Position numbers and translations under genes: made by a program. From Lineolata rhizophorae (taxonomy: Eukaryota > Ascomycota > Dothideomycetes > Lineolatales > Lineolataceae), in assembly GCA_010093515.1 (NCBI GenBank), contig MU001671.1, forward strand, positions 1,124,282-1,188,281: a stretch of 64,000 nucleotides of DNA. The letters run 5' to 3'. The notes beneath the pieces were generated by a model. It was not told the origin of the DNA and did not search any database. It worked only from the letters and a program-made list of their open reading frames with translations. Shown one piece after another: positions 1-64,000 of this stretch (its first letter is position 1; each line of letters opens with the position of its first letter).

Positions 1-813
1 GAGGCAAGCACGATTTCTATAAGTTCTCTCTGCAATAGCGATGAAAATTCATGTTGATAATGGTTGCCAAGAAATTCTGAGCGACTCGGTGGGGTGAGCG
101 ACTCGGTGGTGGAATACGTTAGGTTAAAGTATTTTCGAAAGCATTGCATCTCGATGACATTCAATCATTGACTAGACGGCTTACTATCTTCAGCCTTGGG
201 GAATTGGTACATAGGGACGCCGCGACGTCTAGCCAATCTTCCGATACTAAGCAGTCATATAGGTCAAAAATTAAATACCCCTGGCGCTTTAGGATGCGCA
301 TTGGACTAGCAATTGAAGTCTTCTTTCGAAAATGTAATCTATCAAATGTATACATCCTCTCAAGGTAGTAATGAACAGACGTCATACCTTATCTATTATA
401 GCTGTGACAAACGTACCCATTCCCAAATTGTAGTTTCTTAGCTTCGTAGCCAAATTCGGATCTCTTTGAATCTGTCGTCGAGAAAACTTGGTAGGTTGAA
501 GCTATTGATTTTCTCTTGGCGTAAGCCGCCTAAATGGGATTTGCTCGAGTCATGTGCCGACGCGCAACATTCGAGTCATCGCTACGCGACATGCCCGCTC
601 TCCCACTCGCATTTCACTGACGTAGTGCCACGCACATGGGACTGCGCTTGATCCCATTTCTGCTTCACTACCCACCTGTAAGGCCTAAAAGCTCATACCA
701 TCATGAATTCCTCGATTGCCTGACTTTGACCGTCGTCAAACACATATTCTAACCCCCTTTCGCAGCCCCCCGTAGCAAGTCGGTCGCTTCGTGTCCACCG
801 CTTCGTGCTCGCC
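1..813. other. Intergenic, no supported gene
   Basis: I see no conserved protein or RNA gene here. Open frames are short and overlap on both strands, which argues against coding. A short direct repeat (GAGCGACTCGGTGG, two copies) lies at about 79-112. The last 150 bases before the glycosylase ATG are pyrimidine-rich and are its likely promoter and leader. Confidence 0.5.
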
Positions 814-2917
814 ATGTCATCAACCACTGCACGCCGCCGCTCCGCCCGGCTACAAAACGCATCGTCGATACCAAACACGCCGCCCCCCAGCGAGCTAGAC
901 GCCAATTCCAATGGCATCGCGAACGACGGCAAGAATGCAGCGTCCTCGTCGACTAAGAGGAAGAGCACCAGCACGGCTGCCGCCAACACCAGCAGCAAAC
1001 GCAGTAGCGCCCCTGCGACGCGCCGCCCCGCAGCTAAGAAAGGTGGCAACAAGGCCGCAGACTCGGCAATTGCATCGCCGGGCAAACCCGCTTCCGCGGC
1101 GGCTGGCGCGGCCGGCGGCGACGCGGTCTGGAACTTTGCTATACCTGAGGTTCCACAGACGCCGGCTAGGAACAGCAAGAAGCGACGAGTGACGCAGGAT
1201 GAGAGCGTCTCGGCTCCGGTTGGTGTGCCCCATTCCTTACTTCATCCCTATCTTCCCGCATTATCGCTAGTCATTATCGCTAGTTGAGCGGCCGAACGGT
1301 GTACCAAGAGTCGAATCTACAAGTGCTGAACGGAAGAGAGTTGAGGCCATGTTGAAACGATGCGAGGGATCACGAGCAAAAAGGCTGACGATAGGGCCTT
1401 ACCACTGCCGCATAAAACTTGTAGAGGCCAGCAGAGCCACATGCAACGAATGCTACGCTGCAGACACCCGGTGGGACCCGCGTCGTGGCGTATAGCGCTA
1501 GTGACCTCAGCACCACTGGCGGAGTTGACGGCGCAGCGAGCGGCCACAGTGGCCATAAAGAGCACCTGCCAAAGCCGACAACGACGACCGAGACGTTGCT
1601 CCAAGAAGCGATCGCACATCTCACTTCCGTGGACCCAAGACTACAGAGCCTCATCGAAAAGCATCCATGCCACCTCTTCTCCCCCAAAGGGTTGCAGGAC
1701 CAGGTTAACCCATTCCAGGCCTTGGCGTGCGGCATCATGGCACAGCAGGTACGAGCTAAGAGAGAATTGCCCCCACAAAGCTTTTTTGTTGATGTCGATT
1801 CTGTTGTGCAATCTGCCCAAATCCGAGACTCCGAGAAGACCTCAGACGTCGCAGATAACTATCCTCTACCCTTGACCCCCCCCCCCCCCCCCCCCCCATG
1901 CTACAGTACCTACCTCATTCAAGCCCTTCCCCCATGTTTCACCGATCTCAGCTGTCCAAGGCTTTTATTTTGTCTGGGGTAAAAAGAAAATTGTTCCCAG
2001 CCTACTGGTCCAAAGTCCTAGGAGTCAATGTGCTTGAGACGAAAACTTTTACTTATTGCCGCCGACATGGAGATTGGCGAAATTCCCCCACGTAAAATGA
2101 TCTCTGACGGTGCCAACACCTGACGCGTGTCTCAATAGGTGTCCGGAGCTGCCGCCAAGTCTATCAGGAACAGATTCGAGGCGCTCTACGAAGGCGAGCA
2201 CTTCCCCACGCCGGCAGAGGTGGCTAATACCAGCCTCGAAGTGCTACGGACCGCGGGCCTTTCCGGCCGCAAGGCCGAGTACATCCAAGGGCTGGCGGCC
2301 AAGTTCGCGACCGGCGAGTTGACGGCTAAGATGCTCGCCAACGCGAGCGACGAAGAGATCCTAGAGAAGTTGACAGCGGTACGCGGGCTAGGCAAGTGGA
2401 GCGTCGAGATGTTCGCTTGCTTCTCGTTGAAGCGCATGGATATCTTCTCTACGGGAGATTTGGGCGTCCAGTACGTTAAAATACATTGCCCTTTCTTTTC
2501 ACCCATCGCGATCCAAAGCCTTCGTGCCTAGGGTTTTCTAGAAGCGCCGGAGAACAGCGGTCGCTTAAGATGGCGTGGCTTCAGCACTGGACGCGACACG
2601 GCTAACCGGGACCGCATCATTCCTTCGCTATAGGAGGGGCATGGCCGCGTATATGGGCAGGGATGTCGCCAAACTCAAGGCCAAAGGCGGCAAATGGAAA
2701 TATATGACGGAAAAGGAAATGGTGGAAATCTCCGACAAATTTGCGCCTTACAGGTTTGCCAACCTTTTTGTTGAAGATGCTCCGTTTCTGCAACTTTTTG
2801 TTGCGTCGTGTTTAAGGAAAAGAGACCCGCTGACGACGACTTACTTTCTGCAGAAGCTTGTTTATGTGGTATATGTGGCGGGTTGAGGATGTAAATCTTG
2901 ATGCATTGCAGGCCTGA
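814..2917 (+). CDS. MAG1: DNA-3-methyladenine glycosylase (HhH-GPD, MAG/AlkA type)
   Basis: Monofunctional base-excision-repair glycosylase that removes alkylated purines such as 3-methyladenine in the nucleus. Model: exons 814-1222, 1284-1339, 1425-1748, 2139-2470, 2634-2753 and 2854-2917, giving about 434 residues; the last four exons are phase-consistent and firm, the first two joins (1222/1284 and 1339/1425) are provisional. The N-terminal 130 residues are Ser/Ala/Lys-rich and basic, consistent with a nuclear tail. The core has the helix-hairpin-helix (TAVRGLGKWSVEMF) followed by a segment with the expected catalytic aspartate (FSTGDLGVQRG), the layout of S. pombe Mag1 and AlkA. The ATG at 814 is preferred over an in-frame GTG at 805. 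The third intron (1749-2138) is unusually long at 390 nt and holds a 22-base C run. The final exon ends MWYMWRVEDVNLDALQA. Function from family knowledge; splice sites seen in sequence. Confidence 0.88.
1876..1897 (+). repeat. Poly-C homopolymer run in a MAG1 intron
   Basis: Twenty-two consecutive C residues lie inside the 390-nt third intron of the glycosylase gene. Such a run is length-unstable and error-prone in sequencing, so its exact length is uncertain. Confidence 0.9.
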
Positions 2918-5900
2918 GACGCAGGGCACAAGCGCCCGATGTCTCTGGATCGGCAGTTTTTCATGCGAGAAATATAGGCTCCGTCACACTTGCGGTTGCC
3001 GCTGTGCAGGCACCTTGCCTGCAGGATCGTTTTAGTACAACGGTGTCGAAAGAAGGCTTCTTGCAGGATTTTGGATGCAGTGCAAGTGACGACGTGAGGC
3101 AAAATGTCTTTGAGTGTCGTAACGTAAAGTGCTTTTTCTTTGTGTCGGCGAATTTTGGTCAGTGGTAGTTTTTTAGACGACACGACCACCAAGGCGATCA
3201 GTGTACGCTTCTTTGGGGAGGGCTCTGGGAGCTAGACGCTCTATAGCGCATAAGAGTAGTACGCGTACAAATATATATCTTGCAGAACCTGTGTTATAAC
3301 ACTAGGAGGGATCGATATCTGAGCCTTCCCCTTTTTATTGACGAGATCTGGAATAACCCAAATCGAAGTCAAAATTAGGTTGTCGCGGCGCACCGAAGCA
3401 TGTCCGGAGAACAGTGGTACAGAAAACGCAAGAGAGCCAAGGAAAAGCCTCGAAGCTTGCACAAAAATAGCCGAGCGGTCCACGGGTGCATTATTGGATA
3501 TGGAAATTTGGGGTGCGGCTCACGACAGATAACCGGAGATTAGAGCCTGTTTGTGGGCGGGTAGATGAGTGGTGTGTGGATGTGCGCCATGGTTGTTTAT
3601 CAGCGGAGTGAGCCGCCACTAGAAAAGGGGCACGCGATAATCCCCATTTTGCGCCCGTACAGTTGCCCATCCAGTCAAGAGGAGATTGAGCCTTGCAAGC
3701 TGCAACCTCCTAAACGAAAGATGGATGGGAGAAACATTTGACTACCGACTGGCATCCAAGCAGGTCTGACATGCGTCGAGGAAACGGGTTTGCGCCACAG
3801 CGTGCATTCGCCCCAGGGTCTTTTCATTTTGGCAGGGTCCGACCTGATGAGCGCCAAGAAGATGATGATCTGCACGAGGCAGGCGAACGACTCGTAGTGG
3901 ATGGTTAAAGGAAATTTAGATAAAAGGGGCAAACGTGCGGAAGGACTACATAGTGGGCCACACCAGCTCAAAACGATTGCGGAAAATGACGATCTGTTTA
4001 TTGGTGATGAAAATCGTGGAGAAAGACGAGTGCGTCATACACCCGCGTGCTACTCGCACTTGTGTACATTCAAGGAGTCGTACGGAGGAGCCAAAAGTAA
4101 AGGAAACATGTTCGAACTTGAGATCGAGCCACTCGTCAATAGAGATCGGCCGGGCCATCTTGGCAACGACTTGTACCATTGTATTTTTACTGCGTACCTA
4201 TGCATGCACCCGCACCTGGGAGAGGTAAGGCGGCAAAATTTGGCGCGCCTCGTAAAGTGGTGGTGTGGTTGGGCGGTAGCCGCGGTCCCAGGCCCCGGCC
4301 CCATCAATTAGCTATGTATTCCTGCCGCTCTCGCGCGGCCAGGCAGGATAGGCCGCTGCATCGGAGGCTGGAGCTCACCCGGCCGCCGCCAGAATGATGG
4401 CGGAAAAGGACAAAAAAAAGCTGCGAAGGGGCCGCCGGCAGTCTGCAGATGGCATCCGGCGTTCCACCACATTTTGCCATTGGGTCGTGTTGGCGACGTC
4501 AATGGGCCTTACTGCGTGCTTCTTGGTGCTTGAAGGCCTGTGTTGGCCGCGAGGCAGTGACAATGGTGCCTCATGTCGCAGGCTCTCCGCACTTGCATGT
4601 GGAGGGAGCTTTGTACGGGACGGGTGGGTTGGTGTCTGCACTAAAGCAGTAGTGCGCGGCACCCGCAGCGAATGCAGCTTGGGCGATCCCCTGTTTGGTG
4701 GCGCGCGCGAAGACGCCATCCGAGATTGTCGTGGCGGGCCTGGGTGGTGGGGATCTCAAAGGGCAAGCCGAAACATGCCATTCCCGAACAGACAACGGGC
4801 CTCGGCCAGGGAGGGCGTATCAGGCCATGGGAAAAAGGAAAACAAGAAAATGGAAGGCCGGCGAAGAGCCCGTGGAATCAATTCCAGTTGCGCCCGGCAT
4901 AATGGCCGCGGCCGGGGAATCAGAAGGTTAGGCCCTCCTCGTGGGTCCCGGCGACCGGCTGTTGTTGTCTGGTGCGCTGAAAAGGCGGGTCCTTCCAGAC
5001 GCAGACAGTCTCACCCGGCCTCCTGCGGTCTGCAGCCGTTTAGCCAAGAGGTGCAGACGGCGCGGCGTGGCGTCGAGACGTGCTGGCGCGCAGCGACGAC
5101 TCGGCGGAATGGGTTGTGGAGGTGGTCAGTGGCGGGAAGCTCGGCCGCGCGGCGGCCTATAGCGCTGTTGGGACCAATTGCGCGCGGCCCGAGCGTTCAC
5201 GATGCAGGAAAGGGTCGATAGGGAAATTCCTGAGAGGGCGCGGCGCGGAGAACCGCACCCGGGGCAAGGGCCCGGGAGGGAGGGGGGAGGGGGCCGGGTC
5301 GGGAGCGAGAACCACGGGGCGAGGGCAGGTGCAATCGTCGCCCGCGGTACGGAGTACGGCACTGCGTGCGGGCGGGACCCGACGCCGAATCTCGATGTTC
5401 GCACGCTATACGCGCCGCCCGTGCCGGTGCTGGAGCCCTCCGCGCAACAGCGCAATTACAGTTAGCGGACGGAGCATGTACATTTTCTCGCCCGAGGCAG
5501 ACGGGCGCGGGAGCTGGGCAGGCCGGGTGGGTCGCTGGCGTGGATGGAGCCCGAGGGCGCGGCCGGGGGGGAAAGGACGGGGCTTGGCCTGCGAGAAGCT
5601 CGAGCACTGGCCAATGGAGGTGATATCGGGGCAGGGGCGCTATGCCCGGAGCGGGCGGCCGTCGCGTCGCCGGAGGCAGGGGGGCCCGCCCACAGCTTCC
5701 TCTGCGCCTCCCTTTTTCTCCCGCCGCGTCGCCGCCTGCCGTCCGTCTTCTGCTATCCTTCTTTGCTCCTGCCACAGCAACTGCCCAGGCCGACGAACCC
5801 TTCCCGCCGCGCCTCCCCGAGCCCGCACGGCAGAGCCACCGGCCTCCGAGCCTCTTCTTATTTCTGCCCTCGTTTGTCTTTTTCCTTCTTGACGTTCGCT

Positions 5901-6194
5901 CCAAGCATCTATTCGCAACCACACACAGCATTCCCATTCTCCCGCTGCACCAACGGCCACAAGCACGCTGCTTGCCGATCGAGCTTCCCCCGTGTCCGCG
6001 AGTCGTCAGCGGTTTATAATTCACTCCACGTATGTCTCACCGATGCTGCAACCTGAACCCTAGCCGACCGTCGTCCTCTTCCCCTCTTCTATTGGCGCCT
6101 CTTCCCTTCTTCCCGCTCCAACTCCGCTGACACCTCTCTTCCTCCCACCCACAGGTAGCCCATTTTACGCCCAGTTCGCGCTCCGCCGACAGCA
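2918..6194. other. Intergenic stretch and long ECM33 leader
   Basis: No conserved protein was recognised. Between about 4.2 and 5.7 kb the DNA is very GC-rich with overlapping open frames on all strands (up to 275 codons), the pattern of stop-poor non-coding DNA. From about 5.69 to 6.19 kb the plus strand becomes strongly pyrimidine-rich, as in promoters and leaders of highly expressed fungal genes. A TATA-like TTTATAAT lies at 6013-6020. A CCCACAG acceptor-like site near 6155 may close a leader intron. This region is best read as the regulatory region of the ECM33-like gene. Confidence 0.5.
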
Positions 6195-7610
6195 ATGACG
6201 CTGTTGAAGTACGCTCTGCCGGCTCTCGCCGTCGCTGGCACTGCTGCCGGTAAGTCCTGCCTCTACTATCATCTACCAGGCAAGAACGCCTCGGCAATGT
6301 CTACCGCTGCCGTGGTCCTGGTATCGTTCGACGCGTCACCGCCTCGGCACGTCTCCACGGCGATGTCTTCGCGGCCCAAGTTTTAGATCAGCAAGCTAAC
6401 CCACCGTCTCTGCAGCCCAGTGCAGTGCCTCTACCACCACCATCCAGAACTCCGGTGATGCCACCGCCCTCGCAAGCTGCACTACCTTCACGGGTAGCAT
6501 CGCGATTGCGACCGGCACCGTCGACAACATCGAGCTCAATGGCATCCGCACCATTCGGGGTAGCTTGATCGCCAACAATGTGACCGAGATGACCACTCTC
6601 CGCGCCGACAGCCTGGAGGAGATCGAGGACACCTTCGACCTTCAGCAGCTGACCATTCTCTCCACGCTCGACATGCCCGCCCTCACCAAGGTTGATACCA
6701 TCCGGTGGCAGGCGCTTCCCGCCCTGCAGGGTCTCAACTTCGAGACGGCTGTCCAAGAGGCTGGCACGGTGGACATTCAGAACACCGAGCTCAATTCGCT
6801 TGACGGCATCAACCTTAAGGTGGTCGATGTGTTCTACATTGCCAACAACCGCTACCTGGAGTCGATGGACCTGCAGCTCTCCAACATCACCAATGCTCTA
6901 ACCATGGAGGCCAACGCCCCCAACCTCGAGGTCTCGTTCCCCAACCTCGAGTGGGCGTTCAACATGACGCTTCGCAACGTCTCCAGTCTTTCCATTCCGT
7001 CTTTGGAGCACGTCAACGGCTCTTTCGGTCTCTACAGCAACTTCTTCGAGACCTTCTCCGCCCCCAACCTCACCACAATTGAGGGCGATCTATCCTTCGT
7101 CGACAACGGCGATCTCACCAACATTACGATGCCCGTCCTGGAGCTTGTTGAGGGTGGCTTCCAGATTGAGAACAACTCACAGCTGACTAACATCAATGGC
7201 TTCCCTGAGCTTGCCACCGTTGGCGGTGCTCTTGACTTCACTGGTGATTTCCAGAAGTAAGCTTTCGACTATGTCGGTGTCTATTCTAGGGCTAACAGTG
7301 TTTTAGTGTCTCCCTGCCGGCCATTGACGATGTGCGTGGTGCCTTCAACATGCAGAGTACCGAGGATATCTCGGATGCCTGCGACCACTTTGAGGGCATG
7401 GCTGGCCAGAACGACGTCATCAAGGGTGAATTCACTTGCGATGCGGAAGAGGACAACCCGAGCAGCATTGAAGATGGCGACAACAACGACGATGATGACG
7501 ACAGCGACTCTAGCAACGATGATGACGAGGACGCTGCTGGCCACATCCGCATCCCCGGTGCGGTTCTTGCCTTCTCTGCCTTCCTGGCTGCCCTCTTCGG
7601 TCTCCTGTAA
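6195..7610 (+). CDS. ECM33: GPI-anchored cell wall organisation protein, Ecm33/Sps2 family
   Basis: Cell-surface glycoprotein needed in related fungi for wall integrity. Exons 6195-6249, 6416-7256 and 7307-7610 give 399 residues. Residues 1-19 form a signal peptide (MTLLKYALPALAVAG). The body is a run of imperfect receptor-L-like repeats with many Asn-X-Ser/Thr sites (NVT, NIT, NMT, NVS, NGS, NLT). A C-terminal hydrophobic tail (VLAFSAFLAALFGLL) ends the protein with no charged residue after it, as expected of a GPI signal. The linker before that tail is strongly Asp/Glu-rich rather than the usual Ser/Thr-rich, which is odd. The first intron falls just after the signal peptide. Family assignment from the repeat pattern and architecture; lengths match family members. 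Confidence 0.93.
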
Positions 7611-10600
7611 AAGGGGAGCTGTTGGTGACTTGCGCTGGCGTTCTCAAAACCGACTTTAATTTGCATAGACCTAATCAGAAACGTGGATTGTTTTGTTTCC
7701 TCTCATCTTGTGGCATTGTGCTCTTGAGCGTCCGGTCCTTTATAGCAGCATGGTGGCTGAGTTTCCTGTCGGAGGGTGGGTTGACCGAGAAGCGTTGCCT
7801 CTTGAGGGTGTAGATCCGCTCCCTGCGGGGGTTCCAAAGCACTGGGCTGGATGGGACTAGGTGTAATTCATTTGAAGAGGACTCCGAGGAAGGCGAAGCC
7901 CGACATTAGCTAAAAAGCCTATGCTGCGGTTGGAGTTGGGAAAGCGGGAATGGCCACTTATGGACGGTAATAACGGTTTTTTAAAGCACTTGGTGTGAAA
8001 ATTCTTTTCTTTTTTTTCTTGATTCTTGACTTTCCCTGTCCATAAGTACGTCATGCCGTTGTGTATGCTACATCAATAATGCTCAGATTTTCCTAAGCGT
8101 TCGTAAGATGAAAGTCCGAAAGGAAACGTGAAGACTAGAACCCGGACCGACCCTAGCGGGCCTTGCTCGGGACTTTCGAGTTGATCATTCAGAAAACGTA
8201 CGTCCATATCTACAAACCGGTGGGAGAAAGGCTAGTGGCGCCTGCACGTCATGTTTTAGGTTTGTCATTCGGGAGGCGAACTTTGCGCAGCTGCCTCTCT
8301 TGTGCGACTTGGCGATGCGTGCATGCGACCTGACGCGTTAAGCCGAGAAACCTGGGGCTCGTTGGCTCCGAGTACGCCCAGCTTCATTCTAGGGCGGCCC
8401 ATCTCCGAGCAGATGCGCACCACTCGCTTCCCCTTCACAGGCTGACCGCGAGCCTGGGTTGCGACGAACTTTGTGGCGTAGACTGGGGTGTTTTTTCGGT
8501 CTCGTGAGAGCCGCGGGCCCGGTTGGCGGATTGTTTCGAAAGGGGGGAACCGAGCAGGAAACGAACGGCGCGCTCGGACCGCTTCGACAGTCACGCTAAG
8601 GCAAAAGCAAAGTCCGAAGAGAGACCCCGAAGACGTGAACACTTTGGACAAGAGACCTCCTGCTCGCTCAATTGGGTCGTCTAAGGCTGGGATGTTGTTG
8701 CCCGCTAAAGCTCAGTTGTTCGAGTGTTGCTAGTTTGAGCGCGCGCATGGCGGTCGAGCGGGAGTACCTTTGGGTGTTCTTGCAACGCTGGATCTGAATG
8801 GACCGTGGGATTTCCTGGTTGCTACAGCCATCACATCACATGCGCACTACTCAAGTCTCCAGGTCACTCTTTTTAGTCCTGTTTGCAATCTACCGTGCCT
8901 TCCCGCCGTCCCCTCCCCCGAGGAAGAAAAAATTTCTCTTAGCTTGTGTGTGCGAGGCGCCCCTCATTCTCGCTTCTGCACGTTTATATACGTGCCCAGT
9001 TGTCTGCAGCCGGCCATTGGGGGTCGACGACGAGGCTCATCAGACAACTGCAGCATGCGGTGTGCGCCGTTGCTACGTGGGGAAGGATGGGTAGCAGCAG
9101 CTGCCAGCGGCAGCCAACGAGAGGGTACACATGCGCGGGCTGACATGATTACACACGGCCAAGAGATGGAAAGCGGCAGCAGAGCGAAAGAAAGGAACGG
9201 TTACAGGATACGGCCAGTCCCGCCTTTACTTCCTGGTTAGCTCGGACGGCCCGTTGTTCCGCGGAGACTAAGATGTTGGGCACTGAGTTCCTTGCATTCG
9301 AGAGTGAAGCAAGGAAGGGTGCACAGCGGCCGACGGCGTTCGTACTTACGCTCCGCACGGAGTGAGGAGAGGGGAGGAAAGAAAAAGGCAATGCGTGATT
9401 GTCGAGGTAGACGGTAGCATGATACAGAGTACATGAGCACATAATCACGGGCGGAGGAAGCCGGAGAACGTGCTTCTGCGGTTGTTAGTTGTTGGAACAA
9501 GTTACATGCGGCGACTGTGGCTTTGTGGTAGTTTCGGCGGTTTGGTCTAAGTGCTCACTCACCAACTAGTAGTATTTGGTCTTAGGGATCGTGACGAAAG
9601 CCGTATGGTCTGCCTCGGACGTCACACAGCACTTCTCGCACGCGCGCTCTCCGTCGCCCTTCATGCAAGGGTCATGCATGCGGGCGTAGTTGGGTGCACG
9701 TATACATCGACCTTTCTTCACTGCAACTCCGCCACTCCCCAACCAGGGCCAGGCCGTGCGGATGGACTCGGCCCGCTACTGCTGCCGCCACTGATCAATG
9801 CAGGTAGGCCTGTGTGCGAGCCTGTGTGGCAGCAGTACAGAGAAGTAGGTAGACCAGGTCCACTTGTCCCTATCCGTCTATCTCCTCAACGGCCCCCCTG
9901 TGTTTTCGATCCGTGCCCACTGGTCCATGCCGTTGCCCTTTTGACTTCGATCGCTGCTGTTGCTTCTCCCTTTGTTTCCTGCTAGGCGTACTGCAACTGC
10001 GGGTGGAAGAGTGGACGAGGGACGGATGGTGGAGCCTTGGTCGCACAGAATGCGCTCAATCTGAGATTGCTCCCCGCGGAATACCGGGCCCGGCCCGGTC
10101 TTCTCGCGGGCAGGGGCAGCCGTCTGATCAGGAGTCAGAGACTCTGACAAAGCCCGGCCGTACTGCCGCTGGCCTTCTAACTGTCTAGACAATTTGCCGC
10201 CCCCGCTTGCTGCTACTCTCGCTGCTGTCTGCGGCCTGGCTGCTGCGGTAGTGCGTTAACCCTGTGCTGCACAGCAGGAGCAAGTCTCCATTTATTTCCC
10301 GGGTTGACAGAGCGATTATTGTAACACGCGGCCAGGCGCGGCAAGGGTGCACCAAACCACCGCCGGGGGAGGGGCGCTCGCTGGCTTGCGGCTACATGCA
10401 CGTTTCTCCACTTGAGAGTGAGCGGGCTGCTGCCTGGCGGCTGCCCGCCGCCACTGGTGACAGTGTTTATATGGAAAGTGAGGAGTCTTGGGAGTCTTAT
10501 TGTTTGTGCGGCATGTGGAGCTCCCATAAAAGCTGCCCACTTGCTCCTATCTCCGGGGGGTTACAAGGTGATCCCATTTTTGCTTCACTTTCTTTTACTT

Positions 10601-10800
10601 TCATTCGCCATTATACTCATAACCTCCCTTGTGGTGGGTTCTGATGCTTATGGCCTAAGACGTTTCTGTATTATTGTCTAGATACTCGGGCTTCGTTTTT
10701 GTTTTGCCGGCGGCCCACTGTTACTTTGCCAAACAAAAACATTCAACGATTCGTGCTTTTGTTTATTAGCTCGTCTACCACGCTCGCTCACTTTGCTTTC
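7611..10800. other. Intergenic, no supported gene
   Basis: About 3.2 kb separating the ECM33-like gene from the helix-loop-helix gene. Its open frames (longest 156 codons near 8.8-9.2 kb) are unlike any family I recognise, begin without context and overlap frames on the other strand. The part upstream of 10.8 kb is T-rich and probably contains the promoter of the next gene. Confidence 0.5.
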
Positions 10801-12090
10801 ATGTCGGTTGATTCGAGTGACATGGGTGACAACACTGGCTTTGGATTCAGGAGGTACGCTAATTCACTTATCTTCCTTTGATCACTTAGTATCTGACATC
10901 TACGATTCTCATTAAGAGAGTCTTCTGGCGGCCTTCCTAGCCTTAGCTCCCACCCCCCCTTTTATGCAAACCAACGCTCTTACGTCCTTCAGCCAATAGA
11001 CGAGCTCTTTCACTTACAAGAGCGTCGTGGCTCGACCGTTTCCACCGCGGCTTTGAGCTCTTCTTCCGGGTCCGGCAGCCAGACCGAAGTTCAGTGCTCG
11101 ACTCGAGCATCGTCCGTCTGCCGGACGCCGCTTTTCGAGTCCGCTGCCGCCACCGGGAGGGAAGATCAAGAAGACTTGGCCGTTCAGCTCGTAGAGCACA
11201 GTCCTACGTTCGGATCTCCGAATGATGATGACGTTGCCGCTTCGCCGAAGAGTTCAACGCGTTCGACAGACGCTTTCGAGTCTCTTCATCGAGTCGAGGC
11301 GGGCCGAGTCCGGAAACCGGCTCCCTTGACCAAGGTCTCGGCTGCTAACAGTGCTAATTTTTCGCCGTCTCCCGCTCCATCATCGTCCCGGCGCTCGTAC
11401 CGCTTGCCCGGCGGAGCACAGGAACCCGCTACAGACTCCCTTTCTCGCTCGTCCTCCACAGACAGATTGGGCAACAGCCGTAGGAACGCCAGCAAAAGCA
11501 ACAGCAACAACAACGACGAGCCGGTCAGCGCCAGCGAGCGCGAGAAGAAGCGCAAGACCGAGAAGGCTATCAAGGAGCGCGTGCTGCGGGCCAAGCAACG
11601 CGGGCGCAACAAGGAGATCGAGGAGTTCCTGACGCAGCTAGGCAGCGCGCCGCAGGACCCGCTCAACCAGGCTAACGCCAAGTCGTCGGGCTGCAGGGCA
11701 ACGAAGATTTCCATCATGGACACGGCCATCGACTACGTGCGGGCGCTGGCGCAGGACAAGCTATGTCTGGAGGAGCAGCTCAAGGAGCTTTCGATCATGG
11801 CGACCGGGTTGGCCGAGGCGCGGAAGGCTGGTGGTGATGGCATGGAGGTCGAGAGACGCTTTCAGGCGCTGCTGAGGGAGAAGGATGCTAGGTTCGCGCA
11901 GACGTGGAGGGAGTTGGAAGAGTGTCGGAAGAAGAATAGGGTCTTGGTGGATGACAACGTGCAGCTAGTGAAGACGCTGGAAGCGGTTCAGATGGATAGT
12001 GTGGGCGGCATGAGGTGGCTTGCTGTGTGCAGTAGCGGTAGCAGGAGAGGTCCGATGAAATCCGATAAGGTTCGGCAAGGTGAACAGTAG
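10801..12090 (+). CDS. Probable helix-loop-helix transcription regulator
   Basis: Exons 10801-10853 and 10941-12090 give 400 residues; the joined phase (AG|C) keeps the frame open across the exon 2 start, which supports the ATG at 10801 over a TTG inside exon 2. The first 150 residues are Ser-rich and disordered. Around residues 190-270 there is a basic stretch (EREKKRKTEKAIKERVL), an amphipathic helix, a loop of about 20 residues, and a second helix (ATKISIMDTAIDYVRAL) that runs into a coiled coil (about residues 270-350). The second helix closely resembles helix 2 of bHLH factors; the basic region lacks the usual ExxRR signature, so DNA binding is not assured. Likely nuclear. Neighbours give no functional clue. 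It could instead be a coiled-coil protein with chance resemblance. Confidence 0.7.
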
Positions 12091-13689
12091 GAGGATTGAC
12101 GCCATTTCATTTGTTGTTTGATGTCTCTACCAGTAGGCCGTCTCTCTTTTACTGAACCTCTTATCACAATTTGTCTTCTTGACTATTTCTAATTCCGGAC
12201 TGACTGGTCAATTATACGCGGACCCGCTATTGCCTACGAACGTTCTTTGACTAGTCAACGTTCCCTCATTCTTAGCCACGTGTCGTATTTTGACTTTTCA
12301 TGTTGCAAGATCTACTACTACAAGATTCCCCAGATACGGCGATCTGCCTCTCAGCGATGTCCTGGGTGGACTACATTTGAGAATCTAGGCTAACGACTTT
12401 GCTTGTTTGAGTCTCGCAACACTTGCGTTTGCAATGCTATTAGTGAGCGGAAATGGCCTTACTAAAAAAAAAAAAGAGTGATCGCATGTGTTATATCCTT
12501 ACAAACAAATGCTTTAGCAGGCGGATGTCTCAACAACATGTATATCTTTTCTATTTTTCTCATCATAATGACTGTGCTTTTCTTAATTTCTTTTGACTTT
12601 CCTTCTTACTCCTTTCCACAGTTCTTTGGAACGATATCTAAATGACATCTAACGACCACATGGATATGCACTTAGGGAGTTTTGATGGATCGTTTCCTGC
12701 AGTTTTTCTTCTATTTCGAGATTTGGACGTCGCATAGGCATCTGGGTAATTCGTAGCGTCTAATGAATAGCTTGCTAGCAGCTCTCGGTTTCTTGTACTT
12801 GGATGTTGGTGGTGGGCTTGCCACCAAGGTGGGTAATAGCGGGGGAATGTAACCAAGATTCAGGTAGCTCGAAAAGGAGTTCGAAATAGAACAGGTACTT
12901 ACGTACGTGCGACATTGGAAGTGTATTCGACAGCTCGGCGCGCAGCGGAGGGGCCCTTCCACAAAGAAAGCTTGAGCGCGCATCGTGTGCGTCGTGGGAC
13001 GAGGATGAGGTTCCAGGCTCAGGCAACGGGCCGCTGATTCTGCCGGAGGTGACCGCCTCGCCGGTGCCGCGCAGCCGCGTCTTGGCGCCGGCACCCCCGG
13101 TCGCCATCTTGCGTGTCCCCTAAAGTCGACGGCCAATCCAACCCGCTGCAGACCCCAACTGCTCGATAGCGATTCAATGGCGACAGCGAGCTGACCGTCG
13201 CGCCCTCTTCAACCTCACTTCTCGCTCACGAGGCCCGAACTGCTGCCTCGGCTTCAACTCCCAGACACGCCCACGCAAGCCTTCGGGTTCCCGCGTCTGG
13301 TCCTCCAACGCCAGCAGCGGCCAGCCACGGTTCCGGCCCCCGGTCCGCAACGCACACGGCCCCGGTCGCCCCGTTGCCGCGAGCTTCGTTCGGACGACCG
13401 CTCGTTCTCACGTCCTCCTCCGCACCCATCGCGTTCCCCATCCACGGTTTCGACTCGCCTACGGCACTCCCGTAACCGCGTCACGTGCGCCCTTCCTCGA
13501 ACCCGCCAACCAGCGTCTCCCCGCGGGCTCGGCCGATCCATCGACCGACCGAGCTGCTCTCGCTCGTTTGACCTCCTGGCCTCAAACCCCCTTCTGACGG
13601 GCGCCGCGGGCGGTCCTCTCCCAACCCTCCTCCCACCCCCTCTCCTTCCCCTCCTCCATTTATAAGCCTCTTCTCGTCGCCCGCCCATT
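12091..13689. other. Intergenic; 3' end of regulator gene and ANP1 promoter
   Basis: The first 800 bases are AT-rich with an A12 run near 12464-12475 and no open frame of note. From 13.2 kb the plus strand is rich in CCTC/CTTC tracts leading to the ANP1 start; TATAAG occurs at 13661-13666, very close to the ATG, so it may or may not be a functional TATA element. No gene supported. Confidence 0.5.
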
Positions 13690-15244
13690 ATGCTGCTGCC
13701 GAAGGGCGGAGTGACGTGGAAGTCGGCAAGGGCGCGTCTGCCGCCGACGCGCGCGATATGGCACTTCTTGACGCGGACGCGATTCCTGCTGTTCGTCGGC
13801 CTAGCTGGAATCGTGTTGCTACTGTGGAGAGGGCTGAGCGGCACTGCCGGAGAAATGCAGAGGTAATATTGTTCCCCGCAGGTTGTACGAGTTGTGAGAG
13901 ACTGGGCAGTTGCCTCGCAAAGTCTTTCGGGAGACTCTTTTCGAGCAGACATTTTCTGTCGGATGATAAGAAACGTTTCAGCATTGCTGACCCTGGCGAC
14001 TTCTTGCTATGCTTGCAGATTCTACTGCTGGGGCCCGGCCAAACCGCCCACGGCAATGACGCCAAACGAGCAGGCTGAGTGGAATGCGCACCTGCACACG
14101 CCCGTCATCTTCAATCACCATGCGCCTGTCGAGGTCAACTCGAGCACGATCCAACGCGTCGACCTCAATCCTATCACCAGCTCCCCTAAAGCTGTCACCA
14201 ATGAAGAGCGCGTCCTGATACTTACCCCACTCCGCGACGCCGCCCCGTATCTCGAGCAGCATTTCGATCTCCTCTCCGCTCTCACTTATCCACATCATCT
14301 CATCGATCTAGCCTTCCTCGTTGGTGACTCGACCGACGATACCCTTGCCGTGCTCGCAAAAGAGCTCGAGCGCATCCAGAGCCGCGCAGATAGCGTGCCG
14401 TTCCGGAGCGCTCTCATCGTCGAAAAGGACTTCGGCGTGCATCTCAGTCAGAATGTCGAGGACCGGCACGGGTTTGAGGCGCAAGGCCCACGAAGGAAGT
14501 CGATGGGCCGCGCCAGGAACTACCTCCTGTCTGCTGCGCTCAAGCCGGAGCATTCATGGGTGTACTGGAGGGACGTGGATATCAAGGATAGCCCGAAGAA
14601 GATCATTGAGGACTTCATTGCCCATGATAGGGACATTCTGGTTCCGAGTACGTCTTAGCATGCCTTTACTGACTGAGGGTGAACTCTATCTGACGTCTGA
14701 TTCCAGACATTTGGTTCCATAGGTACAAGGAGGTGAATGGACAGATGCGTGACATCGAAGGACGATGTAAGCATTCAGCCGCCTTTCGTTCCATCACAAT
14801 GCTAACTTTTGTTCAAAGTTGATTACAACTCATGGCAAGAGTCCGAAAAAGGCTTGAAGCTCGCTTCCAAGCTCGACAAGGACACCGTTCTGGCCGAAGG
14901 TTTGTTTCTCAATTATCCCTGCATTAGTCTTGGGACGGCTAACTCTAATACTCTGCATAGGGTACAAGGAGTACGACACTGGCCGCACGTATATGGCTAA
15001 GATGGGTGACTGGCGGAACAACAAGGACGAAGAGATCGAGCTCGACGGCATCGGCGGTGTCAACATTCTGGTCAAGGCCGACGTGCACCGATCGGGCATC
15101 AATTTCCCCTGCTACCCCTTCGAAAACCAGGCCGAAACAGAGGGCTTTGCCAAGATGGCCAAGCGCGCGGGTTACGGAGTTTGGGGCCTGCCGAACTACA
15201 TTGTGTGGCACATAGACACGGAGGAGAAACCGGGCAACGCATGA
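13690..15244 (+). CDS. ANP1: Mannan polymerase subunit, GT62 family (Anp1/Mnn9/Van1)
   Basis: Golgi alpha-mannosyltransferase that extends N-glycan mannan backbones from GDP-mannose. Five exons (13690-13862, 14019-14647, 14707-14766, 14819-14899, 14961-15244) give 408 residues, all phases consistent. Residues about 33-49 (FLLFVGLAGIVLLLW) form a type II signal anchor after a short basic tail. The catalytic domain carries the GT62 landmarks: LILTPLRDAAPYL, the DxD motif in WRDVDIKDSPKK, VPNIWFHRY, and the C-terminal block VVWHIDTEEKPGNA-like ending (IVWHIDTEEKPGNA). Length matches family members. Distinguishing Anp1 from Mnn9 and Van1 rests on overall resemblance, so the symbol is tentative while the family is secure. 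Works on wall mannoproteins, as does the ECM33-like product upstream, though nothing suggests co-regulation. Confidence 0.93.
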
Positions 15245-16987
15245 TGTGCTGTCTTTCTTTGCGCTTGGGAATGAAAAGGCGAGAAGAGAAACGAGAATTC
15301 GGCGCCTGCATTGCTCACGCATCAGATGCAAAATATTAATGACTGACGGAGAGAAGCCGATGTTCGTTGCTGTCGGCTGTGTGTATCTTTTGCTTTGGCT
15401 GTTTTCTCCTCGTTTGAAGCTCTCCGGTGGATCATGCTTCTTTATTTGTTTCTTTTGCATCGGTCAGTTTTATCTGTTCCGTTTGCAGTGTATTAGACTT
15501 GGCTTTGTGGCGTGCCAGGGCGCAGTGGGCGCGGCTCGGGGGAGCGGGTAGGAAAACTTGCCAGGATGGCATGAGGTCGGTTGGTATATCCGGGAGATGG
15601 AAGCCCCACCAAAGGCAGGAGGTTGTATTAAGGTACAAGTTGGTCCTTGATACTTTCGGACTTCACATGGCTTCGCGGGAAGGCAATATGACAAATAGTG
15701 AGGAATTCCCCCTATTCTACTTGCGGCCAACTCGACGAAGAGATGCTTGCCTCACCACTTGGCTACTACTTTCTGGTCGCGTCAGCCGGTTCAGTACATC
15801 TTGGGCCTCAGTTTTCTTCCCTATTTGTTCCCTAGCTTGTTTTTTCTCTTCACTGTCTTTTCTTCTGTACTAGGGTTTATTTCCCTCTTTTCTTCCTGCC
15901 CTCTCTCGTCTGGCGTCTGGGTTTGCGGTTTTATACACAACGACGGAGGGTGAAGGCTGTGTTTTCTCATTGGTTGCTGTTGTCTCACGGCCGTCCCTTA
16001 GCTCTTACTCTGCAGCTGTTCTAAGCGTCTCAGGGTGCTCCTCCTTTGGAGCAGAGCACACGCACACGTGCAGGTACATAACATAGTCACGACGGCAAGC
16101 AAACGTTCGATTTTCTTCATGTGCAGGTGGATGGGGGTGAATGGTAGGACGCCCGGTTCGCCTTTCCACTTGGTTCTTGTGGTTAATTAGTTGGTTCATT
16201 GGGTGCTTCATGGGCTGAGGCTCTGGGCTGTCTCTTCTTGTGGTTTGCTCTGTTCCTGTGCCTTTTAAACATCACATGTGCGGGTATCTAATTGCGGGGG
16301 TTGGAAGCGTAATACATCTCTTTAATCAGTACTGAAGCAGGCGCAGTGTGTGAATAAAGTTGCCGTGCGTGATTTCACAAGGATGCTGCCTATTGGTTGA
16401 AGCTGAGAGAAAGGAGCTCTGCTGTGGCACATAAAGCTGTTGAGTGTGCGCCCTATGCTACTATCTGCATTATGCCTGAAGGCCACCTCGCGTGCTAGTT
16501 ATTTCCACCAGAGCATCACTTCTCAACTTCATTCTGGAGCCATTTTATTTCTTTAGGATCACACTTTTTCAATTGACGGCCTGTAGGCTTAGTAGATGCT
16601 CAAACTGAAGGCAGAGTACCGGCGGATGCAGTAACTAGCTGTCTTCAGCGCGAGGTCGAAAGTCTGCCCCTCACCCCACATCCTGCCTTCGGGAACAGAT
16701 TGTCTGCCCCACCCATGCACCAATTGCGATAAGGAACCGGGAACGGACGGCCATTATTCCACCGCTCGCGCCTCCCATTGAGGAAAAAAGGATTTACTCG
16801 CCGGCTCCATAGTCCGAGCAGACCGATTGCCGTTAGCCGCCACCGAGCTTACCGAGTTCCCGTGATTCCCTTCCGGGGTTGTGTTCTCTAGGTACCGACA
16901 GGAGTGGATTTGAAGCAGTATAAATACCTAACTACAGCAGGCCAGATTCCGGAAGACTCCGTTTGCTTTCTCTGGGTGCTGCATATT
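15245..16987. other. Intergenic, no supported gene
   Basis: About 1.7 kb of T-rich DNA with overlapping short frames and no recognisable product. The 3' end of the ANP1 transcript and the promoter of the YCII gene must lie here. Confidence 0.5.
16919..16926 (+). promoter_or_regulatory. TATA-box-like element upstream of the YCII gene
   Basis: TATAAATA lies 62 bases before the first ATG of the YCII-domain gene, a plausible distance for a fungal TATA element if the transcript starts shortly upstream of that ATG. Confidence 0.4.
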
Positions 16988-17728
16988 ATGCTGCGTGGCT
17001 TCCAGATAGCTTGTCCACGAGCCTACCACAGCAGCGTCGCCACAGCCGCAACGACAGCTTTCTGCAGTACGAAAACCGTTCGCCAATCACCGCGGCCTTC
17101 TTTCCGAGACACTTCCCTCGTGCAGACGCAGAAAAGGACAATGTCTTCCGAACCGCAGAAGACGGAGTGGCTCGTCATCTTGCCGGATCAGGCAGATGCT
17201 CTGCCCCGACGGATGGAAGTCCGACCGTGAGTCCATGTCTAATTCCGTTCATACCTTTCCTCCCTTGTCTCTTTTACTCTAGGAACCCTTGCTGCATGTG
17301 ATGTGCGATCATGTCGCTCATCCCTCGTCCCTCCTCCCACGGAAACGTTCCGCTCTTTGCGTAGAGTTGGTCCTGTTCGACTGCGCTTGCTGACGGGAGG
17401 CCTAACCTAAACAAAAAGAACGCATCTTGAGAATGTCGCCAAGGACGTGGGCAGCGGCTTCTGGCTCTTCGGCGGAGCATGGTTCGAGGACGTGCCCAAG
17501 GAAGGCGAGCCCCCGAAGATCAAGGGTAGCGCAATGCTAGCCTGGGCCGAGAGTAAGGAGGCTGTCATGACGAAGCTTAAGAATGACGTCTACACCAAAA
17601 ACGAGGTGTGGGATTGGGACAAGGTAGGATTTCAACCGCAAAACTTATCTTTACGTTAAAGAATACACGCTTATTTGTTACAGGTTCAAATCTTTCCCTT
17701 CAAGTCGGCCGTGAGGAAGCCATTGTAA
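16988..17728 (+). CDS. YCII-related domain protein, possibly mitochondrial
   Basis: Exons 16988-17226, 17419-17623 and 17684-17728 give 162 residues. The C-terminal 105 residues form an alpha/beta YCII (dimeric ferredoxin-like) domain: KTEWLVILPDQADA, a conserved His after the first intron (RPTHLENV), GGAWFEDVP, KGSAMLAWAESKEAV and VWDWDKVQIFPFK. The biochemical role of eukaryotic YCII proteins is not known; bacterial YciI was proposed as a small enzyme or ligand binder. The first 51 residues are Arg/Ser/Thr-rich with no acidic residue in most of their length, like a mitochondrial presequence. A second in-frame ATG at 17141 starts MSSEPQKTEW, exactly where ordinary cytosolic YCII proteins begin, so two products are possible. 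Confidence 0.85.
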
Positions 17729-18028
17729 GGAGCAGAAGCGTATCTTGAGGTGTGGAGAGTTATTTGAAGGTTATGGGTTGCTTCTTATTTGCCAACAAGT
17801 GCACTCGCATTAGAGATCGATATACCTACACATGCATTGATCTGCCCATAGTCTATAATGGATTCCATAGAGTTGCCCCATCCCTTCTAATATCCATTAA
17901 TTCCTGTTTTCCCGAAATCGCCCGACATGGAAAAGCATTGAAGATGACAGAACAGTCCACGAGACATACTCAAACGAAAGCCGTGTAAAAATCAGTTTAT
18001 CGCCGATAAAGACCGCGGGACCTGAGAC

Positions 18029-20721
18029 TCAGAAAGCAGACCGCCACCCGGCGCTGGTAATCCTAAACAGCTCGTCCGCAAATGTCGGCTGCTCCTTGAC
18101 ATGCACGCCCACCTCCGACCTGATACCCAGGTTTGCCAACTCCATCTGACACTCATCCTTGTTACTCGTCATACCAATGGCCACATGCTCATGCACCACA
18201 ATCTGTCCAAATGGCGTCGCCTTACTTTCACCTCCGGCCATCGTCTGCACCAACTCCCGTTCTGACGACGAGTCCGGTGCCACGGCGAACGGTCTGCGAC
18301 CGGCACCACCGTCTCTCCTCCGCGCACGAGCGAATGGCCACAGCGACTTCCGCTTCGACGCCGAATCACCGCCGTCGTCGCCGCCGCCGCCGCGACCGAC
18401 GCTGCTGCTACTGCTACGGCCCTGGCCGTCGGTTCCGGCGCCGCCAGCAGGCGACGCGGCCCGTCGCCGCGCAAACAGCGCGCCAAACTCGTTCATGACG
18501 TCGCCGACGATGAGCGTATGATCCGGCGAGCGCCGGTTGAGGTGCTGGCGGACGCGGAAGAAGGACCACGGGGAATAGGTGAGGTCGTGGCCCGGGTGTA
18601 CGCTGGCGTCGTGGACGTCGATGATGAGGCAGAAGGCCAGGAGGCTAGCCTGGTAACTGAAGTCGTCGGAACCGTCGGCGCCTGAGGCCCCGAAGGTACG
18701 GACCGGCGTGCCGGAGAAGACGGCCTGCGAGAAGTGTGAGGGAATGGTGCTGGAGAGCTCGATGATCTTGGTGTGTAGGTGCTCGATGAATTCCCTTTCC
18801 TCTTCTTGCTTGGACGCGGACATCTTTTGGTTGAGCTGTTGCAGACAGCGTTCCACAGAGTAGCCGCTCAGGGACGTGACCACGGCTGTTTGGAGCGCAC
18901 TCAGGGGCTCTGGCGAGAGGCGCACCATTGGTAGCTGGCTCGTGTTTGCCCTAGGGACCAGCACTTCCCACCCAGATGTGAACGACTTATACGACGGCTT
19001 GAGGCAGAAGCTTGCAAGGTAGGTGCCGGTGGCGGGCATGCCTTCTTCCCTCCGGCTGTATTCGCGTAAGCAGCGCAGCGTCTCCAGTAGATCCTGTCGC
19101 GAGACCTGAAACTCCCGGCCAAGATGCTCACCGATAACTTCGACTTGCGCAAATGAGAATCCCTTACCAATGAACTTCAGCGCTTCCTGCGAATCGGCAT
19201 GGCGGACTAGAAATAAGGTTTGTCCCTTTCCGAACAATGCCGGGATAACAGGCCCTCCAGCTTCCAGGTCTCTGGCGAGATTCTTCCTTTTTTGCCGCTG
19301 GAGCATGAGGCTTTGAGCTGTGAGGGTGCCCGTCATGATGATCTCCTCATAGAGCACGCCGAGGTCGGAGACGTTCACGCCCATGCGCTCCGCCAGATCC
19401 GCCGCAGCGACACAGAAGCGTTCGCGGAAGACGACGGAGTAGTCTTCGAATTCGGATTCGTCTCCTCCTGTGGACTCAGATGCACGACTAGAAGCACCCC
19501 CGCCGGCCTTTGCAGACATAGTGCCAAGGTGTGAGCGCATAGGGGGAATCATCTCGGTGATGCCACCCCAGTTACGCGTCACTTTAAACAGCCAGTGAAA
19601 CACGGGATGAGAAACGTTGAACTCATCAGTGAAGGACTACATCGGGAACCATTTCGTTAGAACTCGAGTCTGGATATATGGAGTACCGAACCTACGCGTT
19701 GGTTGTATTGTCTGGTGACTTTCTGACACGGCAATGACCCTTCGTGCGTGACCATGATACGGCCATCTTCGTCAAAGGTTGCACAAGCGAGGACGACATG
19801 CTGAGCTCGGTCCAGCAATTTCCGCTGGCGTCGCTGGTGGAGAATAGCAATACCAAGGCAAACGATACAGGCGAGAATAGACTGCGAATTCATGAGCTAC
19901 AATCTTTTATTTTCACAATCGGACAAAGTAAAAGACTAAACTTACTAACGCAATCGCAACACCGAGGTTGACATTTCGCTCCGACTGCTTCGGAATTAAC
20001 AATTGGAGTTCATAGACTGTCCCGATAGAAGCTGTGAAGTGCATTCCCGTAACAGAGGCTGCCAAGACAGCAGCACAGGCCAAGCGTCTCCAGATTTTGT
20101 TGATCCAGCGCTCTTTCAAGATGAAGAAGAGGGTAAAAGAAACCATCGCAGATCCAACAGCGATGATTGATGCGCCTGCGATGTACCCGGGATCAAACCG
20201 GAGTTGGTAGTTATCAATACCCAGGTTGCCGACGTAATGCATGCCCGTGATAGCGGCACCTGTCGCAATGCCAACTACGTTTAGGAGCGTGTACTTGACG
20301 AATAGATTTTCGTACTTGCTGTTCATGTCCGTCACGATGAAACCAAGGAATAGGAACACCACTGGCAGGAAAGCAGAAAGTGCGGTCCAGGCCGGATTGT
20401 AATACAGTTGGAGGACTGGATCCCCATCAGCAAGGATTATAGCACGATTGCCAACATAATGCATGCACCATATAGCTGCAAGACCGAAAGATACTGAGCA
20501 TGCTCCTAGATGCAATCTGTTTTCTCGTTAACACCGTCTTCAGGTCATAACTTTGGAGGCTGATTCACTTACAATCCTACAACTCCTTTGCCAGTTTTTC
20601 GACGATGTAACAGCTCCACTGTAGTTATTGCTCCAAGAAGACTCGTGAAGTATGATGCCACAACAATTCCTGGGAGAAAACGGAATGGGACAACGTCCCC
20701 AATCTGATACCGATGCGCCAT
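18029..20721 (-). CDS. MHYT-domain integral membrane sensor protein
   Basis: Exons on the minus strand, 5' to 3': 20721-20573, 20516-19946, 19896-19696 and 19636-18029, giving 842 residues with consistent phases. The N-terminal 270 residues are a polytopic membrane domain with the MHYT signature repeated three times (CMHYVGN, GMHYVGN, GMHFTAS); MHYT domains are thought to bind copper and sense a diatomic gas such as O2, CO or NO, best known from bacterial signalling proteins. The last helix is followed by a soluble region of about 550 residues that starts VVLACATFDEDGRIMV, contains Gly/Ser/Arg-rich disorder near residues 660-740, and has no domain I can name. In bacteria the partner is often a GGDEF/EAL module; none is seen. 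Likely a plasma or internal membrane sensor with a fungus-specific output region. ATG chosen because the protein starts MAHRYQIGDVVPF, as in relatives. Confidence 0.9.
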
Positions 20722-23129
20722 TTTGATCGCGGAGATGCGTTGGTGTACTGAACTTTCGGTGTAGCTCCAAGGGGTTCTCGAACTACGGCAATTCTGTCGG
20801 AATTGCAGTTTGTTGAGTGTCTATTCCAATATCAGCAGCAAAATTCATGAAGATTCTGCACAGGATGAGACCTTACCAAGAGTTGTTTAAGAGAAAGGTT
20901 ATCGCCGCAATGAACAAGAAAAAGGAAAGAATGCCCGTTGAAGGTTATACCACCAGGTGGGGACGTTAGAATGTCAGAGCTCGAGGGGATTAAAATAAGT
21001 AGACAATGTTCGAGAACAAAATGGATGTTATAATTTCTCACCCACAACCAGCTACTGGAATGGAAGCACGAGAAAGAAAGAATGGAGTTGCAAGGCGAGA
21101 CCTTCTTTGCGGCGTAGGTATCGACGCTCTTCTAGTACACATTTCTCTCTATAACGGCCCCCCGTGAGCCGGATATAAGCTACGCATCTTCTGCTAAAGA
21201 TCGCTTGCCCCGGTCGAATCGGATCTAGAGCTCCGCCAAAATGTGGTTTCCTAGAGCATTGGCGGTGGCGTGCCAACCACTAGCCTTACCGTGAAGCTGC
21301 CGTTTCCTGAACGGCGCACGCGACAAAGTTACGGGAAGCCCTTGTGGGTGGGTCTTTGGGTTTTGCGCCCTGAATACCGTCCGAACCAAACTTTAGTTCG
21401 ATCTTCCACTAAGCAAAGGACGGCTACAGTTGCTTACACAACGTTTGGGCTCGCCAATCATTCACTAGAGTCGGGGTGGTCGGAGAAGTCTGAATACCGG
21501 AGTCCCGAAAATGTGTCAACCCTTTTCCGACGATCGAGGCCCACTACACACATACGATGTCAGGACAGCCAAGTCTGGGCAATGGTGGAGACTCCTATCC
21601 AGACGTTTACACCATAGCAGTGGCCATTGCGACTAGCACGTGGAACTGTCGTTCGCACCCTCCCGATTGCTGCACAGCAACGCTTTTAGATGGTTGCGGG
21701 CATTTCGCATAAAACCTGGCTTTTGAAGCGAAATTCGACAAGTAAAACAATCCGAGTCAGTGGTACATAATAGCAAGGGTTACCCATATGTGCCCATCTT
21801 CATCCTTGACAGAATCCCGTCAATCTGGTGCGTACGAAAATGGTGCGTGTGCCCGGACGTAAATGTTCGTATCAACGCTAGATCCAAGATCCGAGAGCCC
21901 CTACATAAGCCGGTAGTGATGGCGCAAACCCTGCAGCATGGGGGTAGTACATACATACGCGTGCATCAATGGTCCCCAGATCCACGGGTGTAGGGGTTAA
22001 TAGATCCGACAGTTTGCTGACGAACTAGGGGTTAGGGTATCCGCTGTCGCTGTCGACTGGCAACCTGATAGGTAGGACGATCGGCGACATGTGGAAGTGA
22101 GGGTTGGCGAATTTGTCGACCAGCCTTGGACACTGATTCTGCCGCCGAAGCTCGTATACATACTTCGAGCCTAAAATTTCATCATGTCGTATGAATAGCT
22201 GCGAGTAGTCCCAGGCAAAGAACGGCAGATAGGCGAGCAGGAGCGGCAATCGGAGGACGGTAGCCGGCAACCGTAGGGCGGCGCACTAGTCAAAAAGCCA
22301 CTAGATTAAGGTTTAACGAGTAGTCGGATGCTCAATGCTTGACACACCGGGTATTTGGGAAGCTAGCGTTCGTTGGTTCTAGGATATAGCCTAGCGGAGC
22401 CCCTTTCCCTGTTGCCGGACCGCCCGCGGACGTGATTCCCTCTGTACTGTGCAGCGGTCTGGGTTTGAAACGAACCTAAGCGCCTCATGGAGCCATCGCA
22501 TCGTCGTTTCTGCGGGTCGCGCTAGAACAAATCAGCTGTCGATGGGACTCCGCTCGACGTAGCCATCTGCTGAAGCTCGGAGCTTGGCCAATGGGCCTGG
22601 ACCCGCGATAGTGGCTTTTCCACGTGGAAGCCAATTGGAGATATCGGCTAAGGGCCGAAATCTCCTTCGGAAGAGGGCGCCACCTTCTAGCCGAGTCTAT
22701 TACGTAGTACGATGTTTGTACCGTCCGATTTAGCCGGCCTCCTCTTTGGGTATTTTTCCATCGGTCGTTGCTCTACCGCATAAGCCGGCTTCCCTCGTTG
22801 GCAACGATCGTATGTAGTTGGGCGTGTGCTGACCACGACCGTAAACTTCAGCTCCGATTCTGAAAATCCCGCTACATTAGAGGTAATCAGAAGCATATCG
22901 AACTTCTCCTGAGACTGTGAGATATGGGGCGTTGTGCCACTAAATCGGCGATGGAAGTCAGACGATGAATAGGACGGAAATATCTTGGTGTGATTCCTAT
23001 CTGAGTGTGACCTAGACCATTTTATTGGATACACTTTGTAGGCGCCCCTCTCTGTTCAGGTGGTCTCAAGAATAGCCACAACCTACAGAGTCTACTGATT
23101 CTCCAAGGCATCGATTTGATGCTACTACC
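20722..23129. other. Gene-poor stretch, no supported gene
   Basis: About 2.4 kb with short, scattered open frames on both strands. A minus-strand frame at 22025-22270 has a hydrophobic start and may be a fragment of a lost gene, but I cannot name it. Start of a 9-kb accessory region in which most sequence looks decayed. Confidence 0.4.
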
Positions 23130-23837
23130 CGAGAAGACCCCGCTGCATATATCCAGGACTCGGAAGAGGAAGCCTGTTCACATCGAGATCCTTTGCCGCT
23201 TGTTTCGCATGACCAAATCAACCCCGATCCGCTCGAATAGTAGTTCCAGCCCAAGGTATCTCTTGATGGCAAGGCCTATATACTCGAGGTTGAGCTCGTG
23301 GGCGCGAGACCTAATAATGGATTCGTCTCTGCTCGCTAGCATTCTCAAGTCTGCTGCACAGAGCTTGCCCTTAAATAGAAGGAATCAAGGAAGGAAGATA
23401 TTCCTTAGCCGAGGGTGTGATCCTGTATGGAGATAGTATTGCACAAGACATTGGCCATGGAATGTCTGACTCCTAAAAGATGGTCGCTGTCAGTACCACG
23501 CTTGATAAGCTATTATGAGCGAAGCATGTGCTCGCCTTGGAACTCTTCGCAAAAGATCTCAACCAGGACTACATTCGTTCTGTCTGGCCGGTCGGGCCAG
23601 AAAAAGGCTACATAAGTCCTGGCGGCTTTGTGGGATTGCTTGGAAGCCGTCCTTGTTGTCCAGGAGCCGGATAATCTGATCTTCAGATATGGAAGCCAGG
23701 CAATCGATGTCCTCGCTCTCGCGGACACCCCCAACAGCTCCGACGGCGTAACCACCAAAAGTGCCGAAATTGATGCGCTCTCGGCTTAACACGCGATATA
23801 GCGCGATAAAGGCGTCGTTTAGGCGTTCTTGGATCAT
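23130..23837 (-). pseudogene. Decayed nucleotidyltransferase-like gene
   Basis: The minus strand begins with a frame (23837 downward) reading MIQERLNDAFIALYR, then GGYAVGAVGG and SEDIDCLA: the glycine-rich turn and acidic metal-site pattern of minimal nucleotidyltransferases common as orphan families in filamentous fungi. The match continues in other frames (FFWPDRPDRTNVVLVEIF, then GKLCAADLRMLASRDES near 23.35 kb), so the coding sequence is interrupted and no continuous product is predicted. Part of the reading changes could be introns, but I find no set of splice sites that restores a convincing gene. Family assignment is by motif only. Confidence 0.45.
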
Positions 23838-24175
23838 GATGAATTGACAATAGCAGGGATCGGCGCTTATACATATGCATGGTAGTGAGTTCGGGTCGGC
23901 CTGGACTGCTGCATATGTAGGTGTGAGAATATCGAGTGGCCCATTTAGGTAGGCCTAATATACCAACCCTTGACAGGGGCCTACCCAAATAACACCATCT
24001 TTCCAATGTCAAGGACTTGGCCTACCTATTCCAGATCTCCACCGGAATCTGCTACTAGGAATCATCGGAGACGAGCAAGTTTTATTCGCTAAGAGCAAAC
24101 ATCTTGTTCTAAGAAAACCAGCCGCTGGTTTCAAAAACAGCTCTCAAAAACAGCTCTAAAATAGCTAACATGTAC

Positions 24176-24790
24176 TCACTCAAACTCTGGAATCAGTCGC
24201 ATATTTTCCGCCTCCTCTTTATCGCTGATGAAACAGGTGATCTTGTTCTCCGAGAAGTAGTCTATCCTCGATTTCTTGCCGCGGATTTGCTGCATGAGCA
24301 GGTCGGAACCGTCTGAGTCTCTAAGGTTCTTTTCAACCCAAGCTTCGGCAAGGTTCATACCATCGACGAGTTGCTCAACAGCGATCATAGATACATCATC
24401 TCTTGTATCCAGGAACCTCTTTGCCAGGCCCCGAGGAGCGGTGCCAGACGAGGCAACGGCAAGTTGGCAATATCCTCTCGACTCAGGACCGCGATCTCCT
24501 TGCTAACGTGAACTTTCCTATCTGCGAAAGGTGGGACAAGAACTCTCTCGATAGGATCGAGGCCGAAGAAAGCGGCGGGAAAGATGATGATAACTTGTAG
24601 CGGGTAGGTCCAGCATGTGGTCCGCACTTGAGGGAAACCACGCTTGTACTCTGTATAATTGTTGAAGTCGCCGTCCGGCTCGAATGGTTCGAAAAGCCCC
24701 GTAGAGCATAAAAGATCGGCTGCGACTAGAGTTGTTGACTTTGGGACACATAATTGGAGATCCTGCGCGTTGTAAGCTACAAAACGTGTG
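24176..24790 (-). pseudogene. Second decayed nucleotidyltransferase-like gene (different subfamily)
   Basis: A minus-strand frame from about 24790 to 24385 reads AYNAQDLQLCVPKS, GLFEPFEPDGDFNNYTEYKR and FPAAFFGLDPIERVLVPP, then LSREDIANLPLPRLAPLL; the match continues in a shifted frame as IAVEQLVDGMNLAEAW and KKSRIDYFSENKITCF down to a stop at 24176. This is the pattern of a large family of uncharacterised fungal proteins related to nucleotidyltransferases, recalled from general knowledge. The frame change near 24.39 kb suggests a recent pseudogene or a sequencing indel, since the residues on both sides are well kept. The upstream end is unclear. Confidence 0.5.
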
Positions 24791-25889
24791 GAGTTTAAGT
24801 ATGTTGTATTCGGAAAGGATGGCGAAGCACAGAGAAACTATATCCACCCCTGATTCTATAAGCGAGTCTAGGCACGCTAGCCAAAATCTGACAAAACGCA
24901 CGAGCTCAACGGTAGGAGAGAGGAACGTTGTAATAGTTTAGGACCAGTTCTCCAGCAATGCATGTCGAAATACCGTGATGCTTTAGTATAAGGATGGCGG
25001 CTTTGGTCGGCGTCATGTTCATGTTGGCAATCTTTTATGTAAATGCCTTTTCGTTGGCCGGTGAAAGGAGAAAGCAAGGAGTTAGGCACGATGCAGGGGT
25101 CATCTACCTTATGCTGGGTAAGTTTAAGTCACTCGGCGTGCAAGCGGCTATGAACGCTGTGACCATTACTTGTATATGTAAAGAGCAACCTCTGGATGTA
25201 CCTACATAGTAGAAATAGTGAGCCACTAAGAGGCCTCCCCAACTTCGGTTCCGATACTCGATGCACGCCTAGAAATAAGCGAGCACGTGCTCGGATGGAG
25301 ATAACTTATCAAGCCAGAGTCTCTGTAGTCTCTGCGTGGAATGCTTCTCGGCACTGTCTATTACACGAATTCCCCTAATCCCTGGCGATACGCAGTACTT
25401 TCCAGCGCAAGAGTATCTCGCCCGTATTTCTATGTAGCACCTGAATCTGTGCAAATCCGGAGTCGAGCGGGCTTGTCAGTGGCTCTTGAAGGGCTGTACG
25501 CGAGGTTGTGTGCGTAAAACCATGTTGCATACTCCGTACACTAAAATCAGAGCACCATGAAACACAACCCATTCTGACAGCAGGCTCACCCACGTACGGA
25601 ATAAGTCTGACGCTGTAAGACCAGGAGAAGCCGATAAGACCATGCTCTGAGAAGACCAACATTTGAGCTTATCCATCCTATTCGTCGAGCGTCACTGAAC
25701 GTATGGTGGCAAATCAGAGTGTATTTGAAGTTGAGGTGAACCTACACTCTGCGATCTACCTAGTATGTACGCTGTGCGCTAGACCGGGGCAGGCATCAAT
25801 TGGTCCCGAGAGTCACGTGACTACCGCTGCCATACGAAATACCCACGACACTATTAACCCTAGTCGCGACTATCTTGCCTCTGTCCCCG
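24791..25889. other. Gene-poor stretch, no supported gene
   Basis: Short frames only. It contains the promoter of the phosphoesterase gene and possibly the lost 5' part of the nucleotidyltransferase-like pseudogene. Confidence 0.4.
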
Positions 25890-26783
25890 ATGTTTTCTTT
25901 CATCCTCGCCAAGATGAAAGCATTCTTAAAGAAGATAATTCCGGGACGACTGTATCCTCCGCTAAGCCCCCGAATCCAAATCCTCTCCGATCTGCATCTT
26001 GAAATCGGGCAGCAGTATTCGTCATATTCGTTTCCTACGTCTGCGCCGTTTCTACTCTTGGTTGGCGATGTTGGGCGACTTATCGACTACGATAGATACT
26101 TGAAGTTTCTCGAAGCGCAGGTCTCTCGGTATAAGAAAGTGTTCTTAGTGCTAGGAAATCACGAATTCTACTATCTAGACTACGATTCCGGCCTCGACAA
26201 AGCGCGGCGTCTCTCGGAGGAACCATCCCTCGCCAACACATTCATCCTCCTGGATAGAGCCCGGTGGGACGACCCGGACTCTAGTCTGACGATCCTTGGC
26301 TGTACGCTCTGGTCCGCGATCCCAGAGGATGCTTACGGCACCGTCGAGTCCAAAGTCAATGACTTTAAGAAGATAACAAGGTGGACTGTCCAGAAACATA
26401 ACGAAGTCCACACCAAGGAGGTCGCCTGGCTCCGCGAGCAGGTCGCACAAGTGGCATCGCAGAATGACGACGTCAAAAGACAGCTTCTAGTCGCCACGCA
26501 CCACGCACCATGCGTAGAGGGCACTTCACGGCCAGAACACACCAGCAACCCATGGGCGCCCGCCTTCGCGACCGATCTGGTAGACCAAGAGGGGTGGGAT
26601 AACGTCAAGACCTGGGCCTTCGGTCACACGCATTACTCGACGTCTTTGCTGCGCAACGGCGTCAAGCTGGTGGCTAACCAGCGAGGCTATATTCTTCCGG
26701 GCAGCGCGGCACAGAGGGAAGAGGGCAAGAAGATGAAGAAGGATGCTCACGTCTTTGATGCGGCAATGGCCATCGCCATTTAG
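25890..26783 (+). CDS. Calcineurin-like metallophosphoesterase
   Basis: Single-exon gene of 297 residues. The metal-binding motifs of the fold appear in order: SDLHLE (Asp and His), GDVG (Asp), GNHEFY (Asn and His), ATHHAPC (His) and FGHTHYS (His-x-His). Such enzymes hydrolyse phosphomono- or diesters using a two-metal centre; the substrate of this fungal subgroup is unknown. There is no signal peptide; a short basic N-terminus (KAFLKKIIPGR) precedes the domain. ATG at 25890 is the first in frame; another at 25914 is possible. It is the only clearly intact gene between 20.7 and 30.2 kb and sits beside decayed genes, so it may belong to an accessory, patchily distributed set. Confidence 0.9.
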   Translation: MFSFILAKMKAFLKKIIPGRLYPPLSPRIQILSDLHLEIGQQYSSYSFPTSAPFLLLVGDVGRLIDYDRYLKFLEAQVSRYKKVFLVLGNHEFYYLDYDSGLDKARRLSEEPSLANTFILLDRARWDDPDSSLTILGCTLWSAIPEDAYGTVESKVNDFKKITRWTVQKHNEVHTKEVAWLREQVAQVASQNDDVKRQLLVATHHAPCVEGTSRPEHTSNPWAPAFATDLVDQEGWDNVKTWAFGHTHYSTSLLRNGVKLVANQRGYILPGSAAQREEGKKMKKDAHVFDAAMAIAI

Positions 26784-28143
26784 CTCGACATGACCCTATG
26801 TGGACTACCGCCACAACGAAACGGATCTCGGAGCTCAGTGTCTTGCTCACTAGATTCGTGGACTAAGGAATGCTATGCTACAGAAATTCGTTTGCGACTT
26901 GTTTCGCGCCCAGATCCTTATAACAGAGCCCAGTGACGTGCTTTGCGAGTTATCTTTACTTACACTTCTCCCCCATGGCTGAAATGCAGTCGTAGCATCT
27001 CATCGTGAACGATCACAACGGAGACGAGACCCACAGGCTATCCGAACACATCGGAGCTCATGTCAGCATCACAGCGTGGCGTGGACGACGGTGTTTGTCA
27101 AGGCCTGCCTAGACGATGTTTGTCGAGGCCTGCCTAGACCTATGCTGCTGAGCCGAGTTTCTGCCAGTGACCTCGTAATGCTGCTTGGTGAAAGCGAGGC
27201 CAAGGTCGCGGGAACTCGGGCGCGGGCTCGACGCCGGCATGCGGTTACGTTGGCTGATCACTTGGGCGTAGATTGGCCGGCCGCCGGATGCAGTGCGTAC
27301 CCCCATAATCTTCGGGATTGGAAGCGTATCTCAGGGACGGGTACCCGGTAGGCATGTACGAGGTGCCTTGGTGGCGCCGCCGTACTACGTACGTAGCTTC
27401 TAGAGATAAGGACGCTGCCGCTAGATAGAAGTGGAACGCAATATCGAAAGCCTTCGCTTCGTGCAATGCCTACCTGTGACGATTTGTAGATTGGAAATAT
27501 CTAGTGATTTTTAGGCAATGCAACACCTAGATCACCATTTGGGGATTCGCAGGTGTATTAGGTTCTTCTCCAGCATAAATGTGGGAGTATAGGAACTTAT
27601 TAGGAGAGATGTTTTGCTAGGGCTTTCTAATATTGACTTACAGTGCAGCGTGATTCCGCGAGTTCTATCGGGCCGTAGGCCATCAACACGTAAATCGCGA
27701 ATGCTATAGCAGGGCCATAGTTGTTACGATATCGATATTAATAGCACTCACAAACGCAGTCACTTATTTCACTACATCGGGACCCATATGAGTTTAGGCG
27801 ATTCTATTACCGTAGCTACTCTAGTCACTAAGGCAGGATAGGATAAAAGGCTTTGGTAAAAAAAAGACACAAGAGTGATAGCAAGGCAAAATTCCTAGTG
27901 AAGCGTATATATAAGAGTGAAGTCAACAAAGAAGACGGGGGGTAGAACAGGGGAAGAGAAGATCGCTAAGAATAGACACACGGAAGAGCGGAAAACGAAA
28001 TCAGGGGGGAAGGATAACAGAGACGATGGCTACAACGACTGCATATAGTTCCGCACCTATTGCCGCTGCTCCTGCCATAATGGCGGCGGACCGACTTAAG
28101 CAAGATGCTTATCCATAGACCCCATGAGAGAATACTAGCGGTC
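26784..28143. other. Gene-poor stretch, no supported gene
   Basis: No recognisable coding sequence. A 24-base direct repeat occurs twice at about 27091-27139 (shared core GGCCTGCCTAGAC). The part after 27.5 kb is AT-rich. Confidence 0.4.
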
Positions 28144-28503
28144 CTAGTAGGCCAGCGTAAGTTCCATTTTCTCAGAGTACCAATCCCTGTCTCGATGAGT
28201 AAAATATACTAGAAGTTGGACGATGGCGTCCAATTGGTTTTCATCTTTTAAAAGAAAAACTAGCGGGTCGGCCAATGCAATATCTAAATATTCACGTTCG
28301 CCACTCGAGCTCCAGCATATGCGGGTAGTCCGTATACGAGAGAACAGGATGTCGTGAACATCATCCGTTCCTAGCGCGGATAAGATTACCACTAGATTTG
28401 CTGCCTGCGGTGAGAGTTGCTGTAGACGACGAAAATAGACTTTATCGGCTAGGGAGCTGTCCGAAGCGGTGTATAGCATAAAATCGTTTCGGGGACTAGG
28501 CAA
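28144..28503 (-). pseudogene. Possible remnant of an NLR-like (NB-ARC/TPR) gene
   Basis: A 119-codon frame reads LQQLSPQAANLVVILSALG, DDVHDILFSRI and EYLDIALADPLVFLLKDEN, then VQLLVYFTHRDRDW. This resembles the winged-helix segment that follows the NB-ARC domain in fungal NOD-like receptors (LS..A..LL..LSFL pattern). No NTPase motif is found upstream within the nearby frames, so only a fragment remains if the assignment is right. Resemblance is weak. Confidence 0.25.
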
Positions 28504-29100
28504 GGAAGAGTTTTGTGGAAGGAATCCGGTCCTAATACGACAAAGTCTGAAGCTGTAGCAGTGCTATAACGTATAGTAGGGCCGACTCTATAGATACCCT
28601 CCAGTGACACTGTCTCGGTGGGGTACCCAAGAGTGGCATATATGTTATCCGGCCTGATGTTAATCAGCTCAGCCTTCTACTACTCAAGAGGAGGTTATAC
28701 GATATACTACTGCCTTCACTGGCCGCAATTATGCGCGTGATTAACCTGGGTAGAGTATATCTAGGCGTAAGGCAATTGCCAAAATCGTATTTAATATACT
28801 CATCTTTCTTAAGATGCTCGACGAGGGTGAGAACAAAATTTTGGTTAATGTCGACCAAATGAGCAGGACTGAAGGCATCTAAGAAAGATTAGTCTATTTA
28901 CCTATATCTTTAACCACGGTCTCGACTAACGCAAAATCGACATCTGCTTCTAACATGTACGTTCTCGCGTTCTCCGGTAGAGTTTTCTGCTAATATATAA
29001 CGAAGAGTAAACGATTTTTGGCCCTATCTAATCTTCGGAAGAAAGCAGTCGCCCTTCTCCCAGGCCAGTCGCAACACCATAGATACTCCATGGTTTTTTA
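28504..29100. other. Gene-poor stretch
   Basis: AT-rich, with one unrecognised minus-strand frame (28664-28858, starting MVDINQNFVLTLVEHLKK). It could be another fragment of the same lost gene as 28144-28503, but nothing joins them convincingly. Confidence 0.3.
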
Positions 29101-29112
29101 TTCTTTGTCCAG

Positions 29113-29550
29113 ACTCTCTAAATACCTCTGGATGGACCAGTCGAGGTGATCGTACCGAATGCTAGCCTTACATTAGACGGCAGAGCGACAGCGGACACAG
29201 ATATTCAGTTTGTGGAAGCGGAACTACGGGATGGATTTATGTTCGATCAGGCGACATTTCACACTATCGGCAATCCCTTTAAAGGGCACTCGCCAATTAA
29301 ATTGATCGACATTACAGTTAGAAGTCGCTGTGGGGATTCAGCAAGCGCTATTGTTAACATTTGCTATCGTTCTAATGACTCTGGTCTGTTCGAATACGAG
29401 CTGGGAACAATTGTAGCGAATGCTGGAGAGCGCTTCGAGCATTCGATCAACCGTGCCATGTTGTCCGTGACTTCGAACGCGAGCGAGCGGTCAAGGTGGA
29501 GCGACCGGAAGGGAAACGCGGCGGTAAGTTGGGAGGCGGGGGGGGGATAG
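29113..29550 (+). other. Orphan open frame of about 145 codons
   Basis: From about 29113 a plus frame stays open to a TAG at 29550. It reads LDGPVEVIVPNASLTLDG, FVEAELRDGFMFDQATFH, GNPFKGHSPIKLIDI and SASAIVNICYRSNDSG. Alternating hydrophobic and polar residues suggest a beta-rich domain. There is no ATG near its start (first candidate codon is GTG at 29146), so it may be an internal exon of a gene whose other parts I cannot find, or a remnant. A GTAAGT donor at 29523 near the end would fit an exon. I do not recognise the family. Confidence 0.3.
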
Positions 29551-30239
29551 GAGGGACTGGTAGAGTGGTAGTTTGAACGGAAAGAGGGGTAATGAGGCAT
29601 TTTTGTGAGCTTCTAGTATGGGAAGATCTTAGCTGGCTTGTCTTCTCGCATTCAATGGGTATTTTCGAAGTGCAGATGGAATGTTAGACCTGGCGCAATT
29701 TAGTAACAGTATTGGAAAAAAGTGTATTTTGGCTTCGAAACGTTCGAGTCAATGGATTAATTAGGAAAAGCCGTTTATTTCGTCGCCACAAGCATCTAAA
29801 CCTCGCCATCTGTTTGATTTATTATTTCTTTTTCATTCCGCATTAATAGACTTGAGAAGTAGGCGTAGAGGACCGGATTCAAGTCAGATGGCTCCTTTCC
29901 GTTCCCTTTGCTTCAGCTAAAAGATACACGTCCGACATAGCAGTCAGAGAAGAGAAGAGGAAAAAGAGGCAAGAAAGGGGGCCAGAGCAAGTTGGAAAAA
30001 GGCCGGTTCGTCCGTTGTCAATTGGATCCATCCCACGCGTCGAAGGAAGAACTCTACAACGTGTCAAACCAACCAAGAACACCGACTCCACACCCTTATT
30101 CCGGTTCATGATAAGTTCAAGAGTGAAAAACCCGAACAAAGAGGAAGAACAGAAGAAAAGGGCAACCAGAGCCTAGTCCTCAGAGGACTGCATGCTCAGG
30201 TCGCCTAGCTGACGCCCAGCCACAAGCCGTTCCTTATAT
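29551..30239. other. Intergenic, 3' side of the Stf2-like gene
   Basis: AT-rich to 29.85 kb, then purine-rich on the plus strand. It presumably holds the minus-strand 3' UTR of the Stf2-like gene. No coding sequence supported. Confidence 0.45.
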
Positions 30240-31080
30240 TTAGAACTTCTTGTGGGAGCCGCTATCCTCTTCCTCGACGGAGCCGTTGCCGGAGCTCGAG
30301 TGGGTCGACGCCTTGTCGAGTTCGGCCTCAGTGGCGGCCTCCTGCTGCTCGCGCGGCGGCCCATGCAGCTCCTCCTCGAACACGGGCTCCGGCTCGACCG
30401 TCTCGAACTTGGTCTTGAAGTCCTTGACCGAGTGCGCGTGCGACGTCGAGTTGGAGCGACGGCGCGGGTTCGTCATGTTGTACTCGAAGTCCTCGATCTC
30501 CGAGCCCTCGCGGCCCCTACGCATTTCGTGTCAACGGTTAGCATTGGTTTGTATGCTACTGGGTTATTGTGGTTGGTAATGGGGCGGATAGGGGCGGAAT
30601 GGGTTTGGGTGAATGACGCGCGGTGGTGGTCATGCAGTGGACGTTGGGTAAGCGGGTTCGAACTTACCAATTCCCCTTGCCCGCGCCCTCTTTCTTGGTC
30701 TTCTTCGGGTCGGCGTCAACGTGGCCCGACTTGGCAAAATAACGCGGCAGGTGCTCCTCAGGTTCGGCCGTGCCGTCAGCGAGGCCGGCATGGTCACGGT
30801 CGGTGTACTTGTGGGAGCGAGTCACTGCGGAGAGGTGTAAACGTTAGCACTGCATTCCGATGGAGCACCGACAATTGCGGTGATGAGGGATTGGAACGAT
30901 TTCTAGGATTGAGAAGGAATATGGTGGCAGACTATCCGGGTTTGGTGATTGGTGGTGGGTGGACGGGGCGCGAGCGGGGTAAGGGTAAGCTACAAGGTAG
31001 CTACGATCGAGGGATGGAGGCGAGGGAGACGAGGAGGGAAGTGAGGGGTAAGCAGCAAGAAGGGCAGATTGTGACTTACT
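30240..31080 (-). CDS. STF2: Stf2/Tma10-like stress protein with split start codon
   Basis: Exons on the minus strand: 31080 (single coding base A), 30824-30668 and 30516-30240, giving 144 residues. The start is read as A|TG across a 255-nt intron (donor GTAAGT at 31079-31074, acceptor CCGCAG, branch GCTAAC), which makes CAACCATGACT, an excellent start context, and yields the usual family N-terminus MTRSHKYTDRDHAG. The core DADPKKTKKEGAGKGNWG is the signature of the Stf2 family, yeast proteins first described as stabilising the F1Fo-ATPase inhibitor complex and later linked to desiccation tolerance and ribosome association. The C-terminal half is acidic and Ser-rich and probably disordered, ending GSHKKF. 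Divergently placed to DRE2. Family clear; precise role in moulds unknown. Confidence 0.82.
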
Positions 31081-32804
31081 GGTTGCGAGGGATTGAAGGT
31101 CGAGTGCTATGCGGGAGGGCGGAAAGGGAGGAGGTTTGAAGACGAAGCTTTTGTTCCGGGTGGTGCGGAGGGAAGTTGAGTTACTGAGTCAAAGTTCAGG
31201 GGCGCGAGGGAGGTAAATGTAGTCCCGTCGCGTGCAGGACCTGGAAGCTGATGGAATGATCAGCTCCCTGCTCTCGTGACCACGCCCGGGCCAATCTGGG
31301 TTCGTCACGTCTGACGCCACCCCGGCGAACCGCGACTTCCTCTCCCAAGTGATCCCTGGGACGGGGGTTTCGGGGGGGAAGGCGTACCTTGCAGATCGAG
31401 GCTGCCTTTTGCACTCCGACCCTTTTGCGATGCTTTCTGGCTCCGCCGCGGGCCACCTGGGGACAGCGGAGACGATGGACGGGCCGCGCGGCGGCCCTTT
31501 GTAGCTTTTCGACGTTTCAGGTGCGGGGTTTCGGCCTCGTCGACAAGTCGTGAATGTCTGGCAAGAATAGCTGAGGCGGCCTTAGGTAGGAATGGAACCG
31601 ATCGAATATCGGAGTATTAGGGATTTGCAGCTCTTGATATACGCCGAGATGCGTTTTGAAGGTGTTGCGGCTGCTGGCTGCTGGCTGTGTCTGCATCGAT
31701 CGAAACCGGCTTTCATGCAGGGTTGCAGCTGCAAGCTGGCCTCTTGCTCCTTCCAGCCAGGCGACAATAAAATGGCCGCCGAGATCTTTCGACGCGCCTC
31801 GCTGGCGGTGAGTCAATTGCAATTTCGGGGAGGCAGGCGAAGCTCCCACAATGGGCACGCGGCCACTCCAGAAGTCACGAAGTCACGTCATTGCGGCCCC
31901 AAAACGCCGCAGCTTCCGCGCCCAAACTCAAAACAAAGGAGCCTCGCGGCTTGTTCAGGGACTGTCGCGCGCTAGGTATATCGATAGGGACTGTATTGTG
32001 TACCTACCTACGCAGAGGCAATTGGGCAAGCTGTGCCGCAGAGCCGCCTACCCGTCCTCGTAGGTAGGTATACCTAGCCGTGAAGCTTCTCGAAACCCTC
32101 ATGCTTGGCTGCGGGTCTCGTCCTGCGGCTAAGGTGGGCCCCCTGGGTCCCGGAGCGGTACCTGAAAGAATGCGGGGATAGCACTAGCCCGCGGTCGCGT
32201 GAGATGTACTTAGCGCTTGCTAGCAGCGCCGCTTGGGGAGCAGCCGCAACTCGGGCTGCGGAAAGTCGAGGCGGTGCCTGATTGGCCAGGCCTGTCAGTG
32301 CCAAGTGGTGCCAGAGTGGGACAGCTTCGCATCTTTTTTCCTCGCAAATCCACGGGTGACCCCAAACCCTTGCTTGATAATCATCCCACTGCCGCTGCCC
32401 CTTCTCCGAGGACTTGTACCCTCGACCTAATATTTTCTCTTAGGCGCGCAAAATCACTTCTCTTACCTCTTTCTCTGGAGAGGAGCCAGTCTGCTGCCAC
32501 CAATTTTTTATTTTAGATTCTGTTATACATCTGCCCTCGGCAGCCTTGCGCTTTCTGTGCCCCTACGCCCCCTACGGTCCTAAGTTAATTGCTCCGCCTT
32601 CCCACCTTGCTCGCCCGCTCTAAGCGCCTGAGGCGCCCCACCTGGTGGCGAACGCAACAAGCACCACATTTTTATTTATCTTAGGTTTCCACATCCTGCA
32701 ACCTCTTTGCTAGGCGACGAGTACCACAATATTGCCAGCGGAAGTGCTTTCGCACACGTTCACACGCGCACAAACAAGCTCACTCACTCACTCACTGGCC
32801 CACC
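31081..32804. other. Divergent promoter region, STF2-like and DRE2
   Basis: About 1.7 kb between the divergent genes. It contains the non-coding 5' exon of the Stf2-like gene near 31.08-31.2 kb. Frames near 31.6-32.0 kb overlap on both strands and look accidental. TAGGTA/TACCTA short repeats cluster at 31.99-32.09 kb. No gene supported. Confidence 0.5.
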
Positions 32805-33945
32805 ATGTCCCCTTTCGTCACCATCGACAACAGCTCCGAGCTGGAACCCCCTACCACCGCCAGCACCCCCACCATCAAGCCCATTAACAGCACCAACGCC
32901 GCCGCCGAGCAACGAACCCTCCTCCTCGCCCCTCCATCCCTTTCCTCGCACCCCACCGCCCTCTCCTCCATCCTCAGCGCCCACGACCGCCGCAATACTG
33001 ACCTCCACATGCTCGACCGCCTCTCGCTCGGGCTCGTCGCGCTCGCACCGCGTGCCTACGACGCCGTGCTGCTGCTTAGCGACCCAGCTGCCGGCAGCGG
33101 CGCGGGGCGGCCGGCGCTGGGCGGCGACGTGCTGGTGCGGGTGGCGGGCGCGATGAAGGAGGGCGGGCGGCTGGAGAGCCAGGACGGGACGTTTGGGAAG
33201 GAAGGGGCGGAGAGGACGGAGGCGATTTTGGCGGGGTTGGTGGGGGAGGAAGGGGGCGTGTGGAGGAAGGTGGGTGGGGGGGAGAGTGTGCCGTTGGCGA
33301 GGCTGGGGAGGAAGAAGGGGGAGGGTAAAGGGGGAAGTGCGAATGGGAATGGGATGGTGCCGGTGAATGGGAAGAGGAAGAGTGTGGATATGGAGATGGG
33401 CGGTGCGAAGCCGGAGGTCAAGCAGGGCGCACCGCTGGGTGTGGGCTTCGTTGAATTCGACGATTTGGATGGGATTGGGGGCGAGGATGATGAGTTGGTG
33501 GATGAGGATACATTGCTTACGGAGGAGGATCTTGCGAGGCCGGTTATTCAACGTATGTTTCTACCAACGTGCCCATTTCTCTTTTTCTTCCTCTCCCTTC
33601 TGATAGTTCTTCATTAAGTTAACATAACCTCTTTTAGCCCCGGAATGCCGCCCCAAGGCCGGAAAGCGCCGCCGCGCTTGCAAGGACTGCACGTGCGGCC
33701 TACGCGAGAAACTCGCGGCCGAGGATGAAGCCAAACGCGGCGAGGCCGACTCGAAGTTGCAGACGATGAAGCTGCAGGCCGACGACCTGGCCGAGGTTGA
33801 CTTCACGGTCCAGGGCAAGGTGGGCAGCTGCGGCAATTGCGCTCTCGGCGATGCCTTCAGGTGCGACGGCTGTCCGTACATCGGGCTGCCGGCGTTCAAG
33901 CCGGGCGAGGAGGTGCGGTTGATGAATGATGAGGTGCAGCTTTGA
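32805..33945 (+). CDS. DRE2: Fe-S cluster assembly protein Dre2 (anamorsin)
   Basis: Cytosolic electron carrier that works with the diflavin reductase Tah18 to supply electrons for the CIA iron-sulfur pathway. Exons 32805-33552 and 33638-33945 give 351 residues. The N-terminal 150 residues correspond to the degenerate SAM-methyltransferase-like domain ([10 protein letters not shown]-like start, read here as [11 protein letters not shown]). A long acidic/Gly-rich linker follows. The C-terminal CIAPIN1 region shows both cluster sites: [19 protein letters not shown] (C-x9-C-x2-C-x-C, 2Fe-2S) and the twin CX2C site [15 protein letters not shown] (4Fe-4S). The intron lies just before the first cysteine cluster. 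ATG context CCCACCATGTCC is strong. Essential gene in yeast; nothing odd apart from the very Gly-rich linker. Confidence 0.96.
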
Positions 33946-35081
33946 AGGCAGGAAAGGGGGCCGGCCCATAAGGGTGACACTATGATTAGAGGCGTCGGCG
34001 TAGGTTTGGAGAGGTTGGCTACCATTGTGTCGGGTTATGGCAAGGGGACTTTCTAGACCTTTCGGGTTCTGGGGCATTTGGGGAGGCGCATTTGTAACAC
34101 GGCCGACTTCGGCCGCCTCGAGAGCATTTTGTTTGGCCGTGGAGGCATGAAACGATGCGGGAACGTAATAGGCATACCCAGTTAGATGAATCAGAGTGAT
34201 ACAATCCAGTTCGGGACAATCGCAGACCAGGATGCTCTTGGCCAATTTGACCAATTCAGTTTTTATTTCTTTTGGTGCCACGATCAAGACGTTGAATCTG
34301 GAGAAGTAACGGGGTGCCTGTGACGTCTGAGGTCCAGAAATTTCCATTTGCGTTGCGGTTCCCGGGTTCGATTACCTAGAAACCCCGACGGGATTTGCGC
34401 CTCATTTTGTGAATTGGGAACTGAGGGTGACAATGGGGCAGCATTGAAATCTCTGGTGCTGGGGCAGCTTCGCAAAACCTCTCTACAATTGCAAGCACCC
34501 CCAGCACCAGGTATCTACCTAGGCGCTTTCAACTTTCTCCCGGTTTCTTTTTCTTGTTGCTGACTCTGACGGTGCGGGGCCAACGAGGCGGTCCACGTAT
34601 CCGTCCCAGCGCCAGTCCGAAGGCGGCCAGGAAGGCGGCGGGCTAACCCTAGTCGAGCGCCAAGACGACCAGCGCCGGCGGACTGGTGGGCAAACAGCCG
34701 CCGCCTGGCGCAGCCGCTTCGCAAAAGGCCCGTCAACAAACCTCCGCAACCCGAGCAAAGGACCCGGCGGCCCTCGTGGACGGCTGGCCACAATACTCAC
34801 CACCACGCAACACGGGCACGGCCGTCGCGCTTCCATCACCAATCACCACGCCGCCACACCCACAGCCGCACGCACCTGTCGTTCTCGGTTCCCCAGTCGT
34901 TGGTGACTTCTCTCTCGACCCCCGTGCGTGCGTCGCGCCTCCTTCCTTACGGTCTCCTTCCATCTTTCCCTTCTTCCTCATTTTCCTCCCCCGATCGGCG
35001 CCCTTTTCCTCAACCACGAACGACCGCCCTCGAAGATCCATAGCCTAGGCGCCCTGCATCCACCACCCGCGCCCCTCCGCC
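33946..35081. other. Intergenic, DRE2 3' region and NUP133 promoter
   Basis: No coding sequence supported. The last 250 bases are pyrimidine-rich on the plus strand and lead into the NUP133 start. Confidence 0.5.
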
Positions 35082-38000
35082 ATGTTCTCGCCCGACGCGA
35101 CCCTGCACGGCAGCGCGTCCTCGCGCGGAGGCAACCCGCGCCGGCGCCAGCGCCGCGACTCGACCGACAGCGCCCGGCAGGCGGCGCCGCAGCGCAAACG
35201 CAGCAAGCTGTCCGAGGAGACATTTGCGGCGCCGGCCAACGGCGGCATCGTCGAGGGCGGCGCCGGCAACGGCGGGCCTGTCGTCATGATGAACGGGCAC
35301 GCTGGCGGCACGACGCCGCGGTACGAAGGCAGCCCCGGTCCCGGCGTCGATTTGAGCGGTGCGGCGGCGATGCTCGATGTGCCGATGCGCGAGAAGAAGG
35401 GCACGCCTGGGGCCAAGCGGAGTAGTAAGGGGGACGGGACGACGCTTCTTGTATGTTGCTGCCGCTTAGTGCATGGGGCTTGATGCTGGTGCTGACTTGA
35501 ATGTGTTTGATAGAGCAAGACGGGCAGCTATGCGGTCAAGCTACTACCGGGCATGCCGGAAGAGCTTCGTCGCTCCCCCAGTGGTTCGTCTCTCATCGTT
35601 ACCAATGCCGTTATGGTACTCCTTGCGTACGATGCTGATGTTGAAAACAGAAAACTATCGCGCCTCGTCCATCACAACCCGTCCTTACGCCGTGGCCTTC
35701 ACGCACAAACAAGCTCTCGTCTGGGATTACACCTCGCCAATTTTTAACCCGTCGACCACTTACCTCGATCTCCCTCAACCGTCTAAACCTACTAACGTCC
35801 TTCCGCTCGGCGCTCTCGTCTGCACTGGCCCGTCGGCTGAACTCGGCTTGGTTCACATTTTGCCTACGGAAGGGAAGATCACTTACTGGGAGAATTTGGA
35901 GAGTGCGCAGTCCCACCACCTGTTTCAAGAGCGCACCGAGTCCGTTAACGGCGATGTCGGCGGCGTCCTCTCCGGCGAGACGATTGTCGACCTCATCGAG
36001 GCTGGCCACGCAGGCTACATTGCGCTTTTCAGCACCGGGCGCCTGGCACAGATCCTCTTGCGTGACCAGCAAGGCCGGCCCAGCATTACGACACGCATCC
36101 TCCGCAGCGACGGCTTCGACGGGCCGCGCGGCATCTTGAGCGGGTTCAAGAGCATATTCAGCACGGGATGGAAGAAGGATATCGCGGGCGTCGTTACAAG
36201 GCCGTCGGCCACAAAGGGCCAGATGGAGGTGCTTGCTGCGACTAATTCCGGGGTGATTCAGGCTTGGGATATTGGATGGCAGGGTCATCAGACGTTCAAG
36301 GGCCAGGCCGACTGTCAAGAGGACCTTCTGAATCCGTTCCGGACGATTCCTGCGCCGGAGAACAAGAGCCATCACCAGGAGCAGCTGAAGGTTCTGGACG
36401 TCGCTTTGCTTCCCGATCGGGCTCCCCACGACAATACGCTTAGGCTTTCCACCGCGAGGTCAGTTGTCCGGCTGCTTTTGCTCCTCTCTATTTCTGGGCC
36501 TGGAACATTGCGCTACGGACTCGCGGAGATCGACATCTCTGGCTCGAAGGCTCAGGTCGGCCGCGTCGTGCATCTGCACGTCGTGTCCGATCTGCACTTA
36601 ACGAGCGCGCCGCAGAATGCTACCTTGCTCGTGCCAAGTCCCGGACACACCGCTTTCGTTGTCCTTCAACATATGGTTGCCATCGTCTCGGTCATCGACC
36701 GGGCCGACTCGCCGGATACCCAACTTCTTACCGATTCTGGACGGCACCTCGAGCCTTACCAGGACGCCATCTACTTCAAAGATGACGAGGAGGTGTCGTT
36801 CGCCGGCTGGGGCCCCGAGCTACCAAAGGCGAAGTCGGACCAGTCGAGTTGCGTCATATTCACCCGCGGTTGCGGCGCTGTCCGTATCCTAGCAAATCGA
36901 CCTAGCGAAGATGAGCGCGTCACGGCAAAGAGCAAGATGGAACAGGCCATTTTCTTCGGTTCGATTCCTGGAAACGTGCTGGACTTCAGCCGGCGGCCCG
37001 CCATTGAATTTTCCCAGGAGGAGGTGGAGGATGCTGCGTGGAAGCTCAGCTGCGAGATTCGCGACTCGAGGTCGGACTTTGTTCCAAAAATTATGGTGTC
37101 CATGGACCAGCATATCCAGTTCCGAATGAACGCCCTGTTATCCCTTGCCGCGCATGTCCGGCGCTTCTATCCTCCTATGTCACGCGCGACGAAGTGGGAG
37201 ATGATGTTCATCGCCGAGAGGCTGAACGCTGCTGCCGGTGTCTGGAAGGCGTACGACACCGAAAACCAAAACCGTAATCCGAACGACCCCGCGCAGCGCA
37301 CACTTCTCGACGAGCTCATCATGATGATGACGAAGAAGGAGAACCCGGATGTGGAGATTGGAGAGGTTGATGCTGTGCGTCACTGGTTTGCCCGTTCGAT
37401 CCGGCACATGGACTGGCTCGTCCCTTGGTCGATCAATGCCATCAAGGAAATTTTGCATCACAAGGGAAAGGATTACAGGCTTCTGTTGCCATTGATCAGC
37501 CAAGGCTGCGACATGATGATCGCCATTATGGAAAACGCGTACGCATTTCGCTACGAGCACAAGGACACCTTCGGGCTTCAAGACGAGCCTGTTCAACAGG
37601 ATGGCGTTCTCGCGTACTACGCCTTTGAGGGCCTCCCGGAGCCTTGGACTTGCAATTACAACGTGGTAAAGGCGTTCAACACTGGCACGGGGATAAGTCG
37701 AGCCATCGTTTTGGAGCCTGCCAACCTCACGCCCGAAGATGCTGAGGCGTGGGATCCGGCTACAGATCCCGTGCTACGCAATGTGGTCGAGGACAGTGCG
37801 CGCATGCTCAAGATATTTTGCCGGGTGACGGTTGAACGATACTACTGGCTGGTGGCGCAACCGGACAATACAAAGAAGCGCGCGGCTGACGATCTTGCCA
37901 ACGAATTCATTCGGCACCAGCGCTACGTTCACACAATGGGCATGCTCGAGATGGGCATGTTCGACCAGGCATGCGAGGTGGCCGAGAAGTACAAAGACAT

Positions 38001-39674
38001 GAGGCTCCTAGTCGACATCTTCATGAATCAGCGCACTTGGGTGATGCGCGAGAAGGCACAAGCGGAGCAAGGCCAATTTGGCAGCGCAGTCGTACAATCG
38101 GTCGAGGTACAGAAGTGCCTTGACAATCTTAGTCGTCGCCTGAAGCGCTACTTCACCGACTTCGGCGAGGAGTGGTCGGCTGCATTCTACCGAAAGCACG
38201 TACGGAGCAATGCGCTGGGCAGCCTGCTCGAGATGTCTAGCGTCGATCAAGAAGGTGTGACGCGCTTTTTGCGCAGCAACGCGCAGCTAGCCCGTACGGC
38301 GTGGGTCAACGAGGTGCTCGTCGAGCACGACTTTGGCGCCGCGGCCGACTGCCTCACCCGCGTCGCCAGCCAGCAGGAGACGAACTTATGGTGCGAGAAG
38401 GTGGAGCTGTCGGTGGCGAAGCTAGCCAACCTGGCGGCGGCCAAGCACCGCCTCATGCGGCCGTCAGACGCGGACGCGCGCTGCGCGGGCGGCAATGGCG
38501 CGTGGCCCTCGGAGCCGGCTCGGCGCAAGCTACACGCGCGGCTGGGCCGCGAACTCGGGCTGGCGAGCCTCCAGGAGCGCGTCTTCCTGCACATCCGGCC
38601 CGTCATGATGACGGCCATCGACGAGGACGCCCGGGTGCCCGTCGTCATGAACGCCTTCGGCCAAGAACGCGCCGCAGCCGGCCAGGGGCGCCTCGAGGAG
38701 CTGCTCCGTCAGGGCGTCGCTGAGCTCTGCAACCAGTCTGTCATGTCGACGTGGTCGCTCGTTGACTTGCTCACGCTGATAGACCAGCGGCCGAGCCGCG
38801 GCGAGGCGCCAGCGGCTCGGGCGAGGCGCGGCAGGAAGACGTGGGACGGAAAGGGCAAGACGGGCGCGGGGGCAGCCGGAGCGGGCGCTGAGGATATTTG
38901 CGGCAAGGAGTTCTACCTGGCTTTAGAGGCGCTACGCATGTCTGGGGAGGACGCCGAGATGACGAGGGATCTGATGCTGAGGCTGGTTTGGAAGCGGTGC
39001 TTCGTCAAGGATGACTGGCAGGCGATCAACGAGACACAGAGGAAGACGGACGGAAGCGTAGGGGAGTCGCTGAGGGCGACGGTACTGTATGAGACTGTGA
39101 GGGCGGTGGTTGAGGGAGGTGAGTTTTCTTCCTTTTTTTCTCTCTTTCTAGGCCCATACTGTCCTGGAGGGATTGTCAGTATTACTACAAGGCTAGAACG
39201 CTAACGAGCAAACTCGCCGACACAGGAGTGCTCGAAGACAAGTCAAACTACACGGTCCGTTTCCTCAGCCCCGAGGAAGTCGTCGGCGCCGGCTCCTCGC
39301 AGAAGGACATTCGCGTGCGCTTCCCCGCCGAGGATCTCTCGAGCGAGATCGTCAAGGACAACATGGTCGACGACGCCCGCCTACAGCACTACACTGCTAA
39401 ATGCCAGCTGCACCACTGGTGGCAGCACACGATCGAGCTGGCGAGGAAGGACAAGGAGAGTGATAGGGAGAGGGAGAGCGAGGAAACGAAGACGATGGCG
39501 CATATGTTGGGCGTCGGGGAGAAGAAGGTCGGCAGGATGGTGAATGGGACGAGGCCGGCGAGGCCGGCGAGGGGGGCAAGTGTGGTGGTGGCAGCGGCGG
39601 CGACGGCGGCGGCGGAGGCGGCGGAGAGGGGCGGCCGGCCGAGTGCGGATAAGGATGTGGAAATGGAGATGTGA
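35082..39674 (+). CDS. NUP133: Nuclear pore complex protein Nup133
   Basis: Scaffold subunit of the Y-shaped Nup84/Nup107-160 complex of the nuclear pore. Exons 35082-35450, 35514-35583, 35651-39118 and 39226-39674 give 1,451 residues. The first 130 residues are basic and disordered, typical of the membrane- and tether-containing tail. Residues about 180-620 form the beta-propeller (ALVWDYTSP, GKITYWENL, GVIQAWDIGWQGHQ); the rest is the helical solenoid (HMDWLVPWSINAIKEIL, RHQRYVHTMGMLEMGMFDQ). The region near residues 1110-1240 is enriched in Ala/Arg and looks expanded relative to yeast. The C-terminus is an Arg/Ala-rich tail (VVVAAAATAAAEAAERG) that is probably disordered. The 70-nt second exon is placed by phase. 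Length fits fungal Nup133. Confidence 0.93.
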
Positions 39675-42600
39675 TGTTCGGGAGCGGATAATAGTATGCG
39701 TATCACTTGGTGTATGGCTTTTGCCGTTTCCATGTTTTGTCTTTTGCTTTATTTTCTACGTCTTTCGGTTTTGACTCCTTTACTGCTTCTCTTTGTCTTC
39801 CTCTAATTTTCCACTCACGGTTGTGGGCATTGCGACGGGCGTCAAGCTGGTTTTTGGGACCAAAAGATACGCGGAGTGCTGCGATAGGGCGGAATCACAA
39901 GTGAGGCCCAGGTGGCGAGTGGGAGGGGGGGCGCTTCTGACATGAAAGGATACAAAAAGTTGATGAGCGAGGGCGAGACGGGGTTGGTGGTAGTGTACAA
40001 AGGCTGGTTGCAGTTGCTGCTGCTTTTTTGTCTTGTTTTGTAATTCTACTCTGTAGGTGTGCTGTGTTCGTGGTCGGCTTTGATATCGGCCTCAAGGTCT
40101 GCGTTCCATGAGTGTCTGCTATTAGAGCTGGGAGTGTCGTGGTGGGCGTGGATGCTCATACTCCTTTTTTCTTTGATTCCCATTTTGCGAGTATGCGGTA
40201 GTCATCAGGTTCAGACTTTTTCCTTTTCTACTTAGTTGTAATCTTTATTATTTCCACGTGTGGGTATATTTTCTCTTGGTCCGGCACAGTGGTCTCTCTG
40301 TCTTCCCACGGGATGGGTTAAGCCCTTGCTATACTTACATATTATGGGTCTTGGAGTTTGCGCGAGCAGAAGTCGTCGTTGGTGTCTTTTAGGGATTCAC
40401 TCGACGAGCGGAGCATAACTCTGAATACATGGCCACGGATTGGTCTAGCTGGGTATGAGTGCTGATGCGGGCACATGCTACGAAAGTTGAAGCTGCTTGT
40501 TAAAAGATTCAGCCGCATGGATTGCTTTCAATGAAGAGGCTAGGGGTTCAAAATAGTCGGATGAGAGCTGAGAAGCTCCCTCCAGTACATAGAAATGAAA
40601 TGGCAGCCAGGCCATTGTGACGCTTGTTCAAAAGAGTTCTGCACTTGGGTGGCATCGGGTGTGAGTGTTGCAGATGCCAAACTGGCGACTGGGGAGCACT
40701 ACTAGTTGGCTTTTCCTGCGTCAATCTCGGTTTCCAAAACACTTGCGAGAGTCAATCCTGAAATCGAGTTAACTGTCGGCCGATTCCGAGAAGTGAAAGA
40801 CTGAGCCACAGAGGAGTTGCAAAATACTATTCGTGTACCTATTCAATGTGCTTTTAGGTGGCGCCCAGGAATCTGGTACACGGAGCGCAACGACCCAAGG
40901 ACGAGCGCTAATTTCCGCGATGATAATGTCAACTCCGCGCGAGTGGTGCAGTAAGATGACAGCGTCTTGTCTTACCCTGAGGCACCTTCGCATTCCAAAC
41001 CACACAGCGGGAGAAGGCAGATGCGGGCAGGATTCCCTCCCGCTTGGTACAAGAGTGAGTCTTATTTTCCAGGATCCAGGATCCAACGAGCGCAAGAGCC
41101 ACAGCCGCAAGATAAAAAAGAAACACCAATCCAAAGCGCTCCCGGGGTTATCGGTTAGTCTCTGGATTGTTATGCGCGCGCCCGTGCCTGCTCACTGCTC
41201 AGGGCAATTTTCTGCAGATTATTTATGTGCGGTCAACGCTCATTGGTTGGTGGCGGCAAGATTGCTCGGCCCCCAGAAGTACCCACACAATTAGGTTTCC
41301 CGCTCGCAAGTTCTCATGACTGGCGACAGACGCGGATTACTGGCTGTAGGCCGCTCCGTTCCTGCGTGTGCCATTAGAGGCTGGGCGGCGGCTATCTATC
41401 ATCAAGTCCTCCGTACCTACGGACCTATCTACGAACCCACCGTCGCCCCCGCTGCGACTATTTCTATGTAGACTCCTTCTATTTTTATTTTTTTTTTTCC
41501 ACCCCTGCCACGTCTGCTTATAGTAAACCTCCGCGGAGGGTGGGCCAAATGAGATGAGAGAGAACTCAGGTAGCGCTTTGCTGCACTCCTCGGCCCGTTG
41601 TCAGCCTCTCGCGCGGGAGCCGTCAGTGTTGAGGAGAAGTTCGCCCGCGGCTAGAACGCCCCTAGAAAGAGCATGCACGCCAACCGCGCCAACCAACCCA
41701 GTGCTAGAAGAAATCCCGGCCGCGGTGATAGGCCGCGGCGAGCGAAAATCACTACCCCAAAGCACTTTCGCTCCCGTCCTCCAAAAGCCCGAAATAAAAG
41801 ATAGGAAAGTTCTGGACCTGCGCCACACCGCCTCGCGCCCTCTCCCGTTCCAGCCGTGCTCAGTGATCAACGGTGGCTGGGCATTTCGGCCGAGGCCTGA
41901 AAGGGGCAGAGAGAGAGGCGGTGGAAGAAAGAGTCTTGGCAGAGGCGCGAGCAAGAGGCCGCGGGCCGCTCGCTACTCGGGCCGCCGCTTTCTTTGGGGT
42001 TTCTCTAGGTCGGGCTGCGCCGCAACGGCGGCTGCGCGAGAGGTCGCCCAAACGGCGCCTTGCAGCTTTGCGGGGCTGCGGCTTGGCTGCGTGGCTGCAT
42101 GGTGCGCGACGAGGAAGCGCGTAACTACGGCAGCGGCAGAGGCGGAAGCGATTCGACTCGGGATGCGTCTATTGCATGGGCTGCTGTAGTAGGAGAGGGG
42201 GGAGGGAGGAGAGCACCGGGGAGAACGGGACCCACGGCGCCTTCAGGAACACGGCACTGGTGTATGACAGAGGAACCGTGGTACAGTATAACAGGATGTC
42301 TTCGGAGCATATGGGCGGGGTATGCGTGGCTCTGGGTTCCGAACTCTACGGGTCTGGTTCCGACAACAGAGCTAGAAGGGGCGGGGACCGGGCAGGAATC
42401 GGATGAGGTAAGGTTCGCTATTGTTATCTGCCGCCGTCGTAGGCATTGATGGACCGAAGGACAAGAGTTTCAGTTGCTTAGGTGCGGAGCACGGAGTATG
42501 TACGTCAACTGGACTGTGACAGCAAAGAGCTGCGACCGTTGCTGGTGCTGCACGCCGCATGCGACGGAAGCTAAACTTGGGTTTGCTTAGGATCCAAGTG

Positions 42601-43526
42601 AGTTGCGGGCTATAACAGCGAGGCATTAATGCTCGCGCCGTAAGGAGTAGCTGTAGCGTAGCAATCCATGTCCAGCGCCCGGCCCTCTGCTCCCACGACG
42701 AAAGTCCGTCGATCTAACGGACTAAAGGGGTAGACGAACGAGGCATAGGAGACACATGGAACGGCGAGTGATTCCCGCCGGTGCGGAGTGCAGTAGCGCG
42801 TTAGCTGCAGACAGGACGAGCGAAAGTGAGAGCACATTGGCGTAGTGCGTGCGAAGAAATAACGGGTGCTGTCGAGTCACGATCAACTCTAACTGACACG
42901 GGCGGACGAGGGATCGGCGGCGGTGTCGGCGCGCCCTTGGAGAACGCTAAGCCGGTTTTGGCTGCCGGCAAGCCCCCGGAAAGACCCTCGGGCCCGGCGC
43001 TTTTGATGTTCCTCGTGCGCGCCTCCCCCCCCGGCCGCACGCCTTGCTCTTTCTCTTTTCTCGGGCCCCTTCCGCCAGCAGCAAGCAGCTTTGTACCGCC
43101 CCCCAGTGCTACCAGAGCGAGCGCGCGCCTCTGCCCGGCTCGCTTTGCTTGCCACCCTTCCCTTCTTCTCTCCCCACCCCCTCCCTCTCCTTCGCCCACG
43201 AGCCCTCATCCGCTTCTCGAATTCCCCTGCTCGAGAGCGACGACTGCTCGGCCCTTGTTTTCCTCTCTCACCTCCTGCCGCCCGCCCGGCCGCCGCGTCG
43301 TTTTGCCCTCCTCCCCTATCGTCGCGGAGGCCGCTCTCATCGCGTCGTGCCGTGAGAGGGACTCGACGAGCACCGCCCTTGACCTAGCCCCGTCGCCTCC
43401 AAAGGGGTTTCACCGCGGCTTTGGCCATCGTCGCCCTCTAAACTTTCTCCACCGGCCTGATCCCTCAATCTTCTCTCCAATACCGCCGCCGCATTTTGCA
43501 AGTCCTGACACGACGATACAATTGTC
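39675..43526. other. Large intergenic region and casein kinase leader
   Basis: About 3.85 kb. T-rich 3' region of NUP133 to 40.3 kb, then mixed sequence with overlapping short frames and no recognised product. From about 42.99 to 43.5 kb the plus strand becomes CT-rich, like the leader of the ECM33-like gene, and probably carries the CK1 promoter and a long 5' UTR. A 330-codon plus frame (42826-43815) crosses this leader and the first CK1 exon in the wrong frame and is not a gene. Confidence 0.5.
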
Positions 43527-45530
43527 ATGGCGTCGTCGTCATCCAACGTCGTCGGGGTGCACTACCGCGTCGGCAAGAAGATTGGCGAAGGCTCTTTCGG
43601 GGTCATTTTCGAGGGCACCAACCTCCTCAACAACCAACAGGTTGCCATCAAGTTTGTGCGTGTCTTGTTTTCCAGGTTTTCACCTGCGTATTCCGCTTGG
43701 CCCTTTTGCCGTCTTGGCGATGCGTGCGCATCCATCACGAACCAACGTTACTAATTTAGACTTTTACCACGTTGTAGGAGCCGCGCAAGAGCGACGCACC
43801 ACAGCTGAGAGATGAGTACCGAACGTACAAGATACTCGTTGGATGCCGTAAGTTCAACCCGTCTTCTTGCTCGCATGCACCCCCGTAGAAGACCCGCAAA
43901 GCCCGCCTAGACGCGTCGCGTTCCAGCGCCTCTGCGAGGGCTGGAATGACAACCGAACGCCCCTCGAATAGTCTTCAATCCTTCAAATAGGTAGTCAAAA
44001 CGGCACGACTCGGTTGTTTGTGGCGTCAATTGACAGCTTTGGGGCTCGACTTGGCCTGACTTATTAGGGTCTCTACGAAATGTTGACATGCGCGATCAAC
44101 TGACTCCTGTGGTAGCCGGGATCCCCAACGTCTATTATTTCGGGCAGGAGGGCCTGCACAACATCCTGGTCATTGACCTTCTCGGGCCCAGCTTGGAGGA
44201 TCTCTTCGACCACTGCGGCCGCCGCTTCTCCATCAAGACGGTTGTTATGGTCGCGAAACAGATGGTAAGGTGTTTCACCGCATTGACTAAAAGCATCTTG
44301 GCTGAATCAACGTTCTAACTTGACCGCCGAAAATAGTTGTCACGAGTTCAGACGATCCACGAGAAGAACCTTATCTATCGCGACATCAAGCCGGACAACT
44401 TCCTCATCGGCCGTCCGGGTTCCAAGACAGCCAACGTCATCCACGTCGTCGATTTCGGCATGGCCAAGCAGTACCGCGATCCCAAGACCAAGCAGCACAT
44501 TCCTTATCGCGAGCGCAAGTCACTGTCGGGAACGGCTCGGTACATGAGTATCAACACACATCTTGGCCGGGAGCAGTCCCGAAGAGATGATCTCGAGGCT
44601 CTAGGTCACGTCTTTATGTACTTTCTCCGTGGCGGACTGCCGTGGCAGGGTCTGAAGGCCGCGACCAACAAGCAGAAGTACGAGAAGATTGGTGAGAAGA
44701 AGCAAACGACGGCGATCAAGGATCTTTGCGACGGATTCCCTGGTGAGGATGAACCCTAGCCCCACCACCCTTTAACCTATTTTGTGCTATGCAACAGTTC
44801 CCTCGCTTATATCAAGCCATTGCAGAGGAGTTCAACAAGTACCTAAGTTACGTCCGTAACTTAGGTTTCGAGGACACGCCCGACTACGATTACCTACGCG
44901 ACCTGTTCACGCAAGCCCTGAAGAACGCGGGCGAGGTTGAAGACGGCGAGTACGATTGGATGAAACTCAACAACGGCAAAGGGTGGGAGGCCATGAAGAC
45001 ACACCCGAGTCAAACGCACTTACACCACGCCAGCGCCATACCCAACAGCTCCCAGCGCGAGCTGCACAACCAACGCATCTCCAAGACGCCGGTCCCGCCC
45101 GGTCGTCTCGACGCCGAGCTGCCAAAACCGGGAGCGTCGCGTCAGCCGGGGGGTGGCGCGGCGGCGGGAGCTCGCAACCACCCCCGCCCAAAGGACCCGA
45201 ATGCGGGCGCCTTTCACCCCGACATGACGAAGAGGAAGTCTAACGCGGACATTGTGCCTCCGGAGGGATCTACCCAGGCTCAGTTTCAACATTCCACGCA
45301 AAATCTTCCACACAGGGTGAGCGCGGCGCATGCGCAGCCGTCGCCACTGGGCGCGAATCAACAGGCGGGGCAGATGGCAGCTGCGAGAGCGGCGCCGGGC
45401 CAGCAGGAGCAGAAGGAGGGTGTTTTTAGAAAGGTGTTGAAGGTGCTGTGTTGTGGTAAGTTTCAATGGTTTTGTATTATGTCTACATGCGAGCTGATAG
45501 ACGTACACAAATGTAGCGGGCGACGACTGA
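43527..45530 (+). CDS. YCK2: Casein kinase 1, Yck1/Yck2 type, membrane-anchored
   Basis: Serine/threonine kinase of the CK1 family acting at the plasma membrane in nutrient sensing, endocytosis and polarity. Exons 43527-43655, 43778-43847, 44116-44264, 44337-44742, 44826-45455 and a 14-nt exon 45517-45530 give 465 residues. Kinase landmarks: GEGSFGVIF (P-loop), VAIKFEPRKS (Lys), [12 protein letters not shown] (catalytic loop), DFGMAKQY, and [10 protein letters not shown], typical of CK1. A Pro/Gln-rich tail follows and ends [12 protein letters not shown], where the paired cysteines are the expected palmitoylation site of Yck kinases. The final exon is set by phase (G|CG) and codes only AGDD; use of a later acceptor would end the protein one residue after the CC pair, with the same consequence. 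Distinct from the Hrr25 branch by its N-terminus ([15 protein letters not shown]). Confidence 0.95.
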
Positions 45531-47613
45531 CTTTTTGGGCTTTTGCAGCATAGTTCGTACCTAAGGCGTCGGTTTGGGTCGGTTCGTTTGTTGGTATCCG
45601 GATTGTCTCGAATATGCCCAAAAACGGACCTCTACCTCCCCCTTTGTTCGCTCCGTTAACAACACACGACCTATCTTGTCTCGAACCACGCAACCGACAT
45701 GGCACTTGACACCATCCCCTCCTTCGCCTTGTCTGTCCCGACATCATCCCCCTTAGTACGATTGGTTCTTCATGCATGACACAAAAGCTTCTTTTCTCCC
45801 CAGCGACGGCGTCTTGGGTGGGCTTCTGGGAACGCGGCATAGCATCCATCCATCCTCTTTCGGCTCAGCACGCGCACATCGATCGGTTTAAACCTCCCCC
45901 CCCCCATCAAATCGAAAAAATCCTTTTCCAACGCACAGCCCACGGATATACGCAAGATGTCGTGCTGCTGCTATACTCCAGGCGAGAGCGAAATCGGGTT
46001 TCCGGTTTTCGCTTTTTGTATTTTTCTGTTCCCAACTCCTTTTTTGTGGTCCAAGTTCACATACCAGCCAGCCACCCAGCTTTGCGCGATACTGTCCTGC
46101 ACCTCGCAGCCCTGCACTCTGGCTTGGGAAATCGACTGAATCGTGCAAGACGGTCTTTTTTGTGGTGTTTTTGCTCTCGTGTAGCGGGCGCTTTGGTTTC
46201 TGTCCTTGCTCTAATGTCTACGCTACGGCTGCCTTCCCACACAACACGCACACGATGCACACTAGTAGGAGGTCACTTGCCCTTGAGCCGCAAGGATGGA
46301 TTATGCTCCAACTTTGGCTGCTTGTTTCTTCTATCTTCCCTTTCTAGCTTTTTTTCAACCTTGTAATAGCAGCACGAAACCTCATTCACTTGAACAGCCT
46401 GTGTGCCTTGGGTTCCTGATTGAGGTAATTTTGCATTCACTTACACAGCAAAAGCTGTGTTCCTTTGTTCTTTTTGCACTTTTGTGTGCTTCTCTACTTT
46501 GGGGTCGGGCTGTCAGGTCAGCCAGTAGACTACTCTGGTTCGAGCTCGGTCCTGTCTTGTTTTGGAGCTTGTTCATGTCAGACCCATCAAGCCCGTTATC
46601 ACGGGCTACGACGAATGTTGGTTTGCGTCCTTTTGTGTTTTGGTTCTGAAGTTTTTGGAGCTGCGGTATTAAAGTAGACGGGGAGAGAGTGTTGTGTGCG
46701 TGTGTGTATTGGCGGGTTTTATGGGACCGTTTGTTCTTCCCTCTTGTGACGGATGTTTCAGTCTTGTCCTGTCCTGTCCTGTCAGTGTTTGCGTGCGCAA
46801 GAGAGCAGCGTATGGGTTAAGGTCAGCGAAAAGAGCAAGCGAGTCAATGTGACAATCTGTCTTGTGTAGCCAGTCGATCGAAGCAAAGCAAAGCAAAGCA
46901 AGAGCGCCTTTTCTCCATCAGGCTTCCGGTTGAGCATCGAAGACCGGTGAGTTATCCACCCAAACGGGTAATGGAGAAGTAGCGGAATAGTGCGGCTGGA
47001 AGGAATAGGGTTAGATTTGTGTGCCTGTGTGTGTGGCTGCTGCTGCTGCTGCTAGTGCGACTGTAATGCATGCGCGCGACGTGGCTAGTATTGCCGTAGT
47101 GTAAGTAGATAGGGTGGAAGGTGCGTGGGCTCTTTGGCGCTTTTTAATGCACCTTTTTCGTTTTTCCCTTGTCTTCCAGTTAGAGAAAAGAGGAGGGAGA
47201 GTAAAGGGCGGGAAACTGGTTTCTCGTGGTCTCTTTAAATAGGTTTATACATTGGGTGGGAAATGATGATTCAAAGACTACGTTACGTGTCTGCGCGTGG
47301 AGACAATGAGTGCGACTCGTGATGGCGATGGACATGTGGATAAGCCTTTCGTGGTGGTGAGGCAGCGGCGCCGGGTTCGGGTAAAGTGCCGGCGGCATTA
47401 CGTCGGTCCCACATCCGCGGAAAGAGCTGCATCACTTTCCGTCGGAGAGCTCTCCGACTTCCGGCAAGGGACCCGCGAGCGGGTTTAACACTTCCCAATT
47501 CAACTTACTACATCCTTATCGTAATCTTGTTCCACCATCATCGCAAACCAATCCAACTAATTCCTCCATTTCGAATCCCCCTTTACCGCTCGGAGACAGC
47601 ACACCCACCCACA
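45531..47613. other. Intergenic, with microsatellites
   Basis: Long T-rich 3' region of the CK1 gene and promoter of the synthetase gene. Simple repeats: CCTGT units at about 46767-46785, AAAGC units at about 46874-46900, and TGC units near 47037-47053. No coding sequence supported. Confidence 0.5.
46874..46900 (+). repeat. AAAGC pentanucleotide microsatellite
   Basis: About four to five tandem AAAGC/GCAAA units in the intergenic region between the CK1 and synthetase genes. A second pentanucleotide tract (CCTGT) lies about 100 bases upstream. Confidence 0.7.
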
Positions 47614-49325
47614 ATGGCCACCCTCTCTACCGCCATCCACGCGCCCTCGCCCTCCGCTCCCGCCATCATCGTTCCCGCCCGCGGGTCTTCCTCCCCCTCG
47701 CTCACCGTCACCTACGCCCAACTCTCACGCGACGTGAGCGCATTGCAGCGCTCGCTGGCGGCGCTCGGCATCGGTCCGGGGGCCGCCGTTTCAATTGCGC
47801 TCCCAAACGGGTACTCGTTCGTCGTAGCATTCTTGGCCGCAGCGGCGCAGCGAGCCATCGCAGCGCCGCTCAACCCGGCCTACAAGCAGAGCGAGTTCGA
47901 GTTCTACATCGAGGACCTAAGCTCAGCGGTGGCGCTAGTGCCGGCGGGCGAGGTGGGCAGGGACGCGGCGGCAGTGCGCGCGGCCCGCAAGTTCGGCGCC
48001 GTCGTCGCGGAGTGCTTCTGGGACGGAGGCCGAGGGCAAGTGGTGCTAGAAGTGAAGGAGAAGGGGAAACTGGCGGGAAATGCCGCTGTTGACGTCCAGA
48101 CCGCGACGCCCGAGGACACAGCGCTGGTGCTGCACACGTCGGGCACGACGGGGCGACCCAAGGCGGTGCCGCTGACGCATCGCAACTTAGCCCGCACGAT
48201 GCGCAACGTCAAAGCGACGTACGCGCTGACAGCGCGCGACCGCACGATGCTCGTTATGCCGCTGTTCCACGTGCACGGCCTGCTGGCCGGCCTGCTGGCG
48301 CCGCTGCACGCCGGCGGCTCCGCCGTCGTGCCGCCGCGCTTCTCGGCCACGGACTTCTGGGCCGACTTCATTGCCCACGGAGCCAACTGGTACACAGCCG
48401 TGCCCACGATTCACCAGATCTTGCTCAAGAACCCACCGCCGCCGGAGCCGAAACCGAGCATCAGGTTCATCCGCAGCTGCTCCAGCCCGCTCTCGCCAAA
48501 GACGCTGCACGAGCTCGAGGCTGCCTTCGACGCCCCCGTGCTCGAGGCCTACGCCATGACCGAGGCCGCCCACCAGATGACGTCGAACCCGCTACCGCCG
48601 GGCAGGCGGTCGCCAGGCTCCGTTGGCGTCGGTCAGGGCGTCGAGGTGCGCATCCTGGACGCGGAGGGCAAGGAGGTGCCCCGCGGCGGCGAGGCCGAGA
48701 TCTGTGTCCGCGGCGAGAACGTGACGAAAGGTTACTTGAACAACCCCAAGGCTAACGCCGAGTCCTTTACCAAGGAGGGCTTCTTCCGCACGGGCGACCA
48801 GGGCAAGATGGATGAGGACGGCTACGTGACTATCACGGGCCGTATCAAGGAGTTGATTAATAAGGGTGGCGAGAAGATTAGCCCCATCGAGTTGGATAAC
48901 GTGCTGGCGCAGCATCCGGCCGTGGCGGAGGCGGTGAGCTTTGCCGTTCAGGATGAGATGTATGGGCAGGAGGTCGGCGTGGCGGTGGTGCTGAAGGGCG
49001 GGAAGAAATTAGGTGTGGATGAGTTGAGGGAGTGGATGAGCCAGAGGGTTGCTAAGTTTAAGGTGCCGAAGAAGGTATGTGGGACCCATACTAGAGGATT
49101 AAGTACCACCATTCTGTGGGGGAAGAGGGTGTGGTGGCAGAGTATAGCGGTTGTGTCTCGCCCTCTACCCCTCTGTTATTTCGTTGTATATCCTGAATTG
49201 GACTAACGCAGCACTTCTAGGTCTTCTTCACTGAAGTAATGCCAAAGACGGCCACCGGAAAGATTCAACGGAGAATGGTGGCCGACGCCATGCTGAAGAC
49301 CGAGAAGCCAAAGGCTAAGCTATAA
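47614..49325 (+). CDS. PCS60: Peroxisomal AMP-forming acyl-CoA/oxalyl-CoA synthetase (Pcs60 type)
   Basis: Adenylate-forming enzyme that activates a carboxylic acid with ATP and CoA; yeast Pcs60 and plant AAE3 use oxalate. Exons 47614-49074 and 49221-49325 give 521 residues. Motifs: LHTSGTTGRPKAVPLTH (P-loop), MPLFHVHGL, YAMTEAAHQM (adenine-binding), FRTGDQGKMDEDGY, GRIKELINKGGEKI (hinge) and PKTATGKIQRR with the C-terminal catalytic lysine. The protein ends KAKL; the final AKL is a type 1 peroxisomal targeting signal, made by the short second exon, so splicing of the 146-nt intron decides targeting: keeping the intron would give a product without AKL and without the C-terminal lysine. ATG at 47614 has context ACAATGGCC. 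Family secure, oxalate substrate inferred. Confidence 0.93.
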
Positions 49326-49880
49326 AAATTGGCAAGGCCTCTTCTTCTATTTTGTGCTTGTATTATTGTACAGCAGTGCTAGTAATGAGGCAACAAACTG
49401 TACATCCACTTTTGCGGCATATTTATTTTCATATATCTCATTATACACCTTTCTCTTTTGAAAGCCATTTCCACCTAATATGGCAAATTTAAAGTGACAT
49501 GAGCATAGTAGCAGTAGTGGGACACGATCAGTGCATTACGGCGCACAATCATTGCAGCTAGTGAGCTTTCACTGCTTTCGACCAGCATCGAGGTCTAGTG
49601 GACTAACACGCGATTCTTCAAACACAACTTCAGTTGTAGGTAGCACTAGTACTTTGAAGAGTGACTATGCTACTTCTAGCGTCCTGTTCAGTAATGTCCG
49701 AATATTTTTTAAGTTGAGTTCTAGACTTGTTAGTACCCACGATTAAGATCTTTCTTGTAGTCGTCCTGTCCATTATTCAGTTGTGCCGGTAGTCTCAAGC
49801 TAGCGCGGTGGCAGATCCAGTGAACTTCCTGTTGTCCGCATAAGAAGTGCTACTGAATACAAGTTAATGTACAAGCATGG
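49326..49880. other. Intergenic, no supported gene
   Basis: AT-rich 3' region of the synthetase gene passing into an accessory patch. No coding sequence supported. Confidence 0.5.
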
Positions 49881-51240
49881 CACCGTTCCCGGCCTCCCGG
49901 GCCGCACCAATAGGAAAGAGGAGGTGCCGGTTGCCGGCGAGATTGCTGCCGACGAGGAAGGTGCCGTGGAGATTGCCGCCGGCGAGGAAGGTGCCGAGGA
50001 GACCGATGGCGTGGATGACGGGTAGGGCCGGAGCTGAAGGTTCGCCCATTATCTACGGCCCACAAACGCCTACAACTGCCTCAATGGCGGCCTTACGGCA
50101 ACGAGATTAGCGCGGCGTACGTTTCGCCTATCTTTTCCCTCCTGTTCACGTCGGCGGTCTACAAGGGCCAGAAGACGGCCGTCAACGGCGAAGAGGTGGT
50201 GGTCGGCCAGGACATCCCCGGCTAAAAGGTGCGTACCGTGAAGCTCGCCATGAACGAGTTCCTAGAATCGACTACGCGAGACGGCATTGGCGTATCATGT
50301 GCGACTTGCGCGGCATCAACCCTAAGACTGGGAAGAAGATCCTCAAGGGCGAGGCGAGGCCTGGCAACGACGACGAGGATGGCGACGTGTGGTGGGAGGA
50401 GGACATCCCCGAGACCCAGCCGGCCGTGTACCGCCGAGTACACACTCCGCGGCTCCGCCAAGCTGGCCTGGTTCTGCGAGCGGTTGTTGGAAGACGTCGT
50501 GGGGAAGGGCGAGAAGATCTTGCTGTACGCCTCGAACCTGATCGAGCAGTATATGGTGGAGCTTTTCCTAACCATCATGGGCATCTCGTTCATGGGCATC
50601 GACGACGAGACCAACTCCACGGAGCGCAGCGAGATCATCCGCAACTTCAACGCTGAGTCCCATGAGGCTCGCGTGCTGGTGACCACGTACCGCACATCCG
50701 CGACCGCGCTGAACATGCAGCAAACTTGCCATATCGCGGTCATGTTCTCACCCACCGACTCTGCAAACACAGAGATCCAGTCCGGCTGGCGGCTCTAGAG
50801 GGACGGGCAAAAAGAGGTACAGACTACAACGTTGCCGTCGGCCATACGTTCGATCAGACATTGGAGGCGCGTGTGGTGAACAAGTACTTGGGGGACTGGC
50901 GGGCAAGCAGCGGGAGAAGATCTCGCGCCCCAGAGGTGGCAGCATCGCCGAAGTGGAGGACGCCGCCGCGAAGCAGAAGGGGGGCTATCGGCTCGAACAC
51001 GATCGCACAGCAGTTGTGTGCGCCCATCTTCGCGCGCCTCAACGGGCAGCGCTCGATGCGGCACACATAGACGGCGGTCTAGGACCTTTACGAGAAGGGC
51101 GGCTGGAGGCCGAGCACGCCGTCACGGGCCGCACGTTCCACCGGCCGCCGCACCTTGTGAAGCTTAAATGTACGCTCAAGAAGTTGCAGAGCGGAGCCTA
51201 TGAGAGCCTTCAAAGAAGTTGTCAAGGGCTAGTTCCAGAT
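49881..51240 (+). pseudogene. Broken SNF2-like helicase gene
   Basis: Fragments of a large fungal helicase-like protein appear in order but in different plus frames: SPIFSLLFTSAVYKGQKTA near 50.14 kb, CDLRGINPKTGKKILKGEA and GDVWWEEDIPETQPAVY near 50.30-50.43 kb, then LAWFCERLLEDVV, GEKILLYASNLIEQYMVEL, RSEIIRNFNAE and ARVLVTTYRTSATALNMQQ near 50.46-50.72 kb. The last block matches helicase C motifs V and VI-proximal segments (a VLVTTY..S..LN pattern). Stop codons and frame changes separate the blocks, and no N-terminal ATPase motifs (DEAH) are present, so this is a 5'-truncated, decayed copy. High GC with normal composition suggests decay by indels rather than RIP. It adjoins a TIR element. 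Confidence 0.6.
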
Positions 51241-51354
51241 ATAGCTGCAACATTTACTGTTCAGCAAGGCATGAGAAGAAGGCCGACATTATCATCGCAG
51301 TATACTCAAGTCTGGTTGTTACTACACCCTTAATGTTTTCCCCTTGACTCACCA

Positions 51355-51393
51355 TGTTAGGGATACTCGGCGAATCCGCCGGCTAACGGATGG
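51355..51393 (+). repeat. Left terminal inverted repeat
   Basis: Begins TGTTAGGGATACTCGGCGAA and ends AACGGATGG; pairs with 52177-52215 with one mismatch. Confidence 0.85.
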
Positions 51394-52176
51394 CGGATTC
51401 GAAGACAATCCGAATCGATCGAATTTCGATGGACTCCTTTTTCGAACTCCCGACGACAAACAGCCTCTCCACCGTTCACATCACGATCGTAACGCCGAAC
51501 ACAGTGTTTCCACCACCCTCCCGCGCATTGAAGCGGAATCAGCGACCAAACGAGGAAACAGTGAACGAATGATTGGGAAGGAACGTTTGGAGTCCAATTA
51601 AACTCCGAACACATGGCTTCCGATCCCAGGAACACCAACCCAACGGCGGATCAAGTGCTAGCATTTCGTCCCGGCAATCACTCCCTCCTAACTGGGGTAA
51701 GGTCGACAGTCCAACATCTCGACGGTTTCCGGGGATACCACCGGAACATCTGCAAATCGGTCCTTACTCCTCTACTCATTCAATCCATAATCCACCTTAA
51801 TCAGTCGTTTCTAACGCCTCATAATCCCGATCGAAGAACGCCCCTAAGATAATGCCCAGCGGTTTGGAGAAAGGCTTCGCACCCTAATCACCTGGCCGGT
51901 CCAGTCTGTGCGCCGCTGGAAGCGCACCAACTCTGTTACTACTCGAAACCATTGGAAGACTACAGAAAAGCTCTCGGCCGCAGTGATGCGAGAGAGTTGG
52001 ATCGACTAGCGAAGATTCGTTGAGCAAACTCACACCAATCGAGCAGAAAACAACTCTTCTCACATAAGACTGGACGCAACCCATCTCGTGATTGCTCTCC
52101 AGTCATACGCCGATCGACACTCGATCGGCACTCGATCCAATTCAGATCACCATCTAGAGGAGCGGCCCTGCTCCCT

Positions 52177-52215
52177 CCATCCGTTTGCCGGCGGATTCGC
52201 CGAGTATCCCTAACA
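52177..52215 (-). repeat. Right terminal inverted repeat
   Basis: Reverse complement of 51355-51393 with a single difference, at the thirtieth base from the outer end. Confidence 0.85.
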
Positions 52216-53417
52216 CGCCATCTAGGCGGCGCTATTGGTAGTCGCCTTCCCGGCATCGGGGGCGGCATGTGCTGTTTCCGACAGATCCAGCTGCGTCAAG
52301 ATCACGTTCGAGGCCCCCTCTTATAAGATAGCCGTCATCACGCGGAGCGCATAATGGGACGTAACTATTTCGACGTTATATATCACGATTTAGAGCGTCG
52401 TCCATATGCAAAGTACGACAGTCAGAGTCGGCAGCACCAGCACAACTTGAAGCGGCTTTGGTCATGAGCACCGTTTGTAAACGTTCATGGTTGAGGAAAA
52501 CTCCTGGAGTCAAGGTGACTTATCAAAAGCAAGCCTAAGATATTAACGGTCCTACATTTAAAACTGATAATGTGAGCAAGTTTGATTCTAATGTAATTAG
52601 CAGACACCGAGTTTGCTCATTCTACATTACGCGCACGCCAGATTACATGCTTCAGTGACGATTCATTTATAAGGTGAACTATAGAGCTAATACACAATGA
52701 GAACCTTTGTCTTGTCATGGGCAAGTCATATAGACTTCATTACGGTATTAAATGTAAAGATATTCAGTCTATGATGTTGAAGCAAGATTCGAGAATAGGT
52801 TTCAACATAAGCAAGGTTGGAATGTTAATGCGATATGAGCCTGCTTATTTGAGCCTGCTCATTTGACTATCTCCCGGATTTAATATTTCGAATAATCGTT
52901 AACTTATAAGTAGGATGTTTATTTAAAAATTGAATGAGTTAAGCAGTCAGGTCGACTTGTACTTTATTCAGGCTCTCAATGAGCTTTGCGATTAGCAATC
53001 GAATTGTACTACACTGGTCCGATACATTAATTGTAAAATTACCGCACTTCAACAACAGTATCGATCTGTATGTTATGTTTATGACTCCCAAACAACATGG
53101 TATATTTTTAACATTGACAAATGCGTACCATGATTATGCTTCTTTATTTCCATGTGAAAAACTTATTGTCAATAAGACACTCGTAGACCCCGGCATAGGA
53201 AGATGAGGACCTTAAGAACATTAATTTATTATAGACTAATAGCATACTGATAGAAGCAACTGACGTTTGGTGCATTACACGTCTACTAGAATACACTTCT
53301 ATCTTACAGAACCGAAAACGCGACTGCCCACCATCACTGCAATGAGCTTCCTCACGACTAATAATAACCCTAGCAGTGTACGGCCCGCATACCGAGCGCT
53401 GTTAGCCTGACTAGGAC
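52216..53417. other. AT-rich tract, no supported gene
   Basis: Noticeably more AT-rich than the rest of the window, with no convincing coding sequence. A 14-base direct repeat (GAGCCTGCTTATTT, second copy with one change) lies near 52839-52866. The composition would fit a sequence altered by repeat-induced point mutation or an ancient insertion; I did not identify its source. Confidence 0.45.
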
Positions 53418-55276
53418 CTACTCGTAATGACCTTTCTCAAACGCTTCTAGGTCGAAGAAGCGGGCGCGGACGGTATTTCCGCCGAACATGCGACCCTCTA
53501 ATGCGTTGACAGCCTACAGCAATACGTGGTTAGGAAGAAGCTTCAACTTTAGCTAAACAGCAAAAGTAAGGGTAAGCAATAGGAGCTCACCTTCAATGCC
53601 GACAGCTCCGCTGTAAATTTGACAAAGACGGGGACAGATTCGGCCTGAGACTCGAAATGGATCTTGACACGTTCGACGCGGCCATACTTTTCGCTGCATT
53701 CCTCGCCGATATCCTGGAGGAGGCCCTCATCGGCCATTTCTTCAATCGACATGCCGTCCAACATGCCGCGTAGCACCACCACAGGGCTCATTTTGCCGAA
53801 TTTGCCCTCTTCTTCAGCCAAGGCATGCTTGCTCTTCTGGCCACCGACGATCTTGGCCCTCCCCTCAACATCCTTGCGCTTTTTGACCATGAGCGGGTTG
53901 ATGATGCCCGTGCCACGAGCTCCAAGGCCCTGGCCCTTCGTCCAGCCGTGTTTCTCCATGAGGCGCTGAGCGAAGCCTGATTGGCCTGGACGGCGCGAGC
54001 GCGGCTGGTCTTCGCCTTCGACGCCAGACTCGGGGAGATTTTCGGGATCAGTCGCGAGTTCCTCCGCGAGCTCTTCTTCGGTTTCGGGCATGTCGGTGGG
54101 TGCCGCGGGGAGGTTGCAGCGGACCGGAGCGCGGGATATGACTGCAGGCGTGGAGGACGGCACAGCGGAAGACATGGGCAGGGACTCCGAAGGCGGTGAG
54201 GGAGGAGGAGGCGGGGCAAATTCATCCTCGGGTGGAGGCCGGGGATTCATAGACATGCGCATTCGACGAGCATATGCATCTTCGCCAGTCGGATCATCGG
54301 GAACGTCTGTCGGGGGGGGAGGTGGAGAAGACACAGTAAATTGAACAGATTCAATATCGTTGGCTGGGGTTCCCATAAGTTCGGGAGGCGGTGCAATAGC
54401 GGCTGACCTAAGTTGTAGTAAATACCGCGATGTAACTGGGCGTTAGAGAAGACTTACCCATCCGGGAAGGTTTTAGGCCAGTAGACTGCGTGCGATGCGC
54501 GCGGGACTTGACATGCAGGGTTTCGTTCCAGTCACCCTGTTCGGCATACTTCTCGTCGCTTCGCGGAAACTTTAAGTAGTCTGTCGGCTGACCCGAGTCA
54601 TAATTATCGTCCCAGTTGACTACAACTTCAGCAGCAGCTTTGTCGTGTCGCTTCTTGCGCTTCTTGCGACCACCGCGCTGGCGTTTCTCGTCCGCACCAT
54701 AGAAGTCGTTCACATCGTCATCGTCGCCGGCCCAGTCTTCAAGCCTGGTTGTGGTTGGGGCGCGAGCCCCTTGCTGCGGTTGCCCAAGCGAGCTTGCGCC
54801 ACCATCAGCGGCGGGAGACAGCGAAGGCTGATCAGTTCGGGCTGTCCCGACGGATGAGGATCCCAATGTCTTTGGAAACGCCATCTTGGGCTTCGCCTTC
54901 GTACCCACAGCAGGGGCCGGCCTCTTAGGCTGCTGCGTGAATCGAGGCGCAAAGCGCTGAGCTGTACAATCCGAACAAACTCGGCGTGAGCCATCGTGCC
55001 TTAAAAGAGTTTAAATATTGCGATGGAGCACACCAAGGGGAGCAAGTTAAAGTGAAGAAAAAGTAGGCAGCAGGCACTCTATATACCAGTGGATTGAGCG
55101 TTCTTCGCTTCGGCATCGGCGTCAGCGTTGCCGCCTGCTGCGAGCTTGTTGAGGACAGGTGCACGCGAGATGGTGCCCGGCGCCGAGGGATCGGGATTAA
55201 GGAGGCTGGCATACAGGCCAGAAAGACCACTGCCACCGCCCCCTCCAGGTGCAGGAGGCGAGTTCGAGTCTGCCAT
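53418..55276 (-). CDS. SPF45/RBM17-like splicing factor (G-patch and UHM)
   Basis: Pre-mRNA splicing factor linked to 3' splice-site choice in the second step. Exons on the minus strand: 55276-55087, 54961-54458, 54402-53591 and 53513-53418, giving 533 residues with consistent phases. The N-terminus is Gly/Pro-rich and disordered (MADSNSPPAPGGGGG). A WDDNYDSGQPTDY segment in the middle resembles the human SPF45 N-terminal conserved region. The G-patch reads GQSGFAQRLMEKHGWTKGQG followed by LGARGTGI. The C-terminal RRM is of U2AF-homology type, with the hallmark Arg-x-Phe near the end (RARFFDLEAFEKGHYE), which binds tryptophan-containing ligand motifs in partners such as SF3b155. The last RRM strand is split off in a 96-nt final exon. 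Divergent from the Cce1-like gene with a 475-bp shared promoter. Confidence 0.92.
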
Positions 55277-55751
55277 CGTGGAGATTGCGGAGCGCGTAAC
55301 GAAAGGACGTGGAAGGAAGAACAGAAGAGGGCTGAGGACGCAGGTAAGTATGGGTACGGCAGGAGTTCGGCACATCCAGTTAATCCGGGAAGCTGCCCTA
55401 GGAGCCTAATATGTAGGCAAGCGCGGTCGGTTCTTGACGTGTCTCACGCGCCTCACGCGCCTCGACTTTGCCTTCTCTGATCTCTCTACAGTAGCGTTCA
55501 ATGGCTTCTTTGGCGAGTAACGCTACTTGCGTGGCATGGCGTTACGAGCTGAGTTTCCCACTTCGGACTATGGCATAGACCACGTCCACATTTCCAAACT
55601 TACGGAAGTCGATTAGCATCTTCATCTTGTTATCCGATCCTTCAGTCCTTTTCGAGCTATAACTTCTAAAGAACTTTTATTCTCTTTCTAGCTGCTTGTG
55701 CTAGGATCTTCTGAATCAATTGTACTTTTCTGGAGCCACAGTAGCTCAGTA
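55277..55751. promoter_or_regulatory. Shared divergent promoter, SPF45-like and Cce1-like genes
   Basis: 475 bp between two divergent start codons. It contains tandem CTCACGCGC units at about 55445-55462 and no coding sequence. The repeated CACGCG core could be a regulator site, but no factor is assigned. Confidence 0.45.
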
Positions 55752-56942
55752 ATGACTTCTTCTAATCTCTCCGGGGTGTTCTCCCACCTCAGAGTCTCCC
55801 AACTCAAATCCCTCCTCTTCCAAATGGGCCGAGCCACGACGGGTACCAAACCTGCCATGCAAGCAGCTCTCAAGCGGGCCCTCGCCTATGACTCGAATTA
55901 CTTTTCCTCTCGGCCCCAGCGTATCCTCAGCATTGACATGGGAATCCGCAACTTAGCTTTTTGTGTCTGCGATGTCGATTTCAACACCTATTCAGCAACC
56001 CCGACAGCCTCTCCGTCAATTCCTACCATGAACATCATCGCTTGGCAACGCATTGCCGTATTAGACATGATATCCTCCGCCAGCGGCACCTCACAAGACT
56101 GCAATCCGTCCTCTAGCACCAGTCATGGAAGCAACGACGACAAATCGTCAATGTCGACTCTACTCTTCACACCTAGCACCCTCGCTCCGACAGCCCACAC
56201 TCTTGTCAAAAACCTCTTTCTCCCGTTCCAGCCCAGCATCATCCTCATCGAGCGCCAACGCTTCCGCTCCGGCGGCGGGAGCGCCGTCCAGGAGTGGACC
56301 GTGCGCGTCAACATGCTCGAGAGCATGCTGTGGGCCGTATTCGAGACGCTAAAGCGAGAACGGCAGAGTGCGAGCGTACTGGACCCAGGAGATGTCAACC
56401 AAAGACTCCCCGTCGTGCACGCGGTTAGTCCTGCGAGGGTGGGTCAGTTCTGGGTGGAAAATAAGCTAGCCTCGGGTGCGCAGAAAGATAGGAAAGTGCG
56501 CAGGAAAGTCGAGAAGATGGATAAAATTGCGGTCGCCAGGGACTTGATTGGCGACAAGGACTCGGCAGATGCGAACCCATATATGCTCCCTACTTCGAAG
56601 ATGCTTAGTTTGAGGTTTAGTGGTCGGGCCGAGGACACTAGAAGGGCATTTGTGGCGAAGACGGGTCGGAATAGAAGGCACCTGACGCTGGCGAAGAATT
56701 CGGACCGTAAGGACAGCGGAGATGTCGTTCCAACAAACGCCATCTTGACGGGCTCAGAATTGGACGTTGTAATCCAACCAGGGCCGATTGACAAATTGGA
56801 CGATCTAGCAGATAGTCTTCTTCAAGCAGGAGCATTTCTGAAATGGGAGGTGAATAGACGGTCTATCGCACGGATGGGCTCCGAAGAGCTACAAAGATAC
56901 CTCGTAGATGTTGAGAGTTCCCAAATAGGAGAACCTATTTGA
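55752..56942 (+). CDS. CCE1: Mitochondrial Holliday junction resolvase, Cce1/Ydc2 family
   Basis: Cruciform-cutting endonuclease that resolves recombination junctions in mitochondrial DNA. Single exon, 396 residues. Residues about 10-45 form a SAP-like DNA-binding motif (RVSQLKSLLFQMGRATTGTK), as in Ydc2. The RNase H-like core begins ILSIDMGIRNLAFC with the first catalytic Asp, followed by ILIERQRFRSGG with the conserved Glu, and a C-terminal acidic cluster (IAVARDLIGDKDSADAN) likely supplying the remaining metal ligands. Pfam-type length matches fungal homologues. Start taken at ATG 55752; the frame is open upstream to a GTG at 55698 but with no other ATG. A presequence is not obvious ahead of the SAP motif. 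Confidence 0.92.
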   Translation: MTSSNLSGVFSHLRVSQLKSLLFQMGRATTGTKPAMQAALKRALAYDSNYFSSRPQRILSIDMGIRNLAFCVCDVDFNTYSATPTASPSIPTMNIIAWQRIAVLDMISSASGTSQDCNPSSSTSHGSNDDKSSMSTLLFTPSTLAPTAHTLVKNLFLPFQPSIILIERQRFRSGGGSAVQEWTVRVNMLESMLWAVFETLKRERQSASVLDPGDVNQRLPVVHAVSPARVGQFWVENKLASGAQKDRKVRRKVEKMDKIAVARDLIGDKDSADANPYMLPTSKMLSLRFSGRAEDTRRAFVAKTGRNRRHLTLAKNSDRKDSGDVVPTNAILTGSELDVVIQPGPIDKLDDLADSLLQAGAFLKWEVNRRSIARMGSEELQRYLVDVESSQIGEPI

Positions 56943-57262
56943 ACATTATAAGATCAGGAGCGGTCAAGTCATTCTGCTTCGTGTATATGGTCGTGACCAC
57001 TTCGCCAAGACCTCTTCACAATGAATTATGTCTTCATGTTGTTATTAAGATTACGGTAAATCCATCAATTAGGCAAAACAATGTAATTAGATTACCCTAG
57101 ACCTTACCTTCCCACTCACTCGAAATACCTATCGCATTTGTAAGACGCCAGAACTTGACCTCCACTACCCAACAGAATAGCCCAAGTTTTTAGATTTTAG
57201 CCCCTATGAAGTCCCAAGCGCCGATCACAAATTGCCTCTATCTAGGCCTATCATCGAGTGTT
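56943..57262. other. Convergent 3' region
   Basis: 320 bp, AT-rich, between the stop codons of the convergent resolvase and SWIM/RING genes. No gene seen; room for two short 3' UTRs that may overlap. Confidence 0.6.
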
Positions 57263-58531
57263 TCAAGGATAATCGTCGAAGTAGCCCGCGCGGCGATACT
57301 GCCGACTGACCCACGGCCGGTGATAGCTGGAGTAGTCTATACATATTAGGTTAGCATCGATCAGGAGCATAGACCCTAAGAGTATATGAGCCCAAATACG
57401 CTCCGTACCTCGCACTCCAGATATGCCTAGTTGAGATGCCACGTTCACGTAGCCTTCTTCATTCATCCTGCCTTGAGTGGCAACCTTCTTGAGGTCACCC
57501 ATTTCGCCCTCCCACGGGGTACGGCAGTAAGGGCAGGTGACTTGTCCGGGTTTGGTCGCAGCCCACTGGTCGAAACACTTCTGGTGGATGTTATTGCCGC
57601 AAGCCGCCTTGCAGTACACGATCTTTTCCTTCTGAGGCTCGAACTCGACGCAGCATATAGGACAGTCGCCTTCGACGGCCTTGCGCTTGCCGTCGGTAGC
57701 TGATGAGTCGGCCGAGGGGATTGGTGGAGCGGAGGCGAAGATTTGATGCAGCTCAGAGGAGAGGAAGGCGAGCTGGTACTGGAGATGGGAAGGGGCTTTG
57801 AGCGTACGTACAAGGACCTAGAGGCAAACTATTAGAATCTTATTCACAACGGCTGCAGAGGGAGTCTTCGGATACCATACGTATACAATGTGTTTGCACT
57901 GATTACCCTTTCTAGCATGAGGGCATGTACAAGAGGGGACGGGACCAATGTTGACTGTATAGACGTTGCCAGTGGTGCCAGCGATATCAACCACTTCCTG
58001 AGGGCATTCATACGTGCCAGTTCTCTTGCGGTTGATGACAAACATACTAAAGTATGTTAGCCCAATCAAGACCCAAGACTTTCCACAGCTGTAGCACTAT
58101 CTTACCGCTGCGTCATTGCGCGATCCCAAATTTCTACAAAGGATTGAGGAGCATGGTCACGGAACCTTGGGTATAATAATTAGCTTGGACCGCACTAGCA
58201 TACTCAACACGGCCTCTGCAGAATATATCCAGTCACTGCAAGGGATACTGTACCTTCTCAAACGCTTCTCGCTCTTCTCTTTCGTAACGTCCGAGTTGGC
58301 TGTCTTCTTTCCCTTTCCTTTCGCCTTGCTTGCTCCGCCCGCACTCTGGGTAGTACTCGCCTTGCCGCTTTTTGGGGTTTTTACTTGCTTTATGCGCTCA
58401 TCCATATCGGCAGCCTTACGCTTGCGCGAGCTTGTTGATGCTGATTTATCGTGTGCTTTGTGCTTGTGTGCGCCCGGACGCCCGACCTTGGGACCAATAT
58501 CGCCACCAGCAACAGTGTCGCCGGCGCCCAT
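57263..58531 (-). CDS. SWIM zinc finger and RING finger protein
   Basis: Exons on the minus strand: 58531-58254, 58165-58106, 58046-57881, 57817-57409 and 57336-57263, giving 328 residues. A Lys/Ser-rich basic tail (residues 1-90) precedes FRDHAPQSFVEIWDRAMTQR. The SWIM finger is CTCPHARKGNQCKH (C-x-C-xn-C-x-H). The RING follows at about residues 205-255: CPICCVEF, YCKAACGNNIHQKCFDQW and CPYC. The same order occurs in MEX/ZSWIM2-type E3 ubiquitin ligases; substrate in fungi is unknown. The C-terminus is a Tyr/Arg-rich tail ending GYFDDYP. The start is the ATG at 58531; an upstream open stretch lacks an ATG. Likely nuclear given the basic N-terminus, which is inference. Confidence 0.87.
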
Positions 58532-59843
58532 GTTCTCCGAAAGCGAGCTAGTCTGCACAATAAGAAATCTCGTAAGAGCGGATCCTCAGCTTCAGAATGA
58601 AAGACCTGGATAGTTTGAGGTGTGGAAGGCAAAAGGTGGGGTGAGCACGGTGTTTGTTGACGTGCAAGGTTCGGGTGTTAGGTCATCGGGCGGGAGGAGA
58701 ACGAAGGAAACGCGACTGCACGTGATTCTTCCCCAGAGATTGGAAATTGACGTGCTGGCAAATTCAAATCCATTACTTTGAATGCTTGGCCTTTTCATCT
58801 GCAGGAAGGCATACACTTACATTGATATTTTATCTAGCCCGATTCATATTATCCATAAAGAGTGTTGCAACTACTGAAGGCTAGGGTGCCTACCACTCTC
58901 CATCAATCACCTTCATTAGTCATGCGCAGCCATTCCATCGCTATGCAACAGTAGTTGCACACTGCGCAGCTCCTCAACTTCACCCTAGAACTCTACAAAT
59001 TGATGCATTCTACGGTTCCGTCTTATATGCATAGGGCTGACAATTCAGATAACCGAAAGTCATCGGGCACTTCACCTTCCCAATTAGGCAGGAGAGCCTG
59101 AAGGAGCCCGTTGCCTGCTGTGCCCTGACTAAAGCATTCCTTGGCAAATGCAACCCCTAGAATATCCCCATGTTCAAACCATATAGTAGACGGATTCGCG
59201 ATTCATATAATAAGGGCACGGCCAAAAGCTATTTTCTCTCCGCTCTCCTTCCCGCCCAGGAAGGCCAGATGATGCGAGTTGGTCGGAGTATATTAGCCAC
59301 GTTCGACGATAGTCAGGGTGAAGGTAGTTGCCACATCGAGATTGGAGACAGCTCATGCGTATTGAATTACGCTTGACAATTACAAGCATAGAGAATACAA
59401 AATTCGTAGAACGACTTGCCGAACCCTCGTACTACAAGATCGATCAGCGGAGGGCCTCGTGCATCAATTGTGCAGAGGATGGAGCATATCTTGAACTCGA
59501 ATGTGCGTTGGCGCCCTAATGATTTAGGCATATGCGCCTCTTATAAAGTAAAAGCGGTTACTGCACGATTGGTGAAGAAGATTCCATCCTGGTCTTTGCC
59601 ATTTGGAAAAGGTTAAGGTAAACTTAAACAAGGAAAAGGATGCCGTGACATGACAACCACGAGCCTGCCTCGCTCTACACAAGGAACTGCCTCCTGGGAC
59701 GCCAGCTGCAGAATGGCCACGCATTACATGAAGTGAAACGGACTGAGCAAAATAATTGATGGATGATGAGCCTCGTGAAGTACCCTCGCCATACAAGCAC
59801 AACGTAGAAAAGACACAAGCACCGCACGCCCGTAAACCAATGC
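58532..59843. other. Intergenic, no supported gene
   Basis: 1.3 kb between the SWIM/RING gene's start and the stop of the J-protein gene. Short frames only, overlapping on both strands. Confidence 0.5.
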
Positions 59844-62214
59844 TCAAAGCTTCCCCAGCAAATCGTCCCTGCGTTTGCAGCTCTTCTTCTCCATCGATCT
59901 TGCCGCCCGCATTTTGTCCTGGTCTTGGAAGAACCACCCCTGCGCCTCTGAAACGAGCTGCTCCTGTCGCCGCGTTTCTAGCCCGCACTCCACGTTCAGT
60001 TGGCCCATGTATTTCACCTCAGCTTGTTTATCAACCTCGCGCCATCTTCGCGGGCTCAGATCCTCCGTCTCCGCTGGGTCCACCCAGTAAGGTATCTTAA
60101 GTCTAGGCGTCATGCGTTGCATCGTATGCGGTGGTACAGCTGAGTCGAACCGATATGAAGGCCCGCCTGACAGACCGGTCGAGCTACCGCCGCTGAATAT
60201 GGAAGAGAGGATTGGGATGATGAAGAGAAGGAGGAGAGGGAGGAGTGAGATGAATGAACTGAGCCCGGAATCTGCCGCCGCTTGGCCAGCAGCCGCCTGG
60301 GCATGTGGGTGCGGGCGGCGCCGCGGGTTCATGCCACCGAATTGGTGAACACGAATTCCCGGTCCGCCGCCGATGTTGAAGACGAAGCCGGGCCCCGTGT
60401 CGAACATGCCACCACCTGGAAAAAAGAAAAGTTAATTCTATTCTTGAGAGAGAGAAATCACCAGCGTTAGAAGAAGGATGCAGATATTAAGGAGAAAAAG
60501 CAGCATCAGCCAGTAGAAGAATCAAGCAAAGTAAGTAGACGTCTGTTAGTAGGAAAGTGTGCTTGGTATTTGTGCACTGAAGGGTCCAGAGAGAATTTCG
60601 GGGACTGCTTGGAGTGCCTCGAACGCTCTTGCCGATACGCCGGGTTATGCTCTACCTCATTTTTCCCAGGAAGTTTAGTCTGGGGCTTAGTTTCCCGGGT
60701 GGGCGTGTGGGCAGCCTTATGGCGCTTTACTTGTTCTTGAGACAGCCCAGCTGTAGTGCTATCACTTGTCCTTGCTGCCGTTGCTTCCGTAGACTTCTCA
60801 TGACGTTTCGTCTCTTCGCTCGCAAACTTAGCCCTGAAGGAGCATCCTTTCTCTGCAGTAGCAGCATTGGCATTGGCATTAGATGGCTGAGAAAACTCCG
60901 TATGACGGGAATGATACGATTTGTGGTTTTGAAAGTAGCCATGGCAGGGGTGGTGATCTGGGTGTTGATGGTGCCTTATTCGTTCGTAGTGTTGTCGTAG
61001 TTGTTCCTCATGTTTTTGGATTCGTTCATGGTGCTTTTTGTTTTCTTCGTGAAACTGTCGAATTTGTTCTTCCATTTGATCTTGGTGCTGCTCTTGAGAT
61101 TGATGCGCGTGCCTTGAGCGCTGATCCTTGTGGGCATGATGCTGATAGATCTTCTGCCATTGTTCATGGGCCTTGCGGGATTCCTCCCGCATTTCCGGCC
61201 AATGTCGAAGAGTATTGTCCATGGCCACAAAGTGGTAACACACATCCGGGAATTCTAGGTGTACATCTGAGTGATAATACGTATGTTGCGAACCCTCGGT
61301 CTTCATGAGCGGTGGAAAGAACTTGAAATACAAATCCTGAATTTGTGGTTGCTGATGGTACTGATGCTGCATGGATTGCTGCTGATAATGATACCGGCGC
61401 TGGTACTGATGCTGCTGGGATTGCTGCTGATACCGGTACCGGTGCTGGTACTGATGCTGATGCGAACGTAGAAATTGCTCACCGAAAGGACCCCCGAACC
61501 CGCCCATGCCGCCGCCGAAGAATTGACGGAACATTTCCTCGGGCGAGATCTCCTCCTCGAAAAAGGTCGCACCGGGTCCACCAGCCCGCGCTGACGGCCC
61601 GCCTGGTGACCGGGCAAAGCCGCTGAATGGTGACGCCCCAGCTCCTGCCGAGGCCGAACTGAATCTGTTGTCGGGGTCGCCGCCAAAGCGGTCAAATTTC
61701 GCCTTCTTGTCAGGATCGGAGAGGATTTGAAACGCTCGAGAAACCACTGGGAGAGGCGTTAGCTTGTGACGGTTGCTTTTAAAAACTTTTGCGCTCCTCC
61801 TCCCTCTGAAAATGAAGGGCTCTTAACGACCACGATGGAGGCTCGCAGACTTGTCACGCAGAACCTCCGGTTTGGGAGCGCAATCAAATTTCCCCAAATC
61901 CCCGTAACAAATATTGCAAGACCCAACCACTCACTTTTAAAAGCCTCATCCGCACCATCGTAGCCATTTTTATCCGGATGCGTCAACAAACTCAGCTTCC
62001 TGTATGCCTTCTTGATTTCCGTGTCCGTGACTGTCGTGCGCACTTCTTCGAGCCCTAGGATATCATAAAACGCTGTGGGCGAGCATCTGCGCACCCGAAT
62101 GACGGCTGACTTTTGCTCGGCCGTGTAGGCGCGTCCCTCCCTCCCGTCGTGATGTGCGCGATGGCGGGCTGAGGCCGACCCGTTGGTATCGGCGCCGCTC
62201 GCGCTAGCCGACAT
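59844..62214 (-). CDS. HLJ1: ER membrane J-protein, Hlj1/DNAJB12 type (DUF1977)
   Basis: Hsp40 co-chaperone of the ER membrane that recruits Hsp70 for ER-associated degradation. Exons on the minus strand: 62214-61935, 61746-61483 and 60415-59844, giving 371 residues. The J-domain starts at about residue 46 (FYDILGLEE), has the HPD motif in THPDKNG, and ends RAFQILSDPDKKAKFDRFGG. A Gly/Phe-rich segment (FFGGGMGGFGGPFG) joins through the intron to GGGMFDTGPGFVFNIGGG, the conserved family continuation, which supports the splice. Residues about 225-250 form one membrane segment (FISLLPLLLLFIIPILSSIF); the DUF1977 tail follows. The second intron, 1,067 nt, is extraordinarily long for this genome and carries an open frame continuous with exon 2 (separate entry). 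Divergent from the Aim19-like gene. Confidence 0.92.
60506..61482 (-). CDS. In-frame His/Gln-rich open frame inside the HLJ1 intron
   Basis: If the second HLJ1 intron is not removed, the reading frame of exon 2 runs on through 60506 without a stop, adding about 325 residues to the J-domain and Gly/Phe region for a total of 506, and the membrane segment and DUF1977 are lost. The added part is rich in His, Gln, Lys and Glu (YQRRYHYQQQS, EEQIRQFHEENKKHHERIQK, RHHQHPDHHPCHG), begins with 45-bp tandem repeats, and ends in a Lys/Ser/Thr-rich basic tail. The normal donor (GTGAGC) and acceptor (TTCCAG) are good, so splicing is expected as the default. Antisense frames here are also fairly open, because His/Gln/Glu/Lys-rich coding is stop-poor on both strands, so openness alone is not proof of translation. 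Confidence 0.45.
61357..61464 (-). repeat. 45-bp tandem repeats at the start of the HLJ1 intron
   Basis: Two full 45-bp units (61357-61401 and 61402-61446) and an 18-bp partial third. On the minus strand they encode Tyr/Gln/His-rich repeats. The unit length is a multiple of three, so gain or loss of units keeps the frame. They start only about 20 bases inside the intron donor. Confidence 0.8.
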
Positions 62215-62750
62215 AGTGTGTGCGATCTGACGATAGAAGTAGTCCTCGACGTGGTCGGGTTATCGGCGGAAAACGATACTGGGGTGGAGACAGCGCAAGG
62301 CAGAAGACCCTGTAGGGGGATGGGCGAAGCGGAGGAGGGTCCGCCGCGGGGACGCTGCGGCGTTATGGGGTTAGAAACCCCCGGCACTCTACACGAACCC
62401 AATCCTACGCAACGCGGACACCGTAAAAGGCGATAGCGACACGAGCGCACCACAGGAGCCGGTGGAGGAGGGTAGAGAAAAGGGCAGAAGGGGCGTGTTG
62501 TTGACGGGTGAGATGGGCGGAAGAGAGAGGCGATGTGGGAAACGTTGCAGTACCGTTGCCGGGTGTTGATTTCTGGGTCTGGCCCGCTCCGCCCGCGTCC
62601 GACGCCAAGAATTCACCTGAGGCGGTGCTGGTGGCAGCTTGGTTTAAATAGCTCCGCTGCACCGTTTACTAGCACGAAACAGCTGCTCTGGTCGGCGTCA
62701 AATCCACCCCATTCCGCGACGGGCCAAGAATTGATATCCACGCAGCCGGA
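62215..62750. promoter_or_regulatory. Shared divergent promoter, HLJ1 and AIM19-like genes
   Basis: 536 bp between two divergent start codons, without coding sequence. GC-rich in the middle. No specific site is assigned. Confidence 0.45.
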
Positions 62751-63231
62751 ATGGCATCAGAATCATCCAGCGCAAATGAGACGAAGAAATCGATCGCGCA
62801 TCGCCTGCGCACCTGGGGCGGTGCGTCAATCCTTCAGCCCAAATCATCGAGCACCTTGCTAACGTCTTACGCACGCCGCAGAAAACCCCATCCCGCCTAC
62901 CGCACTTGCAACACTCGTAACCGCCCAGCACGCCCGTCCCTTCCAGCCCGTGCCCATGCTCTTCCCACCCGTCCTGCTTTTCTCGACCTACCTGAACCTC
63001 TCCGGATTCCAAACCGACGCGGCGGGCATCAGTGCTGCCTGGAGCACCCTGTACGTCGCACTCGCCATGCGCCGCAAGCACCGCCTAGCTGCGCGCCTCG
63101 GTGTTCGCGGCGCCGTCCGTGGAGCGACGCTCCTGCTGTGCGTACCCAATATCGTGGGTGGTGGCTTGGCCTATACTTTCGGAAGGAGGGAGAGGATAGA
63201 GGCAAGAGAGCGGGGAGAGGCGAGCGGATAA
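62751..63231 (+). CDS. AIM19: Aim19-like small mitochondrial protein
   Basis: Exons 62751-62820 and 62882-63231 give 139 residues. After a short Ser/Lys-rich tail come IPPTALATLVTAQHARPFQP, then VPMLFPPVLLFSTYLNLSGF, AAGISAAWSTLYVALAMR and a final glycine-rich hydrophobic helix (LLLCVPNIVGGGLAYTFG). The pattern of three to four short membrane segments with the QPVPMLFPPVLL core matches fungal Aim19 (altered inheritance of mitochondria 19) as I recall it. The molecular role is unknown; yeast mutants lose mitochondrial DNA more often. The 61-nt intron has a GCTAAC branch site. The C-terminus is highly charged (GRRERIEARERGEASG). Confidence 0.72.
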
Positions 63232-64000
63232 GAGTGTTATGTGAGGATGATCAGCAATTGCGTCTTTTCAAAGCTATTACCAAAGAGTTCATGATGGAGG
63301 ATACGGTCCAGTTGCTATTCATCGAGGGATTAGGGTTAGACGTTAGCGCGTAGAAGATATCACTTCTCCATGTCCACTCAGTAACATTGGAGTTGATCTG
63401 GGAACTGCGAAAAATGGCTACGCAGCTAGTAGTGAGTTAATAAGTCTTTTTTCGTCATATATATTACTCCCAGTCCGTACCAGTAAAGCGATACACAACT
63501 TTACCAGTACGATGATGTAAATAAAGTCTGAATCACGGCATTATTCATTGAGCGTGTGATTTGCGATCCCCCCTTCTTCTAGGAAGAGGGTATGTTCCAT
63601 GGGTTTGAAGGTCTAAAGGCACTGTTAGCCTATTTATGTCCCGTTATGCATATTATGTATGTTCTTGGATTCCGGTTCCTAGCAATGTTCCATGGTGAGA
63701 TCCTATTTCAAACTACTGATTACAGATTGAAGATCTTCTGAATCGTTCCAGATCGTATAACTTCTGGGAATGTACTAATGCTATTTTCGGTGGTATTTCC
63801 TTTTATCTGATGAACTCGAAGGTTTGAGGCTCCCAAAAAGTTATCTTACCACAACTTATATCTATTAAAAGAACCACCATGCGACCAACTACCAGCTATG
63901 CTAGATATGTAATAGTCCTAAGCCACCAACTTTTTCGTACATTGAGTCTGAATGCTACCCGACAGACAGCGTCCTCAGATGTATACTGACGAGCCACGAT
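63232..64000. other. Intergenic to window end, no supported gene
   Basis: AT-rich from 63.4 kb onward, with no convincing coding sequence. A plus frame running past the AIM19-like stop (to 63353) is not in the gene's frame. Confidence 0.5.

Follow-up and report, generated by a model that had tools for sequence, protein, structure and literature searches.

The window analysed here is a 64,000-nucleotide stretch of Lineolata rhizophorae DNA, in which a three-exon J-protein gene lies on the minus strand and neighbouring open frames have Pfam matches to Anp1, Ecm33 (below its cut-off), Nup133 and the mitochondrial resolvase Ydc2, a set that fits an ascomycete. Exon 1 of the J-protein gene (61935-62214) carries the start codon and the first part of the J domain, as identified by translation and the Pfam DnaJ profile, and is followed by a 188-nt intron (61747-61934) running from GTGAGT to CTAACGCCTCTCCCAG, with a CAG end. 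Once this intron is removed, the match to the DnaJ profile grows from 2-44 to 2-63 of its 63 positions. Exon 2 (61483-61746) encodes the end of the J domain and a G/F-type region and ends in phase 1. Intron 2 (60416-61482; GTGAGC...TTAACTTTTCTTTTTTCCAG) is 1,067 nt long, which is 2 modulo 3 (3n+2), and exon 3 (59844-60415) contains a Gly-rich junction, a membrane segment (SLLPLLLLFIIPILSSIF) evident from hydropathy, a DUF1977 domain (Pfam, E 1.3e-31) and the stop codon. The original prediction had the coordinates and frame of intron 2 right: its ends are canonical (GTGAGC...TTTTTTCCAG), and its removal creates the junction ...GGPFG-GGMFDTGPGF... and restores the DUF1977 frame. The intron/exon structure of the gene is thus supported by the fit of the domains, and splicing of intron 2 is to be expected since both donor and acceptor appear normal by eye. 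A 21-nt inverted repeat (81%) lies inside exon 3, with arms at 60051-60071 and 60247-60267 that are 175 nt apart.

Joining the three exons (62214-61935, 61746-61483 and 60415-59844) gives a product of 371 residues with a complete DnaJ domain (Pfam, 6.2e-20) and DUF1977 (4.9e-31). The HPD motif is present in the J domain as THPDKNG, and the best 19-residue hydropathy, 2.58, is found from residue 237, so that the order of elements is J domain, G/F-type region, hydrophobic segment and DUF1977. We take this layout to match that of HLJ1 and DNAJB12, and place HLJ1 in the DNAJB12/DNAJB14 group; in the PDB, the J domain of DNAJB12 ranks second among the matches (8.8e-16). With an HPD-bearing J domain, a hydrophobic segment and DUF1977 all present, the spliced product is, as judged from its sequence, a membrane J-protein of the HLJ1/DNAJB12 type, and its family membership would place it at the ER.

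The frame entered from exon 2 is open for 977 nt of intron 2 (60506-61482), encoding 325 residues before a TGA at 60508-60506, and two more in-frame stops follow within the intron. As originally predicted, the unspliced frame therefore codes for a J-protein of 506 residues whose tail is rich in His and Gln (Q 13.5%, H 12.3%) and contains repeats, and it also holds many charged residues. The repeats include two 45-nt tandem units (61356-61445) that are 87% identical and code for QHRYRYQQQSQQHQY-like repeats. Their length is a multiple of three, and the six base differences between them, read by eye, fall mostly at replacement sites. The predicted loss of the membrane segment is likewise borne out, the best 19-residue hydropathy of the unspliced form being 0.64 against 2.58 in the spliced form. 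Past the stop, the end of the intron (60416-60505) contains the candidate branch-like sites CTAAC at 60470 and TTAAC at 60435, a pyrimidine tract and the terminal CAG. A poly(A) pattern search over 60300-60600 yielded a single loose variant, AATAGA at 60442. In intron 1, the frame of exon 1 is also open through almost the entire length, to a TAA at 61761-61759 near the acceptor (open reading frame 61759-62214), and both introns of this gene are thus open nearly to their ends.

The claim that we defend is that most of intron 2 is, or recently was, coding sequence read in the exon 2 frame. The evidence comes from a period-3 test in which composition at the three codon positions, expressed as chi, is compared with that of shuffled sequence (dinucleotide or plain shuffles). 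The whole open frame gives a chi of 125.2 against 6.2±3.6 in dinucleotide shuffles, falling to 70.0 against 6.0 when the first 150 nt are left out, and the C-terminal 411 nt, which lie past the repeat block, still give 41.3 against 6.1±3.6. For comparison, 411 nt taken from the Nup133 gene score 34.7 and three presumed intergenic pieces of the same size score 5.1, 9.3 and 5.4. In four segments of about 200 nt outside the repeat block, the observed chi was reached by 1, 0, 0 and 9 of 2,000 shuffles. A scan along the gene shows the signal climbing at the donor, where the first 36 nt, repeat-like in sequence, score 25.4 (reached in 2 of 2,000 plain shuffles), and extending from 61480 to about 60626. 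In the final 117 nt of the frame (60509-60625, 39 codons) there is no period-3 signal (4.8 against 6.0; reached in 1,134 of 2,000 plain shuffles), and the 90 nt past the stop score 12.4 (120 of 2,000). Exons 2 and 3 of the same gene score only 11.7 and 17.0, and we therefore read the test as a measure of amino-acid bias more than of coding itself. Frames that are antisense to genes, out of frame with them or overlapping them also score high in the window, and a high chi thus marks coding DNA without always marking the right frame. Within the intron 2 block, however, the five other frames are interrupted, with 5 and 15 stops in the forward frames and 7, 31 and 14 in the reverse frames over the open stretch, and the one that is open is the frame that exon 2 enters. 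The intron 2 frame probably is, or recently was, protein-coding.

The codon usage of this frame is not like that of the genome's genes, as judged against nine neighbouring frames, of which six match a Pfam profile. Its GC3 is 0.50, compared with 0.63-0.82 in the neighbours and 0.65 and 0.67 in exons 2 and 3 of the same gene, and lies near the GC of three presumed intergenic pieces (0.47-0.48). Synonymous codon choice scores -0.10 per codon, meaning that plain base composition fits better than the neighbours' usage; among the nine neighbouring frames, seven exceed +0.1, one scores +0.03 and one is at about zero. The intron 2 frame is thus codon-unoptimised and perhaps young. Together with the replacement differences between the repeat units, GC3 and synonymous choice describe a bias at the protein level without codon adaptation, which suggests that the segment is young, weakly expressed or foreign. 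Like the missing period-3 signal in the last 117 nt, these features weigh against an exon that is already established.

A foreign origin would take the form of a coding fragment of another gene or of a mobile element, captured recently, lying on the right strand and in the right phase by luck, not yet decayed and always spliced out. The divergence in GC3 and codon usage from the neighbouring frames, and in GC3 from the flanking exons, is what this explanation would lead one to expect, as is the length of the intron. In nine filamentous ascomycetes, only 2-11% of introns fall in a column that we take to be those above 200 bp (PMC2397502), which makes 1,067 nt unusual for a fungus. The frame shows no visible decay, and a very recent arrival is compatible with this. 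A stop would be created by 152 of the 2,916 possible single changes, and in 1,000 simulations a neutral frame was still open in 59.7% of cases at 0.01 substitutions per site and in 37.6% at 0.02, but in only 9.3% at 0.05 and 0.9% at 0.1, the last figure telling against capture. The fragment would also need to have arrived on the required strand and in the required phase, which by arithmetic is about a 1 in 6 event, and the tail contains no Pfam domain. The window contains no convincing second copy (the best match elsewhere has E 0.78) and no inverted repeats border intron 2, the only pair enclosing it being 13 nt long and sited in exons 1 and 3; a mobile element within the intron was rejected on these two grounds. 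We regard capture as unlikely, while giving it real weight.

It is improbable, in our view, that the open frame is a product of chance and low complexity, with degenerate CAN-type repeats that are poor in stops and periodic by nature and were never coding. Such repeats do exist here, tandem arrays making up most of the first 150 nt of the frame, and the lack of signal in the last 117 nt would also sit well with this explanation. The region 60626-60919, on the other hand, is not CAN-like but rich in S/T/A/E/K, with just two tandem arrays, a short 6-nt one and a 9-nt one, scoring at least 30, and it is nevertheless periodic, with a chi of 43.1 against 5.9 that was reached in none of 2,000 plain shuffles. 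The original prediction had held that some 325 stop-free codons were very unlikely in random sequence, and simulation agrees: among 5,000 null introns generated from each of an order-1 and an order-2 model trained on the composition of intron 2 itself, not one left the fixed frame open, and a stop-free run of at least 324 codons in any frame turned up 0 and 2 times in 5,000, respectively. The order-2 pair is a point in favour of chance, although both nulls are generous because they were trained on the stop-poor intron itself; independent-codon arithmetic gives 2.4e-4. The accompanying worry that stop-poor, low-complexity sequence weakens the argument is answered outside the repeat block, where the period-3 signal persists, and continues to hold for the final 117 nt. 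Stop-free length as sole evidence was rejected, since the window contains presumably spurious frames of 282-336 codons. Of the 30 stretches in it that run for at least 200 codons without a stop, nine have a chi below 15, including some in GC-rich DNA that are 336, 289 and 282 codons long, and length alone can therefore mislead. At 4352-6036, GC-rich DNA carries three open frames that overlap one another on both strands; they are 279-289 codons long, have chi values of 4.6-7.5 and no period-3 signal, and are probable examples of such spurious long frames.

The coding block could also serve as an in-frame insert in a longer membrane isoform, made by splicing from a weak donor close to the block's end to the same acceptor, which would leave a shorter last intron. 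Eight in-phase GTs lie inside intron 2 besides the donor, among them those at 60765, 60624 and 60540, which would leave minus-strand introns of 350, 209 and 125 nt, and the period-3 signal stops at about 60626, near the second of these. Judged by a loose donor pattern rather than a scored model, however, only the GT at 60765 (GTGATA) fits, and weakly; those at 60624 (GTTCGA) and 60540 (GTCTAC) do not, and a better-looking GTAAAG at 60730 is out of phase. An inserted isoform is decidedly improbable on this evidence. Least credible is an independent gene nested on the same strand and starting at one of the in-frame ATGs that occur in the translated tail, a very improbable arrangement given that the period-3 signal begins at the donor, ahead of the first such ATG, albeit in a part that is repeat block.

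The tail encoded by intron 2 has no Pfam match at E<=10, and a PDB sequence search with exon 2 plus tail gave best E values of 0.18 and 0.35, with none better. Neither exon 3 nor the tail had a confirmed relative among viral, bacterial and archaeal contigs, a comparison that is uninformative for a fungal gene. Sis1-type or prion-like behaviour had been proposed for the tail on the basis of its composition; neither found support, and the C-terminal substrate-binding domain known from Sis1-like J-proteins is absent from the Pfam matches at E<=10. A single-sequence AlphaFold2 model of the tail has a mean pLDDT of 58.4, with 95 in its best 10-residue block, and places its predicted helices in the first half, with the end disordered. 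The longest covers residues 78-171 of the model (60968-61249, minus strand), which is weak evidence for a helix there, and further helices are predicted with low confidence at residues 2-41 and 46-54. Rfam returned 0 matches at gathering scores over the whole window, and intron 2 thus contains no RNA element known to that collection.

Taking these observations together, intron 2 may be a dual-use segment. When spliced out, it would leave the ordinary HLJ1/DNAJB12-type membrane J-protein with its DUF1977. When kept, translation would continue from exon 2 through 325 hydrophilic, His/Gln-rich and partly helical codons to the stop, giving a 506-residue product with a J domain but with neither membrane anchor nor DUF1977, for which a soluble J-protein is the plain prediction. 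Leaving the intron in would be the simplest route to such a form. The two C-termini are probably mutually exclusive unless the GT at 60765, 60624 or 60540 is used, given that only the first of these fits the donor pattern among the eight in phase. For the soluble form to be made, the unspliced mRNA would have to exit the nucleus, evade decay and be translated, after which the protein might bring Hsp70 to other places or clients. With at least 90 + 572 nt following its stop, this mRNA is a possible target of nonsense-mediated decay, which would leave the soluble form rare unless decay were evaded or an early poly(A) site used. The original prediction of a membrane-to-soluble switch gains from the membrane-free frame and from the coding signature between 61480 and 60626, and loses from the low GC3 and the negative codon score; a regulated choice between two locations by retention of intron 2 is a plausible hypothesis. 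We consider the two-isoform reading as a whole, a membrane J-protein if spliced and a soluble one if intron 2 is kept, to be a serious possibility that falls somewhat short of probable. The fuller proposal, that a gene of the HLJ1/DNAJB12 kind yields either a membrane or a soluble J-protein by way of a helical His/Gln tail lying wholly within a 1-kb intron, a young exon that is still an intron, is put forward more tentatively. Were it true, a single splicing decision would give Hsp70 a bound or a free partner from one gene in a fungus, and a long coding segment would have been born within an intron, its reading frame and amino-acid bias already present and its codon usage unadapted. Such a segment would open the question of how new exons originate to direct test in sister species.

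In fungi, intron retention is the dominant splice variant (PMC2397502). In Coccidioides immitis, retained introns have 23% fewer in-frame stops than constitutive ones, and in this species and Cryptococcus neoformans they show weak conservation at the amino-acid level as well as fewer in-frame stops (PMC2397502). The dN/dS test in that study concerned retained introns of up to 100 and 150 bp, as against the 977 nt open here, and McGuire et al. conclude that the majority of splice variants are unlikely to yield functional proteins (PMC2397502). In Yarrowia, a working decay pathway degrades intron-retaining transcripts and stop-free introns are under-represented, above all those of length 3n, whereas intron 2 here is 3n+2 (PMC2911113). 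Among the open-access papers listed as matches, titles and abstract openings revealed none that we recognised as describing an HLJ1-type J-protein, or any fungal one, with an isoform made by intron retention.

The nearest comparisons are with chaperones whose splice forms differ in location. DNAJB12 and DNAJB14 are ER transmembrane co-chaperones (PMC3986390), and the spliced product described here resembles them and HLJ1 in having a J domain, hydrophobic segment and DUF1977 in the same order; the unspliced form differs in lacking the last two and in its His/Gln-rich tail. In GRP78va, intron retention converts an ER chaperone to a cytosolic form (PMC2729930), but this is an Hsp70, the intron is intron 1, and it is the ER signal peptide that is lost, with an alternative translation start. 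The human splice forms DNAJB6a and DNAJB6b differ in location, nucleus or cytosol (PMC4086201); they belong to another J-protein, and no membrane form is described for them there. Human DNAJB2 has two splice forms, HSJ1a and HSJ1b, which are cytosolic and tethered to the ER on its cytosolic side, respectively (PMC4086201). As predicted here, two splice forms of one J-protein gene differ in location; in that account HSJ1b is anchored by geranylgeranylation rather than by a membrane segment, and the human isoforms are demonstrated where those of the present gene are predicted from sequence. The class of mechanism is a known one, and what is new is the gene and its tail.
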